A stretch of 64,000 bases of DNA from Desulforamulus hydrothermalis Lam5 = DSM 18033 (lineage in GTDB: Bacteria > Bacillota > Desulfotomaculia > Desulfotomaculales > Desulfotomaculaceae), in contig NZ_CAOS01000011.1 in NCBI RefSeq assembly GCF_000315365.1, forward strand, positions 266 through 64,265. The letters run 5' to 3'. How positions within the stretch are numbered: the first letter of the stretch is position 1; every line of letters begins with the position of its first letter. This document shows, piece after piece, positions 1 to 64,000 of the stretch. The translations under genes were made by a program, and so were the position numbers. A model generated the notes under the pieces. It searched no databases, was not told the DNA's origin, and saw only the letters and a program-made list of their open reading frames with translations.

Positions 1-403
1 GGGTTTTGGGCCCCGGGGGGGTGGGGTTAGTAAGGGGGGGGGGGGGATCAAAACTTTCCATAAAAAATATTCTTGGAATATTTTTACAAAAGTTTTTGGT
101 TTTTTGTTGGTTTTCCGTTTTTTCCCGTTAAGGTTTTTTTTCGCCTGGGGGGAGGTTGGTGTTGTGTCACAGTTTTTATTTTTTTTTGATGACTTTTTTG
201 ACTGGACCGGTGGTGCATTCATTCATTTACTGTTTAAGTTTTCAAAAGACCGCCCGGCCCTTGGGGACCGGAAATTTCATCTTACAATATCTCCCGCTTT
301 GTTGCAAGGGGAAGTTTTTGGTATTTCGTTCACCCCCCCTTATCAGCGGGGGAACTTTTATCTTCCACTTTTTGCCGCCTGCGGGCAAGTGGTATTTTTT
401 AGG

Positions 404-426
404 GCCGCTTCGAAGCGACGTTTTTT
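404..426 (+). terminator. Small hairpin with T-tail
   Basis: The palindrome GCCGCTTCGAAGCGAC (404-419, one mismatch) is followed by GTTTTTT. It has the form of a weak intrinsic terminator, but no supported gene lies upstream in the window. Confidence 0.35.
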
Positions 427-497
427 ATGTTAACATACTTGCTTGCGTCTTACAAGTGTAAATTTTATGAATTATTGCTGTGTGGCAGGGAATATAA

Positions 498-524
498 TTG
501 ACTTTGTCTAAAAATCTATATAAT
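498..524 (+). promoter_or_regulatory. Sigma-A-like promoter for the DUF1992 gene
   Basis: TTGACT (498-503) and TATAAT (519-524) are separated by 15 bases, shorter than the ideal 17. It lies about 60 bases before the ATG at 586. A register with TAATGC at 521 gives a 17-base spacer. Confidence 0.45.
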
Positions 525-585
525 GCTCATTATTTTTGCATATACCTTACTATCATGCTATTATTAAATGTCGGAAGGTGAAGCA

Positions 586-960
586 ATGGATATCTTTGCA
601 CTTTTGGCTGAAAATAAAATTCGCGAAGCTATGGAAAAGGGTGAATTTAACAACCTGCCAGGCAGTGGCCAACCGTTAAAACTTGATGATTTATCGCACG
701 TTCCCGATGATTTAAGGGCAGGCTACAGATTATTAAAAAATGCCGGTGTGTTACCGGAAGAATTAGAAATAAAAAAAGAAATTATAACTCTGCAAAAACT
801 TATTGACTACTGTTACGACCAGGATGAGAAACGTCAATTAACTAAAAAACTTAATGAAAAAATCCTGCGCTTTAATATTCTCATGGAAAACAGAAAGACC
901 GGTTCCGCCGCCTTAAGTTATTACAAGCAAAAAATATACAGTAAACTTGGCGGATATTAA
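586..960 (+). CDS. DUF1992 (DnaJ-C28-like domain) protein
   Basis: A 124-residue soluble protein of the DUF1992 family (YhdN-like; the domain is also found in eukaryotic DNAJC28). The family's role is not known. The N-terminal part carries the typical pattern: AENKIREAMEKGEFNNLPG followed by a Gly-Gln-Pro-Leu turn and 'DDLRAGYRLLKNAG'. The C-terminal half is predicted to be helical and Lys/Glu rich. I start at ATG 586 because GGAAGGTG (573-580) sits at the right spacing; an upstream ATG at 568 lies before this ribosome binding site and is unlikely. It is transcribed alone, convergent with comM. Confidence 0.85.
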   Translation: MDIFALLAENKIREAMEKGEFNNLPGSGQPLKLDDLSHVPDDLRAGYRLLKNAGVLPEELEIKKEIITLQKLIDYCYDQDEKRQLTKKLNEKILRFNILMENRKTGSAALSYYKQKIYSKLGGY

Positions 961-1203
961 ATTTTTATGTTACCACAATAATGCCTTGACAGTACCTTAA
1001 ATGCCGCTCAAGGTGCTAATATCCGAACCGGGCCGGCCGGTCGGGATAATTGACCGGACAGCAAAAGCCGGTTGATTTCGTCCATGGAGTGCCGGGAAGT
1101 ACCGGCGCTGACTGCCAGGTAAACGGACAGGCTTAATCAATGCTTGCTTCTCCCTTTGCGGCAGGCTGTTCGGATGACACCTAATTTCTTGGCAGGTAAA
1201 GTA

Positions 1204-2733
1204 TTACCTGAACAGACGGTCCAACCCCCGGTATTGAATGGCTTCCGCCAAATGCTGTGAACATATTGCCTCACTGCCTTCCAGATCGGCAATGGTGCGG
1301 GCCACTTTTAAAATTCTGTCATGGGAACGAGGGCTTAAAGACATCCGCTTGAAAGCATCCTGGAGTAGCCTGGTACCCTTAGTATCCGGTTTGCAAAATT
1401 GTCTTACATCCCTGGCAGCCATAGCAGCATTGCAGGTAATGGCTAAAGCCTTAAATCTTTCCCGCTGAATTGCCCTCGCTTTTTCTACCCGGCTTTTAAT
1501 CTCCTGTGAAGTTTCCCCTGCTGACGGTTCGCTTAGTTCTGTAAAGGAAATTTTAGGAACTTCTATATGAATATCTATGCGGTCTAACAGCGGGCCCGAA
1601 ATACGGTTTATGTATTTTTGTACTTGATAAGGCGTACAGCTGCATTGTTTTTCTTGATCAAGCAAGAAACCGCAGGGACAAGGATTTGCCGCACCCACCA
1701 GCATAATGCGGGCCGGAAAAATAAAACTGGCTGCCACACGTGAAACACTGACACACCCGTCTTCCAACGGCTGCCGTAAAGCTTCCAGGGTGTCTTTGTG
1801 AAATTCCGGCAGCTCATCCATAAACAAAATACCCAGATGCGCCAGGCTGATTTCTCCTGGCTTGGGAACCCTGCCGCCGCCCACCAGACTGGCTGTAGAG
1901 GATGTATGGTGGGGCGCTCGAAAAGGACGTTTGGTCATTAATGGCTGTTGAGATGACAGCTGACCGGCCAGACTGTAAATTTTTGTAACCTCGATGGCTT
2001 CGTCAAAGGTTAGATCAGGTAAAATGGAAGGTAAACGTCTGGCCAGCATGGTTTTGCCGCAGCCGGGACTGCCCAGCATCAATACATTATGCCCCCCTGC
2101 CGCTGCCACTTCCATAGCCCGCTTGGCCGCCACCTGTCCGCGGATGTCTGCAAAATCCAATGTTTTTTCTACGGCTGACCATTCAGCCGTTATCTTTTCC
2201 GGTTGATAATGTTCTAATGGAAGTTCGCCTCGCAAAGCAGCAGACAGCTGGCCAAGACTTGTCAGACCGAACACCATAACATCCTGTACCAGAGCAGCTT
2301 CTGCAGCATTTCCCAGAGGGACTACTACTTTTTTAAATCCGATTTGCCGCGCCGCTAAAACCAACGGCAGAACCCCATTTACTTCACGAATGGATCCGTC
2401 CAGGGACAACTCGCCAAGAAACAGCATATCACCGTACAAAGCAGGATTGATCTGACCGGTGGCAGCCAGGATGCCTACTGCTATCGGCAAGTCGAAAAAC
2501 GGACCTTCCTTGCGCAAATCCGCCGGCGCCAGGTTTACCGTAATTCTTTGCACCGGAAAAAACAACCCCGAGTTTTTAATAGCTGTGCGGACACGGTCTT
2601 TAGCTTCTCTCACTGCAGCGTCGGGTAATCCGATAATATCCAGCGCAGGTAACCCGTTCGATACATCTACCTCGACCCTGACTTTTTGCCCTTCTAACCC
2701 CAATAATGCCACGCTATCAACAATAGACAGCAC
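1204..2733 (-). CDS. comM: YifB/ComM-family Mg-chelatase-like AAA+ ATPase
   Basis: A 509-residue AAA+ ATPase of the ComM/YifB family. In naturally competent bacteria ComM is a hexameric helicase that promotes branch migration during transformation; in other bacteria its role is less clear. Domain order: an N-terminal ribosomal-S5/Lon-like domain (about 20-165), the Mg-chelatase AAA+ core with Walker A GSPGCGKT (221-228) and 'ILFMDELPEF' as Walker B, and a C-terminal helical Mg_chelatase_C domain. A Cys cluster (NPCPCGF, then CSC) follows the core, as is usual in the family. The start is a GTG at 2733 with a weak G-rich ribosome binding site. Full length. Confidence 0.92.
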   Translation of the reverse strand: MLSIVDSVALLGLEGQKVRVEVDVSNGLPALDIIGLPDAAVREAKDRVRTAIKNSGLFFPVQRITVNLAPADLRKEGPFFDLPIAVGILAATGQINPALYGDMLFLGELSLDGSIREVNGVLPLVLAARQIGFKKVVVPLGNAAEAALVQDVMVFGLTSLGQLSAALRGELPLEHYQPEKITAEWSAVEKTLDFADIRGQVAAKRAMEVAAAGGHNVLMLGSPGCGKTMLARRLPSILPDLTFDEAIEVTKIYSLAGQLSSQQPLMTKRPFRAPHHTSSTASLVGGGRVPKPGEISLAHLGILFMDELPEFHKDTLEALRQPLEDGCVSVSRVAASFIFPARIMLVGAANPCPCGFLLDQEKQCSCTPYQVQKYINRISGPLLDRIDIHIEVPKISFTELSEPSAGETSQEIKSRVEKARAIQRERFKALAITCNAAMAARDVRQFCKPDTKGTRLLQDAFKRMSLSPRSHDRILKVARTIADLEGSEAICSQHLAEAIQYRGLDRLFR

Positions 2734-2945
2734 AATATTGCCCCCGATACTTAAATGCTGGTAAGCCTTACCCGGCTACTAAGGTTACTTTGTTTAATTT
2801 CAACAAAATTCTGTCTTTTCCTTTTATTTTATTAACAGGTATAAAATATATTTTTAATAAAAACCCATCTGGCGAACTTAGCAAATCCTCGCGTCGTCTA
2901 CTTTTAATAGGTACCTAAATTAATAACAACTCCCGGGAGGCAAAA

Positions 2946-3409
2946 ATGAAGAAACTATCGGTTATTCTTTTGGTCGGCTGCTTGCTTATGAATCTGGCTA
3001 CCGCCTATGCCGCTCCAACCAGCCAGGCAGTTTTTTTCCTTAACCTTAATTATTATGCAGTTAACGGCAACCGGCTTGTAATGGATGCAGCTCCCTTTAT
3101 TCAAAACAATCGCATCTATGTACCTGTTCGTTACCTGGCCTATGCCTGCGGTGTTAAGGAGCAGGATATTAATTGGGACCCTGTAATGGAAACAGTAACA
3201 TTAAAACTAAACGATAACGTGCTTCAGATGCAACTGGGCATTAACCAGGCCATACATAATAACCTGGTTGTCGACCTGGATGTAGCACCTATTTTACAAC
3301 AGGTCGCACTTACCTGCCGGCACGTTGGATTGCCGAAGCATTTGGCTATGAAGTTAACTGGGATGAGCCAACCAAAAAAATTATGATAAACTCATTGGGA
3401 TCGTTTTAA
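2946..3409 (+). pseudogene. Copper-amine-oxidase N-terminal-like domain protein, secreted, frameshifted
   Basis: The reading frame opens at ATG 2946 behind a good CCGGGAGG site and encodes a signal peptide (MKKLSVILLVGCLLMNLATAY ending at about residue 22, Ala-Tyr-Ala-Ala) and the start of a copper amine oxidase N-terminal-type domain (MDAAPFIQNNRIYVPVRYLA). After 'VAPILQQ' near 3300 the frame becomes nonsense and stops at 3386. Reading in the next frame from about 3301 gives GRTYLPARWIAEAFGYEVNW, which is the second half of the same repeat, and stops at 3409. One missing base (an A in the CAACAGG stretch) explains it. Such domains are common in cell-surface proteins of clostridia. Whether this is decay or sequencing error cannot be told here. 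Confidence 0.8.
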
Positions 3410-3448
3410 TTGCATAACTGCCCCGCTGATTGTTCAGGCTCTGCAGCA

Positions 3449-3486
3449 AAAAACCCGCCAAACGGATAAAAAGGCGGGTTTCTTTG
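3449..3486 (+). terminator. Rho-independent terminator
   Basis: Stem AAACCCGCC (3451-3459) pairs with GGCGGGTTT (3473-3481), followed by a T-rich tail. It ends the transcript of the copper-amine-oxidase-like gene. Confidence 0.85.
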
Positions 3487-3573
3487 ATGTATGAATTTTC
3501 GTTGTTTTCAAAGGAAAAGAACATTATTTGTCAAATAGTAGTAAAAGCTTAACTTTTTCAGGGGAGGTAAACC

Positions 3574-3921
3574 ATGTTTGTTAATAATATCAAAAATATT
3601 AAAAAAGTTGACCTTAATGCTCCGGGTGTAGCCGGAGCCTGTAAGCAAACCTTAATCGGTCCTGCCCAGGGATGGGATGGCTGGGTTATGCGTCAGTTTT
3701 ACCTGGCCCCCGGTGGACATACGCCTCGCCACTCACACCCCTGGCCACACATTAATTATATAATCAGCGGTCAGGGCACTTTATTCCTTAATGGCCAAAA
3801 ATACTGTGTGGAACCCGGTTCTGTGGCTTACGTTCCCGCCGGTTCAGAGCACCAGTTTATTAATGACAGCCACCAGGAATTTTCCTTCATTTGCATAGTT
3901 CCTGCAGAGGGGGATGTTTGA
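3574..3921 (+). CDS. Cupin-domain protein
   Basis: A 115-residue single-domain cupin. The first cupin motif is seen as GGHTPRHSHPWPHINYIISGQ (about 49-69), supplying the His residues that usually hold a divalent metal, and the second as PGSVAYVPAGSEHQF (about 88-102). Small cupins of this kind range from isomerases to sensors, and nothing here fixes the substrate. The ATG at 3574 has an excellent GGGGAGGT site. It is preceded by a terminator and lies 50 bases before the sirtuin gene, so the two may share a transcript. Confidence 0.85.
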   Translation: MFVNNIKNIKKVDLNAPGVAGACKQTLIGPAQGWDGWVMRQFYLAPGGHTPRHSHPWPHINYIISGQGTLFLNGQKYCVEPGSVAYVPAGSEHQFINDSHQEFSFICIVPAEGDV

Positions 3922-3973
3922 TAAAATTGTAAGAATAAGGGAAAATATTTAAAAGTTTACTAAAGAAAGGAAG

Positions 3974-4726
3974 TTGCAACTGGATTACCGGGTAAAAATC
4001 CATCGTTTAATCAGTTTAATACATCAGGCAGGCAAAGTGTTGGCCTTAACCGGTGCCGGCATTAGCACCGAAAGCGGCATTCCGGATTTTCGCAGCAGAA
4101 ATGGCGGCCTGTGGGTACGCTTTGACCCCGCCGAGATTGCCAGTGTACAAGCATTAAAAAGGGATCCTGCAACTTTTTATCGTTTTCATTTACCATGGTG
4201 GCAAACTTGTCTCAAAGCCGCTCCCAATGTCGGCCATAAAGCCCTGGCCCAGCTGGAAAAAGCCGGCTGGCTGTTGGGGGTAATCACGCAAAATATTGAC
4301 GGATTGCACCAGGCAGCCGGTTCTCAAAGGGTCTGGGAAGTGCATGGACATTTAAGGAACTGTCATTGCCTGGGATGCGGCCAAATATATGAGCTGAAAC
4401 AACTATATCAAAGCTTTTTCTGTACCCAATGCGGCAATCTGCTGCGGCCCCAGGTTGTGCTTTTCGGTGATCCCATGCCGCCGGACTATTTTACGGCTGA
4501 AAAAGTACTGTCCGGTTGCCAGTTGTTGTTGATTATCGGCAGCAGCATGCAGGTTCAGCCGGTGGCAAATCTGCCTGCCCTGGCAAGGCAAGTGGTAATT
4601 GTCAACCGGGAAGCTACGCCTTGGGATGATTATGCGGAACTGGTTTTTCATGAATCAGCCGGTCAGGTGTTGAAGGACCTGGTTGCCGGTTTGCAAGGAA
4701 AAACCGGCCCTTATTTCTTTGCTTAG
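3974..4726 (+). CDS. cobB: Sirtuin, NAD-dependent protein deacylase
   Basis: A 250-residue Sir2-family enzyme that removes acyl groups from lysines using NAD. Visible motifs: GAGISTESGIPDFRS (NAD loop, about 26-40), TQNIDGLH (about 101-108), the catalytic His in WEVHGHL, and two Cys-x2-Cys pairs (CLGC and CTQC) for the structural zinc. In firmicutes sirtuins act on acyl-CoA synthetases among others; an ADP-forming acyl-CoA synthetase lies at 48897, but a link is only inference. The start is uncertain: TTG 3974 directly abuts AAGGAAG, while the in-frame CTG 3980 has better spacing. Confidence 0.93.
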   Translation: MQLDYRVKIHRLISLIHQAGKVLALTGAGISTESGIPDFRSRNGGLWVRFDPAEIASVQALKRDPATFYRFHLPWWQTCLKAAPNVGHKALAQLEKAGWLLGVITQNIDGLHQAAGSQRVWEVHGHLRNCHCLGCGQIYELKQLYQSFFCTQCGNLLRPQVVLFGDPMPPDYFTAEKVLSGCQLLLIIGSSMQVQPVANLPALARQVVIVNREATPWDDYAELVFHESAGQVLKDLVAGLQGKTGPYFFA

Positions 4727-4823
4727 TGCTGCCGGTATTGGAAAACTGTCAATTGCTTTGTTTAGAAGGCAGCGTATTAAACTAAGAAAGGTTAAATATT
4801 TTACCAGGTCAGGAGGGGCTGTT

Positions 4824-5714
4824 TTGGCGCTGGAAAAAATCAAAGAATCTGTTCACATATATAAAGCACCCACTAATGTGGGCGTTATTACGAATGATGA
4901 CCGGGAAGCTGTCCTTATTGATACCGGTATTGACGAGTCAATAGCCAGAAAACTGCTGCGGGAGGTGGAAGCAGCCGGCTTTCACGTCAAATATATAATA
5001 AATACCCATTCCCATGCCGATCATATCGGGGGTAACCCGTTTATCTCCGGACGCACCGGCGCATTGATCTGTGCTTCCGCTCTGGAAACCCCCTTTATTG
5101 AAAATACAATTCTTGAGCCTGCTATGCTTAACGGCGGCGCTTTTCCCTGGAAGGAATTGCGTAATAAATTTCTGCAGGCTAAACCAAGCTCCGTGGCCAA
5201 GCAATTGTCGGCCGGCCCGGTTCACCTCTGCGGACTGCCTTTAGAAATAGTGTCTCTGCCCGGACACAGCCTGGATCAAATAGGCGTTCTGTATGATGGT
5301 GTGTTATTTTGCGGCGATGCATACATCAGCAGCAGTTTACTGGATAAACATGGCATTCCTTACAATGTGGACATTCAATCATATTTGGCCAGCCTGGAAA
5401 AATTAGAATCTTTTGCCTGCGACTGGTATGTCCCGTCTCATGGCGCACCATCCCGTGATATTGCTTCTGATCTGGCCTGCAACCGCAGCAAAGTTATCGA
5501 ACTGCTGGAACAAATAGACGGCCGGTTGACCGTACCATGGGAAGCGGAAGAATTAGTTGCGCAATTATGCTCCCAGCTGGGGATAAACGCTGCCAACCCC
5601 GGTTTGTTTTTCTTGTACCGTACTGCCGTAATGGCTTATCTTAGCTATTTATATGAACAAGGACGTGCCAAAACCTTTATCCAGGATAACAGATTATTGT
5701 GGCATAAGCAGTAA
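4824..5714 (+). CDS. MBL-fold metallo-hydrolase
   Basis: A 296-residue metallo-beta-lactamase-fold hydrolase. The metal-binding signature THSHADHIGG is present near residue 62, with a later conserved His in 'SLPGHSLDQ', the Asp of 'LFCGDAY' and the final His in 'VPSHGAP'. A C-terminal helical extension of about 90 residues resembles members of unknown specificity. The frame is open back to 4683 inside the sirtuin gene, but AGGAGGGG (4811-4818) points to TTG 4824 as the start. It lies about 100 bases after the sirtuin gene in the same direction. Confidence 0.85.
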   Translation: MALEKIKESVHIYKAPTNVGVITNDDREAVLIDTGIDESIARKLLREVEAAGFHVKYIINTHSHADHIGGNPFISGRTGALICASALETPFIENTILEPAMLNGGAFPWKELRNKFLQAKPSSVAKQLSAGPVHLCGLPLEIVSLPGHSLDQIGVLYDGVLFCGDAYISSSLLDKHGIPYNVDIQSYLASLEKLESFACDWYVPSHGAPSRDIASDLACNRSKVIELLEQIDGRLTVPWEAEELVAQLCSQLGINAANPGLFFLYRTAVMAYLSYLYEQGRAKTFIQDNRLLWHKQ

Positions 5715-5761
5715 AAACTGTCTGTTCGGCTAAGTTAAATTTATACCAGAGGTGATGCAAT

Positions 5762-5920
5762 ATGCAACGGGAACGTCCCAGCTTTGCCAAATCCTTGCGA
5801 ACCGCCGGCATACTGCTGATTATCATCAGCTTTTTTGTGGATCAAAAGGTTGAATTTGGGCTCTTTGGCATTGCCCTATTCGTTCTGGGAACCATGCAAT
5901 TTAAAAAGCCAGGCAAATAA
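5762..5920 (+). CDS. Small membrane protein, 52 residues
   Basis: A short gene with a strong GAGGTGAT ribosome binding site seven bases before the ATG. The product starts MQRERPSFAKSLRTAG, has one or two closely spaced hydrophobic stretches (ILLIIISFF at about 17-25 and FGLFGIALFVLG at about 32-43) and ends in a basic tail QFKKPGK. This suggests a hairpin membrane protein. I do not recognise the family. It sits between the metallo-hydrolase and the Cys-rich gene, all in one direction with short gaps. Confidence 0.65.
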   Translation: MQRERPSFAKSLRTAGILLIIISFFVDQKVEFGLFGIALFVLGTMQFKKPGK

Positions 5921-5940
5921 ATTACAAAGGAGGGCCTGTT

Positions 5941-6195
5941 ATGGGCGGCGGACCTAATCTTAACTTGCACCAATATGATAGTCCCCCCGGTTGTTACGAG
6001 GAGTTTAGTTTTGGCGTTCGCGGTACTGCCTGCTTGCGTTACGGCTGCACGCCGGCCTGTGTGGCCTGCCGTTATTCACGTCCCCAAAATATACCGGCTT
6101 GCTATGAAAGCTTACCGGGTTATCCGGAGGATTGTATTTCTCCTTATTTCAAACCGGCATGCAAAAAGTTCTGCCGCTATGCGCAGGGCAGCTAA
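5941..6195 (+). CDS. Cysteine-rich small protein of unknown function
   Basis: An 84-residue protein with nine cysteines, mostly in short spaced pairs (CLRYGC, CVAC, CKKFC). It also has many Tyr and Pro residues. There is no signal peptide. The ATG at 5941 has a good GGAGGG site. The Cys pattern could bind a metal, but it matches no zinc ribbon or ferredoxin motif that I know. It follows the 52-residue membrane protein by 20 bases and ends nine bases before the convergent yraN gene, so it is probably the last gene of the local operon. Confidence 0.7.
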   Translation: MGGGPNLNLHQYDSPPGCYEEFSFGVRGTACLRYGCTPACVACRYSRPQNIPACYESLPGYPEDCISPYFKPACKKFCRYAQGS

Positions 6196-6203
6196 TCAGT
6201 TAA

Positions 6204-6566
6204 TTAAAAAGCATTGGTAATGTGGGTTATTTTTTTGTTGTTATCATTAAAATAAACCGCCACTACATCAAAACGGCACGGCTTATCCGGCAGCTGCGGG
6301 TGAGCCAGCAAATATTGCCGTGCCAGCCTTCTGAGCTTGTTTTGTTTTCTGTAATCCACACTTTCTTCCGGCATGCCGTGGCTAACACCGGTGCGGGAGC
6401 GAACTTCCACAAATACCAGCGCACCGGTGGTATCCCTGGCTACAATATCCAGCTCACCCAGGCGGCAGCGGTAATTTCGGTTTAGTATTTGCCATCCCAG
6501 GCCGCACAGCATTTGATAAGCCTCATCCTCTCCCCTTTTTCCCACATCTTTTTTGCTTATTTTCAT
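6204..6566 (-). CDS. yraN: YraN/UPF0102 family endonuclease-like protein
   Basis: A 120-residue member of UPF0102, a family with the restriction-endonuclease-like PD-(D/E)xK fold. Core residues are visible as GELDIVARD (about 37-45) and LVFVEVRSR (about 50-58), separated as expected. The exact DNA or RNA substrate of the family is not established. The ATG at 6566 is preceded by GGGAGGG. In many firmicutes yraN lies near rnhB and trmD; here it has been separated from rnhB by the nuo operon. It is downstream of a MITE-like element and converges with the Cys-rich gene. Confidence 0.88.
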   Translation of the reverse strand: MKISKKDVGKRGEDEAYQMLCGLGWQILNRNYRCRLGELDIVARDTTGALVFVEVRSRTGVSHGMPEESVDYRKQNKLRRLARQYLLAHPQLPDKPCRFDVVAVYFNDNNKKITHITNAF

Positions 6567-6657
6567 GGGACCACCCTCCCCGATCAGAATCCTGCTACAT
6601 TCTTTCTGGGTTTGTAAGACTTTTCCTTTATCAAAATGAGCTTTTACATAAAAAATT

Positions 6658-6960
6658 ACGCCTGCTTAGGCAGGCGGCAGAGTGTCGACAAACATTATCG
6701 GTGGTTTATGATCCCCTTTGGCTCCGGTCTACGCACCGACAGCACTATGATTCGCTCCGGTCGCCCTTGAGGTCGCCTCAAACGGGCCGTCCTGGCCCGG
6801 TTCGGCTGGCGCCCACGTCCTGTGGGCGCCACCACAATGGCTCCTTTCGCTCATCAAGTGCTGTGACCGGTGCTTCGACAAGTCGCCGACAGGGGATCAT
6901 AAAACCACCTCACTTTTTTTACACCTTTGTCTACAGTCTGACGCCTGTTTAGGCAGGCGG
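6658..6960 (+). mobile_element. MITE-like terminator-associated element, copy A (full length)
   Basis: The core (6678-6940, 263 bases) begins CAGAGTGTCGACAAAC and ends CTACAGTCTG. It is bracketed by two 20-base direct repeats, 6658-6677 and 6941-6960, that differ at one base and each contain the hairpin GCCTGCTTAGGCAGGC or GCCTGTTTAGGCAGGC. Inside are perfect hairpins (GGCGCCCAC 6808-6816 with GTGGGCGCC 6822-6830; GGGCC 6784-6788 with GGCCC 6794-6798) and long imperfect terminal inverted repeats, GGTGGTTTATGATCCCC at left answering GGGGATCATAAAACCACC at right. About 87% or more of the core is the same as copy B by eye. No convincing gene inside. It sits at the 3' end of the nuo operon. Confidence 0.8.
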
Positions 6961-6976
6961 GAGTTATTGTATTACC

Positions 6977-8407
6977 CTATGGGAGGAAGAAAGACTGCGC
7001 CGCTAAATTGGCCATCTCAGCCAGCGGCCCCGGGTAGATGCCCAGGATAACGGTTGTGGCCAAAGTAATAAATAAGGTTATGGTGGCAGCGGTACCCATT
7101 TCAATAGGTGTCGGATCTTGCGGATCGTCACGGAACATTACCAGAACCACCCGCAAGTAATAGTATACCGAAACCATACTCATAATTAACCCCAGGTAAA
7201 CCAGCCACATATAGCCTTCGACAATGGTTTTAAACAGATAAAATTTACCCACAAAACCTGCCAGGGGCGGTATTCCGGCCATAGAAAGCAGGCAAACCAG
7301 CATCACGGTGGCTGCCAGGGGGGCCCTTTGCACCAAGCCGGCATAGTCTGCTATTTCGTCACTGTTAATTTTATTATTTACCGCCGCTACTACCGTAAAG
7401 GCACCCACAGTGGCAAATACATACAGGAAAGCATAAAACATAACCCCTTTAATACCCGCTTGGTTGGCAGCCAGCAAGCCAACCAAAATATAACCTGCCT
7501 GGGCTATACTGGAATAAGCCAGCATTCTTTTGATATTGGTTTGCGGGATAGCCGCCAGGTTGCCGATCAGCATACTTAAGGCAGCCAGAACGGCCACCGG
7601 CACACTCCATTGTCCGTGTAGTTCTGCTAAACCGCCGATAAACAAGCGGAGTATTACAGCAAAAGATGCTGCTTTGGATCCCACAGCCAGAAAAGAGGTT
7701 ATGGGTGTGGGTGCTCCTTCATAAACGTCCGGTGACCACATATGAAACGGCACTGCCGCAATTTTAAAACCAAGACCGGCCACCAGCATAGTGACCCCGG
7801 CAACCAAGAGGGGCGAAGCTGCCTTTCCCATAACCGCCCTGGCCACCTGTTCAATAATGACTGTACCGGTTGCTCCGTAAACCAGACTCAAACCGTAAAG
7901 TGTAACCGCCGAAGACATGGCCGCCAGCAGCAAATATTTTATGCCTGATTCTAAGGATTTACCGTCACTGAATCGAAAAGCCGCCAGGATAATAAACGAG
8001 ATAGTCATTAACTCCATACCCAGATAGAGCGTAATAAAATCACCGGCGGAGGACATAACTGCCATGCCTAAGGTGGCAAAAACCACTGTGGAATAATACT
8101 CAAAGTGGTTACCCACCTGTTGGTCTACATAACGAAGGGAACCAACAATAACCAAAATAGCTGCTATTAAGAATATTACTTTAAAGAAAACCGCATAGCC
8201 ATCCACCAGGTACATACCGTTTAACAGTTCTCCCTGGTGCGACCGGTTAAACACTGTAAGACCCAGCACCAACACAAGGCCCAGCGCTGCAAAACTTCCT
8301 AAGCCTCGGCGAGAACCGGCAGGCACCAGCAGGCCCAACACAAAGATGGTTAAACCAAGGATAAACATGGCCAATTCGGTTGTCAGCAGGGAAAAATCAA
8401 GGTTCAT
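6977..8407 (-). CDS. nuoN: Complex I subunit NuoN
   Basis: A 476-residue, multi-span membrane subunit of the proton-pumping complex I module, an antiporter-type paralogue of NuoL and NuoM. About 14 hydrophobic segments can be seen, with the conserved lysine region 'GFKIAAVPFHMWSPDVYEGAP' near residue 213-233 and PLAGFVGKFYLF near 377. The ATG directly follows the nuoM stop, so the two are probably translationally coupled. It is the last gene of the nuo operon; the MITE-like element and its hairpins start 16 bases downstream. Confidence 0.95.
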   Translation of the reverse strand: MNLDFSLLTTELAMFILGLTIFVLGLLVPAGSRRGLGSFAALGLVLVLGLTVFNRSHQGELLNGMYLVDGYAVFFKVIFLIAAILVIVGSLRYVDQQVGNHFEYYSTVVFATLGMAVMSSAGDFITLYLGMELMTISFIILAAFRFSDGKSLESGIKYLLLAAMSSAVTLYGLSLVYGATGTVIIEQVARAVMGKAASPLLVAGVTMLVAGLGFKIAAVPFHMWSPDVYEGAPTPITSFLAVGSKAASFAVILRLFIGGLAELHGQWSVPVAVLAALSMLIGNLAAIPQTNIKRMLAYSSIAQAGYILVGLLAANQAGIKGVMFYAFLYVFATVGAFTVVAAVNNKINSDEIADYAGLVQRAPLAATVMLVCLLSMAGIPPLAGFVGKFYLFKTIVEGYMWLVYLGLIMSMVSVYYYLRVVLVMFRDDPQDPTPIEMGTAATITLFITLATTVILGIYPGPLAEMANLAAQSFFLP

Positions 8408-9922
8408 TTATTTCCCCCCTATCTGCAGGGCTTCTTGAATATGAGCTAAAATAGGTGTTACCCCGCTATTCACCATATCAAACAAAAGTGAGGGAAGAAT
8501 GCCGCCAATCACCAAAACGCCGCCCAGTACCACCAGCGGTACCAGCTCCGGCCCCCTGATGTCTTTAATATGGTTGTATTCCTCCCGGGCCGGCCCAAAC
8601 AAGGTATTGGCACCCGCCCTTAAAACATACAAAGCAGTGATTATGATACCGGCAATGGCAACAACCGCCAGCCAACCAAATACCCGGAAAGACTCAACAA
8701 AAATTGTAAACTCAGGAATAAAACTAATCAAACCGGGCAGGCCCAGGGAGGCCATGGCAGCCATCATAAAGCCCACTGATAACCGGGGCGCCTGATGGGA
8801 TAACCCCCCCAGATCGGGAATCCAACGCGTATGGGTTTTCTCATAAATAAACCCGATCATAGAGAAGAATAATGCAGCCATTACCCCGTGGGCAAACATG
8901 TTGGCTACCGCACCGTTTACGCCGACAACTCCCAGGGAGGCTACACCCAGTAAAACATAGCCCATATGGGATACCGACGAATAACCCACAACATATTTGA
9001 GATCCTTTTGCGCCAGTGCGCCCAGCGCAGCATAAGCCACACCGATAACACCCAGTACGGCGATCCAAGGTGCCCAGAATTTGGCCCCCAGCGGTAAAAC
9101 GAAAATAGCTATCCGGATTAAGCCATAACCACCGATTTTTTTCAACACACCGGCGTGAATCATGGACACAGCAGTGGGCGCCCCGGCATAGCCGTCCGGC
9201 GACCAGGAATGAAAGGGCCACATCGAAAGCAGCGAACCAAAGCCCAGCAGCATTAAACCAAACATATAAATCTGGAATTGCTCCGGCAAGGCCACCCGGG
9301 CCAGCCCCTCAAAGCTCATGTCAGGTGTACCTGTAATGGCAACCGAGTGAACAAAAGTAGCAATAACCCCCACCAGCAAGAAAGCCGAACCTATCAACAA
9401 ATATATCGTCAGTTTCATGCCGGCGTATTCTTTAGTCACCCGTTTAGAGCTCCCCCAAATGATTACCATAATATATATGGGAATTACCACTACCTCGTAG
9501 AACAACAGGAAAATAAATAAATCCTGGGCAATAAAGGTACCCATAACCCCGGCAATCAAAATCAGCAGATAAATCATCAGCTCTTTAGCCCGGTGAGTGA
9601 CATTCCAGGAGGCAAAAACCGCTGCAAACCCGATCAGGTTAGTTAACAGCAACATGGGTAAACTTAAACCGTCCACCGCCATATAGTAGGAAACGCCCAA
9701 ATCCTTAATCCAGGGAACCGGCCCGCCGAAATCCACCCACTGCAAGCCGCCCACGGTACGGTCATAACCAAAATAAACATAAAGGCTAAGCAGCAGGGCT
9801 AAGCCTGTACCAAAGGCTGCTACCCACTTGCAAAGTTTTTCTTCTTCTTTGGGAATAAACACAATAATTAGTGCAGCCAGCACAGGAGCCAGCAGGGTTA
9901 ACGTTAATATTGGCATATTCAC
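8408..9922 (-). CDS. nuoM: Complex I subunit NuoM
   Basis: A 504-residue integral membrane proton-translocating subunit. Typical features are the conserved Glu in 'FLLFYEVVVIPIYIMV' (about residue 145), the motif MWPFHSWSPDGYAGAPTAVS near 235-254, and LKKIGGYGLIRI. Its start overlaps the nuoL stop by four bases (ATGA arrangement) and its stop touches nuoN. Family length is normal. Together with NuoL and NuoN it forms the distal membrane arm that moves protons during quinone reduction. Confidence 0.96.
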   Translation of the reverse strand: MNMPILTLTLLAPVLAALIIVFIPKEEEKLCKWVAAFGTGLALLLSLYVYFGYDRTVGGLQWVDFGGPVPWIKDLGVSYYMAVDGLSLPMLLLTNLIGFAAVFASWNVTHRAKELMIYLLILIAGVMGTFIAQDLFIFLLFYEVVVIPIYIMVIIWGSSKRVTKEYAGMKLTIYLLIGSAFLLVGVIATFVHSVAITGTPDMSFEGLARVALPEQFQIYMFGLMLLGFGSLLSMWPFHSWSPDGYAGAPTAVSMIHAGVLKKIGGYGLIRIAIFVLPLGAKFWAPWIAVLGVIGVAYAALGALAQKDLKYVVGYSSVSHMGYVLLGVASLGVVGVNGAVANMFAHGVMAALFFSMIGFIYEKTHTRWIPDLGGLSHQAPRLSVGFMMAAMASLGLPGLISFIPEFTIFVESFRVFGWLAVVAIAGIIITALYVLRAGANTLFGPAREEYNHIKDIRGPELVPLVVLGGVLVIGGILPSLLFDMVNSGVTPILAHIQEALQIGGK

Positions 9923-11856
9923 TGTTTTCCACCTCCTATGACACCGGCCGCTGAGGTGTCGCCAAAGGCCAGCACCACAGTAATTACCAGAACAGCCAGG
10001 AAAAACACCAATGCATAGGTCTGTAATTTGCCTGTTTGCAAATAACGCAGACCCTGTCCCGATCCCCTGGTTATCCCGGCCAATCCGTTGACTATACCGT
10101 CCACTACATAGATGTCAAACCAGTACAGCAGATTGGCACCGGCATCCACCACCCTGCGGGTAAACCACAGGTAGAGTTCATCCACGTAATATTTGTTGTA
10201 AGACAGCCGGTAAAGGGTGGCAAAACGAACAGCCAGTTGGCGGGCTGTCTTTTTCTCCTCATCCTTATAATACAACAGGTACGCCAGGCCAATGCCGGCC
10301 ACTGCCAGCACCACTGAAAGCACCATCAACCAAATGACAGGTTCACCGTGATGAGCTTGCCCGTAGTGGATCCATTGCGACCACAGGTTGGCCCAAGGTG
10401 TTCCCACCAGACCCCCTGCAGCTGCTAACACAGCCAGCACAATCAGAGGCAAAGTCATGTTCCAGGGTGATTCATGCGGATGATTTTCTGGTTTTTCCTT
10501 ACCGAAGAAAGCCAGGAAAATCATGCGCCACATATAAAAGGCTGTTAGAAAAGCCGTTAAAGTTGCCATAGAGAACAAAACATAACCCAGAGGGTGGCCG
10601 TGCTGAGCATAAGCCAGGGTGACGGCCAAAATTTCATCCTTGGACCAAAAGCCGGCGAAAGGTGGTATCCCTGCTATGGCAAGACCGCCCACTACAAAGG
10701 TCCAACCTGTTATGGGCATCTTTTTAAGCAAACCGCCCATCTCCCAAACATCTGCCTTGTGATGCAGAGCGTGCAGTACCGAACCGGCCCCCAGGAACAT
10801 CAGTGCTTTAAAAAAGGCGTGAGTCCACAGGTGGAACATACTGGCGGATAAACTGCCCACCCCCAGCGCCAGCATCATATAGCCCAGTTGAGAAACCGTA
10901 GAATAGGCTAAAATACGCTTAATCTCTCTCTGGGTAACAGCAATGGTTGCTGCAAACAACGCTGTAAATGCGCCGGTAAAGGCTACCACTTCCATAGCGC
11001 CGGGTACTTCCGTAAACAAGAACAAGGTTCTGCCCACCAGGTAGACACCCGCAACCACCATGGTGGCGGCGTGAATCAGAGCAGACACCGGGGTAGGTCC
11101 TTCCATAGCATCAGGTAACCAAACATGTAGCGGAAACTGGCCGGATTTGCCGATGGGACCAATAAACAACAGGACAGCAATAATAGTTAGTAATTCCAGG
11201 GAAATGCCATACTGTGCAAAGTGAGGTACCCGTTGCGCCAGTTCAGTTAAGTCAAGGGTACCAAACACAATTTGTAAAAACAGCAATCCCAGCATCATAC
11301 CAAAGTCGCCGATACGGGTAGTAATAAAGGCCTTTTTGGCCGCTTCCCGGGCGGAAACCTTAAAGGTGTAAAAGCCGATTAAGAGGAAGGAACAAAGCCC
11401 CACCAGTTCCCACATGACAAACATTTGCAATAAATTGCCGGAGATAACCAATCCCAGCATCGAAGCGGCAAACAAAGAAAGATATGAGAAGAATACCGAG
11501 TATTGCGGGTCTCCTTCCATGTAGCCGGTGGAGTAAATCTGTATCAGGGTGGCCACCAGGGACACCATAAAGATCATCATGGTGGATGTAGGATCCAACA
11601 TAACTCCTACATGTACTGTAAACCCTTCCATACCAAACCAGCGCAAGGAGTAAACCAGCGGTTTTTCAATAAAATGAGGATTGGTAAATACTCCATAAGC
11701 AATGAAAGAAGCCAGCACAAAGGATGAAAAAATGGCAGCAATGGACAATGTTGAGCTAATCCTGGGCCAAGGTCTGGTTAGGAAAACAATCATAACAAAA
11801 GCCAGAGCGGGTAACAGCGGTACCAACCAGGCATGATTTAATGCAAATTCAACCAT
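9919..11856 (-). CDS. nuoL: Complex I subunit NuoL
   Basis: A 645-residue membrane subunit, the largest antiporter-like protein of complex I. The N-terminal proton channel region shows 'FVMWELVGLCSFLLIGFY' (about 145-162) and 'GKSGQFPLHVWLPDAMEGPTP', and the C-terminal part carries the long lateral helix and a final anchoring span. The reading frame is intact and of normal length. It follows nuoK by 23 bases and overlaps nuoM. The start ATG has a GGAAGGTAGG-type site just upstream. Confidence 0.96.
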   Translation of the reverse strand: MVEFALNHAWLVPLLPALAFVMIVFLTRPWPRISSTLSIAAIFSSFVLASFIAYGVFTNPHFIEKPLVYSLRWFGMEGFTVHVGVMLDPTSTMMIFMVSLVATLIQIYSTGYMEGDPQYSVFFSYLSLFAASMLGLVISGNLLQMFVMWELVGLCSFLLIGFYTFKVSAREAAKKAFITTRIGDFGMMLGLLFLQIVFGTLDLTELAQRVPHFAQYGISLELLTIIAVLLFIGPIGKSGQFPLHVWLPDAMEGPTPVSALIHAATMVVAGVYLVGRTLFLFTEVPGAMEVVAFTGAFTALFAATIAVTQREIKRILAYSTVSQLGYMMLALGVGSLSASMFHLWTHAFFKALMFLGAGSVLHALHHKADVWEMGGLLKKMPITGWTFVVGGLAIAGIPPFAGFWSKDEILAVTLAYAQHGHPLGYVLFSMATLTAFLTAFYMWRMIFLAFFGKEKPENHPHESPWNMTLPLIVLAVLAAAGGLVGTPWANLWSQWIHYGQAHHGEPVIWLMVLSVVLAVAGIGLAYLLYYKDEEKKTARQLAVRFATLYRLSYNKYYVDELYLWFTRRVVDAGANLLYWFDIYVVDGIVNGLAGITRGSGQGLRYLQTGKLQTYALVFFLAVLVITVVLAFGDTSAAGVIGGGKQ

Positions 11857-11879
11857 TCATTAACACCTACCTTCCATTC

Positions 11880-12197
11880 CTACCACTTCATCCAGTCAAA
11901 ATCGTCCAGGTTAACCGACTTGCGCAGGCGGTAAATGGCAATGACAATGGCTAAGCCCAACCCCACTTCCGCTGCTGCCACTGTTATGACAAAAATAGCA
12001 AATATTTGTCCGATAAAACCCTCAGGTGTTAAAAACTTATTAAAAGCCACCAGGTTAATATTTACCGCTGTCAGCATCAGTTCAACAGAAACCAGCACCG
12101 CAACTGCATTTTTGCGGGATATGGCGCCGTACATACCAATACAAAACAGTGCCGCACTGAGGGCGACAAAATAGGAAGGATTAAGACCTGTCGCCAT
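11880..12197 (-). CDS. nuoK: Complex I subunit NuoK
   Basis: A 105-residue protein with three membrane spans, including the conserved acidic residues in 'SVELMLTAVNINLVAF' (about 36-51) and 'TVAAAEVGLGLAIVIAIY' (about 72-89). These glutamates are part of the proton path in NuoK. The start overlaps the end of nuoJ by 17 bases. The C-terminal 'DFDWMKW' is typical for the family. Confidence 0.95.
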   Translation of the reverse strand: MATGLNPSYFVALSAALFCIGMYGAISRKNAVAVLVSVELMLTAVNINLVAFNKFLTPEGFIGQIFAIFVITVAAAEVGLGLAIVIAIYRLRKSVNLDDFDWMKW

Positions 12198-12702
12198 GTG
12201 ATTTAACCTCCTTTACCAGCACCAGAGCACCCGTCAAAGCTACAGTCAGCAAAACAGCCGCTACTTCAAAGGGAATAACAAAATCATGCAGTAAGATGGG
12301 AGCCAGGTTTTGTACTGTTTGTGCCGGCACTGCCTGGCCGGGGGCTGCCCACCGGGCTTTCGCAGTAAGCAGAGCGACAACCATAAACATTCCGCCTGCC
12401 ATGGGAGCAGCAATTTTAAAGCGCCAATTAACCGGGTTACTGTTGGCCATATCGGTACGCTGTACCAGCATGACACCAAAAACAATCATAATGCAAACCG
12501 CCCCGGCATAAACCAGCACTTGCACAGCAGCCACAAAATCCGCATTAAGCATAAGAAAAATTCCGGCAACTCCCACAAAGGTAACAATAAGCCAGAGAAC
12601 GCTGTGCACCAGGTTCTTTAAAGTAACTACCAGCAGGGCGGATCCCAAGATTAAGCCGCTGAGCAAGACAAAGGCGAGCAATTCATAAATATTTGTTGAC
12701 AT
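12181..12702 (-). CDS. nuoJ: Complex I subunit NuoJ
   Basis: A 173-residue membrane subunit with five hydrophobic segments. The conserved segment 'AVQVLVYAGAVCIMIVFGVML' (about 59-79) contains the Tyr/Gly pi-bulge region of NuoJ helix 3. It starts two bases after the nuoI stop and overlaps nuoK at its end, which fits strict operon coupling. The C-terminal tail is short and charged (KEVKSHGDRS). Confidence 0.94.
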   Translation of the reverse strand: MSTNIYELLAFVLLSGLILGSALLVVTLKNLVHSVLWLIVTFVGVAGIFLMLNADFVAAVQVLVYAGAVCIMIVFGVMLVQRTDMANSNPVNWRFKIAAPMAGGMFMVVALLTAKARWAAPGQAVPAQTVQNLAPILLHDFVIPFEVAAVLLTVALTGALVLVKEVKSHGDRS

Positions 12703-12704
12703 GA

Positions 12705-13187
12705 TTAACTACCCTCCTTGTCGGCTGCTTGGGCTGTCGCAGCTAATGCCTTGGCCGCCTCAGCAGCAGCCTTTGCGGCAGCTTGTTTGATTTCTGCCTT
12801 CTTTCTCTCTGCCATGTCCGGCTGTACAAATGCAAGCTTGGCAGCAGAGCGGCGATAACAGGTAAGCTCAAAATCTTTAGTGAATTTAATCGCGTCTTTG
12901 GGACAGGCTTCCTGACAGAACCCGCAAAATAAACAATACTGCAAGTCAAAGTCATACCCGATGACCACTTTCTTTTTTTCTACGGTTTCGGTTACCAATT
13001 TTATGACCTGGTTAGGGCAGGCATTGACACACATGTTGCAGGCAATACATTTGTCATAATAAAACTCCGGCCGGCCAAAGAAACGGTCCGGCAAGGGCAG
13101 CCGTTCTTCCGGGTACTGCACTGTCACCTTAGGCTGAAAAAAACGCTTTATGGTAATGCCCAATCCTTTGATAAGCCCTTTTGCCAC
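12705..13187 (-). CDS. nuoI: Complex I subunit NuoI (2x[4Fe-4S])
   Basis: A 160-residue ferredoxin-like subunit that carries electrons to NuoB. Two cluster motifs are clear: CIACNMCVNACP (Cys 47, 50, 53, 57) and CLFCGFCQEACP (Cys 85, 88, 91, 95). After about residue 125 there is an unusual Ala/Lys-rich helical tail (AEIKQAAAKAAAEAAKAL and on) that is not part of the ferredoxin fold. Because NuoE, NuoF and NuoG are absent from the operon, this face could be where a ferredoxin or other soluble donor docks; that is inference. Confidence 0.95.
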   Translation of the reverse strand: MAKGLIKGLGITIKRFFQPKVTVQYPEERLPLPDRFFGRPEFYYDKCIACNMCVNACPNQVIKLVTETVEKKKVVIGYDFDLQYCLFCGFCQEACPKDAIKFTKDFELTCYRRSAAKLAFVQPDMAERKKAEIKQAAAKAAAEAAKALAATAQAADKEGS

Positions 13188-13194
13188 GGTAAGC

Positions 13195-14244
13195 TCACCA
13201 CCTTACGGCCTGGTACAGATATTTACCTATACCGGTGATAAAAATGTTAGCGATGGAGAGAGGTACCAACACCTTCCAACCAAACTCCATCAGTTGATCA
13301 ACCCGAATACGCGGGTATGTCCAGCGGAACCACATAAACAGGAAAATCATCAGGTATACCTTGAGCAGGAACCAAATCCAGGAGGGAATAAAGGTAAGAC
13401 CAAAGGGAGCGTGCCAACCACCTAAGAATAACGTGGTGGCCATGACAGATACCAACACCACGTTGGCATATTCAGCCAGGAAGAACATGGCAAACCCCAT
13501 GCCGCTGTACTCGGTAAAGGGCCCGCAAATAATTTCCGACTCCCCTTCCACCAGATCAAAGGGCGCCCGGTTGGTTTCTGCAATACCGGCTATTAAATAA
13601 ATTATGAATCCCAATGGTTGTAAAAAAATAAACCACACATTTTCCTGGGCCCTGATAATTTCGCTCATGTTCAATGTGCCGGTAAGGATAATGACCCCCA
13701 CAATAGACAGAATTAAAGGCATCTCATAGCTTACCATCTGAGCCACTACCCGCATGCCGCCGATCAGGGAATACTTATTATTGGAAGCCCAGCCGGACAT
13801 CCAAACAATTACGGTGGACAGAGACGCTACAGCCAAAAAATAATAAACACCGATATTCATATCAATGGCTACCATGTCTTTGCCAAAGGGAGCCACCGCA
13901 AATACAGCCAGAGGCGGCATAAAAATCAAAACAGGTCCAAGCAAAAATAACTTTTTATCAGCCAAACGAGGAATAATTATTTCTTTACTGATTAACTTAC
14001 CAATATCTGCCGTAGTTTGTAATAAACCAAACGGTCCCACCCGGTTGGGGCCAAGCCGGCACTGCATGTATGCAGATACCTTTCTTTCCATATATACCAG
14101 CCAGAGGGCGCTGATAAGAATGTATACTAAAATGGCCCCCAATTTTAAAAACATCATTACAAAATCTGTTGCCAGGTCGGGTAGGCCGGCGGCAGCCAGC
14201 AAGGCCCGTAGCCAGCCGGCCGTATGCACAAAAAGGTTTTCCAC
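13195..14244 (-). CDS. nuoH: Complex I subunit NuoH
   Basis: A 349-residue membrane subunit that forms the quinone site with NuoB and NuoD. It shows the family signatures 'YMERKVSAYMQCRLGPNRVGPFG' region at about 50-72 and 'AETNRAPFDLVEGESEIICGP' near 221-241. About eight membrane spans. The ATG at 14244 gives an N-terminus of usual length. It lies 21 bases after nuoD and 7 before nuoI. Confidence 0.96.
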   Translation of the reverse strand: MENLFVHTAGWLRALLAAAGLPDLATDFVMMFLKLGAILVYILISALWLVYMERKVSAYMQCRLGPNRVGPFGLLQTTADIGKLISKEIIIPRLADKKLFLLGPVLIFMPPLAVFAVAPFGKDMVAIDMNIGVYYFLAVASLSTVIVWMSGWASNNKYSLIGGMRVVAQMVSYEMPLILSIVGVIILTGTLNMSEIIRAQENVWFIFLQPLGFIIYLIAGIAETNRAPFDLVEGESEIICGPFTEYSGMGFAMFFLAEYANVVLVSVMATTLFLGGWHAPFGLTFIPSWIWFLLKVYLMIFLFMWFRWTYPRIRVDQLMEFGWKVLVPLSIANIFITGIGKYLYQAVRW

Positions 14245-14265
14245 GCTGCCTCACTCCCCCACTTT

Positions 14266-15375
14266 CTATGCGTCTACTTCACCTAAAACAATGTCTATAC
14301 TGCCCAGGATGGCAATGACATCGGCAATTTTCCAGCCTTTGAGCATTTCATCCAGGTAACCCAAGTTGATAAAGGACGGCCGGCGAAAATGCACCCGATA
14401 GGGTCGGCTGCTGCCGTCACTGACGACATAAGTTCCCATAATACCCTTGGAACTTTCAATTTCTGCATAGGCTTCGCCTGCCGGCGGCTTAATCAGCTTG
14501 GGCACCTTCCCTTTAACGGGCCCGTCAGGTAATTGTTCTAAGGCTTGCCGGATAATTTTGGCAGACTGCTCCATCTCTAATATCCGTACATAATACCGGT
14601 CGAAACAGTCGCCTTGACTGCCTAACGGCACAGAAAATTCAAAACGATCGTAGACGCTGTACGGTCTGACTTTGCGAAGATCAAAGTTAACCCCCGAGGC
14701 CCGCAGTACCGGTCCGGACAAACTCATATCTATAGCCTTGGCTGCCGGCAATACGGCTACATTTTTGGTTCTCGCCTGAAAAATTTCATTTCCGGTGATT
14801 AAGCCGTTATATTCTTCGATTGCCCTGGGAAATTCATCAAGAAAACGACGGCATTTGTCAATAAAACCATCCGGAATATCGTAAGCCACCCCGCCGATTC
14901 TCATGTAACTGGGAGTTAAGCGAGAACCGCTGATCATTTCAAACAAGTCCATGATCTCCTCACGATCCCGGAAGGTATAAATAAAACCTGTCAAACCGCC
15001 AATATCAGCCGCATAGGCACCGGTAGCCACCAGGTGACTGGCAATTCTCGCTAACTCTCCCACAATAACCCGGATATATTCGGCCCGCTCCGGCACCTCG
15101 ACATCCAGTAATTTTTCTACAGCCATTACATAGCCCCAATTCATCAGCATGCCAGCCAGGTAATCCAGGCGGTCTGTATAAGGAATAACCTGGGTGTAGG
15201 TACGGGATTCCGCCAGTTTTTCAATGCCCCTGTGCAAATAGCCCGGTATCGGCACGGCCTTTACCACCGTTTCGCCATCCAGGGTTAAAAGAATCCGGAA
15301 TACCCCGTGGGTACTGGGGTGTTGCGGGCCCAGGTTAAGCAAAAATTCTTCGGTTTTCAGGGTCAAAGCTGTCAC
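14266..15375 (-). CDS. nuoD: Complex I subunit NuoD (49 kDa)
   Basis: A 369-residue soluble subunit related to the large subunit of NiFe hydrogenases; it lines the quinone cavity. The motif [17 protein letters not shown] occurs near the N-terminus, and '[14 protein letters not shown]' follows. Cluster-ligand cysteines of hydrogenases are absent, as expected. The frame is open upstream to 15408, overlapping nuoC, but a GTG at 15375 ([11 protein letters not shown]) with AAGGTGG ahead gives the usual length and no overlap; I prefer it. nuoC and nuoD are separate genes here, not fused. Confidence 0.95.
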
Positions 15376-15388
15376 CTCTCTCCCACCT

Positions 15389-15832
15389 TTATTCTCTGCC
15401 GCCCTCATAGGAATAATCTTTCCGCAACGGGTGCCCCGGCCAGCTATCCTCCAGTAAAATTCTTCTCAGGTCAGGGTGGCCTTGAAAGGTAATACCAAAC
15501 AAGTCATATACCTCTCGCTCCTGCCAAACAGCACCACCCCAAATAGGTACCATAGACGGCGCCACAGGATGCTGCCGGTCTATTTTGCATTTAACGTGAA
15601 GCATATCCGGCTTCCCAATAACAGCTAAGTCGTATACCAGTTCAAAATACTCCAGGTAATCTGCAGCGGTTAAATTGGTAAGAAAAATAAAGCCGTAGTT
15701 TTCTTTCAGATCCCGCATTAACTTAGCCAATATTCCCAACGGCGCCAACAGATAACCTTGCTGCGTAACCTCCAGTTCCGGATATTTAGCCGTCAGTTCC
15801 TGCATCATGGCAGCCTGCGGTTGGCAGCTCAT
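15389..15832 (-). CDS. nuoC: Complex I subunit NuoC (30 kDa)
   Basis: A 147-residue soluble subunit of the peripheral arm. The family signature is present as '[26 protein letters not shown]' around residues 89-114 ([12 protein letters not shown]) and '[23 protein letters not shown]' follows. It begins at the last base of the nuoB stop, so the two are coupled, and ends 13 bases before the preferred nuoD start. Confidence 0.94.
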
Positions 15833-16407
15833 CAGCCATTCACCACCTCAGGATTAATAATTTTTTCCTTCAATTTCATAAAAGCATGAATCACTGCGTC
15901 AGGCCTGGGGGGACACCCAGGCAAGTAAACATCAACCGGAATCAGCCGGTCAACGCCGGGCACCACATGATATGAATCCACAAAGGGCCCGCCGGAAATG
16001 GCGCAACTGCCCATAGCAATCACATACTTGGGTTCCGCCATCTGTTCGTACAAGCGCACCACAAAGGGTGCCGCCTTTTTGGTTACTGTACCGCAAACCA
16101 ACATCACATCGGCCTGGCGCGGGGACGCCCGCATTACTTCATAACCAAACCGGGCTAAATCGAAGCGGGCCATGTTGGCCGCCATTAATCCTTCAATTGC
16201 GCAACAGGCCAGGCCAAAGCCCATGGGCCAGAGTGAGTTGGCCCGTGCCAGATTAAGCAGCTTTTCCAGCGGCCCTACAGAAACCAACCTGGCAACCTCT
16301 CCCACCACAGCCGGCTCTGCCCCAATTTTTTTTAATCTTGCTAAGGTTTCCTCGTACATTTCATCCCTGACCGCATTGGTTTGTTTGTCTTGTTCTTTTA
16401 TCTCCAT
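15832..16407 (-). CDS. nuoB: Complex I subunit NuoB
   Basis: A 191-residue subunit that holds the terminal cluster N2. The four ligands are visible: the adjacent pair in LACCAIEG (about 68-69), GSCAISGG (about 132) and PGCPPRPD (about 163). The N-terminus has an extra charged stretch of about 40 residues before the conserved core ([20 protein letters not shown]). It overlaps the end of nuoA by ten bases. Confidence 0.96.
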
Positions 16408-16760
16408 TCCAAAGCACCTTCTTTCCAGGCATACCAGAGACCCAAAACCAGAATAAAGATAAAAATAAACATTTTTATCAAACCGGCCAACCCCAGGTTA
16501 GTAAAACTCACTGCCCAGGGATAAAGAAAAATAACTTCTACATCAAAAATGACAAACATAAGTGCATAGGTAAAATACTGGTTTTTAAACTGAACCCAGG
16601 ATGCCCCTTCGGTTGGCAAACCGCATTCGTATGTCTCTCCTTTATACCTGTTTTTGCTGCGAGGTTGAATCAGATAACTGGTTAGCAAGCCGCCGGCTCC
16701 AAAAATAATACCTACCGCCATAAAAAGTGCCACAGCTGCCCAATCTGACAAAACCACCAT
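16398..16760 (-). CDS. nuoA: Complex I subunit NuoA
   Basis: A membrane subunit with three hydrophobic segments, about 117-120 residues. Typical sequences are '[13 protein letters not shown]' and '[18 protein letters not shown]', the latter with the conserved acidic residues. The exact start is open: the frame extends to 16796, and after AAAGGAG the codons ATG (16760), GTG (16757) and TTG (16751) follow in frame. TTG 16751 has the best spacing (nine bases), ATG 16760 the worst. First gene of the nuo operon. Confidence 0.93.
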
Positions 16761-16926
16761 CTCCTTTCTCGTTGTCGTAATTTTCTGGACAAGCAAATTT
16801 TATCTTAAAAAAATGACAAAACCATATCCAAAACGTTAAAATGCAATTACCTTGCCAAAAATCTAAAAAGCCGGGGTTTTGGATCAGACAAGCTGAAAAT
16901 CGTTTTAAGTCATAACGTCTTGTTCC

Positions 16927-16955
16927 ATTATAGAACACTTATAATTTGTTTGCAA
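16927..16955 (-). promoter_or_regulatory. Sigma-A promoter of the nuo operon
   Basis: On the minus strand TTGCAA (16955-16950) and TATAAT (16932-16927) are 17 bases apart. Transcription would begin near 16920, leaving a leader of about 160 bases before nuoA. I see no clear riboswitch in that leader. Confidence 0.7.
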
Positions 16956-17069
16956 TTGAAATTGTATCATACCAGAACAGTTATTAAGCGAAATGTACCA
17001 AAACCAATTTGCATACAGCGTATGTTGTCGGGCTTGCTGGTTCTAACTTAACTTACTTTTGGCTCCGTT

Positions 17070-17112
17070 GGTGTGATGCGTCTTACACTAACAGAGTGAT
17101 ATCCGTCACACC
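17070..17112. repeat. 43-base inverted repeat in the nuoA-rnhB gap
   Basis: GGTGTGATG (17070-17078) pairs with CGTCACACC (17104-17112), with a further partial stem TACACT/AGTGAT inside. No T run follows, so it is not a terminator. It lies upstream of the nuo promoter in a 445-base gap that has no gene. It could be an operator or a decayed mobile element. Confidence 0.4.
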
Positions 17113-17164
17113 GGGCACGGCCGGATCGAGAGCCTTGGCAAAAATGTTATAACCTTTGCCTGAC

Positions 17165-17198
17165 AAGCTAAAACGGGTTGATCCAAAGACCAACCCGT
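17165..17198 (-). terminator. Terminator after rnhB
   Basis: ACGGGTTG (17173-17180) pairs with CAACCCGT (17191-17198), loop of ten bases. On the minus strand the stem is followed by TTTTAGCTTG, a moderate T tail. It begins eight bases after the rnhB stop. Confidence 0.7.
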
Positions 17199-17205
17199 CT
17201 GATTC

Positions 17206-17871
17206 TTATTCTGTATCCTGGTTTTGAAACAATACTTGTTGTTCCGCCGCCAACCTGGCCATTAGTTTTTTTAAAAACGTCAGCCGGTGCAGGGGGGTGG
17301 GACCATGTTGTGCTAAAGCAGCCACATGTGCTTTGGTACAATAACCTTTATGACTGGCAATGCCGTAAGCCGGAAACCGGTTGTGCCATTCCAAACATTT
17401 GCGATCCCGAAAAACTTTGGCTAAAATTGAAGCAGCAGCAATGCCGTGCGAAATAGCATCACCATGCACAACCCCCTGTTGAGGAATATCCAAATCTATG
17501 CTTTCTATCCCGTCAATTAGTAAATAATCGGGTCTTACCGGCATACCTTGTTTATTTTGCAGATTCATTACCGCTTTTTTCATGGCCAGCCGGCTGGCTT
17601 GCCGAATATTAATTTGATCAATCTGACGGTTATCCACTTCCCCAATCCCGACCGCCAGGGCATGCTGCTGAATAATATCATACAAGGCTTCTCTTTTTTT
17701 TACAGTAAGTTTTTTGGAATCATTGACACCTTCAATCCACAGCCGGACAGGCAAAATTACCGCCGCTGCCACAACACTGCCCAGCAGCGGCCCCCTGCCT
17801 GCCTCATCGCAAAAGGCCACCAGTTCAATACCTTCTGCCCATAATTTTTGTTCAATATCCATGGAGACCAT
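17206..17871 (-). CDS. rnhB: Ribonuclease HII
   Basis: A 221-residue RNase HII, which cuts RNA in RNA-DNA hybrids and removes single ribonucleotides from DNA. The active-site start is FCDEAGRGPLLGSV (Asp22, Glu23), with a Leu-Gly-Ser replacing the more common Ala-Gly-Pro. Further catalytic acids appear in 'LLIDGIES' and 'AISHGIAAASILAKVFRDR'. Two possible starts, MVSM at 17871 and the inner Met at 17862. It ends at a terminator and lies next to rbgA, with a short MITE-like copy in between. Confidence 0.94.
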   Translation of the reverse strand: MVSMDIEQKLWAEGIELVAFCDEAGRGPLLGSVVAAAVILPVRLWIEGVNDSKKLTVKKREALYDIIQQHALAVGIGEVDNRQIDQINIRQASRLAMKKAVMNLQNKQGMPVRPDYLLIDGIESIDLDIPQQGVVHGDAISHGIAAASILAKVFRDRKCLEWHNRFPAYGIASHKGYCTKAHVAALAQHGPTPLHRLTFLKKLMARLAAEQQVLFQNQDTE

Positions 17872-17893
17872 AAATTTACCTCATAACCCTTAC

Positions 17894-17984
17894 TAATAAT
17901 TAATTCTTTCAGAGTGTCGCCAAAGGTTATCGTGGGTTGATATGTTTTACAACCTTTGTCAACAGTCTTAGTTATTTATTCTTT
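17894..17984 (+). mobile_element. MITE-like element, copy D (minimal)
   Basis: A 59-base core (17910-17968) has only the two ends: CAGAGTGTCGCCAAAGGTTA at left and TTTTACAACCTTTGTCAACA then GTCT at right, which pair with each other. It is bracketed by AT-rich 16-base direct repeats, 17894-17909 and 17969-17984, that match at 13 of 16 positions and share ATTCTTT. Unlike copies A-C the flank is not a hairpin. It sits between the start of rnhB and the end of rbgA. Confidence 0.6.
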
Positions 17985-18018
17985 GGCAGGTTCATCTTTC
18001 CTGCCCCAAGAAGGTTTT

Positions 18019-18879
18019 TTATCGGTCAAACGGCGGCATATCAAGGGTATACCTGCCCAGCAAACCTTCCCGGAATTCCTTTAGCAGCAGCTGGGCTGCC
18101 TTATGTACGTCAACCGTCCCGCCGGCCACCAGCAAGCCCCGGCGAGCACCGATGGCGGCCAGCAGGTCGGGTATGTTCTGAGGGAGTTCAGACAGCCTAT
18201 ATCTTTCTTTCAGCCTGTCCGGGTAATGACTAGCCAGCCAGCCGAGCAACCGTACTGCCACTTCGTAAATATCAAAGACCTGCTCTTTAATGGCACCTGT
18301 TATAGCTAACTTGTACCCTACCTGGGGATCTTCAAATTTTGGCCATAAAATACCCGGTGTATCTAACAATTCCAGCGATCCCTGAACCCTGATCCACTGC
18401 TGTCCTTTAGTAACCCCCGGTAAGTCACCGGTTTTGGCAGCCTTTCTGCCCACTAAGCGGTTAATAAAAGAAGACTTGCCAACATTTGGTATGCCCAGCA
18501 CTAAACAACGGATGGCTCTGGGTCGCCTTCCCCTGGCCGCCAGTTTAGCCATTTGCTCTGCCACCAGGGCGGCAGCCGCCCGGGGAACTTCCTTCAAACC
18601 CTCACCTTTCAAGGTATCCAAAGCTATAACCTTCACCCCGGGGCGTTCCAAAGCCTTTAACCACAACTTGGTTAAGGCCGGATCAGCCAGGTCACTTTTA
18701 TTTAGTACCACCAGCCTGGGTTTTTGCCCCAGAATCTGGTTTATCAGCGGGTTACCACTGCTTACCGGAATGCGGGCGTCCAACAACTCAATGGCCACAT
18801 CAACTAATTTAAGTGCCTCCTGCACCTGGCGCCTGGCCCTGGCCATATGTCCGGGAAACCATTGTATTTGTGAACTCAC
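18019..18879 (-). CDS. rbgA: Ribosome-assembly GTPase RbgA (YlqF)
   Basis: A 286-residue circularly permuted GTPase that matures the 50S subunit. The motif order is G4-G5-G1-G2-G3: LNKSDLAD (about 59-66) comes before the P loop GIPNVGKSSFINRL (about 129-142) and DTPGILWPKF (about 176). The N-terminus 'IQWFPGHMARARRQ' is the family hallmark. The C-terminal helical domain is full length. It lies in the usual neighbourhood rplS-lepB-rbgA-rnhB. Confidence 0.95.
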   Translation of the reverse strand: MSSQIQWFPGHMARARRQVQEALKLVDVAIELLDARIPVSSGNPLINQILGQKPRLVVLNKSDLADPALTKLWLKALERPGVKVIALDTLKGEGLKEVPRAAAALVAEQMAKLAARGRRPRAIRCLVLGIPNVGKSSFINRLVGRKAAKTGDLPGVTKGQQWIRVQGSLELLDTPGILWPKFEDPQVGYKLAITGAIKEQVFDIYEVAVRLLGWLASHYPDRLKERYRLSELPQNIPDLLAAIGARRGLLVAGGTVDVHKAAQLLLKEFREGLLGRYTLDMPPFDR

Positions 18880-18956
18880 GGCAATACCTCCAATGGTAAA
18901 AAAAGCTTCCGTAAGAGTTTACCCGTAAAAGGTCTCTTCGAAAGCTGTCTGAGCAA

Positions 18957-19514
18957 TTATTTTACCAGACTGATGCGGTTCAGGGGCCAGTAAATCACTT
19001 CCGCCTTCCCCACAATTAAATCTCTTGCCAAAAAACCCCAAACCCTGCTGTCATCGCTGTTGTTTCTGTTATCGCCCATCATAAAGTAGTGGCCGGGAGG
19101 TACAGTTTGCGGTCCAAAATCTTGAAAAGTCAGGTCCTTGGGCAAATAAGGCTCCGGCACAGGTTTGCCGTTAATGTACAGGACACTGTCTTTTATTTCA
19201 ACCGTATCGCCTCCCCTGGCAATCAGCCGCTTAACAAAATTGCGGCTGGGATCCAACGGGAATTTAAATACCACAATATCTCCGGGTTGGGGCTCTCTCA
19301 GGTGGTAAGTAATTTTACTGACGATAATTCTGTCTCCAATCAACAATGTTGGCTCCATGGAACCCGAAGGAATATAAAAGGGTTCCAGAATAAAAAGCCT
19401 AATAACAGCGGCCAGCAATACCGCTATCACAATTGATTCCAGCATTTCCCGCAGGGCCGACTTTTTTGGCTGGCTCGCCCCTTGTACTTCCTGCTGAGAA
19501 TCCAACTGCTCCAT
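18957..19514 (-). CDS. lepB: Signal peptidase I
   Basis: A 185-residue type I signal peptidase that releases exported proteins from their leader peptides. After a short charged N-terminus comes one membrane anchor (about 26-46, IVIAVLLAAVIRLFIL). The catalytic Ser is in IPSGSMEPTLL (about 53-58) and the Lys in FVKRLIARGGDTV (about 93-95). Box E is seen as GDNRNNSDDSRVWG. Length is usual for firmicutes. It follows rplS, separated by a hairpin terminator, and precedes rbgA. Confidence 0.95.
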   Translation of the reverse strand: MEQLDSQQEVQGASQPKKSALREMLESIVIAVLLAAVIRLFILEPFYIPSGSMEPTLLIGDRIIVSKITYHLREPQPGDIVVFKFPLDPSRNFVKRLIARGGDTVEIKDSVLYINGKPVPEPYLPKDLTFQDFGPQTVPPGHYFMMGDNRNNSDDSRVWGFLARDLIVGKAEVIYWPLNRISLVK

Positions 19515-19529
19515 GGTTTATTCCTCCCC

Positions 19530-19562
19530 AAAAGCCAAAAAGGGACTGTTGGCCAGTCCCCT
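19530..19562 (-). terminator. Terminator between rplS and lepB
   Basis: On the minus strand AAGGGGACT, a short loop, then AGTCCCTTTTT forms a hairpin with a T tail (stem 19541-19560). It lies right after the rplS stop and right before lepB, so it probably limits how much of the abundant rplS transcript reaches lepB. Confidence 0.75.
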
Positions 19563-19567
19563 TCGGT

Positions 19568-19915
19568 TTAGTGAGCGGTAAGTTCTTTAATGCGGGCTTT
19601 CTTACCACGCAGAGCGCGCAGGTAGTAAAGTCTGGCCCTCCGCACTTTACCGCGGCGTACCACTTCGATGCTGTCGATCTTGGGAGAGTGTAAAGGAAAA
19701 GTTCTCTCTACACCAACGCCATAAGAAACACGACGCACGGTAAAGGTTTCACTCAGACCGCCTCCGCGGCGACGGATGACAATACCTTCAAAGGCCTGAA
19801 TACGTTCACGGTTGCCTTCAATAACCTTATAATTAACTTTTACTGTGTCGCCGGGTCTGAAAGAAGGGATATCCTTCTTAATGTGTTCTTGTTCCAAAGA
19901 CTGAACGAGGTTCAT
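19568..19915 (-). CDS. rplS: 50S ribosomal protein L19
   Basis: A 115-residue L19 protein at the interface of the two ribosomal subunits. The start [19 protein letters not shown], the core '[20 protein letters not shown]' and '[20 protein letters not shown]' are all typical. It has its own promoter and a structured leader, separate from the trmD operon upstream, and a terminator directly after. Confidence 0.97.
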
Positions 19916-19990
19916 TTGCTGTACCCCCTTCCTCGCCTAGGCGTTCGTACCTTTTCCCCAAGGCAGCGGAACACCCGTAATACACACATA
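19916..19990 (-). ncRNA. Candidate L19 ribosomal-protein leader
   Basis: The 75-base 5' UTR of rplS contains GTGTTCCGCTGCCTTGGGGA and a hairpin around CGCCTAGGCG (19934-19943 region), followed by GGAAGGGGGT as the ribosome binding area. Position and the TTCCGCTGCC block resemble the autoregulatory L19 leader known from Bacillales and clostridia. The match is from memory and should be tested with a covariance model. Confidence 0.45.
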
Positions 19991-19994
19991 AAAA

Positions 19995-20023
19995 ATTATA
20001 TCATAGACCTTAAAAAGGAGCAA
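19995..20023 (-). promoter_or_regulatory. Sigma-A promoter of rplS
   Basis: On the minus strand TTGCTC (20023-20018) and TATAAT (20000-19995) with a 17-base spacer, located in the gap between trmD and rplS. Confidence 0.65.
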
Positions 20024-20036
20024 GAATTTGTTAATG

Positions 20037-20792
20037 TTAAGATAAATTAAGTGACTGCAGCAAATGTAATAAATCTGCCAATATTTTTTTATCCTCATTG
20101 GTTAAAGTTGCTCTTGTCAGCAGCTCCGGCCGGCGTTCCAGCGTCCGCAAAAGAGACTGTCGGCGGCGCCACCGGCGGATGTTTTCATGGTGACCGGACA
20201 ACAGAACTTCCGGCACCTCATAACCCCGGTATGATCTAGGCTTGGTGTAATGCGGATACTCTAACAAGCCATGATAAAAGGAATCATCCTCTGCACTGGC
20301 CGCTTCACCCAAAACACCGGGTATCATCCTGGCCACGGCATCCACCACCACCATAGCCGGCAGCTCCCCGCCGGTCAAAACATAATCGCCGATAGATATC
20401 TCATCGGTAACCAAGGCTTCCCGTACCCTTTCATCAATACCTTCGTAATGCCCGCAGACAATTACCAGGTGTTCCTCGCGGGCCAATTCTCTCGCATATT
20501 GCTGGTTGAAAGGCTCTCCCTGGGGACACATCATAATAACCCGTCCGGGCTTACCGCCATACTTTTTTTCCAGGTAATCAAAACATTCAAAAAGAGATTC
20601 CGGCCCCATGACCATACCTGCCCCTCCGCCATAAGGGGTATCGTCCACGGTGTGATGTTTGTTGCGGGAAAAATCACGAATGTTAATGGCATTAATTTGC
20701 AGCAGCTTTTTTTCCTGGGCCCGCTTTAAAATGCTGTGGCTGAAGGGACTCGCAAACATTTCCGGAAAAAGCGTTAAAATATCTATCTTCAT
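20037..20792 (-). CDS. trmD: tRNA (guanine37-N1)-methyltransferase
   Basis: A 251-residue SPOUT enzyme that methylates G37 of tRNAs with S-adenosylmethionine and so prevents frameshifts. It starts with [13 protein letters not shown], the knot region shows '[14 protein letters not shown]' (about 111-124) and '[18 protein letters not shown]' (about 130-147), and the C-terminal domain has '[11 protein letters not shown]'. It follows rimM by 13 bases and is the last gene of the ylxM-ffh operon before the rplS promoter. Confidence 0.96.
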
Positions 20793-20805
20793 GTTTTCAC
20801 CTTTG

Positions 20806-21315
20806 TCAGATTAATCCTTCAGGAAGTTCCACTTCCATCCGGCCGCCGGACACATCAATTTTCTTAACGACAGACTTGATGGCCGGAATTAATATTTCTT
20901 TGCCCTGAGGCGGCTTGACTACATATACATCGTTGGCACCGGTCTGTAAGACTTGAACAACCTGGCCCAGTTCTCCAACTTCTTTATCAATTACCTTTAA
21001 ACCGATAATTTGAAATATATAGTAGCGATCCTCGGGCAAAGGCATCAGCTCTTCCGGGGTAACCTGCAACAGGCCGCCTTTAAGTTTCTCCGCTGCCGTC
21101 ATATCGGTTATCTCGGCAAATTTGAGAATAATGAATTGCTTATGCTGCCAAACTTTTTCTATGGTTAAGCAACTGCGTTGATTATTTAAAAAAAGTATAA
21201 GCTTTTTATTAACAGCAAAGCGTTCGGGAAAATCTGTAGCGGGCAGCACCCTTACCTCTCCCCGGTGGCCCTGCGTGTTAACAATTTCCCCTACCGTAAT
21301 GAATTGTTCCGTCAC
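20806..21315 (-). CDS. rimM: 16S rRNA processing factor RimM
   Basis: A 169-residue protein that helps mature the 30S subunit head by binding S19. The N-terminal RimM domain shows [18 protein letters not shown] (about 7-24) and the C-terminal PRC-barrel begins near residue 95 with '[15 protein letters not shown]'. The final part '[18 protein letters not shown]' is typical. It lies between ylqD and trmD. Confidence 0.95.
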
Positions 21316-21330
21316 AGTTATTCCTCCGGC

Positions 21331-21732
21331 TTACAAACCTCTGATTTCTACCACTCTGCCGTCTTCCAGAATAATTTCGGCTTGCATTAAACGGTGCCAA
21401 TCATCTCCCACTTGCACCTGTACAAAACTTTCCACCTTACCCTGCAGCACTTCTGAACCGTTGACCAACTTGCCCACTTCTTTTATTTTATCCAGCAGTT
21501 TCAGCTTAGTATCCAGGCGGCTTTGTTTTTCCTGTTCCCATTGCGCCAGGGCAGCCTCTGCTGCACCGGGATTTTTCTTACTTATTTCCTGCAGTTTGCG
21601 AATTTGGTGCTCTATATGCTGCAGTTCTGACTCTAACCCAGCCACCCTGTGCCTGAGTTCTAAAGCCAGGCTTTTTTTGTAGTTGTCCGTCACTCGAATC
21701 TTTATCAAAACAGGGCGTGTAACGGTCAGCAA
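21331..21732 (-). CDS. ylqD: YlqD family protein
   Basis: A 133-residue protein similar in place and form to YlqD of bacilli: a short N-terminal strand region, a central coiled coil of about 55 residues rich in Glu, Gln and Lys (residues 25-85), and a C-terminal small beta domain ending in 'LEDGRVVEIRGL'. Its function is unknown. The start appears to be TTG at 21732. It lies between khpA and rimM, which is the usual firmicute order. Confidence 0.85.
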   Translation of the reverse strand: MLTVTRPVLIKIRVTDNYKKSLALELRHRVAGLESELQHIEHQIRKLQEISKKNPGAAEAALAQWEQEKQSRLDTKLKLLDKIKEVGKLVNGSEVLQGKVESFVQVQVGDDWHRLMQAEIILEDGRVVEIRGL

Positions 21733-21806
21733 ACAACCAACCCCCTAATATGATAGCAAAGGAGGCTTGACGCCCCCTCTGCAGTCCGGCATATAAAAAT
21801 GCCGTT

Positions 21807-22034
21807 TCAGACAATTTCTACGACTACTTTCTTACGCTGCTTGGTTGCCGCAGCCTTAACCACCGAACGGATGGCCCGGGCAATACGCCCTTGTTTGCCA
21901 ATCACTTTTCCCATATCCTCGGGAGCCACTCTCAACTCAATAACCACGGATCTTTCTTTTTCCACCATGGTTACTGCCACTTTGTCCGGTTGGTCTACCA
22001 GGGCTTTGGCCAGAATTTCTACCAGTTCTTTCAC
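21807..22034 (-). CDS. khpA: KH-domain RNA-binding protein KhpA
   Basis: A 75-residue single KH-domain protein. The GxxG loop is seen as [19 protein letters not shown] (about 44-62). KhpA with KhpB binds many RNAs and affects cell division in streptococci. It follows rpsP by 24 bases in the ffh operon. Confidence 0.93.
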
Positions 22035-22058
22035 AGTTCTGGACCTCCCCTGTACACC

Positions 22059-22328
22059 TTAGGCCTCTTTGGTTTTGGCCCGGCCCGGGATAATACCTGC
22101 TTTGACAAACAGGGACTTGGCAGTATCAGAAAGCTGAGCACCTTTCTTCAGCCAGTCCTGGGCTTTGGCCTCGTCAATTTTTACCTCAGCCGGTTGTTTG
22201 ACGGGGTCATAGTACCCAATTTCCTCAATGAAACGGCCGTCACGCGGGGAACGGGAATCGGCTACCACTATACGGTAAAAGGGGTTTTTCTTAGCCCCCA
22301 TACGTCTTAGGCGAATTTTTACAGCCAT
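22059..22328 (-). CDS. rpsP: 30S ribosomal protein S16
   Basis: An 89-residue S16 protein starting [19 protein letters not shown]. The frame is open upstream to 22364, but AAGGAGGTGATATGCAAA places the start at ATG 22328. The central '[20 protein letters not shown]' is characteristic. The C-terminus is basic. It lies between ffh and khpA. Confidence 0.97.
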
Positions 22329-22367
22329 TTTGCATATCACCTCCTTAGACAGGTTTAACAACAAATT

Positions 22368-23708
22368 TTATTGAAAGAAAGGCAATTTAATTTTGCTCTT
22401 CTTGCCTCCCTTGGTCATATTAGACAGTTGTTTCATCATTTTGCGGGTTTGTTCAAACTGTTTCAACAGCTGATTGACATCCTGCACCCGGGTGCCGCTG
22501 CCCCGGGCAATGCGTTTTTTACGGCTGCCGTCAATTTTTTCCGGATGCTGGCGTTCCCACGGAGTCATGGAATAAATAATTGCCTCCACCTGGGCCAATT
22601 CTTTGCCGTCCAGTTGCTGGTCTTTCAGCTGCTTGGTCAACTTGTTCATGCCTGGAATCATACCGAGAATTTGTTCCAGGGGGCCTAATTTTTTAACCTG
22701 TTGCAACTGCTCCAAAAAATCTTCCAGGTTAAAATCAGCCTGGCGTATTTTTTTATTCAACTTGGCCGCCTGCTCGGCATCAAAATTGGCCTGGGCCTTT
22801 TCAATCAGGGTTAATACATCCCCCATGCCCAAAATGCGATCGGCCATTCTGTCCGGGTGGAAGGGTTCCAAAGCATCTAATTTCTCGCCCATGCCGGCAA
22901 ATTTAATGGGCGTTCCGGTTACCTTGCGCACCGACAGAGCAGCACCGCCCCTGGCGTCACCGTCCAGTTTGGTCATGATAATACCGTCCAGACCCAGCTT
23001 CCGGTTAAAGGTATCCGCCACGTTAACCGCTTCCTGACCGGTCATGGCATCCACCACCAGCAAGATCTCATGCGGTTTAACAGCAGTTTTTATCTCTGCC
23101 AGTTCGCCCATTAACTCTTCATTAATGTGCAAACGACCGGCTGTATCAATAATCACAACATCCTTACCGGTACTGCCGGCTTGATCCACCGCTGCCTGAG
23201 CAATTTTAACGGGATTTTCCTGACCCAGGCTAAAAACCGGTATTTGCAGTTGTTCACCCAGCACTTGCAATTGTTTAATTGCTGCCGGCCGATAAATATC
23301 CGCTGCCACCAGCAAAGGCCGGCGTCCCTGCTTGCTTAACAGCTTGGCCAGTTTACCGGCGGTAGTAGTTTTTCCTGCCCCCTGCAAACCTACCAGCATG
23401 ATGATGGTGGGCGGTTTGGCGGCCATATTAATTTTGGCCTGGGTACCGCCTAACAACTCTGTCAACTCATCTTTAACAATTTTTATAACTTGTTGGGCAG
23501 GACTGAGACTTGCCAGAACATCCTGACCAACCGCCCTTTCTTTAACTTGGGCAACAAATTCTTTAACCACCTTAAAGTTAACATCAGCTTCCAGCAGGGC
23601 CATCTTTACTTCCCGCATTGCCTGATTAACATCTTCTTCTGTAAGGCGTCCTTTACCCTTGAGAGATTTAAAAATTTCATCCAGGCGTTCGCCCAATCCT
23701 TTAAACAT
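22368..23708 (-). CDS. ffh: Signal recognition particle protein Ffh
   Basis: A 446-residue SRP GTPase that binds signal peptides and 4.5S/6S-type SRP RNA. N domain 1-90; G domain with P loop GLQGAGKTTT (107-116), 'DIYRPAAIKQL', 'DTAGRLH' and 'TKLDGDARGG'; the Met-rich M domain follows from about 300 and includes the RNA-binding helix-turn-helix with 'KKRIARGSGT'. It follows ylxM by about 40 bases. Its receptor gene ftsY is elsewhere in this window (34339). Confidence 0.97.
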   Translation of the reverse strand: MFKGLGERLDEIFKSLKGKGRLTEEDVNQAMREVKMALLEADVNFKVVKEFVAQVKERAVGQDVLASLSPAQQVIKIVKDELTELLGGTQAKINMAAKPPTIIMLVGLQGAGKTTTAGKLAKLLSKQGRRPLLVAADIYRPAAIKQLQVLGEQLQIPVFSLGQENPVKIAQAAVDQAGSTGKDVVIIDTAGRLHINEELMGELAEIKTAVKPHEILLVVDAMTGQEAVNVADTFNRKLGLDGIIMTKLDGDARGGAALSVRKVTGTPIKFAGMGEKLDALEPFHPDRMADRILGMGDVLTLIEKAQANFDAEQAAKLNKKIRQADFNLEDFLEQLQQVKKLGPLEQILGMIPGMNKLTKQLKDQQLDGKELAQVEAIIYSMTPWERQHPEKIDGSRKKRIARGSGTRVQDVNQLLKQFEQTRKMMKQLSNMTKGGKKSKIKLPFFQ

Positions 23709-23750
23709 GTCAGACGCCTCCTTTCTCCGGTCTGTTAAAGGATTCGCTGA

Positions 23751-24104
23751 TTAGAACTCCTGCCTGTTTTGCAGGATCGATTGCAGTATTTGTATAGATT
23801 CGGCCAGCCCCTCCGGTTTTTGCCCGGCCTGATAACCTGTTAAGCAATTTAATGCTTTTTCTATTGATTTATACTCCTGGCTGAATTTACCAACCAGGCC
23901 CAGCTTTTCTTCATAGTTTTGCAGGATTTGTTCCGCTCGCTTAATGGTATCATGGACAGCCTGGCGGGTTACCTCAAACTGTTCGGCAATTTCCCCCAAA
24001 GATAAATCTTCCCCGTAATACAACTGAATAAAATTCTGCTGTCGCTCGGTGAGCAAGCTGCCATAAAAATCATAGAGAAGGTTTATCTTGTGAAACTCTT
24101 TCAA
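23751..24104 (-). CDS. ylxM: YlxM/UPF0122 SRP-associated HTH protein
   Basis: A 117-residue helix-turn-helix protein of UPF0122. The region INLLYDFYGSLLTERQQNF (about 7-25) and the sigma-70 region-4-like HTH 'LSLGEIAEQFEVTRQAVHDTIKRAEQ' are visible. In firmicutes it sits before ffh, and in streptococci it stimulates Ffh GTPase. The frame is open to 24143; I choose TTG 24104, which places AGGGGG ten bases upstream and matches the family N-terminus. First gene of the SRP-ribosome operon. Confidence 0.92.
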   Translation of the reverse strand: MKEFHKINLLYDFYGSLLTERQQNFIQLYYGEDLSLGEIAEQFEVTRQAVHDTIKRAEQILQNYEEKLGLVGKFSQEYKSIEKALNCLTGYQAGQKPEGLAESIQILQSILQNRQEF

Positions 24105-24158
24105 AGCGCAGTCCCCCTTGCACCAGGTATAAAGGACTTTCACTTTACAGATATATTT

Positions 24159-24187
24159 ATTTTACTGAACACGGTCTTCCCTGTCAA
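24159..24187 (-). promoter_or_regulatory. Sigma-A promoter of the ylxM-ffh-rpsP-trmD operon
   Basis: On the minus strand TTGACA (24187-24182) and TAAAAT (24164-24159), spacer 17 bases, about 55 bases before the ylxM start. Confidence 0.75.
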
Positions 24188-24290
24188 GTTTAAAGATTTT
24201 ATAGCCCCATCACAGCTTGTATTAAATTGTCATTTGTCCGGCCGGTCCACATATTTTATAGGTAAAAGAAAATCACGGAGGTGTTGACAC

Positions 24291-25700
24291 TTGTCCCATC
24301 AGCATTGTTCCTGCGGCTGCAGCGGCTTTATTCACCTTGAACAGGCCCTTGCGTTACCGCAAAGCCAGGTAAAAGATCTGCACAATCGCTATCTGAATGC
24401 CAGTTTGGTTACGCTGCTCAGTTTAATTAATTTTGATCGACAGTTTGTAACAGCCAACGGTGTGCTGGTTTACGACGATCAGGGCAACCAATATCTGGAC
24501 TTTTTAGGGGCCTATGGCGCTCTCAACCTAGGACACAACCATCCGGATCTTTTAGCAGTCCTGCACAAGGTGCAGTCCCGGCCCAATTTACTGCAAGCCT
24601 CCTTGAACGCTCTGGCTGCCGCCCTGGCCCATAACCTGGCAGCCCTGGCACCTGGCAACCTGCAGCGGAGTTTTTTCTGCAACAGCGGAGCAGAGGCGGT
24701 GGAAGGAGCCCTTAAGTTGGCCAGAATCGCCACCGGGCGTCAAAAATTTATATACTGCAGCAACTCCTTTCATGGCAAAACTTTGGGTGCTCTTTCGGTG
24801 ACCGGACGCCACAAATACCGGCACCCCTTCAAGCCGCTGCTCAACCAATGCGTAGAAGTTCCCTATGGCGATTTATCTGCCTTACAGCAGCAGTTGGCAG
24901 ACCGGGAGGCAGCAGCCTTTATTGTGGAGCCAATTCAAGGTGAAGGCGGCATCATAGAACCGCCCGCCGGCTACTTGGCAAAGGCAAAAAAACTTTGTGC
25001 CCGGTACGGTACCCTGCTGATCGCCGATGAGGTACAGACCGGCTTCGGCCGTACCGGGACATTTTTTGCCTGCGAAGCATACGAGCTGGTACCTGACATT
25101 ATCTGTATAGCCAAGTCACTGGGCGGTGGCATTATGCCTATAGGTGCATACATCACCAGCGATGAGCTGTGGCGCCAGGCCTATGGCACCATGGATAAAG
25201 CCCTGCTGCACACCTCCACCTTTGGCGGCAACACGCTTGCCTGTGCTGTTGCCCTAAAAACCATTGAGATAATTATGGAGCAGGACCTTTGCCGACAGGC
25301 CAGGGAAAACGGCAGCTATTTACTGGCGCAGTTAAATAAACTGAAAGAGAAGTATCCTATGTTAAAAGATGTGCGGGGACGCGGTTTGATGATCGGTTTG
25401 GAATTCCGGCAACCGGCCGGCCATAAAACGTTCTCCTTCAAGTTTACCCTGAATGTAGTGCAAAAACTGGCCCAGGAATATTTAGGCAGCTTGGTAGCCG
25501 GCGAGCTTTTAAATAAACACCGCATTATCACAGCTTACACTTTAAACAATCCCAATGTTATCCGCTTGCAGCCACCGCTCATGGTAACCCGGGAACAAAT
25601 AGACCGGGTACTAAACGCTCTGGAAGAAATATTGACCAAACACACAGGTTTTTTCAGTATGGTGGGCGCCGGGGCTAAAAATTTATTAATAAAATTGTGA
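24291..25700 (+). CDS. Class III aminotransferase (putrescine aminotransferase-like)
   Basis: A 469-residue PLP-dependent class III transaminase. It resembles putrescine/ornithine aminotransferases (PatA/YgjG): 'LDFLGAYGALNLGHNHPDLL', 'FFCNSGAEAVEGALKLARIAT' (phosphate loop), 'SFHGKTLGALSVTGRHKYR', 'PIQGEGGIIEPPAGYL', 'IADEVQTGFGRTG', and the PLP lysine in IAKSLGGGIMPIGA. The N-terminus has a small Cys cluster (HCSCGCSG) not usual in the family. Start TTG 24291 with ACGGAGGTG. A weak promoter (TTGTCC 24234, TATAGG 24257) precedes it. The true substrate is not determined by sequence. Confidence 0.88.
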   Translation: MSHQHCSCGCSGFIHLEQALALPQSQVKDLHNRYLNASLVTLLSLINFDRQFVTANGVLVYDDQGNQYLDFLGAYGALNLGHNHPDLLAVLHKVQSRPNLLQASLNALAAALAHNLAALAPGNLQRSFFCNSGAEAVEGALKLARIATGRQKFIYCSNSFHGKTLGALSVTGRHKYRHPFKPLLNQCVEVPYGDLSALQQQLADREAAAFIVEPIQGEGGIIEPPAGYLAKAKKLCARYGTLLIADEVQTGFGRTGTFFACEAYELVPDIICIAKSLGGGIMPIGAYITSDELWRQAYGTMDKALLHTSTFGGNTLACAVALKTIEIIMEQDLCRQARENGSYLLAQLNKLKEKYPMLKDVRGRGLMIGLEFRQPAGHKTFSFKFTLNVVQKLAQEYLGSLVAGELLNKHRIITAYTLNNPNVIRLQPPLMVTREQIDRVLNALEEILTKHTGFFSMVGAGAKNLLIKL

Positions 25701-25768
25701 CCTGATGCGGCATCACACACCATGCTGAAAAATATGGTAAAATAATTAAAAAATGTGTGGAGGCCGCT

Positions 25769-26943
25769 ATGATCAATCCCTTTGGCAAACCTCTGGAGCA
25801 ACTGGAAGAAGCAGATCTTGATAAATTAATTGAGGAGGATATCCCGGAAGGTCTGTATGTAGAGTACAAAGAAGATTTCCCCAGGCATCTGGCCAAAATT
25901 GTCGCCAGTTTTGCCAACACCTTTGGGGGATGGCTTATTATCGGTGCGGATGCTCGAAATCCACGCAATGTACCTACTTCTTTCCCGGGCATTGAAATTT
26001 TTAACGACCCCAAGGATCGTTTTCGTAACATTTGTCAGGGAAATATTACTCCGGTACCTCTTTTTGCGTCTAAATTGATTCTTAAAAAAGAAGATAATAA
26101 ACGGGGCATTTTGGTAATCAAGATACCTGAAAGCACCTACCCGCCCCACATAACAAATGATGGCCGGATTTACCGCCGCAACATGGAAGGCTCCGACCCG
26201 GTGCCGGAAACAGACCGGCATATTTTAGACCGGCTGTTTGAAAAAGCAGGCTTAATAAGACAGAAGTTAAAGCCTTTATTAATCGCAAACTGCAAAAGAG
26301 TGACCAGGGGAAGGTAATGTTTAAGGTCATGTGCTGCCCGGTGCCTTTAAATTTAAAATTAATTGATCCCTTTTTTGTGCCGGAACGCATCTCCCGCCTG
26401 AAAAAGATGGCCCGCAACATTTGGCAGGGCACTTTGCCCAACACAATTCGTTTTGAACCGGAGGGCTTCGCCTTTGACGGAGAAAACCAAAGGCTGGAAA
26501 TTCTTCGTTCGGGTGTAGTTTGTTATTTTTGCACCATCGCAACAGATAGTAAAAAAATAGAACGACCAAACGGCCAACCCCTGGTGCTTGATTTTCTGGA
26601 TTACCGTGCTGTGCAGGTGGCTCTGCTGCGTACCGTTAAATTGGCTCGGGAAGTATATCGTTTTACCGGTTATATGGGTTTATTTGTCCCCAAGGTAGCG
26701 CTGGAAAACATCGCTGATAAAGGCTTGTACGACCCAAAATTTATCCATTTTTACACCAATACCCCTAATCCCCGGTGCAGCTACCAGGACATTATCCTTC
26801 CCTATGGATTTAATCCTCTGGAAGCAAAAAGCCTGGAAACACCCCGCCAGATTGCCGATAAGCTGCTGCGCTACATATACCGCTGTTTCGGCTTTGAAGC
26901 CCTGGATACCCATACCATTGCGCGGACCGACCTGTCCAAGTAG
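25769..26943 (+). pseudogene. AlbA_2 (Schlafen-type) domain protein, frameshifted
   Basis: Start ATG 25769 behind GGAGG. The first part (182 codons, to 26317) is an AlbA_2/Schlafen-type putative nucleic-acid-binding or divergent ATPase domain: 'GLYVEYKEDFPRHLAKIVASFANTFGGWLIIGADAR'. After 'LFEKAG' near 26250 the frame degrades, while the next frame reads LNKTEVKAFINRKLQKSDQ and continues without a break through a 208-codon frame to 26943. One missing A (TTAATAAG for TTAAATAAG) would join both parts into about 391 residues. The second part has no domain that I know. A TAATG junction at 26315-26319 means two coupled genes cannot be fully excluded. Confidence 0.72.
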
Positions 26944-26946
26944 CAA

Positions 26947-28122
26947 CTACCATACCTGCAACACCAAGCACTTTAAATAATGGCTTTCCGGATAGGCCAG
27001 CAGCATGGGATGATCTTTAGCCTGGCGGCGCAATTCTACTAATCTTAATTGACGGCCGGCATCCCGGGCGGCCTCCTGAATTACTTGCAGGAATAAGTCC
27101 TCTTTCATATGATAAGAACAGGAACAGGTAATTAAGTAACCTCCCGGTGGCAGCAGTTTCATGCCCCGGAGGTTAATTTCTTTATAGCCGCGAACGGCCC
27201 CCGCCACTGCCTGGCTTGATTTGGTAAAAGCCGGCGGGTCGAGAATCACCACATCAAACTTATCACCGGCCTTTTCCATAGCCCTTAATTCGTCAAAACT
27301 ATTGCCTTCCTTAAAAGAACATAAATCACCGTATCCGTTTAATTGTGCATTGGCACGGGCCACCTCCAAAGCCGGGGCGGCTATATCCAAACCCAGCACT
27401 TGACGGGCACCGTACTTGGCGGCATACATGGCAAAGGTACCGGTATGACAGAAGCAATCAAGCACCCGACCCCCTTTAACCAGTCCCTGCAAGGCCATGC
27501 GATTTTCCCGCTGGTCCAAAAAATAACCCGTTTTTTGCCCCCCGGCCAGGTCTACCACAAACTTAATGCCGTTTTCTTTAATTACCACCTTAGGATCAAA
27601 GGGCTGTCCCACAAACCCTGTAATTAACGGTAATCCTTCCAGTTTACGAACCGCCACATCATTTCTTTCATAGATGCCCGCCGGCTGCATGACTTCCTGC
27701 AGTACTTTAAAAATAGTTGCTTTATGGACGTCGATACCCAAAGCCAGGGTTTGTACTACCAGGTAATCAGCAAACTTATCAACAATTAAAGCAGGCAGAA
27801 AATCCGCCTCACCAAAAATTACCCGGCAAGCGTTAGTATCACGCACCACTTGCTGACGATATTGCCAGGCAGCCTGAATCCTGCGGCGAAAAAAATCTTC
27901 ATCAATCTCTTCCGCCGGTTGTCTGGTCATTATACGAATGGTTATCTGGGAGGCCGGGTTAATATAGCCCCGACCCAAAAATCTGTCACGGCAATCATAA
28001 ACATCCACAATATCTCCCGGTGCGTACGGCCCTTTTATTTCCTTAATTTCACCCCGGTAAACCCAGGGATGCCCGTTGATAATGCGTTTTTGTTTGCCCT
28101 GGTGCAAAATCGCTTTTGCCAT
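26947..28122 (-). CDS. Class I SAM-dependent rRNA methyltransferase (RlmI-like)
   Basis: A 391-residue protein with an N-terminal PUA domain (about 1-75, HQGKQKRIINGHPWVYRGEI) and a C-terminal Rossmann methyltransferase: motif I VLDCFCHTGTFAMYAA (about 224-239) and the catalytic-type motif VVILDPPAFTKS (about 295-306). This is the RlmI family that makes 5-methylcytosine in 23S rRNA; the local target is not known. It ends just before the convergent AlbA_2 gene. The MITE-like copy C lies upstream. Confidence 0.88.
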   Translation of the reverse strand: MAKAILHQGKQKRIINGHPWVYRGEIKEIKGPYAPGDIVDVYDCRDRFLGRGYINPASQITIRIMTRQPAEEIDEDFFRRRIQAAWQYRQQVVRDTNACRVIFGEADFLPALIVDKFADYLVVQTLALGIDVHKATIFKVLQEVMQPAGIYERNDVAVRKLEGLPLITGFVGQPFDPKVVIKENGIKFVVDLAGGQKTGYFLDQRENRMALQGLVKGGRVLDCFCHTGTFAMYAAKYGARQVLGLDIAAPALEVARANAQLNGYGDLCSFKEGNSFDELRAMEKAGDKFDVVILDPPAFTKSSQAVAGAVRGYKEINLRGMKLLPPGGYLITCSCSYHMKEDLFLQVIQEAARDAGRQLRLVELRRQAKDHPMLLAYPESHYLKCLVLQVW

Positions 28123-28191
28123 TAAAATACCTCCAAAATATATAAGTTATTTTTATTATCACCGATATAAAGTTCTCTAACAAAAAACAAA

Positions 28192-28375
28192 AAGTGAGAA
28201 CAGCTATTTCTCACTTCAGAGTGTCGACAAACATCATCGGTGGTTTATGATCCCCTCGCTCATCAAGTGCTGTGACCGGTACTTCGGCAAGTTGACCACA
28301 GGGGATCATAAAACCACCTACTTTGTTTTACAACCTTTGCCTGCAGTCTGAAGTGAGAATAGTTATTTCTCACTT
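28192..28375 (+). mobile_element. MITE-like element, copy C (internally deleted)
   Basis: A 134-base core (28217-28350) from CAGAGTGTCGACAAACATCA to CTGCAGTCTG. Compared with copies A and B it lacks about 130 internal bases between GATCCCC and TCGCTCATCAAG. It is flanked by 25-base direct repeats, 28192-28216 and 28351-28375, that match at 23 of 25 positions and each form the hairpin GTGAGAA...TTCTCAC. The two differences are C-to-T in the loop. It lies after the mtaD stop on the minus strand. Confidence 0.8.
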
Positions 28376-28441
28376 CAGACTGCAGGCAAATGAGCCGGCG
28401 GTTCAGAATGCCGGCAAATTCTTGTTGCAAACCTCAGCAGT
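28376..28441. repeat. Inverted element end next to copy C
   Basis: CAGACTGCAGGCAAA (28376-28390) is the exact reverse complement of the right end of copy C (28336-28350). With the 25-base hairpin between them this gives a palindrome of 55 bases. The sequence then continues with a degenerate GGCGGTTCAGAAT, like the element's inner end. It may be a second, decayed element in reverse orientation, stopping at the mtaD stop codon. Confidence 0.5.
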
Positions 28442-29743
28442 TTACTGACCGGCCAACCTGGCAGCCCGTTCCCGTACTTCATACATTACCCGCTCTTCGT
28501 CAATGGTTAAAACAACCCGATCCAACATCACCACTTTGCCGTCAATAATCACCGTACGAACATCCGAAGCACCGGCTGCATAGGCAATATTAGCTACCAG
28601 GTGATGACGGGGACACATATGGGGTTGGGTGGCATCAAGCAAAATTATATCTGCCCGCATCCCTTCTTTGATTAAACCGACCCGATCCCCCAGACCCATG
28701 CAGAGAGCCCCGTCAATGGTGGCCATTTGCAAAGCACGGTAAGCCGGCAGAACTTCCGGGTTCATGGTGCTGACCTTTTGCAGATAAGAGCCGGTTCTCA
28801 GTTCTTCCAGCATGTCCAGGTTATTATTGCTGGCTGTGCCATCCGTACCGATACCAACTGTGGCGCCCAGCTCCAGCAGCCTGGCCACCGGAGCAATACC
28901 ACTGGCCAACTTCATATTGCTCTGGGGATTGTAAGCAATACCCATGGCTTTTTGAGCCAGAATTTCCATATCCTGCTCATCCAGATGTACACAATGGGCA
29001 GCCAGTACAGGAAATTTAAATAATCCTAAACTATCCAGATGCTGTACCGGTGTTTTGCCGTACCGTTTTTTAATTTCCTCCACTTCCGCCAGTGTTTCCG
29101 ATACATGAATGTTAATCCCCAGTTTAAGCTTTGCAGCCAAATTCATTACCTTATCCAAATAATCCGGCGGACAGGTATAGGGAGCATGGGGACCCAGCAT
29201 CACTGTAATACGACCGTCCGCTTTGCCGTGCCAGTTTCTGGCCAGTTCTTCGGCATCAGCCAGAGCCTTGTCTGCGGTAGGCAGCACACCGATCATCCCC
29301 CGGGACAGCATGGCCCGCATGCCGCTGTTTTCTACTGCCCTGGCCACCTCGTGCATGTGGTCATACATATCGCCAAAACAAGTGGTGCCTGATTTAATCA
29401 TCTCTAAACAAGCCAGCATACTGCCCCAGTAAATATCTTCACCAGTCATTTTAGCCTCAAAAGGCCATATTTTTTCCGACAACCATTTCATCAGGGGCAG
29501 GTCGTCAGCATAACCTCGGAGCAAGGTCATGGCCGCATGGGTATGACAGTTAATAAAGCCCGGCATGGCTACTTGTCCGTCAGCCTCAATGACCTCGTCC
29601 ATATCAAAGGACCCGGATGCCGAACCCGGAAGACCCACATGGGTAATCCAGCCGTCTTCAATAAGAATTTCGCCCGCATTGATGATGGCCTCCGGGCCTT
29701 CCATAGTTAAAATTGTCGCCCCGCGGATTAATAACTTATTCAA
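28442..29743 (-). CDS. mtaD: 5-methylthioadenosine/S-adenosylhomocysteine deaminase
   Basis: A 433-residue amidohydrolase that deaminates methylthioadenosine and adenosylhomocysteine to their inosine forms. Metal residues are seen in INCHTHAAMTLLRG (His about 66 and 68), 'INIHVSETLAEV' and 'AHCVHLDEQD', and the Asp in 'GIGTDGTASNNNLDM'. Length and sequence fit the MtaD/TrzA group. It is the last gene of the mtnP-mtnA-ahcY-aldolase-mtaD cluster, which supports the assignment over guanine or chlorohydrolase-like roles. Confidence 0.9.
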   Translation of the reverse strand: MNKLLIRGATILTMEGPEAIINAGEILIEDGWITHVGLPGSASGSFDMDEVIEADGQVAMPGFINCHTHAAMTLLRGYADDLPLMKWLSEKIWPFEAKMTGEDIYWGSMLACLEMIKSGTTCFGDMYDHMHEVARAVENSGMRAMLSRGMIGVLPTADKALADAEELARNWHGKADGRITVMLGPHAPYTCPPDYLDKVMNLAAKLKLGINIHVSETLAEVEEIKKRYGKTPVQHLDSLGLFKFPVLAAHCVHLDEQDMEILAQKAMGIAYNPQSNMKLASGIAPVARLLELGATVGIGTDGTASNNNLDMLEELRTGSYLQKVSTMNPEVLPAYRALQMATIDGALCMGLGDRVGLIKEGMRADIILLDATQPHMCPRHHLVANIAYAAGASDVRTVIIDGKVVMLDRVVLTIDEERVMYEVRERAARLAGQ

Positions 29744-29781
29744 AATTCATCTCTCCTACACTCCCCCTGCCAGGGTTATCT

Positions 29782-30441
29782 CTATTTTGCAGGTTGTCCG
29801 TAGGCACTACGGTATAACCTGCTCAACATTAACACGTCCTGCTCCGGTAACACCGCCGGTTGCCCGATTGTACAGGCCCAAGCATAAATTTTAGCACATT
29901 TTTCAACTACCTGGCAAACCGTAAAGGCTTCTTCCACGCTGCGGCCTACCCCAACCAGTCCGTGATTTGCCATCAGTACAGCAGATCGCTGGGCCAGGGC
30001 TTCCACCACCTGCCTGGCCAGTTCAGGCGTACCCGGCAGGGCATACCGGGCAACTTCCACCGCTCCGCCCACCAACATAGCGGCATCTTCCACCACCGGT
30101 GGGATAGGCTGCCGAACCACTGCAAAGGCGGTTGCCACTTCGCTGTGCGTATGCACAATACCCCCTACGTCCGGCCTGGCTTGATAAATGGCCAGGTGCA
30201 GCGGTGCCTCACTGGAAGGTCGCCGCTGCCCTTCAACCGGCCGCCCTTGCAAATCCAGCACCACCATATCTGTCGCCTGCAGGCAGGTGTAGTCCATACC
30301 GCTGGGCGTTATCACCACCAAACCGGCTTCCCGCACCAGAGCTGAAATATTACCCCAGGTTCCCGCTACCAATCCTGCCTGCAGCATTTTTTTCCCCAGT
30401 TCGATTATCTTTTGTTTGGCTGCTTCAATAGCTTGTTGCAT
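29782..30441 (-). CDS. Class II aldolase family protein (probable 5-methylthioribulose-1-phosphate aldolase)
   Basis: A 219-residue zinc aldolase of the fuculose-phosphate aldolase/adducin family. Visible: 'SSEAPLHLAIYQARPDVGGIVHTHSEVAT' with the catalytic Glu and His ligands, and NHGLVGVGRSVEEAF with the third His. Between mtnA/ahcY and mtaD, the likely substrate is 5-methylthioribulose 1-phosphate (or the 5-deoxy form), split to dihydroxyacetone phosphate and an aldehyde, as in the DHAP shunt. That is inference from context. The frame opens at 30477 inside ahcY, but GAGGAG before ATG 30441 sets the start. Confidence 0.85.
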   Translation of the reverse strand: MQQAIEAAKQKIIELGKKMLQAGLVAGTWGNISALVREAGLVVITPSGMDYTCLQATDMVVLDLQGRPVEGQRRPSSEAPLHLAIYQARPDVGGIVHTHSEVATAFAVVRQPIPPVVEDAAMLVGGAVEVARYALPGTPELARQVVEALAQRSAVLMANHGLVGVGRSVEEAFTVCQVVEKCAKIYAWACTIGQPAVLPEQDVLMLSRLYRSAYGQPAK

Positions 30442-30454
30442 CTGAAACTCCTCA

Positions 30455-31711
30455 TCAGGTGGCATGATTCCACTCATTGATATATGCTGCCTGCTCAGGC
30501 GTCAGTCGGTCGATATGAACTCCCAGCGATTGCAGCTTCAAGTTGGCTACACGATCATCAATTTCTTTGGGAACTACATATACCTTATTGAGCAAACCGC
30601 CGGCGTTATCCAACAGGTAGCGGGCGCTTAAAGCCTGCAACGCAAAGGACATGTCCATAATTTCCGCCGGGTGGCCGTCCCCGGCAGCCAGATTTACCAG
30701 GCGTCCTTCGGCCAGTAAATAAATCTTTCGCCCGTCGCTCAGGCTAAACTCTTCAATATCCTTGCGCACCTTGCGCCGGCCGGCAGACATGGCAGCTAAG
30801 TCAGGAATATTAATTTCTACGTCAAAATGACCGGCATTGCACAGAATGGCACCGTCTTTCATTACCTGATAGTGCCGGGCGGTAAAGACATCTTTACATC
30901 CGGTGGCAGTTATGAAAACATCCCCCAGTTTAGCAGCTTCCAAACTGTGCATCGGATGGCAGCCGTCCATATAAGCTTCGATAGCCTTAACCGGGTCAAC
31001 CTCTGTTACAATAACCTTCGCTCCTAAACCCTTGGCCCGCATGGCAATACCTTTGCCGCACCAACCGTAACCCGCCACCACCACTGTTTTGCCGGCTGTG
31101 ATTAAATTGGTGGTGCGCATAATGCCGGACCACACTGACTCCCCGGTACCATAGCGGTTATCAAACAAATACTTGCAATAGGCATCATTAACTGCAATCA
31201 TGGGAAACTTGAGGGCGCCTTGTTTTTCCAGCGAACGCAAACGCAAAACCCCGGTGGTGGTTTCTTCGCAGCCGCCCAGAACTTTGGCTGCTACCTCCGT
31301 TCTTTCGGTATGCAGCAATTGTACAACATCACCGCCGTCATCAATGACAATGTCCGGTTGATCGTCGATTAAATGCAGCAGGTGTTCCTTATATTCCTGA
31401 GCGGTGGCGTTATACCAGGAATATACATTTATTCCCGCATCAGCCAGGGCAGCGGCCACATCATCCTGGGTAGACAAAGGATTGGAACCGGCAATGGAAA
31501 CCTCAGCCCCGCCGGCCTTCAGCACCTCAGCCAAATAAGCCGTTTTGGCCTCCAGGTGAATACATACCGCCACCCGATAACCCTTAAAGGGCTGCTCCTT
31601 GATAAACTGCTCCCGGATCACGTTTAAAACCGGCATGTGTTGGCTTACCCAATCTATTTTTAAGCGGCCGGCAGGAGCCAGTTTAATATCTCTGACAAGA
31701 TAATTCGGCAT
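30455..31711 (-). CDS. ahcY: Adenosylhomocysteinase
   Basis: A 418-residue SAH hydrolase, which splits adenosylhomocysteine into adenosine and homocysteine using bound NAD. The NAD fold is seen as VVVAGYGWCGKGIAMRAKGLGA (about 212-233 region), and active-site segments are 'DDGGDVVQLLH' and 'NAGHFDVEI'. It lacks the approximately 40-residue insertion of plant and some bacterial enzymes. It follows mtnA by 11 bases. With mtaD in the same operon the cell has two routes for SAH. Confidence 0.95.
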   Translation of the reverse strand: MPNYLVRDIKLAPAGRLKIDWVSQHMPVLNVIREQFIKEQPFKGYRVAVCIHLEAKTAYLAEVLKAGGAEVSIAGSNPLSTQDDVAAALADAGINVYSWYNATAQEYKEHLLHLIDDQPDIVIDDGGDVVQLLHTERTEVAAKVLGGCEETTTGVLRLRSLEKQGALKFPMIAVNDAYCKYLFDNRYGTGESVWSGIMRTTNLITAGKTVVVAGYGWCGKGIAMRAKGLGAKVIVTEVDPVKAIEAYMDGCHPMHSLEAAKLGDVFITATGCKDVFTARHYQVMKDGAILCNAGHFDVEINIPDLAAMSAGRRKVRKDIEEFSLSDGRKIYLLAEGRLVNLAAGDGHPAEIMDMSFALQALSARYLLDNAGGLLNKVYVVPKEIDDRVANLKLQSLGVHIDRLTPEQAAYINEWNHAT

Positions 31712-31722
31712 CTTTTACCTCC

Positions 31723-32763
<1,041 letters not shown>

Positions 32764-32771
32764 AGAGAGAT

Positions 32772-33563
32772 TCACTCCTTGTTCAGCTTCTCCAGGGCAT
32801 CCTGGCACAGGCAGTCTCTTTCCGGATCAATTAAACTGATGGCCAGCATCGCCAGTTTTCTTAAATTCTCTGCATTGGCCGCCATTACTTCCAATACTTC
32901 CTGATGGGTTAATTTGGTTGGCGAAATACCCGCGGCATAGTTTGTCACCATGGAGATGTTGGCATAACACATCTCTTTTTCCCGGGCTAAAACAACCTCC
33001 GGTACGCTGGTCATACCCACCAGGTCGCCGCCCAACAGTTTGTACATTTTTATTTCTGCCGGAGTTTCAAAGCGTGGCCCTTCGGTGGTGACATAGGTGC
33101 CATACCGGTGATAAGTTAAGCCTAATTGTTCAGCGGCTCTTGCCAAAACCCGCCGCAATTCCGGGCAATAGGGGTCGGTCATGTCAATGTGAACGACGCC
33201 CTGGGCGCCACCCTCAAAGAAGGTATGCTGACGAACCTTGGTGAAGTCCAAAAATTGATCAGCAAAAACAAAATGACCGGGCGCCATGTTCATGTTTAAT
33301 GAACCCACTGCAGCGGTGGCAAAAATACTTTTAACCCCCAGTTCTTTAAGGGCAGCAATATTGGCCCGGTAATTTACCAGGTGGGGCGGTACCGAATGAC
33401 CGGCGCCGTGACGGTTTAAAAAGGCCACAGATTTTCCTTGATAATCGCCGATTTTTAAACTTACTTCCCCGTACGGGGTAGTTACTTTCTCATCCCGGAT
33501 ATTGGTTAATATACTAGGGTCGTAAACACCGGTCCCTCCGATAATGGCAATACGTACAGACAT
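32772..33563 (-). CDS. mtnP: S-methyl-5'-thioadenosine phosphorylase
   Basis: A 263-residue purine-nucleoside phosphorylase of the MTAP family. It cleaves methylthioadenosine with phosphate to adenine and methylthioribose 1-phosphate. Signatures: IIGGTGVYDP at the N-terminus, 'NRHGAGHSVPPHLVNYRANI' (about 49-68), 'TEGPRFETPAEI' (about 154) and 'DLVGMTSVPEVVLAREKEMCYA'. First gene of the five-gene salvage operon, read away from MITE-like copy B. Confidence 0.95.
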   Translation of the reverse strand: MSVRIAIIGGTGVYDPSILTNIRDEKVTTPYGEVSLKIGDYQGKSVAFLNRHGAGHSVPPHLVNYRANIAALKELGVKSIFATAAVGSLNMNMAPGHFVFADQFLDFTKVRQHTFFEGGAQGVVHIDMTDPYCPELRRVLARAAEQLGLTYHRYGTYVTTEGPRFETPAEIKMYKLLGGDLVGMTSVPEVVLAREKEMCYANISMVTNYAAGISPTKLTHQEVLEVMAANAENLRKLAMLAISLIDPERDCLCQDALEKLNKE

Positions 33564-33674
33564 ACGGATTCTCCTTTATCCACAATTTTCTTAAGTTAGC
33601 ATTGGTTATACAAACTTGAAATATTCTCCTTAACGGGTTTGTTTTCCTCCAATAACAATAATTTTTACACATAA

Positions 33675-33987
33675 AAACACCCCCGTTAAGGGGTGTTTCA
33701 GAGTGTCGACGAACAGTATCGGCGGTTTATGATCCCCTTTGGCTCCGGTCTACGCACCGACAGCACTATGATTCGCTACGGTCGCCCTTGGGGTCGCCTC
33801 AAACGGCCCCTCCTGGCCCGGTTCGGCTGGCGCCCACATCCTGTGGGCGCCCCCCCAATGGCTCCTTTCGCTCATCAAGTGCTGTTACCGGTGCTTCGAC
33901 AAATCGCCGACAGGGGATCACAAAACCGCCTCATTTTGTTTTGCAACCTTTGTCTACAGTCTGAAACACCCCCGTTAAGGGGTGTTT
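33675..33987 (+). mobile_element. MITE-like terminator-associated element, copy B (full length)
   Basis: The core (33699-33963, 265 bases) begins CAGAGTGTCGACGAACAGTA and ends TGTCTACAGTCTG. It is flanked by two identical 24-base direct repeats (33675-33698 and 33964-33987), each a hairpin with the arms AAACACCCC and GGGGTGTTT. The core contains GGCGCCCAC-ATCCT-GTGGGCGCC and the long inverted ends GGCGGTTTATGATCCCC / GGGGATCACAAAACCGCC. Further inside, GCACCGACAGCAC at left answers GTGCTGTTACCGGTGC at right. No coding potential is evident. It lies four bases after the DUF1540 gene stop (minus strand). Confidence 0.85.
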
Positions 33988-33991
33988 GCCG

Positions 33992-34192
33992 TTAGCCGTT
34001 AGCCGGTTTAAAGGTTTGGCAACAGGTATCATCAATACTGTTGGCCGGAGTTGCCGCCAGGTTTTGCAGGCTGGCATTGGGGCTGATGCCGCCGCCCTGA
34101 GCGTCGTTTTGGACGATAATTTGTTTGGCGGTGCAAAGGTTATTTTGGGTCCAATACTTGCAGTTATTGACGGTGCACGCTACTTCAGGCAT
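33992..34192 (-). CDS. DUF1540 domain protein
   Basis: A 66-residue Cys-containing protein with the DUF1540 pattern: VACTVNNCKYWTQNNLCTAK near the N-terminus and a later DDTCCQTF. Such small proteins are frequent in spore-forming firmicutes and may bind metal; their role is unknown. The frame is open to 34300, but GGAGGTGGAAT points to ATG 34192. The stop lies in a tandem GTTAGCC repeat four bases from the MITE-like copy B. Confidence 0.85.
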   Translation of the reverse strand: MPEVACTVNNCKYWTQNNLCTAKQIIVQNDAQGGGISPNASLQNLAATPANSIDDTCCQTFKPANG

Positions 34193-34338
34193 AAATATTC
34201 CACCTCCTGATGTTTTATCGTGGTTAGCTTTTGTCTGTTTAATCTGTTTTATGCAAAACCAGAAAAATTCAAGGAGTGGAATCATATGCAAACTGCCCAC
34301 AAGTCTTGCCGCTGTTGATCATCCGTTTTCAGGCTTTT

Positions 34339-35268
34339 TTACTCATCATCTTTTTTCTTGCCGTACAGGGCATCAATAAAATCTTTAGGGTTAAAGGGCC
34401 TTAAATCATCCATTCTTTCGCCAATGCCGATCAACTTCACCGGAATTGCCATTTCAGTAACAATGGCGGTAACTACGCCGCCCTTGGCGGTGCCGTCCAG
34501 TTTTGTTAAGGCAATACCCGTCACATTAACCGCTTCACTGAATATTTTGGCCTGGTTAAGGGCATTTTGGCCGGTGGTGGCATCCAGTACCAGCAGCACT
34601 TCATGAGGAGCGCCGGGCATTTCCCGGGCAATAATTCTATGCACTTTCCTTAATTCGTCCATTAAATTGCTTTTGTTGTGCAAACGGCCTGCTGTATCAA
34701 TCAGCAGGACATCCACATTGCGGGAGCGTGCTGCATGAACGGCATCGTAAGCCACCGCCCCCGGGTCAGAACCCTCCTGATGTTTAATAATATCCACACC
34801 TACCCGCTGGGCCCAAATTTCCAGCTGGTCAATGGCAGCCGCCCGGAAGGTGTCACCGGCTGCCAGCAAAACCTTCTTACCCTGTTCTTTATACTGGTAA
34901 GCCATCTTGCCAATGGTGGTGGTTTTACCCACCCCGTTAACACCTACTACCATAATTACCGTGGGGCCCTCGGCATTTTCTTGAATGGGGGTGACCTTTT
35001 CTCCCATTAAATAGGCTAACTCTTCATAAAAAATATCCTTCAGGCGGGATGCCTCTTGCACATTACGGGCCTTGACCCCCTTGCGCACCCGTTCCACCAG
35101 TTTCATAGCCGTGTTTACACCCACATCCGCCTGGATTAATACTTCTTCTAATTCCTCGTATAGTTCCTCATCGATGCCCTTGCGTCCGGTAACCACCTGG
35201 TCAATTTTTTCAATAAAAGTTTGGCGGGTTTTGGTTAAACTTTCTTTTAAACGGCTGAAAAAGCCCAC
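34339..35268 (-). CDS. ftsY: Signal recognition particle receptor FtsY
   Basis: A 309-residue SRP GTPase that docks the Ffh-ribosome complex at the membrane. It has no long acidic A domain; the NG domain begins almost at once with a short amphipathic N-terminus ([15 protein letters not shown]). P loop [10 protein letters not shown] (109-118), '[12 protein letters not shown]', '[16 protein letters not shown]' and '[10 protein letters not shown]' are intact. It follows smc by 96 bases on the same strand. Confidence 0.96.
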
Positions 35269-35364
35269 TTGACAATACCTCCAGTACAGTGCTTATTTTG
35301 CCGGATCTTGTCCTTACTATAATGCCAAATAAAAGGCCCTGTCAATCAGGCAGTACGGGTTTGG

Positions 35365-38300
35365 TCAGGCTGACCGCTGCTTGTCCTTAAATTCCTCCAA
35401 AGACATAGAAAGCAGCCGGGTAACCCCTGCTTCATCCATGGTTACACCATACAGGGCGTCTGCTTGTTCCATAGTGCCTTTCCGGTGACTGATAACTATA
35501 AACTGTACTTCTTGGGATGTGCGGGATAAATAATCTGCTAGGCGCTTGACATTGGCTTCGTCCAGAGATGCTTCTATTTCATCCAACACGCAAAAGGGAC
35601 TTGGCTTGTACTGTAGAATGGCAAATAACAAGGCAATAGCTGTTAAGGCTCGCTCTCCCCCCGAAAGAAGAGATAAATTTTGGTTTTTTTTGCCTGGCGG
35701 CCGGGCGGTAATCTCAATCCCGCAAGTCAGGGTATTTTTGTCCGTCAGGGACATGGCTGCACTTCCGCCGCCAAACAGTTGTTGGAAAACTTGGTTGAAG
35801 TTGCGGTTAATTATGTTGAAGGCTTCCGTAAATTGAGCGGCCATAACGCGGTTTAATTCCTCCACCAGCTGCTGCAACGCCCTTTTGCTTTCTGCCAAAT
35901 CCTGCTGCTGACCTAACAGGAAATGATATCTTTCCGTTACTTCCCGGTATTCTGCTTCAGCGCCGGGATTTACCGGTTCCAGCGCCGCCATTTGAGTCTT
36001 GATTTCCTGCCACCTGGCCCGGGCCTGTCTTTTACTGGCGGCCGGCGCCACCGGAATACCCGCCGGATCAGCAATTCCGTTTTCAGCCAACCGCTTGCTT
36101 AACAGTTCCAGCTCCGTTTGATTCCTGGCCTGCTGCAGTTCCAGAGCATGTATCTGTTCCCGTGTCTGCTGCCAGTATGCCTGCAGTTTTTGCCACCGTT
36201 CTTCCAACTGTTTTAACACTGCTGCCTCAGCTTCATGTTTTTTCTTTAATTTATCCAGATTTTCCGCAGCCGATTGTTGATCCTGCTGCAGTCCTTGCAA
36301 TTGGTCGCTTAAGGCCAAACGCTGGGCAGCCAATTCCTGAACCCTGTTTTGCAAATGAATCAACTGAGCCTCAGCAGAACTTAAAAACATCCTCTTTTCT
36401 TCCCTTTCTCTGGTCAGCCGCTCCATTATTTTTTGCGACCCGAGAATTTGCTGGCGCAGTTCCGCCTGCTGTATTTGTTCCCGGTGTACCGCGCTTTCCA
36501 ACTGTGTCTTGCGGTCATTGACAGCCGCCAAGGCCTGCTGGGTAGACGTCAGGTGAATTTGTAACTGTTCTAACTCCTGTTCCAAAACCGTCAGTTTTTC
36601 AGCCGCCGCCGCCTCGTTAGCAGACCAGGATGTTATTTCTTGTTCTGTTTTGGCAATTTCCCATTGACCCTCCTGAATACGTTCGCGCACCCTCTGTAAC
36701 TCTTCACCGGTTTTGCTGACATCAATGTCTGCTGCCTGCAGCTCCAATTCCAGATTAATCAACTGCTGCTGGCAGGTCTGCTGTGCTTCGGTCAGCTGCC
36801 GCTGTGCCAGTTGCTTGTCGGCTAACCGCTGGGCTAATTCGTTAATCTGCTGTTGCAATCGCTGCAACTGCCGGGCCAGTTCCTCACGTTCCCGGCGGCT
36901 GTGCAACATGCCCCCGGCATTACGCGCCGGCCCCCCGCCGGTCAACGAACCGCCGGGATGCAGCAGTTCGCCGGTAAGAGTAACTATTCTGATTCTCTGT
37001 TGCAGCTGCTTGGCCGCTTTAACGGCATTATCAAGTTTATCAACCACCACCAGTCGGCCTAATAACAATTCTACTACCGAACGATACCTGGCCGCCGCCT
37101 CGGTTAAATCAGACGCCAAACCAATTACCCCCGGCAACCCGAGGGCTTTTTTTTCCCACAGGCCGGCCGGAGTTGGCCGCAGCGAATCAAGGGGAAGAAA
37201 AGTAGCCCGGCCCAGGTTGTGTTTTTTAAGATACTCAATGGCCGCTTTGGCCTGGTCTGATGTTTCGGTAACCAGATTTTGCAAAGCGCTGCCCAGGGCC
37301 GCTTCAATAGCAGTTTCCATGCCTCGAGGTACTTTAATTAAATCTGCCACCGCACCGCAAATTCCCGTCAACTCAGCCGGGTAGTCTCGGGCAGCCTTTA
37401 ACAGTTCTCTGACCGGTTTGATAAAACTGCTGTGCGAACTTATGCTCTCGTCTAAAACTCTAAGCCGTGACTGTTTGGCTACCAATGTTTCTTTCAGACG
37501 CATCAGCTTCGCGTTAAGTCCGGATAAGTCCTGATTTATTTGTGTCAATTCCTGTTCCCTTTGTTGAATGCCTGACACTAACAGTTGCTTCCGGCGACCC
37601 GCTTCCTGCAGTTTATCTTGGGCCCTTTCCAGAGCGGCAAGCAAACTTTTTTCCCGTTCGGCCGTCTGGCCGGCCAGTCTTTGCATATGAGATAAACGCT
37701 GGTTTAACTGCTCTTTGCGATCTGCCGCTTGATTTTTAATATTGCGCTGCTGGGCCACGCGATTCAGTTGATCAATTAAATCATTATTCAGATTGTTTAG
37801 CAACGCCTGTTTTTCTTGCATTTCTTGCGCCAATTGGTGCAGTTCCCGGTGACCGGAGGAAGCAGATTTTGCTGCTGCTTCCTGCTTTAATTTATCTAAT
37901 TTTTCTTTTTCCTGGTGCAATTCAGTTTCAAGTTTTTGCAGCGCAGCTCGTGCTTCTTGACAGTCCTTTTCCGCCCGTGCAATTTCGTTGTGATAGTGGC
38001 TAAGCCGGTCATTTGTCAGTGACAGTTTGTTTTGGGCGGTTTCAATTTGTGAGGTTATAAAATGATATTTTTCCCTGGCATCCGTTATGGATTTTTCCAG
38101 ACTGAGCAGCTCTGTCCGCACCTGCTCCAATTTTTCTTCAATAACCGGCCTTTCGTCCTGCAATTCTTTTTTCAGTTGCTGCACCTGCTGCGCAATTTCC
38201 TCTGCTTTGGCGGTCAGCTCCTGCCAGTCCCGCTTAAATAAAGATAATTCCAACTGCCAGGCTTGTTCACTAAGCTCTTTGTATTGTCTGGCCTTGGCTG

Positions 38301-38925
38301 CCTGAGCGGCCAACGGTTGGATGCGTGAGGCCAGTTCATTAATAATATCCGAAATTCTGTCGAGATCCTGCTCCGCGGCCGCTAATTTACGCAGAGCTTC
38401 TTCTTTACGGTAGCGGTATTTAACAATGCCCGCCGCTTCTTCAATCACAGACCTTCTTTCATCCGGCCTGCTGCTTAATATTTCGTCCACCTTACCCTGT
38501 CCTATAAGAGAGTAGGCCCCGCGGCCTAACCCGGTATCCATAAAAAGAGCCTGGATATCCTTAAGCCTGCAGGGCACTTTGTTGATAAAAAATTCACTTT
38601 CCCCGGAACGGTAAAGGCGTCTTGTAACAGCAATCTCTTCATAGGGCAGAGGGAATGTTTTGGTTTCGTTGTCCAGAGTTAAGGTTACTTCTGCCATACC
38701 AACCGGTTTTCTTTTATCACTGCCGGCAAAAATAATATCTTCCATGCGTGAACCCCTCAGCTGGGAGGCACGATGTTCACCCAGGCACCAGCTGATGGCG
38801 TCAGCGATGTTGCTTTTACCGCTGCCGTTAGGACCCACAATGACGGATAAACCAGGATACAGTTCTAACCGGACACGATCGCCAAAAGATTTAAATCCCT
38901 GAATTTCAATTCTTTTCAGACTCAA
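35365..38925 (-). CDS. smc: Chromosome segregation protein SMC
   Basis: A 1186-residue SMC ATPase that compacts and separates chromosomes with ScpA and ScpB. N-terminal head with Walker A GPNGSGKSNIADAISW (about 32-47), two long Gln/Glu-rich coiled coils (about 165-500 and 660-1010), a hinge (about 510-640, 'GICGAVADLIKVP'), and the C-terminal head with the ABC signature LSGGERALTAIALLFA (about 1087) and Walker B FCVLDEIEASLDEANV. Full length. It lies between rnc and ftsY, the usual firmicute order. Confidence 0.97.
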   Translation of the reverse strand: MSLKRIEIQGFKSFGDRVRLELYPGLSVIVGPNGSGKSNIADAISWCLGEHRASQLRGSRMEDIIFAGSDKRKPVGMAEVTLTLDNETKTFPLPYEEIAVTRRLYRSGESEFFINKVPCRLKDIQALFMDTGLGRGAYSLIGQGKVDEILSSRPDERRSVIEEAAGIVKYRYRKEEALRKLAAAEQDLDRISDIINELASRIQPLAAQAAKARQYKELSEQAWQLELSLFKRDWQELTAKAEEIAQQVQQLKKELQDERPVIEEKLEQVRTELLSLEKSITDAREKYHFITSQIETAQNKLSLTNDRLSHYHNEIARAEKDCQEARAALQKLETELHQEKEKLDKLKQEAAAKSASSGHRELHQLAQEMQEKQALLNNLNNDLIDQLNRVAQQRNIKNQAADRKEQLNQRLSHMQRLAGQTAEREKSLLAALERAQDKLQEAGRRKQLLVSGIQQREQELTQINQDLSGLNAKLMRLKETLVAKQSRLRVLDESISSHSSFIKPVRELLKAARDYPAELTGICGAVADLIKVPRGMETAIEAALGSALQNLVTETSDQAKAAIEYLKKHNLGRATFLPLDSLRPTPAGLWEKKALGLPGVIGLASDLTEAAARYRSVVELLLGRLVVVDKLDNAVKAAKQLQQRIRIVTLTGELLHPGGSLTGGGPARNAGGMLHSRREREELARQLQRLQQQINELAQRLADKQLAQRQLTEAQQTCQQQLINLELELQAADIDVSKTGEELQRVRERIQEGQWEIAKTEQEITSWSANEAAAAEKLTVLEQELEQLQIHLTSTQQALAAVNDRKTQLESAVHREQIQQAELRQQILGSQKIMERLTREREEKRMFLSSAEAQLIHLQNRVQELAAQRLALSDQLQGLQQDQQSAAENLDKLKKKHEAEAAVLKQLEERWQKLQAYWQQTREQIHALELQQARNQTELELLSKRLAENGIADPAGIPVAPAASKRQARARWQEIKTQMAALEPVNPGAEAEYREVTERYHFLLGQQQDLAESKRALQQLVEELNRVMAAQFTEAFNIINRNFNQVFQQLFGGGSAAMSLTDKNTLTCGIEITARPPGKKNQNLSLLSGGERALTAIALLFAILQYKPSPFCVLDEIEASLDEANVKRLADYLSRTSQEVQFIVISHRKGTMEQADALYGVTMDEAGVTRLLSMSLEEFKDKQRSA

Positions 38926-38944
38926 TGCTTTTTGCCCCCCGTTA

Positions 38945-39694
38945 TCAATCGTGATGGGCGTTTGATTTGAAAGCGCCGGCTTTCAACCGGTCTAAATTCA
39001 TAAAGGCATCCTTGGCAGCCTGCTGTTCGGCCTCTTTCTTGGAATGCCCGCTGCCTGTACCGATTACACGGCCACGGTAAAAAACACCGGCGGTAAAGGT
39101 TTTGTCGTGATCCGGCCCCGATTCGCCCATGATTTTATAAACCAAAGGCTCCGGTGAAGTTTGCTGCAGTGTTTCCTGCAGCTCTGTTTTATAATCTCTG
39201 TCCAGCCTGCCTGCCACAACATCGTCAATGATGGGTTTTAAGCAACTTAACACAAAACGTCTGGCCTCCTCTAAGCCCTGATCCAGGTAAATGGCACCCA
39301 GTAGGGCCTCAAAAGCGTCTGCCAGGATGGATGGCCGCTCCCTGCCGCCGGAACGTTCTTCACCTCGCCCCATGCGCAGGCAACGGCCCAGGTCCAGTTC
39401 CCGGGCTGCTTTGGCCAAGGAAGGTTCGCAAACCGAAGCAGCCCGCATTTTTGTCAATTCACCCTCGGTTCGGTCAGGAAACATACGGTATAGCTCTTCG
39501 CTGACAACTAACTCTAAAACCGCATCACCTAAAAACTCCAGCCTCTGATTATGGTATATGCCATGCCCCCTGCTTTCATGAACACAGGAACTGTGGGTAA
39601 GGGCCTGTATCAGCAGGGATGGATTATGCCATTGAAAACCCAGTCTTTGTTTTAAGCGATGGGTCTGCTCGTCCAGTTTAGACAATTGCATCAC
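38945..39694 (-). CDS. rnc: Ribonuclease III
   Basis: A 249-residue double-stranded-RNA endonuclease. The signature NQRLEFLGDAVLELVVSEELY (about 44-64) has the catalytic acids, with a second set in 'DAFEALLGAIYLDQG'. A C-terminal dsRNA-binding domain begins near 175 ('DYKTELQETLQQ', ending 'SKKEAEQQAAKDAFMNL'). It starts seven bases after fabF and lies just before smc, so the three are probably co-transcribed. Confidence 0.96.
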   Translation of the reverse strand: MMQLSKLDEQTHRLKQRLGFQWHNPSLLIQALTHSSCVHESRGHGIYHNQRLEFLGDAVLELVVSEELYRMFPDRTEGELTKMRAASVCEPSLAKAARELDLGRCLRMGRGEERSGGRERPSILADAFEALLGAIYLDQGLEEARRFVLSCLKPIIDDVVAGRLDRDYKTELQETLQQTSPEPLVYKIMGESGPDHDKTFTAGVFYRGRVIGTGSGHSKKEAEQQAAKDAFMNLDRLKAGAFKSNAHHD

Positions 39695-39700
39695 CCAAAT

Positions 39701-40942
39701 CTAAGGTCTGAACTTTTTAAAGGCCAGTGTGACATTATGCCCGCCAAAGCCAAAAGAATTGGACAGGGCTACCTGCACAGGCATCCGGCGTGCCTGATGG
39801 GGTACAAAATCCAAATCGCAGGCCGGATCGGGGTTTTCCAAATTAATGGTTGGCGGTACAACATCATGTACAATAGCAAGTACGGAAGCAACACTTTCCA
39901 CCGCCCCGGCGGCCCCCAACATATGACCAGTCATGGATTTTGTCGAACTGACGGTTAACTTATAGGCGTGTTCGCCAAACACACGTTTAATGGCTGTTAC
40001 CTCGGCAGTATCCCCCACCGGCGTAGAGGTACCGTGAGCATTAATGTATTGTACATCTTCCGGTTTTAAACCGCCATCCGCCAGGGCCATCTGCATAGCG
40101 GCGGCAGCACCCGCTCCTTCCGGATCAGGGGCGGTAATATGGTAGGCATCACAGGAACTGCCATACCCGACAATCTCCGCATATATTTTGGCGCCCCGCC
40201 TTTGGGCGTGTTCTAACGTTTCTAATACCAGCATGGCGGCCCCTTCACCCATGACAAAGCCGTCCCGGTCGGCATCAAAGGGCCGGCTGGCCCGGGCCGG
40301 TTCTTGGTTTCTGGTTGACATGGCTTTCATCGCACAAAAACCTGCTACCGACAGCGGGGTAATAGGCGCTTCGGTACCACCGGTAATTACCGTTTCGGCA
40401 CCGCCCCGCTGGATTAATTTATAGGCATCCCCAATGGCATTACCGCTGGATGCACAGGCAGTAATCGTAGTAATGTTGGGTCCCCGCAAGCCAAATTTAA
40501 TGGCAATCTGGCCGGCCGCTATATTGGCAATCATCATGGGAATTAAAAAGGGACTGATCCGGCCGGGCCCCCGGTTTACCAAGACACGGCACTGTTCTTC
40601 AAAGGTTTCCATACCGCCAATCCCCGAACCTACAATAACACCGGTACGGTCTTTATCCAGGGCGGCCAGATCCAGACCTGCATCCTCCAGGGCCATGGCC
40701 GCTGCCACTACGGCATACTGGGAAAACTTGTCCATACGGCGGCCTTCTTTTTTATCCAGGTACTTGGAATAATCAAAATCCTTAACCTCACCCGCAATTT
40801 GCGTGCTGTATTCGGACGGGTCGAACCTGGTTATTCTGGCAATTCCGGAAACCCCTGCCGTCAGAGACTCCCAGAAATCAGCCAGTCCGATACCAATGGG
40901 AGATATTACCCCCATGCCGGTAATAACAACCCGTTTTGACAA
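39701..40942 (-). CDS. fabF: 3-oxoacyl-ACP synthase II
   Basis: A 413-residue condensing enzyme that elongates acyl-ACP with malonyl-ACP. The Cys-His-His triad is seen: TACASSGNAIGDA (Cys about 163), 'NAHGTSTPVGD' (His about 303) and 'KSMTGHMLGAAGA' (His about 340). Length is typical. It lies 63 bases after acpP with an intrinsic terminator in between, so its expression is likely below that of acpP. Confidence 0.96.
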   Translation of the reverse strand: MSKRVVITGMGVISPIGIGLADFWESLTAGVSGIARITRFDPSEYSTQIAGEVKDFDYSKYLDKKEGRRMDKFSQYAVVAAAMALEDAGLDLAALDKDRTGVIVGSGIGGMETFEEQCRVLVNRGPGRISPFLIPMMIANIAAGQIAIKFGLRGPNITTITACASSGNAIGDAYKLIQRGGAETVITGGTEAPITPLSVAGFCAMKAMSTRNQEPARASRPFDADRDGFVMGEGAAMLVLETLEHAQRRGAKIYAEIVGYGSSCDAYHITAPDPEGAGAAAAMQMALADGGLKPEDVQYINAHGTSTPVGDTAEVTAIKRVFGEHAYKLTVSSTKSMTGHMLGAAGAVESVASVLAIVHDVVPPTINLENPDPACDLDFVPHQARRMPVQVALSNSFGFGGHNVTLAFKKFRP

Positions 40943-40963
40943 ATTCGTTTCCTCCTTACATTT

Positions 40964-40999
40964 GAAAAAAGTCCCGGATGATACATGCCGGGACTTTTA
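40964..40999 (-). terminator. Terminator between acpP and fabF
   Basis: AGTCCCGG (40970-40977) and CCGGGACT (40988-40995) form a stem with a ten-base loop, flanked by A and T runs. On the minus strand it is followed by TTTTTT. It lies inside the fab operon, 3' of acpP, and probably allows partial read-through to fabF. Confidence 0.8.
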
Positions 41000-41005
41000 C
41001 CATTA

Positions 41006-41245
41006 TTACAGGCGGTCCTGAATAAAATTAACGGCATCGCCAACAGTGCGAATTTTTTCGGCCTCTTCATCCGGAATTTCCAGGCCGAACTCTTCTTCCA
41101 GAGCCATTACCAGCTCAACAATATCGAGAGAATCAGCACCCAGATCATCCACAAAGGAAGCATCCAGGGTGACATCTGCCTCATCAACGCCCAGTTGATC
41201 TACAATAATTGCTTTAATTTTGTCAAAGGTTGCCAAGTTGTTCAC
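41006..41245 (-). CDS. acpP: Acyl carrier protein
   Basis: A 79-residue acidic protein that carries growing acyl chains on a phosphopantetheine arm. The attachment Ser is in [13 protein letters not shown] (Ser 39). N-terminus [19 protein letters not shown]. It lies between fabG and fabF; a GGGGGG-type ribosome binding site precedes the ATG. Confidence 0.97.
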
Positions 41246-41318
41246 CCCCCTTCCGGGTATCGCATAATCTATTTATTAAAGGTATTAATATCGAGGTAAA
41301 TTTATGTACCTCGAACCT

Positions 41319-42062
41319 TTACATTACTATACCGCCGTCCACCCCGATAACCTGTCCGGTAATATAACTGCAGTAATCGCTGGCCAAAAAAGCTACCAGG
41401 CCGGCAACATCTTCCGGCTTGCCCAGGCGGTTAAGAGCAATGGCTGAGGTTAATTTTTCTTTCGCCTCAGGGGTTAGGTGTTCGGTCATATCAGTCATAA
41501 TAAAACCGGGCGCCACTGCATTTACGGTAATATTTCTGGGGCCCAGCTCTTTAGCCATGGTTTTGGTAAGCCCGATCAAACCGGCTTTGGCAGCGGCATA
41601 GTTGGCCTGACCCGGGTTGCCATACAGCCCCACCACCGAAGAAACATTGATAATGCGGCCGTAACGCGCCTTCACCATGGGACGGGCCACTGCTTTAATG
41701 GTATTAAAAGCAGATTTCAGGTTTACCGCCAGCACGGTGTCCCAATCTTCTTCTTTCATTCTTAAAATTAAATTATCCCGGGTAATCCCGGCATTATTCA
41801 CCAGGATATCCACCCTGCCAAACTCCGCCAGCACGGCTTCCACCATCTGCTGCACCTGGCCGGTATCAGATACATCCGCCCGGTAAACCAGCGCCCGGCG
41901 ACCCATTTGCCTTACAGCTTCAGCGGTTGCTTCCGCCGCATCCGCTCTCCCGGCATAATTAATTACTACATCAGCCTGAGCACCGGCCAGGGCCAAAGCT
42001 ATGGCTTTGCCAATCCCTCTGGAGGCGCCGGTAACAATGGCAACTTTACCGTTCAGAAACAT
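41319..42062 (-). CDS. fabG: 3-oxoacyl-ACP reductase
   Basis: A 247-residue short-chain dehydrogenase that reduces 3-oxoacyl-ACP with NADPH. TGASRGIGKAIA (about 10-21) is the cofactor loop, NNAGITRDN follows, and the Ser-Tyr-Lys set is in 'NVSSVVGLYGNPGQANYAAAKAG'. The frame is open to 42089; AGGAGG points to ATG 42062, one base after the fabD stop. Confidence 0.96.
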   Translation of the reverse strand: MFLNGKVAIVTGASRGIGKAIALALAGAQADVVINYAGRADAAEATAEAVRQMGRRALVYRADVSDTGQVQQMVEAVLAEFGRVDILVNNAGITRDNLILRMKEEDWDTVLAVNLKSAFNTIKAVARPMVKARYGRIINVSSVVGLYGNPGQANYAAAKAGLIGLTKTMAKELGPRNITVNAVAPGFIMTDMTEHLTPEAKEKLTSAIALNRLGKPEDVAGLVAFLASDYCSYITGQVIGVDGGIVM

Positions 42063-42063
42063 T

Positions 42064-43008
42064 TTAGCCAACCTCCTTGAACTCTGCAAGGACTTTTTCC
42101 AGGCTTGCCAAATCTTCCAGATTGTAAGTCCTTATTTCCTTGTTAATTTTTTTAACCAGGCCGCACAATACCTTGCCGGGCCCCACTTCCAGCATGGCAC
42201 TGACACCTTGTTCAGCCATCTTTTGGATACCGTCTTCCCAGAGTACGGCACCGCACACCTGTCTGGCCAGGGCATCTTTAATTGCAGAGGCTTCAGACAG
42301 ATAGTGCGCACTGATGTTAGCCATTACCGGGATATCAGGTTCCCTCACTTCCGTCTGCGCCAATACTGCCGCCAGCCTTTCAGCCGCGGGACGCATTAAA
42401 CTGGAGTGAAAAGGTCCGCTTACCGCCAGTTCGACTGTTCTTTTCGCTCCTGCTTGGCGGCAAAGTTCCATGGCTTTTTGCAGCGGCTGCCGTTCTCCGG
42501 CTATCACCACTTGACCGGGGCAGTTAAAATTTACCGGTTCCACTACCCCTGCTACGGCTGCTTGACGGCAACAGTCAACAACAGCCTGCCGGGCCAGCCC
42601 CAGGATGGCAGCCATGCCGCCCAGCCCTTCCGGTACAGCCTCCTGCATGAATTGCCCCCTCTGCCGTACCACCTTGAGGGCATCCGAATAGTTAAGAGAG
42701 CCGGCTGCCACCAGAGCGGCATACTCACCCAGACTGTGCCCGGCTACCGCCCGGGGTTTTAAGCCACATTCCTGCTGCAAAACCCTGAGGGCGGCAATAC
42801 TTACTGCCAAAATTGCCGGTTGAGTATTAACAGTGCGGTTTAACTCCTCGGCCGGCCCCTCAAAGCATAATTTAGTTAAACCAAATCCTAATGTATCATC
42901 CGCTTCTTCCATGGTTGTACGGAAAACCGAAAAGTTTTGATACAATTCCCGACCCATCCCCACATACTGGGAACCCTGTCCGGGAAATAAAAATGCGGTT
43001 GTTAACAA
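42064..43008 (-). CDS. fabD: Malonyl-CoA:ACP transacylase
   Basis: A 314-residue enzyme that loads malonyl groups on ACP. N-terminus TAFLFPGQGSQYVGMGREL, the nucleophile in AVAGHSLGEYAALVAAG (Ser about 92), and the His in 'AVSGPFHSSLMRPAAERL' (about 201). It starts two bases after the fabK stop and is followed immediately by fabG. Confidence 0.96.
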   Translation of the reverse strand: MLTTAFLFPGQGSQYVGMGRELYQNFSVFRTTMEEADDTLGFGLTKLCFEGPAEELNRTVNTQPAILAVSIAALRVLQQECGLKPRAVAGHSLGEYAALVAAGSLNYSDALKVVRQRGQFMQEAVPEGLGGMAAILGLARQAVVDCCRQAAVAGVVEPVNFNCPGQVVIAGERQPLQKAMELCRQAGAKRTVELAVSGPFHSSLMRPAAERLAAVLAQTEVREPDIPVMANISAHYLSEASAIKDALARQVCGAVLWEDGIQKMAEQGVSAMLEVGPGKVLCGLVKKINKEIRTYNLEDLASLEKVLAEFKEVG

Positions 43009-43010
43009 AA

Positions 43011-43958
43011 TTAAAACTCCCCTTTGCTTAATCGGCTCACAACTTGTTCAGCACCGGTAACGATATCTTGTATGATGGCGGCAGCCGGTTCAATTTTTTT
43101 AATCATGCCGCAAATTTGGCCCGCCATGACAGAACCTTCCTGTACATCACCTTCCACCATGGCCATGCGCAGGCGACCGACTCCCAGTTTCTCCAGTTCT
43201 TCTACCGGCGCACCTTGACGTTCTTTTTCTTCAAATTGTTTGGCCAGTTTATTGCGTATAATGCGTACAGGATGTCCGGTAGTGCGGCCGGTTACCACAG
43301 TATCACGGTCTTTAGCTTTCACCAACAGCTGTTTTACGTTGTCATGAATGGTACATTCTGTAGCACACATAAAGCGGGTTCCCATTTGGATGCCTTGCGC
43401 CCCCAGCGCCAAGGCCGCTACCAGCCCTCTGCCGTCAAAAAAGCCGCCGGCAGCAATTACCGGGATATCCACTGCATCAACCACCTGGGGTACCAGCGGC
43501 ATGGTATGCAGTTCCCCAATATGGCCGCCGGATTCGCCGCCTTCGGCAATCACCGCATCCACCCCTGCTTTGGCCATCCGCTGGGCCAGTGCCACTGACG
43601 GGATAACAGGAATAACTTTGGTACCCACTTCCTTTAAGCGGGGTATATATTTACCGGGGTTGCCGGCCCCGGTGGTAACCACCGGTACTCTTTCACGAAC
43701 AATTAACTCCATGTTTTGTTCCACATAGGGGGACATTAACATAACGTTAACTCCGAAAGGCTTATCGGTCAGCTGCTTGGCTTTTTTGATCTGTTCTTCC
43801 AGCCACTCCGTGGGAGCGTGTCCCGAGCCGATAATGCCCAGTCCGCCTGCCTCAGAAACTGCTGCCGCCAATTCGGCTGTCGAAACCCAAGCCATACCGC
43901 CTTGCAGAATGGGATATTGAATACCCAACAAGTCGCACAATTTAGTTTTAAGTTTCAT
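43011..43958 (-). CDS. fabK: FMN-dependent enoyl-ACP reductase II
   Basis: A 315-residue TIM-barrel flavoprotein of the FabK/nitronate monooxygenase family. The start 'LCDLLGIQYPILQGGMAWVST', 'VVTTGAGNPGKYI' and 'GGESGGHIGELHTMPLVPQV' with the active-site His are present. Its place between fabH and fabD supports the final reduction of fatty-acid synthesis and not nitroalkane oxidation. No fabI is in the window, so FabK is probably the enoyl reductase. It overlaps the fabH end by 11 bases. Confidence 0.93.
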   Translation of the reverse strand: MKLKTKLCDLLGIQYPILQGGMAWVSTAELAAAVSEAGGLGIIGSGHAPTEWLEEQIKKAKQLTDKPFGVNVMLMSPYVEQNMELIVRERVPVVTTGAGNPGKYIPRLKEVGTKVIPVIPSVALAQRMAKAGVDAVIAEGGESGGHIGELHTMPLVPQVVDAVDIPVIAAGGFFDGRGLVAALALGAQGIQMGTRFMCATECTIHDNVKQLLVKAKDRDTVVTGRTTGHPVRIIRNKLAKQFEEKERQGAPVEELEKLGVGRLRMAMVEGDVQEGSVMAGQICGMIKKIEPAAAIIQDIVTGAEQVVSRLSKGEF

Positions 43959-44967
43959 TACTCTCCCTCCCCTTACTCCACTTTAAAACAATACCGCCGG
44001 AAGTGAGACCTGCCCCGAAAGCCACCATAACGATGTTGTCTCCGGCTTGCACACGTCCGGATTTTACCGCCTCATCTAACGCTAAAGGAATAGAAGCGGA
44101 TGAAGTGTTGCCGAAACGGTCTAAATTTATTACCACCTTATCCATGGGTAACTTTAACTTTTTGGCAGCATGTTCAATAATACGGATGTTGGCCTGGTGA
44201 GGTATTAATAAGTCTATATCCGTTAACTGCAGATTAGCCGCTTTAATTAAGTGGAGGGATTCCTCCTCCATCACGCGGGTGGCAAAACGAAACACTTCTT
44301 TACCGTTCATATGCACATAATGCAAATTTTTTTCAACCGTAAGGGGATCAGCTGGCATTTTGGCTCCCCCTGCCGGAATATACAGATGCTCCCAGCCGGT
44401 TCCTTCGGCGCTCAATTTGCTGGCCAGAATGCCTTCCCCGGGTGCTACCGGGCCCACCACCACGGCACCGGCCCCGTCTCCAAACAGCACACAGGTGTTA
44501 CGATCCTGCCAGTTAATTATTCTTGACAATGCTTCGGCCCCAATAACCAGTATCCGCTGCATAGCTCCGGTGGCAATAAACTGGGCTGCAATGGCAAGCC
44601 CGTAAACAAAACCGCTGCAGCCGGCTTCCAGGTCAAAGGCGCCGGCCCTGTGTGCCCCTAACTCGGCTTGCACCAGACAGGCCCCGGCCGGCAACAGCAT
44701 ATCTTTGGAACAAGTGGTGAGAATAATCAAATCAAGTTCTTCCGGTTTAACGCCGGCATCGGCCAACGCTTGCCGGGAAGCCAGGACAGCCAGGTCGGAA
44801 GTAGACTGGGACGGGTCAAGGATTCGCCGTTCCCGAATACCGGTCCGTGCGGTAATCCATTCGTCGCTGGTATCCACCATTTGTTCCAGCTCTTTGTTCG
44901 TAAGTATCCGTTCAGGCACATAACTACCCACCCCAAGGATGCCAGCCTGAATTTGGTGGTTGGGCAT
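43948..44967 (-). CDS. fabH: 3-oxoacyl-ACP synthase III
   Basis: A 339-residue initiating condensing enzyme that joins an acyl-CoA starter to malonyl-ACP. The Cys is in DLEAGCSGFVYGLAIA (about 114), the His in 'LIPHQANIRIIEHAAKKL' (about 252), and the Asn in 'LDRFGNTSSASIPLAL' (about 282). N-terminus 'GILGVGSYVPERILTNKELE'. Its ATG overlaps the plsX stop (TAATG) and its end overlaps fabK. Confidence 0.96.
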   Translation of the reverse strand: MPNHQIQAGILGVGSYVPERILTNKELEQMVDTSDEWITARTGIRERRILDPSQSTSDLAVLASRQALADAGVKPEELDLIILTTCSKDMLLPAGACLVQAELGAHRAGAFDLEAGCSGFVYGLAIAAQFIATGAMQRILVIGAEALSRIINWQDRNTCVLFGDGAGAVVVGPVAPGEGILASKLSAEGTGWEHLYIPAGGAKMPADPLTVEKNLHYVHMNGKEVFRFATRVMEEESLHLIKAANLQLTDIDLLIPHQANIRIIEHAAKKLKLPMDKVVINLDRFGNTSSASIPLALDEAVKSGRVQAGDNIVMVAFGAGLTSGGIVLKWSKGRESNET

Positions 44968-45974
44968 TAATATTTCCCCTCCTTAAAGTTCTCTTTTTCC
45001 AGGCTTACCTTGATAGCACGAACCAGCTGCTGTTCAACCGCTTCTTTAGCCACCCGGACAGCATTTTTAATTGCCCTGGCCCGTGAACTGCCATGGCAAA
45101 TCACAGACACTCCGTCAACGCCCAGCAGCGGTGCTCCGCCATACTCGGCATAATCCATGCGGCGCTGAAAGCCGCCCAGAATATGCATAATTTTCTCCCG
45201 GCCCAGGATATCCTCCAGTTTACCCAATTCCTGTTTAAACATCCCTAAAATATACATGGCTAAACCTTCAGCAGACTTTAGTATAACATTGCCCACAAAA
45301 CCGTCGCACACAGCCACTGAAACAGCGCCGAAAAACAAATCCCTTCCCTCAACATTGCCAATAAAGTTAATATTTGTTTCTTGCAACAAATTATAGGCCG
45401 CCAGAGTCAATTCATTGCCCTTGGTTTCTTCAGCACCTATATTCACCAGTCCTACCTTGGGATTGGCCAGTCCCAAAATTTTTTCAGCGTACAGGGAGCC
45501 CATGACAGCAAATTGCTGCAGGTGCTGCGGACGGCAGTCCACATTGGCGCCCGCATCCAACAAAGCCACCACACCGTTGGCTGTAGGTAAAAGAGTACTG
45601 ATGGCAGGACGGTCAACTCCTGCAATACGACCCAGAATAAATAATGATGAGGCCATTTGAGCCCCTGTGCTGCCGGCGGAAACCACTGCGTCAGCTGCCC
45701 CGTCCTTGACCAGTTGAGTGGCTACAACAATGGACGAATCTCTTTTTTTGCGGATGGCGCTGACCGGGTGTTCGTCCATGCCAACCACTTCCGAAGCGTG
45801 TACAATTGAAAGCAGGCCGCCGGCATTATCACCCGCCAATTCCTGCTGTATTTTTTCCCGGTGGCCCACCAGCATAATCTGAACTTCTAATTCACGGGCA
45901 GCCTCCCTGGCACCACGGACGATTTCTGCCGGCGCATAGTCGCCCCCCATTGCATCTAAGGCTATTTTGATCAT
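44967..45974 (-). CDS. plsX: Phosphate acyltransferase PlsX
   Basis: A 335-residue enzyme that makes acyl-phosphate from acyl-ACP for the first step of phospholipid synthesis by PlsY. Begins IKIALDAMGGDYAPAEIVRG; also 'SAGSTGAQMASSLFILGRIAGV' and 'CDGFVGNVILKSAEG'. It overlaps the fapR end by four bases, giving the classic fapR-plsX-fab order. Confidence 0.96.
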   Translation of the reverse strand: MIKIALDAMGGDYAPAEIVRGAREAARELEVQIMLVGHREKIQQELAGDNAGGLLSIVHASEVVGMDEHPVSAIRKKRDSSIVVATQLVKDGAADAVVSAGSTGAQMASSLFILGRIAGVDRPAISTLLPTANGVVALLDAGANVDCRPQHLQQFAVMGSLYAEKILGLANPKVGLVNIGAEETKGNELTLAAYNLLQETNINFIGNVEGRDLFFGAVSVAVCDGFVGNVILKSAEGLAMYILGMFKQELGKLEDILGREKIMHILGGFQRRMDYAEYGGAPLLGVDGVSVICHGSSRARAIKNAVRVAKEAVEQQLVRAIKVSLEKENFKEGKY

Positions 45975-46543
45975 TGATTATCCTCCTCTGACAAGGCAAA
46001 TACCGTAAATGTACCTTCCAAAATAACTGTTTCTTTTACCCGGGAAACCACCCTGACAACCGTTTTATGCCCCTGTTGGCTGCTGACCGTAGCCCGGGCC
46101 AACACCAGATCGCCGGCAGTGACAGGATGTTTAAACAACACCCTGGCTGCGCCGGTTAAGGCAACCTCGGCGTCTATGACAGCCACCGCCAGGGAGTTGG
46201 CCTGAGCAAACAGGTGGTGCCCCCTGGCCACCAAATTTTTGCGAAAGCACATTTCAGGGGTTATTTTCAGCATTGACACCCCGCACCGTCCTACCTCAAT
46301 ATCTAACAATTCACCCACCAGTTCATCGCTGGCCAGCGAACGTACCGGACGGCGGCTTTGCAGGGCTGTTTTCATGCGTTCCCGCAACTCAGGGATTTGT
46401 AGTTCAGAACGATCCAACCGGATGGTCTGAATACTGACACCAAACAAAGCGGCCAGTTCTTCATCCTTTAACAGGGGATTATTGGTCAGATATCTTATTA
46501 GTTCTTGTTGTCTTAAATGTTTGGCCTGCCCATCTCTTGCCAT
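45971..46543 (-). CDS. fapR: Fatty-acid and phospholipid repressor FapR
   Basis: A 190-residue repressor that is released from DNA by malonyl-CoA. An N-terminal helix-turn-helix ('LLKDEELAALFGVSIQTIRLDRSELQIPELRERMK') is followed by a hotdog-fold effector domain ('GRCGVSMLKITPEMCF...ARGHHLFAQANSLAVAVIDAEVAL'). The frame opens at 46561, overlapping the operator; I prefer ATG 46543 (MARDGQAKH). It represses itself and plsX-fab through the operator at 46562. Confidence 0.94.
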   Translation of the reverse strand: MARDGQAKHLRQQELIRYLTNNPLLKDEELAALFGVSIQTIRLDRSELQIPELRERMKTALQSRRPVRSLASDELVGELLDIEVGRCGVSMLKITPEMCFRKNLVARGHHLFAQANSLAVAVIDAEVALTGAARVLFKHPVTAGDLVLARATVSSQQGHKTVVRVVSRVKETVILEGTFTVFALSEEDNQ

Positions 46544-46561
46544 GATTGTAATCACCAACAT

Positions 46562-46582
46562 AATTAGTACCTGGTACTAATT
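46562..46582. promoter_or_regulatory. FapR operator
   Basis: A perfect 21-base palindrome with half-site AATTAGTACC, centre T at 46572, then GGTACTAATT. It matches the known FapR box core TTAGTACC with dyad. It begins at the -10 box (46580-46585) and covers the likely transcription start, as expected for a repressor site. Confidence 0.9.
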
Positions 46583-46608
46583 ATAACTGTAATTTTTGTT
46601 TAATGCAA
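46580..46608 (-). promoter_or_regulatory. Sigma-A promoter of the fapR-plsX-fab operon
   Basis: On the minus strand TTGCAT (46608-46603) and TATAAT (46585-46580) are 17 bases apart. The -10 box overlaps the FapR operator by three bases. Confidence 0.85.
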
Positions 46609-46628
46609 TTAATTTTATATATTTTTAC

Positions 46629-46668
46629 CAAAAAAAGTAAAAACCCTTTCTCACTGACTGAGAAAGGG
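46629..46668 (-). terminator. Terminator after rpmF
   Basis: CCCTTTCTCA (46644-46653) pairs with TGAGAAAGGG (46659-46668) with a five-base loop. On the minus strand it is followed by TTTTTACTTTTTTT. It ends the yceD-rpmF transcript before the fapR promoter. Confidence 0.9.
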
Positions 46669-46680
46669 CCCGGATTATCA

Positions 46681-46866
46681 TTACTTGTTGGCAGCCGCAA
46701 CAACTTCGCGGTTTTTGTAATAACCACACTCAGGGCACATATGGTGCGGTTGAATCAAGGCATGGCACTGTGGACAAGCCACCAGGCTGGGGGTTTCCAA
46801 CTTCATATTCATAGCCCGGCGTTGTCTTCCCCGATGCTTTGCAAGTTTCCTTTTCGGTACACCCAT
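46681..46866 (-). CDS. rpmF: 50S ribosomal protein L32
   Basis: A 61-residue L32 protein. Starts MGVPKRKLAKHRGRQRRAMN and has a zinc ribbon with CPQC and CPEC, so it is the zinc-binding (C+) form. It follows the DUF177 gene by about 20 bases, the standard arrangement, and precedes the fap operon. Confidence 0.97.
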   Translation of the reverse strand: MGVPKRKLAKHRGRQRRAMNMKLETPSLVACPQCHALIQPHHMCPECGYYKNREVVAAANK

Positions 46867-46888
46867 TTCTTACACCCCCTTTAAAAAG

Positions 46889-47395
46889 TCAAAACTTATT
46901 GATGTAATTTTTAAGAATTGCCAACCTTGGGTCAATCTCCTCAACTTGGCAATCACATGTTTGAACATTTAAATTGGCACCACATCGTTGGCACAGCCCC
47001 CGGCAGTCCGGCGAACATGCCAAACGCATTGGTATTTCCAACACCAGTGACTTTATTACTTCCGGCTCAACATTGATAATATCGCCGTCAAACCCAATTA
47101 TCTCCGCGTCAGAGCCGGAAAGCTCGCCGTCCCTGGCGTATACTTCATCCAACCGACCGTGCAGGCTTAACTCAAAAGGTTCCAGGCAGTAGGTACAGCC
47201 GGTCCGAACTGTCGCTCTGGTTTCACCCTTAACATGAAAAAGTTGCCGGCGATTTACCACCTCGCCGCTGGCTGACACCGGAGCAACAAACCTGAATACT
47301 TGCCCTCCCAGTTCCAGGGCCGCTAATTCTTTGCTGAAGTTAAAGGTCAGCCTCTCACCAGGTGCATTTTTTAACTTTAAAATATTAATCTTCAC
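46889..47395 (-). CDS. yceD: DUF177 / YceD family protein
   Basis: A 168-residue YceD-family protein, thought to take part in 23S rRNA or ribosome maturation. The conserved part has CTYCLEPFEL and CSPDCRGLCQRCGANLNVQTC, which could bind zinc. First gene before rpmF, the arrangement seen in most bacteria. Confidence 0.92.
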   Translation of the reverse strand: MKINILKLKNAPGERLTFNFSKELAALELGGQVFRFVAPVSASGEVVNRRQLFHVKGETRATVRTGCTYCLEPFELSLHGRLDEVYARDGELSGSDAEIIGFDGDIINVEPEVIKSLVLEIPMRLACSPDCRGLCQRCGANLNVQTCDCQVEEIDPRLAILKNYINKF

Positions 47396-47429
47396 CGGTT
47401 AAAAGTCACCTCGATATTTAACAAAATTC

Positions 47430-47458
47430 ATTATATAAAGCAGACCCATATTTGTCAA
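47430..47458 (-). promoter_or_regulatory. Sigma-A promoter of yceD-rpmF
   Basis: On the minus strand TTGACA (47458-47453) and TATAAT (47435-47430), spacer 17 bases: a consensus promoter about 35 bases before the yceD start. Confidence 0.85.
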
Positions 47459-47566
47459 GGAAAAATCCTGTATATGTCATAACTCCACACCTGGTCTAAA
47501 GTCAAGGCCGCTCAGTTATATATATTGTTAGGGACCTTGTCTAATCCTATGCACGGGGTGATTTTC

Positions 47567-48802
47567 TTGCTGCCAAAAAAAATCCGGACAACGCTGGTGC
47601 GGCACCGACAGGAAGCCATATCCCTGATCTGGCTGGCGTTGGCGTTAAGTTTTGTCCTGGGGATGATCTTGCAACCCCAAATTGTTTTTGAAGGTGCCGT
47701 TAACGGTCTGCAGACCTGGTGGAATATAGTGTTTCCTTCCCTGCTGCCGTTTTTTATCGCCTCGGAAGTTCTCATAAAGTTAGGCCTGGTAAGATTTATG
47801 GGCGTTTTGCTGGAACCCGTTATGCGGCCGCTTTTTAATGTGCCGGGAGCCGGTGCCTTTGTCGTGGTAATAGGTTTTACCAGTGGCTTTCCCATCGGCA
47901 GTATGGTTACTGCCAAACTAAGGCAACAGGGTTTATGCAGCCGGGTGGAAGCCGAACGTTTAATTTGTTTTACCAACAATTCCAGCCCCCTGTTTATGCT
48001 GACTGCTGTTGCCGTAGGCATGTTTGGACGTCCTGAGCTGGGTATAGTAATTGCCGGTTCCCACTATCTGGCAAATATCCTGTTGGGTTTGCTGTTGCGC
48101 TTTTACCGTCGTCACGATTCTTCACGCTGTTTTTCTCAGCCAACCGGTTCCCTCCGCCAGGCCCTTCGGGCACTGCTGCAAGAAAATCGCCAGGCAAGGT
48201 TACCGCTGGGACAGTTGCTGGGTGAGGCAGTGACCTCTGCAGTGACAAAACTGCTGCATATCGGCGGCTTTATTATCTTGTTTGCGGTTATCATCAAATT
48301 ACTTCACCATGCAGGTGTCATTAACCGGCTGGCCGCCTGGCTCGGACTGGTGTTCATACCCCTGGGGTTCTCTCCCGAAATCTTACCGGCACTGGCCAGC
48401 GGTTTGTTTGAAATGACTATCGGTACTCGGTTAGCCTCGCAAGCCGGCGCACCTGAATTGCAAAGGCTGATGGCGGTGGCCGTCATCCTCGGCTGGAGCG
48501 GCCTTTCCATTCACGCCCAGGTAGCCAGCATGATTGCCCAAACTGACATCAAAATGGGTTTGTTTGTTATTACCCGCTTGTTGCACGGCGCCCTGGCCGC
48601 CTTTTTTACTTTTTTATTCTATCATCCCGCAGCATCTTCCGGCGCACCTGTGTGGCCGGTTTTGGCCCCGGTCTTTGTTTGGTCCCCAGTTTTTCTGCTG
48701 ACATTTTCTTTTCTAAGTATGCTGGCCGGTATTATTTTGTTAATAGTATTGGGATTGGGCGTGCAGATTTTCAGTAGGCTTGGCAAATTTGCCCGCCGTT
48801 AA
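47567..48802 (+). CDS. ylbJ: Sporulation integral membrane protein YlbJ
   Basis: A 411-residue polytopic membrane protein with about eight to ten spans and nucleoside-recognition (Gate) regions. 'SLLPFFIASEVLIKLGLVRFMGVLLEPVM', 'IGFTSGFPIGSMVTAKL' and 'CFTNNSSPLFMLTAVAVGMFG'-like stretches are typical of YlbJ/SpmA-like proteins. In bacilli YlbJ is needed for proper spore coat and cortex. The frame opens at 47525; CGGGGTGA suggests the TTG at 47567. In B. subtilis ylbJ also neighbours coaD and rsmD (here about 4 kb away). Confidence 0.88.
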   Translation: MLPKKIRTTLVRHRQEAISLIWLALALSFVLGMILQPQIVFEGAVNGLQTWWNIVFPSLLPFFIASEVLIKLGLVRFMGVLLEPVMRPLFNVPGAGAFVVVIGFTSGFPIGSMVTAKLRQQGLCSRVEAERLICFTNNSSPLFMLTAVAVGMFGRPELGIVIAGSHYLANILLGLLLRFYRRHDSSRCFSQPTGSLRQALRALLQENRQARLPLGQLLGEAVTSAVTKLLHIGGFIILFAVIIKLLHHAGVINRLAAWLGLVFIPLGFSPEILPALASGLFEMTIGTRLASQAGAPELQRLMAVAVILGWSGLSIHAQVASMIAQTDIKMGLFVITRLLHGALAAFFTFLFYHPAASSGAPVWPVLAPVFVWSPVFLLTFSFLSMLAGIILLIVLGLGVQIFSRLGKFARR

Positions 48803-48896
48803 AAAAGGTATTGGGCTATCTGCTGTGGAAAAAACTACATTGTAGTATAAACAGCAAAAAACTCAGGTGGGATTTTATGTAGGGAAGGTGAAAACA

Positions 48897-51002
48897 ATGG
48901 CAGACTTAACGCCCTTGTTTAATGTGAAGTCGGTAGCCATTATCGGAGCATCAAATAAAACCGGCAAAATTGGCCATGTAATTGTCAAAAATATAATTGA
49001 ATGCGGGTTTAAAGGTGAAATTTTTCCCGTTAACCCGAAAGAAACCGCCATTGCCGGGTTACCCTGCTTCAGCAGTGTCAGCCGGATTCCTGCCGGTGTT
49101 GACCTGGCGGTAATTTGCGTACCGGCAAAATTGTGTCCCGAAGTGATGGAAGAATGCGGCAAAAAGGGCATCAAGTTTGCCGTGGTCATTTCCGCCGGCT
49201 TTAAAGAGGTCGGGCCGGAAGGACTGGAGTTAGAGAAAAAATTATTATTAATTGCAAAAAAATATGGCATTGCCATGGTGGGGCCCAATTGTGTGGGCAT
49301 TATGGATACCCATCTCCCCCTCAACACCTCCTTTGCCGCCGGATTTCCTCTGCAGGGGGATATTGCTTTTATTTCGCAGAGCGGTGCAATGCTGGTTTCT
49401 ATCATGGATTGGGCCAGATCTGTCGGGCTTGGCTTCAGCAGGGTCATCAGCCTGGGCAACAAAGCCGATTTAAACGAAGCTGACTTTATTGGGGCGCTGG
49501 CCGACGATCCCTTTACCAGAGTAATACTTTGTTATATTGAAGACGTGCATGATGGAAAATATTTCTTGGAAGCAGCCGGCCGAGCAGCCGGAAAAAAACC
49601 GGTTATTGTATTAAAATCAGGCACCAGCCAAGCCGGCGCCTTGGCTGCCTCTTCGCACACCGGCGCTCTGGCGGGCAGCGACTTGGCCTATGCCACAGCT
49701 TTCACTCAGGCCGGTATTTTACGAGCCCGCAGCATGACCGAGCTGTTTGATTTGGCTATTTGTTTTTCCTATCAGCCTTTACCTAAGGGAGATCGTGTGG
49801 CTATCGTTACCAACGCCGGGGGACCCGGTATTGTGGCCTCGGATGCCATAGAGGAAGCCCATTTATCCATGGCCCGCTTTACTAAAGAAACCTTGGATGC
49901 CCTGCGGGCTAATTTACCACCGGAAGCAAATATTTACAACCCGGTGGATGTTATCGGAGACGCCCGGGCAGATCGTTATGCCTTTGCTTTGGAAGCCGTC
50001 CTCAAGGATCCCCATGTGGATAGTGTGGTTGTTTTGGTCTGTCCCACTGCCGTTACCGACCCGGTAAATATCGCCCACAAAATTATTGAGCTGCACCGGA
50101 AATACCCGGATAAACCGCTGTTAACAGCTTATATGGGAGGTATAACTTTAGCTGACGGTGTTAAAATTTTAACTCAGGCCAAAATCCCGGTATTTACCTT
50201 TCCGGAACCGGCCGTCCGTTCTCTAGCCGGTATGGTCAATTATATGCGGCGGCTGGAAAACCGGCCGGAAGGAGAAGAAATCCGCTACGATGATATCAAT
50301 CCGGACAAGGTCAAGGCTATTTTTTACGATGTCATCCGCGATCGCCGCAGCGTGCTGCTGGGCAGCGAAGCCGCTGCGGTAGCTGAAGCTTATGGCATTT
50401 CGGCAGCTCCCATAAAACTTTCCCTTACGCCGGAGGAAGCGGTTGCCATCGCTGAATCCATCGGTTATCCGGTGGTTCTTAAAGTAGCTTCGCCAAAAAT
50501 AATGCACAAAACCGATGTAGGCGGTGTTAAAGTTGGGTTATACAGCGCCGAGGAGGTTCGCAACGGTTTTATTGAAATTTTAGAGAACGTGCAGCGCTAC
50601 TTGCCCAACGTTATTCCCTATGGCATTGAAGTTAGCAAAATGATGCCGAAAGGAACAGAATTGATTGTTGGTATGACCAGAGACATGCAGTTCGGACCCT
50701 TAATTGCTTTTGGCCTGGGCGGTATATATGTTAACTTGCTAAAGGACGTTTCTTTTCGTTTGGCCCGTGGCATCACCCATGCGGAAATTGCAGCAATGAT
50801 TGCCGAAACCAAAGCCGCCACCTTACTGCGGGGGTACCGCGGCGAACAACCGGCGGATATGATCAGCCTGATTGATATGGTAGCCCGGGCAGCCCGGTTA
50901 ATCTTAGATTTTGAAGAAATCAGTGAAATGGATATCAACCCGGTTTTTGCCTATCCTGACGGCTATTCGGCCTTAGATATAAAAATTACCATTGAGTTTT
51001 AA
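48897..51002 (+). CDS. ADP-forming acyl-CoA synthetase (acetate-CoA ligase type)
   Basis: A 701-residue fused alpha-beta enzyme that turns acyl-CoA, ADP and phosphate into the free acid, CoA and ATP. Domains: CoA-binding fold (about 8-130, 'SVAIIGASNKTGKIGHVIV'), succinyl-CoA-ligase-like flavodoxin domains with the phosphohistidine in LAASSHTGALAGSD (His about 255), and an ATP-grasp domain (about 480-700; 'GYPVVLKVASPKIMHKTDVGGVKVGL'). It gives substrate-level ATP in anaerobes. GGAAGGTG selects ATG 48897. The acid used is not fixed by sequence. Confidence 0.92.
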   Translation: MADLTPLFNVKSVAIIGASNKTGKIGHVIVKNIIECGFKGEIFPVNPKETAIAGLPCFSSVSRIPAGVDLAVICVPAKLCPEVMEECGKKGIKFAVVISAGFKEVGPEGLELEKKLLLIAKKYGIAMVGPNCVGIMDTHLPLNTSFAAGFPLQGDIAFISQSGAMLVSIMDWARSVGLGFSRVISLGNKADLNEADFIGALADDPFTRVILCYIEDVHDGKYFLEAAGRAAGKKPVIVLKSGTSQAGALAASSHTGALAGSDLAYATAFTQAGILRARSMTELFDLAICFSYQPLPKGDRVAIVTNAGGPGIVASDAIEEAHLSMARFTKETLDALRANLPPEANIYNPVDVIGDARADRYAFALEAVLKDPHVDSVVVLVCPTAVTDPVNIAHKIIELHRKYPDKPLLTAYMGGITLADGVKILTQAKIPVFTFPEPAVRSLAGMVNYMRRLENRPEGEEIRYDDINPDKVKAIFYDVIRDRRSVLLGSEAAAVAEAYGISAAPIKLSLTPEEAVAIAESIGYPVVLKVASPKIMHKTDVGGVKVGLYSAEEVRNGFIEILENVQRYLPNVIPYGIEVSKMMPKGTELIVGMTRDMQFGPLIAFGLGGIYVNLLKDVSFRLARGITHAEIAAMIAETKAATLLRGYRGEQPADMISLIDMVARAARLILDFEEISEMDINPVFAYPDGYSALDIKITIEF

Positions 51003-51034
51003 CAGGCCAATATTTAATAAGCGAGGTGTTATCG

Positions 51035-52084
51035 GTGAAAAATCTTTACATTATGGGTTCTGCCGGCAGCGGAAAGACAGCTATGGCGGTTGGTTTGGCA
51101 TTAAAGTTCCGCCAGGTAGGTCTTAAAGTGTCTTATTTTAAACCGGTAGGAGCTTCTACTGCTACCGGCAAAACCGATGAAGATGCCGTTTTGATGAAAG
51201 AATTATTAAATTTATCGGCTCCTCTGGAGATGATTGCCCCCACCACAGCCAGTCCTTTTTATCTGTCCCGGGGTAGTCGTTCCGCTGAAATGCTGGCAAC
51301 CATTAAAAGGGCATATCAGCAAATGGCCCAGGATAACGACCTGATGATTATTGACAGCGCTATTTTCCCGCACATCATGGGAACCGTCGGCCTGGACGCA
51401 CCTTCTCTGGCTGCTGAACTGGGGGCCGGTGTATTGTACTTAATAAATATAAAAAACGATTACAGTTTGGATCAATCTGTATTCTTCAACCAATACTTGC
51501 GCTGCAAAGGCGTACCGGTATTAGGTAACATTTTTACCCATGTACCCAGACCCATCCAGGCAAAAATAGAAGGGGTATACAAACCCCTGCTGGATGACCT
51601 TGGTTTTCGCACCCTGGGTATTGTCCCCAGGGTACGGGAATTGTCCTCCCCCTCGGTAGCTCAAGTACATGAATTACTGGGCGGCGAATTGCTTACCGGC
51701 GAGAAAAATTTGGATCTGCTGGTTGAAGACATCATGGTGGGCGCCATGACTATCGAAAGTGCCCTGGCCTACCTGCGGCGCTCCAACAATAAAATCTTTA
51801 TTACCGGCGGCGACCGGGCTGACATGGCTCTGGCAGCCCTGGAAACCAGTACATCCGCCATTGTCTTAACAGGCGGTCTATACCCCGATGTCAAGGTCAT
51901 CAGTCGGGCCATGGAAAAGGGTGTACCGGTGTTGCTGGTTCATTATGACACATATACCGCCATTGAAAAACTCAGTGAGCTTTCCGGCCGCATTACCGCA
52001 AATAATAAAGAAAGTATTGACAAAGCGCTGGAAAACGTGGAACGTTACTGCGATTGGCAGAGCATTTTAAACAGCCTTAGCTAA
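51035..52084 (+). CDS. BioD-like P-loop ATPase with DRTGG domain
   Basis: A 349-residue protein with an N-terminal dethiobiotin-synthetase-like P-loop domain (MGSAGSGKTAMAVGLALKF, about 7-25) and a C-terminal DRTGG-type domain ('LLVEDIMVGAMTIESALAYL' and 'KIFITGGDRADMALAALE'), as found at the N-terminus of long phosphotransacetylases but without the Pta part. It lies 32 bases after the ADP-forming synthetase, so it may tune that enzyme; this is inference. GAGGTG points to GTG 51035; an upstream GTG at 51026 is less likely. Confidence 0.85.
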   Translation: MKNLYIMGSAGSGKTAMAVGLALKFRQVGLKVSYFKPVGASTATGKTDEDAVLMKELLNLSAPLEMIAPTTASPFYLSRGSRSAEMLATIKRAYQQMAQDNDLMIIDSAIFPHIMGTVGLDAPSLAAELGAGVLYLINIKNDYSLDQSVFFNQYLRCKGVPVLGNIFTHVPRPIQAKIEGVYKPLLDDLGFRTLGIVPRVRELSSPSVAQVHELLGGELLTGEKNLDLLVEDIMVGAMTIESALAYLRRSNNKIFITGGDRADMALAALETSTSAIVLTGGLYPDVKVISRAMEKGVPVLLVHYDTYTAIEKLSELSGRITANNKESIDKALENVERYCDWQSILNSLS

Positions 52085-52089
52085 TAACA

Positions 52090-52118
52090 AGGTCAGACCT
52101 CCACAGGGGGTCTGACCT
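52090..52118. terminator. Hairpin after the DRTGG gene
   Basis: AGGTCAGACC (52090-52099) and GGTCTGACCT (52109-52118) form a strong stem. It lies six bases after the stop. No T run follows on the + strand, but a MITE-like remnant begins right after, so the original tail was probably displaced. Confidence 0.65.
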
Positions 52119-52212
52119 CATAGTGTCAAAAGCTTTTGTCGGTGTTTTAAATCCCTTTAGCTTCGGTCAACGCACCAACAGCACGATGCTTCTTTGTTTT
52201 TACAACCTTCTG
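52119..52212 (+). mobile_element. MITE-like element, copy E (decayed)
   Basis: CATAGTGTCAAAAGCTTTTG resembles the left end of copies A-C; GCTTCGGTCAACGCACCAAC corresponds to GCTCCGGTCTACGCACCGAC in them; and TTTTTACAACCTTCTGCTA is like the right end. The right half is missing. The left flank is the hairpin at 52090-52118 but no second copy of it follows, because the core runs into the next gene's stop. Confidence 0.55.
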
Positions 52213-52653
52213 CTACTTGCGCAGTTCACTTCTGCCCTGCTGAATCTCACCCAGTATTTTACTTAGTTTTTCTTCCAGCGATTGTAGTATGTCATCAGCG
52301 TATTCACGGGCTCCCTGACGAATTTGCAGCGACACATCCTCAGCCTTTTTAATTGTTTCCTGGGCTATTTTTTCCGCTTTCTTGACAATTTCGTGATCTT
52401 CCGCCCGCTGTTCAATTTCACGGGCAACATCCTCCAACATCCGCTGTGCTTCCTTTTTGGATTCAGAGAGTACTTTATCCCTCTCTTTCACCAACCACTT
52501 AGCCTGGCGAACTTCTTCGGGAAGCGAGGTGCGAATGCGGTCCAGGTAGTCCAGAAGTTTATTCTCATCTACCATGACACGCCTGGTCATCGGCACCCTG
52601 GGGCTCTCCTCAATGAGTTCTTCCAGCTCATTCAGGATATTAAAGAGCTCCAC
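52213..52653 (-). CDS. Coiled-coil protein of unknown function
   Basis: A 146-residue, highly charged helical protein. Residues 65-140 form a nearly continuous coiled coil rich in Glu, Lys and Gln (AEKIAQETIKKAEDVSLQIR). The N-terminal part 'VDENKLLDYLDRIRTSLPEEVRQAKWLVKERD' looks like a short DivIVA-like or V-ATPase-subunit-H-like segment; similar clostridial proteins are often named ATPase without proof. It lies 29 bases downstream of coaD. Confidence 0.8.
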   Translation of the reverse strand: MELFNILNELEELIEESPRVPMTRRVMVDENKLLDYLDRIRTSLPEEVRQAKWLVKERDKVLSESKKEAQRMLEDVAREIEQRAEDHEIVKKAEKIAQETIKKAEDVSLQIRQGAREYADDILQSLEEKLSKILGEIQQGRSELRK

Positions 52654-52682
52654 AATTCTACCCCTCCTTGATCAAACCATTA

Positions 52683-53171
52683 TCATTTCCCATAACCGTA
52701 TTTCTCTTTAAGTTTTGCTGCCACCGGTTCGGGTACCATGGCACTTAAACAACCGTTATATGAAGCCACTTCCTTCACTGTGGATGAACTAATAAAAGAA
52801 TACTCCGCCCTGGTCATTAAATAAACCGTTTCCAGTTGGGGCGCCAGCTTCTTATTAGTAAGAGCAAAAACAAATTCGCTTTCAAAATCTGTAATCGCCC
52901 GCAAACCTCGTACAATGGCTTTGGCGCCCTGTTTTAAAGCATAATTTACCGTTAAACCGTCATATGAGTCGACAATGATATTAGGGTACTTTTCTAACAC
53001 CGATTCTAAAAGTTGGATTCTCTCGTTTACAGTAAACAAGGGCTTTATTTTTTGCGGATTCCTGGCCACTGCTACAATCAGTCGATCAAACAGCCCGGCA
53101 GACCGTTCAATAATATCCAGATGTCCGTTGGTAACCGGATCAAAACTGCCAGGGTAAATGCCAATTCTCAT
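52683..53171 (-). CDS. coaD: Phosphopantetheine adenylyltransferase
   Basis: A 162-residue nucleotidyltransferase for the next-to-last step of CoA synthesis. IGIYPGSFDPVTNGHLDIIER holds the TxGH motif (about residue 15-18), and 'RAEYSFISSSTVKEVASYNG' is the C-terminal ISSTxVR-like motif. It follows rsmD by 12 bases, the common pairing. Confidence 0.96.
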   Translation of the reverse strand: MRIGIYPGSFDPVTNGHLDIIERSAGLFDRLIVAVARNPQKIKPLFTVNERIQLLESVLEKYPNIIVDSYDGLTVNYALKQGAKAIVRGLRAITDFESEFVFALTNKKLAPQLETVYLMTRAEYSFISSSTVKEVASYNGCLSAMVPEPVAAKLKEKYGYGK

Positions 53172-53183
53172 ATTTTTTCCCCC

Positions 53184-53738
53184 TTAGCTGTCAAACCTAT
53201 AAAATGTCAGAGCTGTATCACCATATTGCTGGCACCGATAAGCAACCAGGTTTCCCACCCGGTCCGGCGGCAGGTCTGCCCGATTGCTTTCGACCACCGC
53301 TATGCCACCGGCAGCAAGAATATTATGCCGCAGAACTTTTTCGATGGTAGGTTTCTCAAAACCTTTTCGGTATGGCGGATCGATAAATATGAGATCAAAA
53401 ACATCCTTTCTTTGGCCCAGCACCTGAAGACCCCTGTCCACATCCATAGCAAGGACTTCGGCCTGGTTAAGCAACCCACATAACTTTAAATTTTCGTAAA
53501 TAATGCCGGCTGTCTGACGATCCTTTTCAACCAGGACAGCCCTTGCCGCCCCACGGCTCAGTGCTTCGATGGCCACAGCACCGGTACCGCTGAATAAGTC
53601 CAAAAAACGGCTGTCTGGTACCAGGGGGGACAAAATGTTAAAAAGGGCCTCCCGGACCCTGTCTGCTGTCGGTCTGGTAGACATCCCTCTGGGACTTTTC
53701 AAAATTCTTCCTCTGGCAGAACCGGCAATAACTCGCAA
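53184..53738 (-). CDS. rsmD: 16S rRNA (guanine966-N2)-methyltransferase RsmD
   Basis: A 184-residue methyltransferase. 'MRVIAGSARGRILKSPRGMSTRPTADRVREALFNIL' is the family N-terminus, FLDLFSGTGAVAIEALSRGA (about 42-61) binds S-adenosylmethionine, and FIDPPYRKG (about 119-127) is the active-site motif. It is divergent from gpr; a TATAAT-like box (around 53781-53786, minus) lies in between. Confidence 0.95.
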   Translation of the reverse strand: MRVIAGSARGRILKSPRGMSTRPTADRVREALFNILSPLVPDSRFLDLFSGTGAVAIEALSRGAARAVLVEKDRQTAGIIYENLKLCGLLNQAEVLAMDVDRGLQVLGQRKDVFDLIFIDPPYRKGFEKPTIEKVLRHNILAAGGIAVVESNRADLPPDRVGNLVAYRCQQYGDTALTFYRFDS

Positions 53739-53896
53739 TCTTGAAAATCCCTTCCTTAACTGGTCTTGGTTGCTAACTTATTATAGCATAATATATGGAA
53801 AAAATCGATTTATTTACATTTATCACAGGTTTTGCATAAATTTCTTATGGAAAGAACAGGATATTAGCGATGTCTTTTTTGCTAGGGGGTATTCCT

Positions 53897-54883
53897 ATGG
53901 ATGCAAACTTTTACAAGCGCAATAATATCCGTTTAGACCTGGCTGTTGAAGCAAGGGAAGTAATCTGCGGTCAAACCGGTCAGGAAATTCCGGGTTGCCG
54001 GATGGATAAAGAAACTTATACCCACGCCACCGTTACCACTGTGCATATAGAAGAGGATTACGCAGAACAACTGATGGGCAAGCCGCAGGGTACATATATC
54101 ACCATCGAGGCTCCCGCTATTCGTGACAACAACCGTCAAATCCATCAGGAGATTGTAGAAATCTTTGCCCGCCAGCTTGCATCTTTATTTAACTTGCCCG
54201 AACATGCCAATGTGTTGGTGGTGGGACTTGGCAACTGGAACGCCACGCCGGATGCCTTGGGTCCCAAAGTAGTCGGTATGACTCTGGTGACTCGACATAT
54301 GTATAATTATGCACCGTCGGAAATCAGGGACGGCATGCGTTCAGTCAGCGCCCTCTCGCCGGGAGTTTTAGGTTTAACCGGCATTGAAACCGCCGAAATC
54401 ATTAAGGGTGTGGTGGATCGAATTAAGCCGGAACTTATCATAGCGGTTGATGCTCTGGCTGCTCGGGCGGTGGAACGCATTGGCACCACCATCCAGCTGG
54501 CTGATACAGGAATCGCGCCCGGCTCCGGGGTAGGCAACAAACGGGCGGGCATTAATCAGGCATCCATGGGCGTGCCGGTAATTGCCATTGGCGTGCCCAC
54601 AGTTGTGCCGGCTGCCATTATTGCCGGTGAAACCCTGGATCGCTTGGCGGAACAAACCAAAGACCGTCCGGAACTGCAGGGGATCTATCAATTTATGAAT
54701 TCCGAGGCAATTCAACCCATTGTTAATGCCGTCCTGCAGCCCTACACATCAGCTCAACTAATGGTAACTCCCAAGGAAATTGACACATTAATTGAAAATA
54801 CCGCCAAGATTATTGCCGGCGGGATTTCCCTGGCGCTACACCCGGCCATTACTGCCGATGAGTACAGCCAGTACTTGCAGTGA
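53897..54883 (+). CDS. gpr: Germination protease (spore endopeptidase) Gpr
   Basis: A 328-residue A25-family protease that degrades small acid-soluble spore proteins at germination. The family sequence IRLDLAVEAREV near the N-terminus covers the propeptide cleavage region, and 'VLVVGLGNWNATPDALGPKVV', 'SALSPGVLGLTGIETAEIIKGV' and 'ALAARAVERIGTTIQLADTGIAPGSGVGN' are highly typical. The start is ATG 53897 after a G-rich site (the frame is open to 53870). This gene shows that the organism makes endospores. Usually under sigma-G; I cannot prove the promoter. Confidence 0.96.
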   Translation: MDANFYKRNNIRLDLAVEAREVICGQTGQEIPGCRMDKETYTHATVTTVHIEEDYAEQLMGKPQGTYITIEAPAIRDNNRQIHQEIVEIFARQLASLFNLPEHANVLVVGLGNWNATPDALGPKVVGMTLVTRHMYNYAPSEIRDGMRSVSALSPGVLGLTGIETAEIIKGVVDRIKPELIIAVDALAARAVERIGTTIQLADTGIAPGSGVGNKRAGINQASMGVPVIAIGVPTVVPAAIIAGETLDRLAEQTKDRPELQGIYQFMNSEAIQPIVNAVLQPYTSAQLMVTPKEIDTLIENTAKIIAGGISLALHPAITADEYSQYLQ

Positions 54884-55005
54884 TGACTGATAATTTACTT
54901 TTTAATCTTCACCCAGGCACATAATTAATACTAAGTAATTCCTAACAAAAGATTATGGTTTTGCCATCCGTAACGGCACTATTCATCTGTTGTGACAGGC
55001 GAGAA

Positions 55006-57063
55006 TTAACTGACGTCACTGTACTTTATAAAATCAGGAAAACGCCTGGCAAAATGTTCAATCAGTAACTTGTGTTCCGGTTGGCGTAAAAGAGGATCCT
55101 CCTGCAGAAGCTGTTCAGCTTCCCGGCGGGCCAGCTCTGTTTCCCTGCCGTCCCGCACCAGGTCAGCTATTTTAAAATCCGGCAGGCCAGACTGGCGTGT
55201 ACCGAAAAACTCTCCCGGCCCCCGCAGTTTCAGGTCTTCCTCCGCCAGGGCAAAACCGTCCTGGGTACGACACATGGCACTTAGACGTTCTCTGGCTTCC
55301 GGCGTTCCGGGATCACCCACCAAAATACAGTAAGATTGGTAGCTGCCCCGTCCCACTCTGCCCCTTAATTGGTGTAACTGGGCCAGGCCAAACCGCTGGG
55401 CATCCCAAACAACCATCACGGTAGCATTAGGTACATCCACCCCCACCTCGATGACTGTGGTGGATACCAGCACAGAGATGTCACCGCGGCGAAAACCGTT
55501 CATAATATTTTCCTTTTCCTGCCACTTCATTCTGCCGTGCAGCAATCCTACACTGTAATGGGCCAGAGCTTTTTTTAATCTTTCATACAAAGCTATGGCT
55601 GCCTGGGTATCAATTTTCTCTGATTCTTCCACCAGCGGGCATACCACATAGGCCTGCCTGCCCTGATCAACCTGTTGTTTGATCAACCCCACCGCTTTGC
55701 CTGCCTGGGCAAGGGGAAGGTGGTAAGTTTTAATGTCCTGCCGGCCTGGCGGCAACTGATCAAGCACTGAAACATCAAGGTCGCCGTACAGGGTTAAAGC
55801 CAGTGTGCGGGGTATTGGGGTTGCGGTCATTACCAAGACATCCGGCGTTATCCCTTTCTCCTGCAGGGCCGCCCGCTGGCGGACGCCGAAGCGATGCTGC
55901 TCATCCACCACCACCAGAGCCAGATTGCTAAACTGTATCCGGTCCTGTATCAGGGCATGGGTACCAATTACCACCTGTACTTCACCGCCGGCTATATCCG
56001 CTAAAAGTTGTTGCCTGCCTCGCCGGGCGCTGCCGGTTAGCAGGGCCACCCGGACACCCAGGGGTGCTAACAGCTCTGTGATACTTTTGGCATGTTGTTC
56101 AGCCAGCAGCTCAGTAGGTGCCATCAGGGCACTCTGCAAGCCGGAACCCGCTGCTTTGCAAAGGGCCAGGGCAGCCACCACGGTCTTACCCGCTCCCACA
56201 TCTCCCTGCAGCAGACGGTTCATTGGATAAGGGCCCGCCAAGTCGTGGGCAATTTCCTGCCAAACCCGTTGCTGTGCCGGTGTTAAGCGAAAAGGCAGGC
56301 TGTTTAACAGCAAATCGGTGAGTGATTCCGGCAAATATTGATGTTTTTTAGCCTTTTTAATATTTTTACTTTTTTGCAGCAACATTCCCATCTGAAAGAG
56401 GAATAATTCTTCCAAAACAAACCTCTTGTGGGCCCGGCTGCAGGCCTCATTGTCGGACGGGAAATGAATCTCTTGCAGCGCTTCCGGCAAGCATGGCAAG
56501 CGGTGGCGGTCCAGCATCCGATCGGGCAAAAATTCCGGAATTAAGGACCCGGTTTGATCCAAAACGTTTTTAATTAAGCTGCGCAAAAAACGTTGGCTGA
56601 TACTTTCTGCCAATGGATAAACAGGCACAATGCGGCCGGTATGCAATCTTTCATCTCCCGAGAGCAGTTCATGATCTGTTACATGCACCTGGGGTACACC
56701 AAAACCCCTGTCCACCTTGCCGGTGACCAGCAACTTTTGACCCGGCAGGTATTGTTTACGAATATATGGTTGGTTAAACCACACTGCATAAAAGGTGCTG
56801 CCGCTTTCCTGTAAAACCAGCTTGGTTATACACAAGCCCCGCCTCGGCTTTGTTTCCTGGCTGGCCGTCACCACCCCTTTGACAGTGGCTAAATCACCGT
56901 GAGCGTATGTATGTATGGGGCGTATATCGCTCCTGTCTTGGTAGTTTCTGGGAAAATGATAAAGCAAGTCCCACAGGGTATGGATGCCCATGCCTGCCAA
57001 TTGTTTAGCCCTCTGGGGACCCACGCCTTTAAGGTATTGTACCGGCTTGAACAAATCCACCAT
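55006..57063 (-). CDS. recG: ATP-dependent DNA helicase RecG
   Basis: A 685-residue helicase that remodels stalled forks. An N-terminal wedge (OB) domain (about 50-150), then the helicase core: GDVGAGKTVVAALAL (about 288-302), DEQHRFGVRQR as the DExH variant, 'MTATPIPRTLALTLYGDLD', and C-terminal 'VIEVGVDVPNATVMV' with 'QLHQLRGRVGRG'. Full length. It ends about 120 bases from gpr, convergent with it. Confidence 0.96.
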   Translation of the reverse strand: MVDLFKPVQYLKGVGPQRAKQLAGMGIHTLWDLLYHFPRNYQDRSDIRPIHTYAHGDLATVKGVVTASQETKPRRGLCITKLVLQESGSTFYAVWFNQPYIRKQYLPGQKLLVTGKVDRGFGVPQVHVTDHELLSGDERLHTGRIVPVYPLAESISQRFLRSLIKNVLDQTGSLIPEFLPDRMLDRHRLPCLPEALQEIHFPSDNEACSRAHKRFVLEELFLFQMGMLLQKSKNIKKAKKHQYLPESLTDLLLNSLPFRLTPAQQRVWQEIAHDLAGPYPMNRLLQGDVGAGKTVVAALALCKAAGSGLQSALMAPTELLAEQHAKSITELLAPLGVRVALLTGSARRGRQQLLADIAGGEVQVVIGTHALIQDRIQFSNLALVVVDEQHRFGVRQRAALQEKGITPDVLVMTATPIPRTLALTLYGDLDVSVLDQLPPGRQDIKTYHLPLAQAGKAVGLIKQQVDQGRQAYVVCPLVEESEKIDTQAAIALYERLKKALAHYSVGLLHGRMKWQEKENIMNGFRRGDISVLVSTTVIEVGVDVPNATVMVVWDAQRFGLAQLHQLRGRVGRGSYQSYCILVGDPGTPEARERLSAMCRTQDGFALAEEDLKLRGPGEFFGTRQSGLPDFKIADLVRDGRETELARREAEQLLQEDPLLRQPEHKLLIEHFARRFPDFIKYSDVS

Positions 57064-57144
57064 ATATAATCACCATTCAAAACATATGTTCCATTATAAC
57101 ATGGTCGCAATTTCCATGGGTAGCAAGAATTCATAAATTTTCAT

Positions 57145-57172
57145 TTGATTTTGGGATTATTTGTGGTATACT
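57145..57172 (+). promoter_or_regulatory. Promoter of rpmB
   Basis: TTGATT (57145-57150) and TATACT (57167-57172), spacer 16 bases, about 65 bases upstream of the rpmB ATG. Confidence 0.65.
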
Positions 57173-57238
57173 AACCTAGTGAGATTATTGCAGTTCCTGA
57201 TAGACACAGGTTACGGTCGTTAAAGGAGGTGTGTGTCA

Positions 57239-57427
57239 ATGGCCAAGTGCGCAATTTGTGACAAAGGTGTTACCGTTGGTATTAAATTAAGCCACTCCCA
57301 TATCCGTACCAAGCGGACCTGGAGACCCAACTTACAAAGGGTAAAAGCCATCGTAGACGGTTCCCCTAAGCGGATTATGGTTTGCACCCGTTGTCTCCGG
57401 AGTGGAAAGGTTCAGCGTGCTATTTAA
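57239..57427 (+). CDS. rpmB: 50S ribosomal protein L28
   Basis: A 62-residue L28 protein, start MAKCAICDKGVTVGIKLSHS with AAGGAGGTGTG ahead of ATG 57239. CAIC near the start and CTRC near the end form the zinc-binding version. Single gene with its own promoter and terminator, divergent from recG. Confidence 0.97.
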   Translation: MAKCAICDKGVTVGIKLSHSHIRTKRTWRPNLQRVKAIVDGSPKRIMVCTRCLRSGKVQRAI

Positions 57428-57460
57428 TTGCACCCCTCTCTTGAACTTTAAACCCGCCTA

Positions 57461-57490
57461 TGAAAAAACGGCCCCTGGCCGTTTTATTTT
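57461..57490 (+). terminator. Terminator of rpmB
   Basis: AAAACGGCC (57463-57471 region) and GGCCGTTTT form a stem closing a CCT loop, followed by ATTTT. The left end of the ISL3 element starts only two bases later. Confidence 0.85.
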
Positions 57491-57492
57491 AA

Positions 57493-58832
57493 GGCTCTAT
57501 GTCAAATGTTGGGGTGACAGGTGTCTACGGATACCTGTCGCCATATTTTTATGTCCAAAATTAAGCGCAGCAGTGAAGAATACGTGAGCGGAATCTATTA
57601 AAATTTCTAAAACCAAAAGCATTACGCTTGATGACTTTAATTTTGTTGTTGTAGCCTTCAATACACCCATTTGAGTAAGGGACATCAAATGAATTTAGAA
57701 TTTCAGTTTTCCAGTTTACGATTGTATTAGCCAGGTAGTAAAATTCTTTGATTTTATGTTGTTTAACGAGATTTAGCCACCGGTTAAGTTTTGATTCTGC
57801 TTCAACAGAGGAACTTGCCTTTACAAAATCCATGAACTGTTCTTTCAAAAGATAAGAAACTCTAAGTTCATCATTAAAACGAAGGATGTTGGCCAATTTG
57901 ATTTTAGAATCATCGCTTAACTTATCGGGTCTTGAGAGAAGGAGTCTACGGCTGAATTTTAAAAATCGGCGTTTTTCATAAGGTAAAGACTGCTGAACAC
58001 GTTTTCTGACCTTATCAATAGCCCAAATGCAGTTTCTGACGTAGTGAAAGCGATCAATAACAATCGTAGCGTTAGGAAAAACCAGTTCGGCAGCCCGCTT
58101 ATAAGGGCCCCACATATCAATAACAACATACTTAACCTTATCGAGATTATTAAACTTTTTAAAGTAGCTAACCAGATAATCCTGGGTACGGCTTTCAAGG
58201 ATGTCAAGGACTTTGGAACTAATGGGATCAGCCAGAATGCAATGGTATTTACCTTTGTCAGTAGTGCCTTTAAACTCATCAATAGAGAGGACAGTAGGCA
58301 ATTCCTTAAGGCTATAGGATAGGTAATCAAAGATTCTAGTGATAGTACATGGAGAGAGAGAAAAATCATCAGCGACAGAGCACATACTGGAGTTTGAGCG
58401 GAGCCTATCCACAACGGCCATAATCAGTCGTTTAGTCATTCTTTGATATTTACCGATAAAGTCAACTTGTTCGTAAAACTTCTTGTTACATTTACGGCAG
58501 TTATATCGTCGCTTGCGATATATTAAGTAAAGGGGTTTATTTAGCCAGGGAATATCCTTAATCTTTTGAGTTCGGTAGTCATGGATAGATTTAGTTAATG
58601 TCCCACAAGCAGGGCACTTATGGGGTCTAACGGGCATTGATAGAGAGATTTCAGAGTGGCTGTCAAAATGCTCAACATTGCTAATAATAACATCTTTCAA
58701 ATTAATAAAATTTCTGATAGACTGAAATTGCATTTGGAAGAATACCTCCTCTTTGAGGGTTTGGTTTGGCGACTAAGGTATTCGACCAAATGCTTTTCTT
58801 TTTCCTGTCACCCCAACATTTATTTTAGAGCC
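57493..58832 (-). mobile_element. ISL3-family insertion sequence
   Basis: A 1340-base element with a single transposase gene on the minus strand. The ends are inverted repeats of 29 bases, 57493-57521 and 58804-58832, that match at 25 of 29 positions and start with GGCTCTA; the inner part AAATGTTGGGGTGACAGG is identical. I cannot see a clean 8-base target duplication; the best register (57484-57491 and 58834-58841) matches at 6 of 8, and the site is T-rich. Base composition is more AT-rich than the host genes, a sign of recent arrival. Confidence 0.9.
57561..58733 (-). CDS. tnp: ISL3-family transposase
   Basis: A 390-residue transposase. N-terminal zinc finger CPACGTLTKSIHDYR (about 39-53) and a second CRKC, then a helix-turn-helix (about 95-130) and the DDE catalytic domain with 'VLSIDEFKG' (first Asp), 'VVIDMWGPYKRAAELVFPNATIVIDRFH' (second Asp) and 'NGCIEGYNNKIKVIKRNAFGFRN' (Glu) in the typical ISL3 spacing. 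The frame is complete, so the element could be active. It uses AT-rich codons unlike its neighbours. Confidence 0.93.
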   Translation of the reverse strand: MQFQSIRNFINLKDVIISNVEHFDSHSEISLSMPVRPHKCPACGTLTKSIHDYRTQKIKDIPWLNKPLYLIYRKRRYNCRKCNKKFYEQVDFIGKYQRMTKRLIMAVVDRLRSNSSMCSVADDFSLSPCTITRIFDYLSYSLKELPTVLSIDEFKGTTDKGKYHCILADPISSKVLDILESRTQDYLVSYFKKFNNLDKVKYVVIDMWGPYKRAAELVFPNATIVIDRFHYVRNCIWAIDKVRKRVQQSLPYEKRRFLKFSRRLLLSRPDKLSDDSKIKLANILRFNDELRVSYLLKEQFMDFVKASSSVEAESKLNRWLNLVKQHKIKEFYYLANTIVNWKTEILNSFDVPYSNGCIEGYNNKIKVIKRNAFGFRNFNRFRSRILHCCA

Positions 58833-58968
58833 TTTGTTTTTAAATCATAGGAAACTGATCGGGTTAAATCATAACCGCCTTTTAATTAAATTGATTAAGT
58901 TGAGTCTTTTTCAATAAAAATATAAACTTAATAACACACGGAAAAATAAAAGATCGAGGAGAATAGTT

Positions 58969-59790
58969 ATGCAGTCAATGGAATTTTTGGCAGTTTCAGT
59001 GGCGCAGGAATTAAACTTAAATTTAATTGCCCGGCATTTTGGTATTGAAAAAAAATACAAGTGGGAAGAGCCGCTGGTCCTTCAGGGTAAAGATTTAAAA
59101 GGAATTCTGGAAGATTATCACAATAAAAAGATTTACCTGTTTTACTTTGGTTGCCTGGTGGCGGTTAATGCAACCAAGTACGACCTGTCTGACATGTATA
59201 AATATCTATGCAAGATAGAGGATGCTTTGTCGCAAAGTGTAAATCACTTTGAATATATGGATTCTTATCGGCTGGAGATTAAAGCCGATGAAGACCTGCA
59301 AGTGCATAACGATGTTATGACAGCGCCCCGGCTGCTGGACTATTACCCGCAAATTATTGCCATTGTGCTGGCCAGATCAGTGGCCCTTGACCGCATTGAG
59401 GATGATGTGGAAAAGGTTTCTGACGAAATTGAAAAAATTATTGACTACCTGGATAAAGGAAAGCTAACTATTAACGACCATCAGCTGGCTAAATTGTCGG
59501 CGCAAATCCTCCGGTTTAAGTACAACACCATTTCCTATGTCATGGTTTTAGATAAACCTGATATTACCTGGTACCGTGAAGAAGCTGAAGAAATATTTTT
59601 AAAGTTAACTGATCTTTTTGATATTCAAGAGAGATATGAAAGTTTGCGCCATAAGACTGAAAATGTTATGAACATTACCGAGGTGTTTACTATTTTGGCC
59701 CATGCCCAGCGAGGCACCCGGCTGGAGTGGATGATTATTATCTTAATTGCCATAGAAATTGTTATTTCTCTGTTGGAAAAATTACTTTAG
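58969..59790 (+). CDS. RMD1/DUF155 family protein
   Basis: A 273-residue member of the DUF155 (RMD1/Sif2) family, known in eukaryotes as Rmd1/RMND1, which act in mitochondrial translation. The central 'IYLFYFGCLVAVNATKYDLSDMYKYL' and 'APRLLDYYPQIIAIVLARSVALDRIEDDVEKV' fit the domain, and the protein ends with one membrane span (LEWMIIILIAIEIVISLLEKLL, minus a few). ATG 58969 follows AGGAGAAT. Function in bacteria is unknown. It lies after the IS and before the HD-GYP gene. Confidence 0.85.
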   Translation: MQSMEFLAVSVAQELNLNLIARHFGIEKKYKWEEPLVLQGKDLKGILEDYHNKKIYLFYFGCLVAVNATKYDLSDMYKYLCKIEDALSQSVNHFEYMDSYRLEIKADEDLQVHNDVMTAPRLLDYYPQIIAIVLARSVALDRIEDDVEKVSDEIEKIIDYLDKGKLTINDHQLAKLSAQILRFKYNTISYVMVLDKPDITWYREEAEEIFLKLTDLFDIQERYESLRHKTENVMNITEVFTILAHAQRGTRLEWMIIILIAIEIVISLLEKLL

Positions 59791-59876
59791 GTGACATAAA
59801 ATTACATACCGCAACAGGTATTTAGCCAGGACAGGTCGAATTATTGCAATGCCAAAAAGTTCCACAGGAGACGGTT

Positions 59877-61118
59877 ATGCCATCTTTAATAACTAATTAC
59901 TATAAATTATTAAGCTCTTTGAGTCTGGCTATGGACTTTAACAGCCACGGCCTTATGCGTCACCATCAGAGGGTGGCGCTAATGGCTTTGCAAATAGGAA
60001 AATTATATGGTTTATCATCTGCCCAATTGGAGAAACTGTTTACAGCGGCCATTTTGCATGATGCGGGATCCAGCACCTGGGAAGAAAAAAACCAGTTAAC
60101 CGAATTTTTAGCCGGCGGTACCCTCAATCACTGTAAAAAAGGATACGGGCTTTTTTACGGGCATTCTTTGTTTGGTGCCGTGGCGGATATTATTTTACAT
60201 CACCATGACCGCTGGGACGGCCTAAATAATGCATGCGGTCTGCGGGGGGAACAAATTCCCATAGAAAGCCGCATCATCCACCTGGCGGACCGGATAGATG
60301 TTTTAATCAGGGACGATGTTTACATATTAGAACAAAAGAAATATATTTGCCGGCGCATAAATGAAGAAAGCAGCCGCCTGTTTGACCCCCGGTTGGTGGA
60401 GGCTTTTAATGATCTCAGTGCCAGAGAATGCTTTTGGCTGGACCTGCAGGCGGAATTTATGGCTGACATTTTGGCGCACCATTGCCCGGTGACCGCCAAA
60501 GAACTTGGTTTATCTGAAGTTACCGCAGTGGCGGAGACGGTGGCCCGCGTAATTGACTTTAAAAGCCCCTTTACCCGCCGGCATTCGGGCGGTGTAGCCA
60601 GGGTAGCCCGCCTGCTGGCTGCCCGGGCCGGTTTTTCTGAACAGCATTGTGATATTGTAAAAGTGGCCGGCTTGCTGCATGATTTAGGGAAACTGGGTGT
60701 ACCTGATGCCATACTGAACAAGCCGGGCAAGCTTACAGAGTCGGAATACAACATAATGAAAAAGCACACCTATTATACTTTTCAAATTTTAAAAATGATT
60801 GATGGATTTGATACCATCAATCACTACGCTTCCTGCCACCACGAAACCCTTAACGGTATGGGGTACCCTTTTAAATTAGACAGATCAGACTTAAAAACAG
60901 GGGCCAGAATTGTGGCAGTGGCGGATATTTTTACTGCTTTGACCGAAGAACGTCCCTACCGTCAACCCTTAGCTAAAGAGCAGGTAATTAATATAATGGC
61001 CAACCAGGTAAAAAAAGGCGCCATTGACGGAGAGTTAACGGACCTTTTATTAGCTGATTACCGGGAAGCATGGTTGGCTGGCCAGGGTGATTGTGTCAAT
61101 ATATTAAATAGTCGTTGA
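59877..61118 (+). CDS. Tandem HD / HD-GYP domain protein
   Basis: A 413-residue protein with two HD modules. The first (about 26-170; HHQRVALMA, ILHDAGS, HHHDRWDGL) is a degenerate HD-GYP. The second (about 232-400) is a full HD-GYP: HSGGVARVARLL, VAGLLHDLGKLGVPDAILNKP (HD about 265), and HHETLNGMGYP (about 320-330). Such domains hydrolyse cyclic-di-GMP or related cyclic dinucleotides. No sensor or receiver domain is fused. AGGAGACGG sets ATG 59877 (the frame is open to 59844). No membrane segment. Confidence 0.88.
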   Translation: MPSLITNYYKLLSSLSLAMDFNSHGLMRHHQRVALMALQIGKLYGLSSAQLEKLFTAAILHDAGSSTWEEKNQLTEFLAGGTLNHCKKGYGLFYGHSLFGAVADIILHHHDRWDGLNNACGLRGEQIPIESRIIHLADRIDVLIRDDVYILEQKKYICRRINEESSRLFDPRLVEAFNDLSARECFWLDLQAEFMADILAHHCPVTAKELGLSEVTAVAETVARVIDFKSPFTRRHSGGVARVARLLAARAGFSEQHCDIVKVAGLLHDLGKLGVPDAILNKPGKLTESEYNIMKKHTYYTFQILKMIDGFDTINHYASCHHETLNGMGYPFKLDRSDLKTGARIVAVADIFTALTEERPYRQPLAKEQVINIMANQVKKGAIDGELTDLLLADYREAWLAGQGDCVNILNSR

Positions 61119-61178
61119 CGTTTGTGTGATCCGGTAAGTCTATATTTTTTGGATATTCAAGATAACATAAGCAAAAAC

Positions 61179-61207
61179 TTGTCAGGCAAGGTAGAATAAA
61201 TTAAAAT
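61179..61207 (+). promoter_or_regulatory. Sigma-A promoter of pdxST
   Basis: TTGTCA (61179-61184) and TAAAAT (61202-61207), spacer 17 bases, about 44 bases before the pdxS start. Confidence 0.65.
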
Positions 61208-61250
61208 TAATAATCAGTGAGTAAAACTCTATTTTTTGGAGGGAAATATC

Positions 61251-62135
61251 GTGGCTGAAAAGGGTACATGGACCGTCAAAAAAGGTCTGGCTGAAATGCT
61301 AAAGGGCGGCGTTATTATGGATGTTACTACGCCGGAACAGGCAAAGATTGCTGAAGAGGCCGGCGCCTGCGCTGTTATGGCGTTGGAAAGAGTTCCTGCA
61401 GACATCCGGGCTGCCGGCGGTGTAGCCAGGATGGCAGATCCCAATGTAATTTTGCGCATTATGGATGCCGTTACCATACCGGTGATGGCAAAAGCCCGCA
61501 TTGGACACTTTGTGGAGGCCCAAATACTGGAAGCACTGGGTGTTGACTACATTGACGAAAGTGAAGTACTGACACCGGCTGATGAAGTATTCCACATTAA
61601 CAAACACGATTTTAAAGTACCTTTTGTGTGTGGTGCCAGAAACCTGGGAGAAGCCCTGCGCCGCATCGGCGAGGGAGCTGCCATGATCCGTACCAAAGGG
61701 GAACCCGGTACCGGCAACGTGGTAGAAGCTGTCCGCCATATGAGACAGGTTATGAGCGAAATCCGCATGGTACAACACATGCCTAAAGATGAGTTAATGA
61801 CCGCAGCCAAAGAAATGGGTGCACCCTACGACCTGGTGGTACAGGTGCATGAATTGGGGCGGCTGCCTGTGGTTAATTTTGCCGCCGGCGGTATTGCTAC
61901 CCCGGCAGATGCTGCTTTGATGATGCAGCTTGGCTGCGACGGCATATTTGTAGGTTCCGGTATCTTTAAGTCGAAAGACCCGGTAGCCCGGGCCAAGGCC
62001 ATTGTAGCTGCCACCACCCATTATAATGATCCGCAAGTTCTGGCCGAAATTTCCAAAGACCTGGGTGAAGCAATGCCGGGCATTGAAATTGCTACCATTG
62101 CCGCTGAACAGCGGATGCAAGAAAGAGGATGGTAG
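61251..62135 (+). CDS. pdxS: Pyridoxal 5'-phosphate synthase subunit PdxS
   Basis: A 294-residue TIM-barrel synthase that builds PLP from ribose 5-phosphate, glyceraldehyde 3-phosphate and ammonia given by Pdx[16 protein letters not shown] (Lys about 81) and '[20 protein letters not shown]' (Lys about 149) hold the catalytic lysines. The frame opens at 61236, but GGAGGGAAATATC indicates GTG 61251, giving the standard length. It overlaps pdxT. Confidence 0.96.
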
Positions 62136-62710
62136 ATAACAAAATGGTAATAGGCGTTTTAGCACTGCAGGGTGCCTTTATCGAACACCAGAAAGCACTG
62201 GCTGCCTGTGGGGTAGCAAGCAGGCAGGTGCGTAAACCGGAGCAGTTGGCGGGTATTCAGGGGTTAATTATCCCCGGCGGTGAAAGCACCACCATGGGCA
62301 AATTAATGCACCGGTTTGCCTTGTTTGAACCCCTGCAGGAATTGGGGCGGCAGGGCCTGCCTATTTTTGGCACCTGTGCCGGTTTGATTATGCTGGCCAA
62401 AGAAATTGCCGGGTCAAACCAGCCTCGCTTGGGCTTGCTGGATATCGAGGTGGAGCGAAATGCCTTTGGCCGGCAGGTAGAAAGTTTTGAAACCGGCCTT
62501 GAAGTGCCTGAGCTGGGACAACAACCCCTGCGGGCTGTCTTTATCCGAGCTCCCTACATCAAAAGGGTGGCGGACAATGTACAGGTAATGGCAACCTATC
62601 AAGATAAAATTGTGCTGGCCCGCCAGCATAATTGCCTGGTTGCGGCCTTTCACCCGGAATTGACGGACGATCTGAGGCTGCACCGTTACTTCTTAAACAT
62701 GATTAAGTAA
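62129..62710 (+). CDS. pdxT: Pyridoxal 5'-phosphate synthase glutaminase subunit PdxT
   Basis: A 193-residue class I glutaminase that feeds ammonia to PdxS. The triad is visible: [10 protein letters not shown] (Cys 83), and AFHPELTDD (His and Glu near 173 and 175). [14 protein letters not shown] forms the oxyanion strand. It starts within the last codons of pdxS (ATGGTAG overlap); an inner ATG at 62144 is a possible alternative. The PLP made would serve the aminotransferases at 24291 and 63655. Confidence 0.95.
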
Positions 62711-62715
62711 ATTTT

Positions 62716-62750
62716 AACCCGTATCACCCTAAGTGGTACGGGTTTGTTGT
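62716..62750 (+). terminator. Terminator of pdxST
   Basis: AACCCGTATCAC (62716-62727) pairs with GTGGTACGGGTT (62733-62744; one G-U pair), followed by TGTTGTTT. Confidence 0.85.
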
Positions 62751-62929
62751 TTATAATAAAAACAACAGTAAATAATTGGAAATATAAAACCGAAGGAAAA
62801 AATAACCACAAACTTTAAAAAACAGGCTGTAGCGTTAAATAAACATCCTAAATGGAATTATATGGAAAATAATTTATATGGTAAACTAAATTTGACGCTG
62901 ACTTGGCGGCGTTCAGGAGGTGAACGAAA

Positions 62930-63223
62930 ATGAAGTTTATCAACCTGAACAAGCCCGGCAAGTGGCTGATTACGGTGGCGGTAATATGTTCCTTTTTGTT
63001 TGGCACCCTGTTAGAGAATAAATTACATGCGGTGCAAAACTTGCAAAATGCCGTCGAAAACGTAACTGCCGTTATCTTGCCGGCCGGCAACAAATTTATA
63101 GAAAGGTTTGATGCCTACTACAAAAAAGCAGAAAAGACTTATGATGCGTTAAAAATCGGAACGGCTATCAGTATTGCCATCGTTTTGAACACACTGCCCA
63201 AATCAAATAACCGGGGGCCTTAA
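62930..63223 (+). CDS. Small membrane-anchored protein of unknown function
   Basis: A 97-residue protein with one N-terminal span (WLITVAVICSFLFGTLLENKL, roughly 12-30), a middle amphipathic helix rich in Val, Asn and Lys, and a second weaker hydrophobic stretch (ALKIGTAISIAIVLNTLP, about 73-90). It has a good GGAGGTG ribosome binding site. I do not recognise the family. It lies alone between the pdxST terminator and the T-box promoter. Confidence 0.7.
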   Translation: MKFINLNKPGKWLITVAVICSFLFGTLLENKLHAVQNLQNAVENVTAVILPAGNKFIERFDAYYKKAEKTYDALKIGTAISIAIVLNTLPKSNNRGP

Positions 63224-63267
63224 CAAGGAGGGTAGCAGAAAATTATAAAAAATTAACATATCCATTA

Positions 63268-63296
63268 TTGACAAACAAAAGTCTCCTGTGTAAAAT
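63268..63296 (+). promoter_or_regulatory. Sigma-A promoter of the T-box operon
   Basis: TTGACA (63268-63273) and TAAAAT (63291-63296), spacer 17 bases. The T-box leader begins just downstream. Confidence 0.8.
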
Positions 63297-63302
63297 CATT
63301 TA

Positions 63303-63607
63303 CATGATAAAGGACATCGAGAAACCCAGCGAAGGGGAAAAGTAATTTAAGCCTGTTCTTTCAGAGAGCCGGTGGGTGGTGCGAACCGGCAGAGGGTTTA
63401 AGTGAATTCCTCCCCGGAGGGGATCCGCCGAAAAACAGCGAGACAGATAAAAGAGCTGCCAGTAGGTGGATACGGGAAGACACCCGTTATAACAAATGAG
63501 TGGGTCAGAAGTTTTTAGTTTCTGACCAACAAGGGTGGCAACGCGGGAGCATAACCTCTCGTCCCTAATGGACTATCATCCGTTAGGGGCGGGAGGTTTT
63601 TATATTT
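63303..63607 (+). ncRNA. T-box riboswitch, probably serine-specific
   Basis: A 5' leader of about 300 bases with Stem I ('GAGAAACCCAGCGAAGGGG' to 'CTCCCCGGAG'), the apical GCCGGTGGGTGGTGCGAACC region, and the T-box itself, AAGGGTGGCAACGCGGG (63531-63547). The terminator is CCTCTCGTCCCTAA (63555-63568) with TTAGGGGCGGGAGG (63583-63596) and a T tail. The specifier loop has GTGAATTCC: TCC (Ser, 63408-63410) or TTC (Phe, 63407-63409). The T-box UGGC would pair with a tRNA ending GCCA, so a G73 discriminator as in tRNA-Ser and not the A73 of tRNA-Phe; this favours Ser. Confidence 0.92.
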
Positions 63608-63654
63608 CCCCCCCGGCGGGTAACAAACAATTTTTACTGGAGGGATTGTTGATC

Positions 63655-64000
63655 ATGCAAGACAAAAAGTATCTCTTAATTCCGGGACCGACACCAATTC
63701 CCCCCCGGGTGGCAGAGGCCATGTCGCGGCCTGTTATCGGGCACCGCAGCGCTGAGTTTCAGGCTGTGATGGAACGAGTAACAGGCAAACTGCAGCAGGT
63801 GTTTCAAACCAAAAACCACGTCTTTATTCAGGGCAGTTCCGGCACCGGTGCTTTGGAAGCAGCTGTGGCCAACCTGGTTAATCCCGGGGATAAAGTGCTG
63901 GCCCTGTCCTGCGGCAAGTTTGGCGAACGTTTTGCGGAACTGGCCAGAATTTACGGCGGCGAAGTAGATTTTGTGGATTTTGGCTGGGGTTATGATATTG
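63655..64000 (+). CDS. Class V aminotransferase (alanine/serine-glyoxylate type), partial
   Basis: The window cuts this gene after 115 codons. The start MQDKKYLLIPGPTPIPPRVA, then 'MSRPVIGHRSAEFQAVMERV' and 'QGSSGTGALEAAVANLVNPGDKVL', mark a PLP-dependent class V transaminase of the AgxT/SerC-like group. A T-box that probably senses uncharged tRNA-Ser lies upstream, so I infer a role in the serine or glycine route; an adjacent serA beyond 64000 would fit. ATG 63655 follows GGAGGG by ten bases. Confidence 0.88.
   Translation, partial: MQDKKYLLIPGPTPIPPRVAEAMSRPVIGHRSAEFQAVMERVTGKLQQVFQTKNHVFIQGSSGTGALEAAVANLVNPGDKVLALSCGKFGERFAELARIYGGEVDFVDFGWGYDI

Follow-up and report, generated by a model that had tools for sequence, protein, structure and literature searches.

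The locus at 28192-28441 of the window, by which we mean the whole 64,000-nucleotide stretch of the Desulforamulus hydrothermalis genome that was analyzed, raises the question of how the right end of a mobile element came to be repeated in mirror image on the far side of a hairpin. The element, referred to here as copy C, has a - strand gene on each side, one for an amidohydrolase (28442-29743) and the other for a 23S rRNA methyltransferase-like protein (26947-28122). The top NCBIfam match of the amidohydrolase is N-ethylammeline chlorohydrolase, with relatives that include MTA/SAH deaminases, all of them scoring under the curated cut-offs.

Copy C is one member of a repeat family whose end motif, CAGRNTGTNGNCAAA, has 114 exact matches in the genome, as compared to 0 for a reversed control pattern. 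BLAST recovers at least 78 pieces of the family, with 40 of 156 candidates scored, and from the BLAST and motif counts we estimate a family size of roughly 100 copies, 59 of which were analyzed individually. Copies range in length from 54 to 272 bp, with a standard form of 263-266 bp, and those of full length form strong folds whichever strand is taken (z about -10 to -11). The window also holds copy A, a full-length 263-bp element (6678-6940) flanked on each side by a 20-bp hairpin repeat (6658-6960 with its repeats, + strand), and copy B, a full-length 265-bp element (33699-33963) between identical 24-bp hairpin repeats (33675-33987, + strand). A further 60-bp degenerate copy (17910-17969, + strand) is hardly more than two ends, and its flanks form no clear hairpin. 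In being short, non-coding, multi-copy, intergenic and bounded by inverted ends, the family resembles bacterial MITEs and the SPRITE and RUP repeats (PMC10969869). Unlike SPRITE and RUP, it brings no terminator of its own; a pre-existing host terminator is the target and gets duplicated.

Copy C itself is a 134-bp element (28217-28350, + strand), against a standard family length of ~265 bp. A 265-bp consensus built from 30 full-length copies shows what is missing: bases 40-169 (130 bp) and one further base, the deletion junction falling at 28255-28256 between GATCCCC (last base 28255) and TCGCTCATC (first base 28256). Both ends are kept: a left 15-bp terminal repeat, CAGAGTGTCGACAAA, at 28217-28231 on the + strand, and a right one, TTTGCCTGCAGTCTG, at 28336-28350 on the - strand, which differs from the family end TTTGTCTACAGTCTG by two private substitutions. 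The preliminary description had proposed a mobile element with two intact ends and about 130 bases lost from its interior, and the consensus bears this out exactly. We regard copy C as an internally deleted, non-autonomous IS1182-type element (MITE). Its deletion is not special, because about 16 of the 59 analyzed copies, copy C included, are internally deleted as well.

On either side of copy C stand two hairpins, at 28192-28216 (AAGTGAGAA..TTCTCACTT) and 28351-28375, both assigned to the - strand and identical at 23 of 25 positions. Read on the - strand, only the left one leads into a T-rich run, which marks it as the putative original terminator of the - strand gene; the right one, without that run, would be the duplicate. 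Across the family, direct repeats of 11-28 bp (median 22) adjoin the element on both sides in 54 of the 59 analyzed copies, and the same criteria are satisfied by 6 of 583 control pairs in which flanks were mismatched between copies. Most of these repeats are hairpins, with a longest paired run that is mostly 6-10, as compared to 2-3 in shuffles. Since their sequence differs from locus to locus, the repeats do not belong to the element but are duplicated target. Comparison of the flanks thus points to the whole hairpin, usually a terminator, as the target of the MITE and of the related insertion sequences described below; insertion at palindromic or terminator targets is a trait of the IS1182 family that this MITE family displays.

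Empty sites are available in a sister species, Desulforamulus putei DSM 12395 (G001), whose genome is collinear with the window. The cleanest is that of copy B, where D. putei has a single hairpin, AAACACCCCGTCAGGGGTGTTT, in place of the pair of identical 24-bp hairpins seen in the window. At the site of copy A there is also one hairpin in D. putei, unrelated in sequence. The D. putei interval equivalent to that of copy C contains one hairpin followed by the same T-rich run, with no element and no mirrored end. As evidence against its reading, the preliminary description would have accepted a lack of other paired copies together with a right flank of copy C that proves to be ordinary mtaD 3' UTR in related strains. 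D. putei comes close to this: the interval there is the short 3' end of a gene and holds a single hairpin, and the mirrored stretch has no counterpart.

A search of relatives for IS1182-type transposases (PF13751) identified complete IS1182-family elements with the 15-bp ends of the MITE in D. putei (1604 bp) and in a congener (G008, 1607 bp). The commonest MITE ends, CAGAGTGTCGACAAA on the left and CAGACTGTAGACAAA on the right, each have an exact counterpart on one of these autonomous elements. The encoded protein of 490 aa is an IS1182 transposase (DUF772 plus DDE domain), matching NCBIfam NF033551 at 456 bits (cut-off 270) as well as PF13751, PF05598 and PF01609. All five complete copies in G008 sit between whole-hairpin direct repeats, and the D. 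putei element has the two sides of one hairpin on two contigs. A 55%-identical relative of the transposase occurs in G004, again with hairpin repeats at 3 of 3 copies. Within the window's own genome (G000), a 16-contig draft assembly, no match to the partner group was found at E <= 1e-30; repeats are often lost at contig breaks in draft assemblies, and an orphaned MITE family does not strictly need an autonomous partner in the same genome. The PF13751 transposases that this genome does encode (L216, L223) were rejected as partners, their flanks being without MITE ends. From the shared ends and targets we infer that the MITE is mobilized in trans by an IS1182-family DDE transposase, and that such an enzyme once acted in this lineage. 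As a side observation, the MITE-rich genomes (G000, G007, G016) gave no match to the cognate transposase, and the genomes that bear the transposase (G001, G008, G004) have few or no copies of the RNA motif TwoAYGGAY discussed below.

The nearest precedent is IS1272 and its composite TnSha1, also of the IS1182 family. According to PMC4923244 and PMC5678879, these elements target inverted repeats, often transcription terminators, without specificity for primary sequence; several of the target hairpins have been confirmed as terminators, and the hairpin is deleted or replaced without target duplication. A review cited in those papers states that some IS1182 members target palindromic sequences. 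The partner elements described here have the transposase family and the hairpin targets in common with IS1272 and TnSha1, but their hairpin is duplicated whole rather than deleted or replaced. Replacement of the IS1272 type is not what is seen, given direct repeats at 54 of 59 copies and a single hairpin at the empty sites of D. putei. In PMC5678879, Wan et al. drew a hypothetical branch in which attack at the 5' foot of both stem-loops leads to hairpin duplication (Fig. 13, 3b-6b), and, judging from their flanks, the elements here behave as that alternative branch predicts. The transposase would recognize 15-bp ends, CAGASTGTNGACAAA, and insert at the foot of an intrinsic-terminator hairpin; at an extruded cruciform, the two element ends would attack the feet on opposite strands, and fill-in would then copy the hairpin, leaving it whole on both sides. 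Hairpin duplication may already be on record for individual IS1182 elements. What appears to be new is natural evidence for a hairpin-duplicating IS1182-family insertion, an outcome that PMC5678879 draws for IS1272 only as a model branch. The outcome is documented directly in sequence by dozens of natural insertions in which a whole hairpin has been duplicated perfectly or nearly so, and these suggest that DNA structure, and not a fixed stagger, can determine the length of target duplications where that length varies.

The family also carries a cargo. Full-length copies have a core that, on one strand, corresponds to the Rfam family TwoAYGGAY (RF01731) and passes its gathering threshold, as in copy A, where the match lies on the - strand (51.9 bits, threshold 43). 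Many family copies lack this core. Copy C, from which most of it has been deleted, has no covariance-model match (L001). Matches occur in 27 of 113 genomes of the order, in high copy number in some and many times in the genome studied here. TwoAYGGAY was ruled out as a part of the autonomous insertion sequences, which are filled by their ORF. Its strand has no orientation bias relative to terminators (18 vs 20). The motif was described as a candidate structured RNA from comparative genomics (PMC2864571), and PMC4333381 proposes that the RNA binds CsrA; the passages searched in the two papers make no statement linking it to a transposable element. Unlike in these published descriptions, TwoAYGGAY sits here as the cargo of a transposable element, and, to judge by its position between element ends, it would be MITE cargo in at least two bacterial families. 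Finding a named yet unexplained RNA family within mobile elements, and in more than one bacterial family, matters for any functional reading of it.

The feature that sets copy C apart lies beyond its right target hairpin. The 15 bases at 28376-28390 (CAGACTGCAGGCAAA, + strand) are the exact reverse complement of the right end at 28336-28350 (15/15), and together with the hairpin between them they form a palindrome at 28336-28390 with fully complementary 24-nt arms and a 7-nt loop. Both the 15-of-15 mirror and the 55-base palindrome had been reported in the preliminary description and are confirmed in the sequence. That description further suggested a hairpin-type processing of the element ends. 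A hairpin is indeed involved, but as the target: the 25-nt hairpin in the middle of the palindrome is the duplicated target, outside the element proper, and the element end is not itself the hairpin. In the 64-kb window, the palindrome is the sole inverted repeat of at least 18 nt with more than 90% complementarity within 60 bp, and its DNA folding energy is -28.4 kcal/mol as compared to -5.5 +/- 1.8 in shuffles; this uniqueness and stability rule out a chance palindrome. Matches to Rfam microRNA families (mir-4637 and others) lie far under the gathering scores and were dismissed as chance matches to a long hairpin. The right-end sequence TTTGCCTGCAGTCTG is present only twice in the genome when up to one mismatch is allowed, at 28336-28350 and, mirrored, at 28376-28390, and its two changes occur together in none of the other right ends (59 compared).

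Copy C is probably an IS1182-mobilized, hairpin-duplicating MITE insertion whose mirrored 15 bp record a fold-back event, and fold-back template switching at the hairpin is, among the origins considered for the mirrored end, the likeliest. Within the right hairpin copy, a 3' end of DNA would have folded back on itself, copied the adjacent right end of the element for 15 bases, and rejoined its own template, thereby lengthening the stem from 9 bp to 24 bp, either in association with the insertion or later. As expected of such copying, the new arm is the exact reverse complement of the arm beside it, private changes included. Fold-back is preferred because the mirrored stretch matches at 15 of 15 positions with the private substitutions, because the sequence has only two genomic occurrences, and because the likeness ends after 15 bases; it is further favored by the absence of the mirrored end from D. 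putei, which lacks the element as well, and of any other clear case among the scanned copies. Template switching at quasipalindromes is an established process in bacteria (PMC7202029) and can yield perfect stems (PMC8794818). As in those systems, a short or imperfect hairpin would here have become a longer, perfect one through copying of the nascent strand, the difference being that the copied stretch is a transposon end adjoining a duplicated terminator. Some points count against this reading. The mirrored stretch stops exactly at the boundary of the 15-bp terminal repeat, which for a random fold-back needs a coincidence, and a weak resemblance to the mirrored end recurs at 28404-28418; the negative search of this draft genome for a partner transposase also tells against it. 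That boundary speaks instead for the proposal in the preliminary description that a second element had inserted in reverse in the same hairpin. In a fuller version, this element, on the other side of the hairpin, would later have been deleted down to its 15-bp end and corrected to match copy C. Multiple insertions of the IS1272-type TnSha1 in one terminator, in both orientations, are on record (PMC4923244), a relative (G007) has a tandem pair with one hairpin in common, and palindrome correction could have copied the private substitutions into a pre-existing second end. Such a history nevertheless requires an insertion, a near-complete deletion that includes the outer hairpin copy, and the homogenization of two private substitutions. 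The 51 bases past the mirrored 15-mer bear no significant likeness to the element (24 of 200 shuffles score as well), and the inverted pairs that this proposal would lead one to look for elsewhere were absent from the copies scanned outward, where no further end was seen directly past a shared hairpin except for a 7-base match at L082. We therefore consider a second insertion unlikely.

Explanations that appeal to selection fare less well. The palindrome lies directly downstream of the amidohydrolase gene and gives a very stable fold in the predicted transcript, so that it could have been selected as a stronger terminator or mRNA-stabilizing hairpin for this - strand gene after the insertion had parted the first hairpin copy from its T-rich run. 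We find this very improbable, given that the second hairpin retains the T-rich run and by its sequence should still be able to terminate, that other copies manage without such an extension, and that there would be no reason for the added arm to reproduce the private end of the element; selection would at most have acted after fold-back. The least credible reading, and one we hardly entertain, is that the repeats as a whole are a host regulatory RNA family, kept at gene ends for its function and spread by selection, as the Rfam scores of full-length copies and the CsrA binding proposed in PMC4333381 might lead one to think. Direct repeats of identical targets, the empty sites and the ends held in common with an IS1182 insertion sequence all argue against it, as do the many copies without a core and the even distribution over the two strands relative to the terminator. 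If fold-back is indeed its origin, copy C alone would be a small, well-resolved natural case of a template-switch palindrome. A wider scheme for Desulforamulus and its relatives, in which IS1182-type attack at the 5' feet of both cruciform hairpins, TwoAYGGAY as MITE cargo, and fold-back during gap repair at copy C are all combined, is offered tentatively, as one that we doubt will hold in full.

The palindrome is a one-off, a single natural example. No mirrored end was present at the five autonomous IS1182 copies examined. At L082 (G000:C3, 930-1040), hairpins GGGACAGGAAAACCTGTCCC enclose a 54-bp copy; the left of them is preceded by CAGTCTG, possibly a remnant of a neighboring element or chance. 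In the window, the resemblance at 28404-28418 (CAGAATGCCGGCAAA) amounts to 12 of 15 positions of the mirrored end, which starts 28 bp earlier; a GCCGGC hairpin overlaps this site, and chance may account for the likeness.

Beyond the genus, TwoAYGGAY cores are bounded by CAGACTGAAGACAAA-type ends in a closed genome of another family (G016), and most copies with such ends have hairpin repeats (L191, L192, L194, L196, L198, L140, L167). A cognate family with altered ends is found in G007, where the hairpins of the two sides often differ, so that recombination or misassembly between copies is likely; flanks with different hairpins on the two sides were left out of the duplication counts. In the G007 tandem pair (L175, G007:C32), the right end of the upstream element adjoins the left hairpin of the TwoAYGGAY MITE in direct orientation, and the hairpin on the far side of the pair differs. 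At L173 and L177, also in G007, one MITE has on its left a hairpin matching that on the right of the other, a swap of flanks that suggests reciprocal exchange by recombination or misassembly. Elsewhere in the order, high-copy TwoAYGGAY cores in G046 (L180-L189), G038 (L205-L208) and G019 (L199-L204) lie in surroundings quite different from IS1182 ends. TwoAYGGAY is therefore not tied to IS1182 ends everywhere, and other repeat families of the order carry it too.

Follow-up and report, generated by a model that had tools for sequence, protein, structure and literature searches.

Two identical 24-bp hairpins bracket a 265-bp element at positions 33675-33987 of the window, the 64,000-nucleotide stretch of the Desulforamulus hydrothermalis Lam5 genome (2.69 Mb, 16 contigs) that we analysed, and the locus raises the question of how the same hairpin came to stand on both sides. 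The original prediction was that a family of non-coding mobile elements inserts into hairpins and thereby duplicates them. This answer was borne out by the number of copies with locus-specific, matched hairpins and by the syntenic sites of D. putei, where the element was absent at 6/6 and mostly one hairpin was present (4/6). Transposase-bearing elements whose ends are of the same kind duplicate hairpins in the same way, which adds further support.

The loci of the window

The element at 33699-33963 encodes no transposase, and together with its hairpins it folded far more strongly than shuffled sequence (z = -10.8, RNA parameters). The bracket at 6658-6960 is, as predicted, a different 20-bp hairpin (19/20), and that at 28192-28375 is a third one of 25 bp (23/25). 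At 17894-17984 the mini-copy and its AT-rich bracket were recovered, but the match given earlier as 13/16 came to 12/15 aligned positions, within the control range. Common ends had been described for all five loci and hold for only four, because 52119-52212 is decayed and lacks an intact right end. An ORF 3' end adjoined 5/5 loci, where 4/5 had been placed at gene 3' ends (Table 1). Elsewhere in the window, the non-coding stretch 989-1193 matched several places in D. putei (G001) and in genomes G003 and G008 at 82-92% identity; it is possibly another interspersed repeat.

Table 1. Features of the window (strand of an element is that of its TwoAYGGAY RNA).
Feature	Position	Strand	Remarks
Duplicated 24-bp target hairpin, left copy	33675-33698	.	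Identical to 33964-33987; single such hairpin at syntenic empty D. putei site
265-bp MITE	33699-33963	-	Ends CAGAGTGTCGAC...CTACAGTCTG
TwoAYGGAY RNA (RF01731), element core	33747-33901	-	52.5 bits, gathering score 43
Duplicated 24-bp hairpin, right copy	33964-33987	.	Identical to left copy
Second locus, left hairpin copy	6658-6677	.	19/20 vs 6941-6960; one hairpin at syntenic D. putei site
Second locus, 263-bp MITE	6678-6940	-	
Second locus, TwoAYGGAY RNA (RF01731)	6726-6880	-	51.9 bits
Second locus, right hairpin copy	6941-6960	.	
Third locus, left hairpin copy	28192-28216	.	23/25 vs 28351-28375; one hairpin at syntenic D. putei site
Third locus, 134-bp internally deleted MITE	28217-28350	-	Lacks full TwoAYGGAY core; RF01731 match above gathering score absent
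Third locus, right hairpin copy	28351-28375	.	
60-bp mini-copy, both ends	17910-17969	-	AT-rich bracket, non-hairpin, not above control
Decayed copy	52119-52212	-	Hairpin 52090-52118 on left only; right end not intact
T-box leader (RF00230)	63320-63569		144.9 bits

Most copies in the host genome carry locus-specific repeats

Searching the host genome with one copy as the query gave at least 40 long placements at 91-100% identity; these are the placements scored among 164 first-look candidates, and more exist. The left-end pattern (up to 3 mismatches) occurred at 67 genomic places, and the reversed control pattern at 0. Pairing of ends by script at the fetched places distinguished 78 unique copies, of which 71 were two-ended and entered the flank tests; the other 7 had no genuine right end and were set aside. 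Copy lengths ranged from 42 to 272 bp, and most were 262-266 bp.

As a control, the left flank of each copy was compared with the right flank of every other (71 × 70 mismatched pairs). A locus-specific flanking direct repeat exceeded the 99.9th percentile of this control in 62/71 copies and its maximum in 57/71. The repeats were mostly a complete terminator-like hairpin: the predicted hairpin energy was below -8 kcal/mol in 57/71 left flanks and 60/71 right flanks. Among shuffled flanks 8.2% passed this threshold, and among distal flank stretches 1%. The duplication was flush and gapless (at least 90% identity, 12-29 bp) at 35 copies, and the flanks of the remaining copies of the 62 matched with mismatches, offsets or gaps. 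The nine copies below the threshold include L032 (158 bp) and the reverse-strand row of L045 (256 bp), both apparently mis-paired by the script; the other seven are L098, L225 and the five copies away from hairpins described below.

One alternative is that the flanking hairpins are the element's own parts, like terminators borne by an IS. Most copies are indeed hairpin-flanked, and in the accessible text of PMC2965389 the terminators by ISBma2 transposase genes are taken as intrinsic to the IS. However, the hairpin sequence varies from locus to locus but agrees on the two sides of one element, with 62/71 pairs above the mismatched ones, and empty sites carry one hairpin. The flank controls thus refute this reading unless hairpins were swapped at each move, and we give it almost no credence.

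Several copies departed from the common pattern. At L098 (G000:C8:120500-124000) and L225 (G000:C10:4500-5800), the second hairpin, as read from the flanks, is apparently an inverted copy of the first, reflecting either later inversion of the palindrome or a different joining event. Five of the 71 copies were not at hairpins (L031, L215, L058, one of the two L107 copies, and L051). Two of them, L031 (G000:C3:205933) and L215 (G000:C9, about 81188), had flanking repeats of 7 and 8 bp and no hairpin, so insertion away from a hairpin may perhaps yield a short duplication. At L020 (G000:C10:43685-43948) and L002 (G000:C8:85224-85486), the paired hairpins differ, yet both remain hairpins; the stem change at L020 looks compensatory, hinting that both hairpin copies are under constraint. 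Copies of only 42-60 bp also occurred at hairpins, which shows that the core is dispensable for end recognition unless these copies shrank after insertion. The 111-124 bp copies with a common deletion junction were rejected as proof that core-less copies move: short direct repeats border the junction, and the same deletion could therefore have arisen more than once.

Sites without the element in D. putei

D. putei DSM 12395, of the same genus, shares synteny with the window, the long blocks being 76-83% identical. The sites corresponding to 33675 and 28192 contained one hairpin and no element, and those corresponding to 6658 and G000:C13:157292 likewise lacked the element and had one hairpin, whose sequence had diverged. 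At the 17894 site a different terminator was present, and at the C13:154057 site there was no clear hairpin, again with no element at either. Two hairpins without an element were found at none of the six D. putei sites examined. The species has a MITE copy of its own (L284). A single hairpin at most of the element-free sites, together with locus-matched repeats, therefore establishes insertion with duplication of the target hairpin.

The ends belong to IS1182-family elements

The end pattern CAGASTGTMGACAAA was present in 22 of the 200 genomes searched, the host genome included. In D. putei, and in many bacteria besides, ends of this kind enclose transposase genes of the IS1182 family. The D. 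putei IS (contig NZ_FQUY01000014.1) is 1604 bp long, with ends CAGACTGTCGACAAA / CAGACTGTAGACAAA and one 490-aa ORF. Its transposase scored 456.2 bits against NCBIfam NF033551 (cut-off 270), and a second scanned transposase with these ends scored 464.9 bits; the D. putei protein matched Pfam DDE_Tnp_1_6, DUF772 and DDE_Tnp_1. The CAGASTGTMGACAAA ends are common to the MITEs and to the IS1182 elements found in D. putei, G008 and G149. Both the terminal inverted repeats and the type of target duplication agree with an IS1182 partner and support placing the element among the IS1182-family MITEs.

No close relative of the D. putei transposase was found in the host genome, where the best match had 25% local identity (E = 3e-4), so the partner has been lost, is unassembled or lies elsewhere. 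The MITE and the D. putei IS have only about 15-17 terminal bases in common, so the MITE did not arise from that IS through a simple internal deletion.

Another transposase might move the MITE, either one of two DUF772 elements of the host or an IS1202-type element. The host genome does hold two DUF772 transposases, and the original prediction had attributed long duplications to some IS1202-type elements. Against this, the two DUF772 elements have no MITE-like ends (up to 3 mismatches), and their transposases share 21-25% local identity with the D. putei enzyme, while the enzymes found inside elements with MITE-like ends score as IS1182 (456 bits against NF033551). No IS1202 model was among the matches of the two scanned transposases, in a model library that may hold none. 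We rejected both candidates and regard a partner of either kind as very unlikely. Separately, at L061 (G000:C6:4660-7875) a CRISPR-like repeat array contains a DUF772 transposase ORF with GAGCCAATTGCAAAA-like ends.

Most IS1182 insertions with these ends in other genomes show duplicated hairpins

A scan of GTDB genomes gave 344 relatives of the transposase, of which the best 80 were kept. These 80 loci and 20 fetched stretches yielded 59 distinct insertions with both ends and enough flank, after exclusion of contig-end cut-offs, unrecognisable ends, repeats of another insertion and N-containing stretches; some of the 59 come from one genome (e.g. Romboutsia timonensis, Bacillus massiliglaciei, G149). 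The results showed a gapless, hairpin-like duplication of 19-35 bp with at least 90% identity (most 100%) in 41/59 insertions. A matching duplication was absent in the other 18, of which 12 had two hairpins of different sequence, one per side and each below -8 kcal/mol, and 6 had no such pair. Mismatched pairs like these 12 would be expected after recombination between copies or from assembly joins.

Because this end type was required, the test is limited to this subgroup of IS1182. Some IS1182 members are entered in ISfinder with long direct repeats. Other members, ISPse1 (PMC3281130) and ISCaa15 (PMC3196728), are tabulated with 4-bp repeats, and hairpin duplication is thus not a trait of the whole family.

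These insertions also bear on the possibility that tandem terminators came first, with the element between them, or that gene conversion later equalised the hairpins. Some pairs, such as L002 and L020, agree in the stem and differ in the loop, as this would allow. Such an origin is nevertheless highly improbable in view of the one hairpin at 4/6 D. putei sites and of flush duplications at that identity in 41/59 IS insertions from many genomes.

The duplication is centred on the hairpin

Duplication and best hairpin had centres no more than 1 bp apart in 40/41 IS insertions and 33/35 MITEs. With a simpler dyad score, 37/41 and 29/35 were centred, compared with about 5% of shuffled sites. The duplication ended a median of 1 bp beyond the outermost G:C pair on both sides (quartiles 1-2 for IS, 0-3 for MITEs), and pairing often ran 1-2 bases past it into A/T tracts (0.73 and 0.71 of IS sites). 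The correlation of duplication length with the span of the G:C stem was only moderate (Spearman 0.46 for IS, 0.41 for MITEs).

The same geometry could arise if the palindrome were read as linear duplex, by a symmetric dimer that binds both half-sites and cuts with flexible spacing, with no hairpin or cruciform. Dyad centring is equally expected from a symmetric dimer, the merely moderate stem-span correlation fits it, and 8/41 IS duplications stop within a longer palindrome, which counts against a strict rule that the duplication ends at the hairpin foot. On the other side, the target flanks are alike in structure and not in sequence, with the proviso that a G+C-rich stem with an A/T foot may itself be a motif, and a spread of 19-35 bp is wide for a rigid dimer on linear DNA. 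We consider the linear-duplex dimer rather unlikely.

The core is the TwoAYGGAY RNA

The core of full-length copies corresponds to Rfam TwoAYGGAY (RF01731), which was detected on the minus strand of the two full-length copies of the window at 52.5 and 51.9 bits (threshold 43). RF01731 occurred in 32 of 150 genomes, in 26 of them above the threshold (host genome included). Among 45 TwoAYGGAY loci, which include at least two same-place pairs (L237/L077 and L238/L085), IS1182-like ends stood on both sides at 8: L234, the host genome's own, and seven in six other genomes (L076, L232, L236, L240, L245, L247 and L253). Similar hairpins flanked L076, L232, L236, L240 and L247 on both sides, those at L245 differed, and L253 had no matching ones. 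Of the remaining loci, 2 could not be measured and 35 did not have such ends on both sides, which rules out that TwoAYGGAY is always cargo of IS1182-like elements and indicates that it also rides other carriers. At L065-L068, L072-L074, L079, L080, L082, L083, L085, L086, L233, L235 and L243, TwoAYGGAY-like cores lie in long inverted repeats that differ in sequence and have no IS1182 ends; these loci of relatives are probably other mobile carriers of TwoAYGGAY. The accessible text of PMC2864571 and PMC4333381 describes TwoAYGGAY as an RNA of unknown function for which CsrA binding has been proposed, and the host genome has a csrA gene.

Insertion at gene ends and the T-run

With a crude ORF caller, an ORF 3' end lay within 200 bp of 61/71 copies, 3/71 copies were between divergent ORFs and 5/71 were inside an ORF. 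Orientation relative to tandem genes was 17 against 27, too unconvincing for an orientation bias. Inner hairpin and element were separated by a T-run in 0/71 copies, whichever side was taken, and a T-run followed a distal hairpin in 43/71. For each transcription direction, only the distal hairpin would thus keep its T-run, because the duplication ends at the hairpin foot. The prediction that one terminator would be left on each side is therefore probably wrong, in that the two sides are unlikely both to retain a functional one. From sequence, we infer that transcription would pass the inner hairpin, read the element and stop at the distal copy. A caution for such read-through comes from an ISCbo5 copy without a hairpin, for which, in the accessible text of PMC3098183, RT-PCR showed no transcript fused with the upstream gene.

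Discussion

We propose that the MITE is moved in trans by an IS1182-family DDE transposase and that its hairpin target is copied whole by gap repair, and we put the probability of this reading at about 80%. Comparison among genomes and copies shows mobility, hairpin duplication, like ends on IS1182 elements, dyad centring and the lack of an inner T-run. The transposase would recognise the MITE ends, for which the smallest copies (42-60 bp) would set an upper limit on the sequence needed, and would mobilise the MITE in trans. Its targets would be palindromes able to form hairpins, for the most part the intrinsic terminators of genes at their 3' ends, presumably extruded as hairpins. The 3' ends of the element would most likely be joined symmetrically to the hairpin's 5' foot on each strand, and gap repair would copy the whole hairpin, so that the target duplication would be the hairpin, with a site-dependent length (19-35 bp among the IS insertions). 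The duplication would leave out the T-run, and the element should thus be transcribed within the host 3' UTR, up to a stop at the distal hairpin.

More tentatively, a subgroup of DDE transposases may size its duplication by DNA secondary structure, and TwoAYGGAY may be a selfish 3' UTR passenger, with every full-length copy contributing CsrA-type GGA loops to the transcriptome. In this case, insertion would part the inner hairpin from its T-run, and the element would be co-transcribed with the upstream gene.

Targeting of hairpins or terminators by IS1182 relatives has already been published for ISCbo5 (PMC3098183) and TnSha1 (PMC4923244), as far as the accessible text of these papers goes. 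The ISCbo5/ISBma2-like elements of Clostridium group III, also IS1182, resemble ours in lying at hairpin sites at gene ends, all but one, which were thought to be stop signals; unlike here, the accessible text of PMC3098183 does not state hairpin duplication and contains no MITE and no TwoAYGGAY. IS1272/TnSha1 (IS1182) likewise target inverted repeats and terminators without a sequence consensus, but the hairpin is reportedly deleted or replaced without duplication (accessible text of PMC5678879 and PMC4923244). Replacement of the IS1272 type was rejected for the present element, most copies of which have a hairpin on both sides. In the accessible part of PMC5678879, whole-hairpin duplication is drawn as a hypothetical pathway b, and IS1272 itself replaces the hairpin.

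The element core scores above the gathering score of the RF01731 model, whereas mobility is unmentioned in the accessible text of PMC2864571 and PMC4333381. Bacterial MITEs, as reviewed in PMC10969869, are similarly short and non-coding, with terminal inverted repeats and a structured transcript; neither IS1182 nor TwoAYGGAY occurs in the accessible text of that review. The 'mobile attenuators' of PMC2965389 are also terminators beside ISBma2-type and other transposase genes, but they are read in its accessible text as intrinsic IS terminators, whereas in the IS1182 subgroup studied here they look like duplicated host targets. Within the open-licence literature searched, we found neither whole-hairpin duplication as an observed result nor TwoAYGGAY described as mobile. 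As far as that literature shows, the large-scale evidence for hairpin duplication and the occurrence of TwoAYGGAY as cargo of such elements are new.

These findings give comparative support for a structure-determined target duplication, a pathway so far drawn only as an IS1182 hypothesis in the literature covered, and suggest that reports of intrinsic terminators by IS1182-type elements be re-read. As mobile cargo, the orphan RNA TwoAYGGAY gains a biological context, one relevant to its proposed role as a CsrA-binding RNA of the host. Because the distal terminator survives, the results also suggest that mobile DNA could settle at gene ends with little harm.
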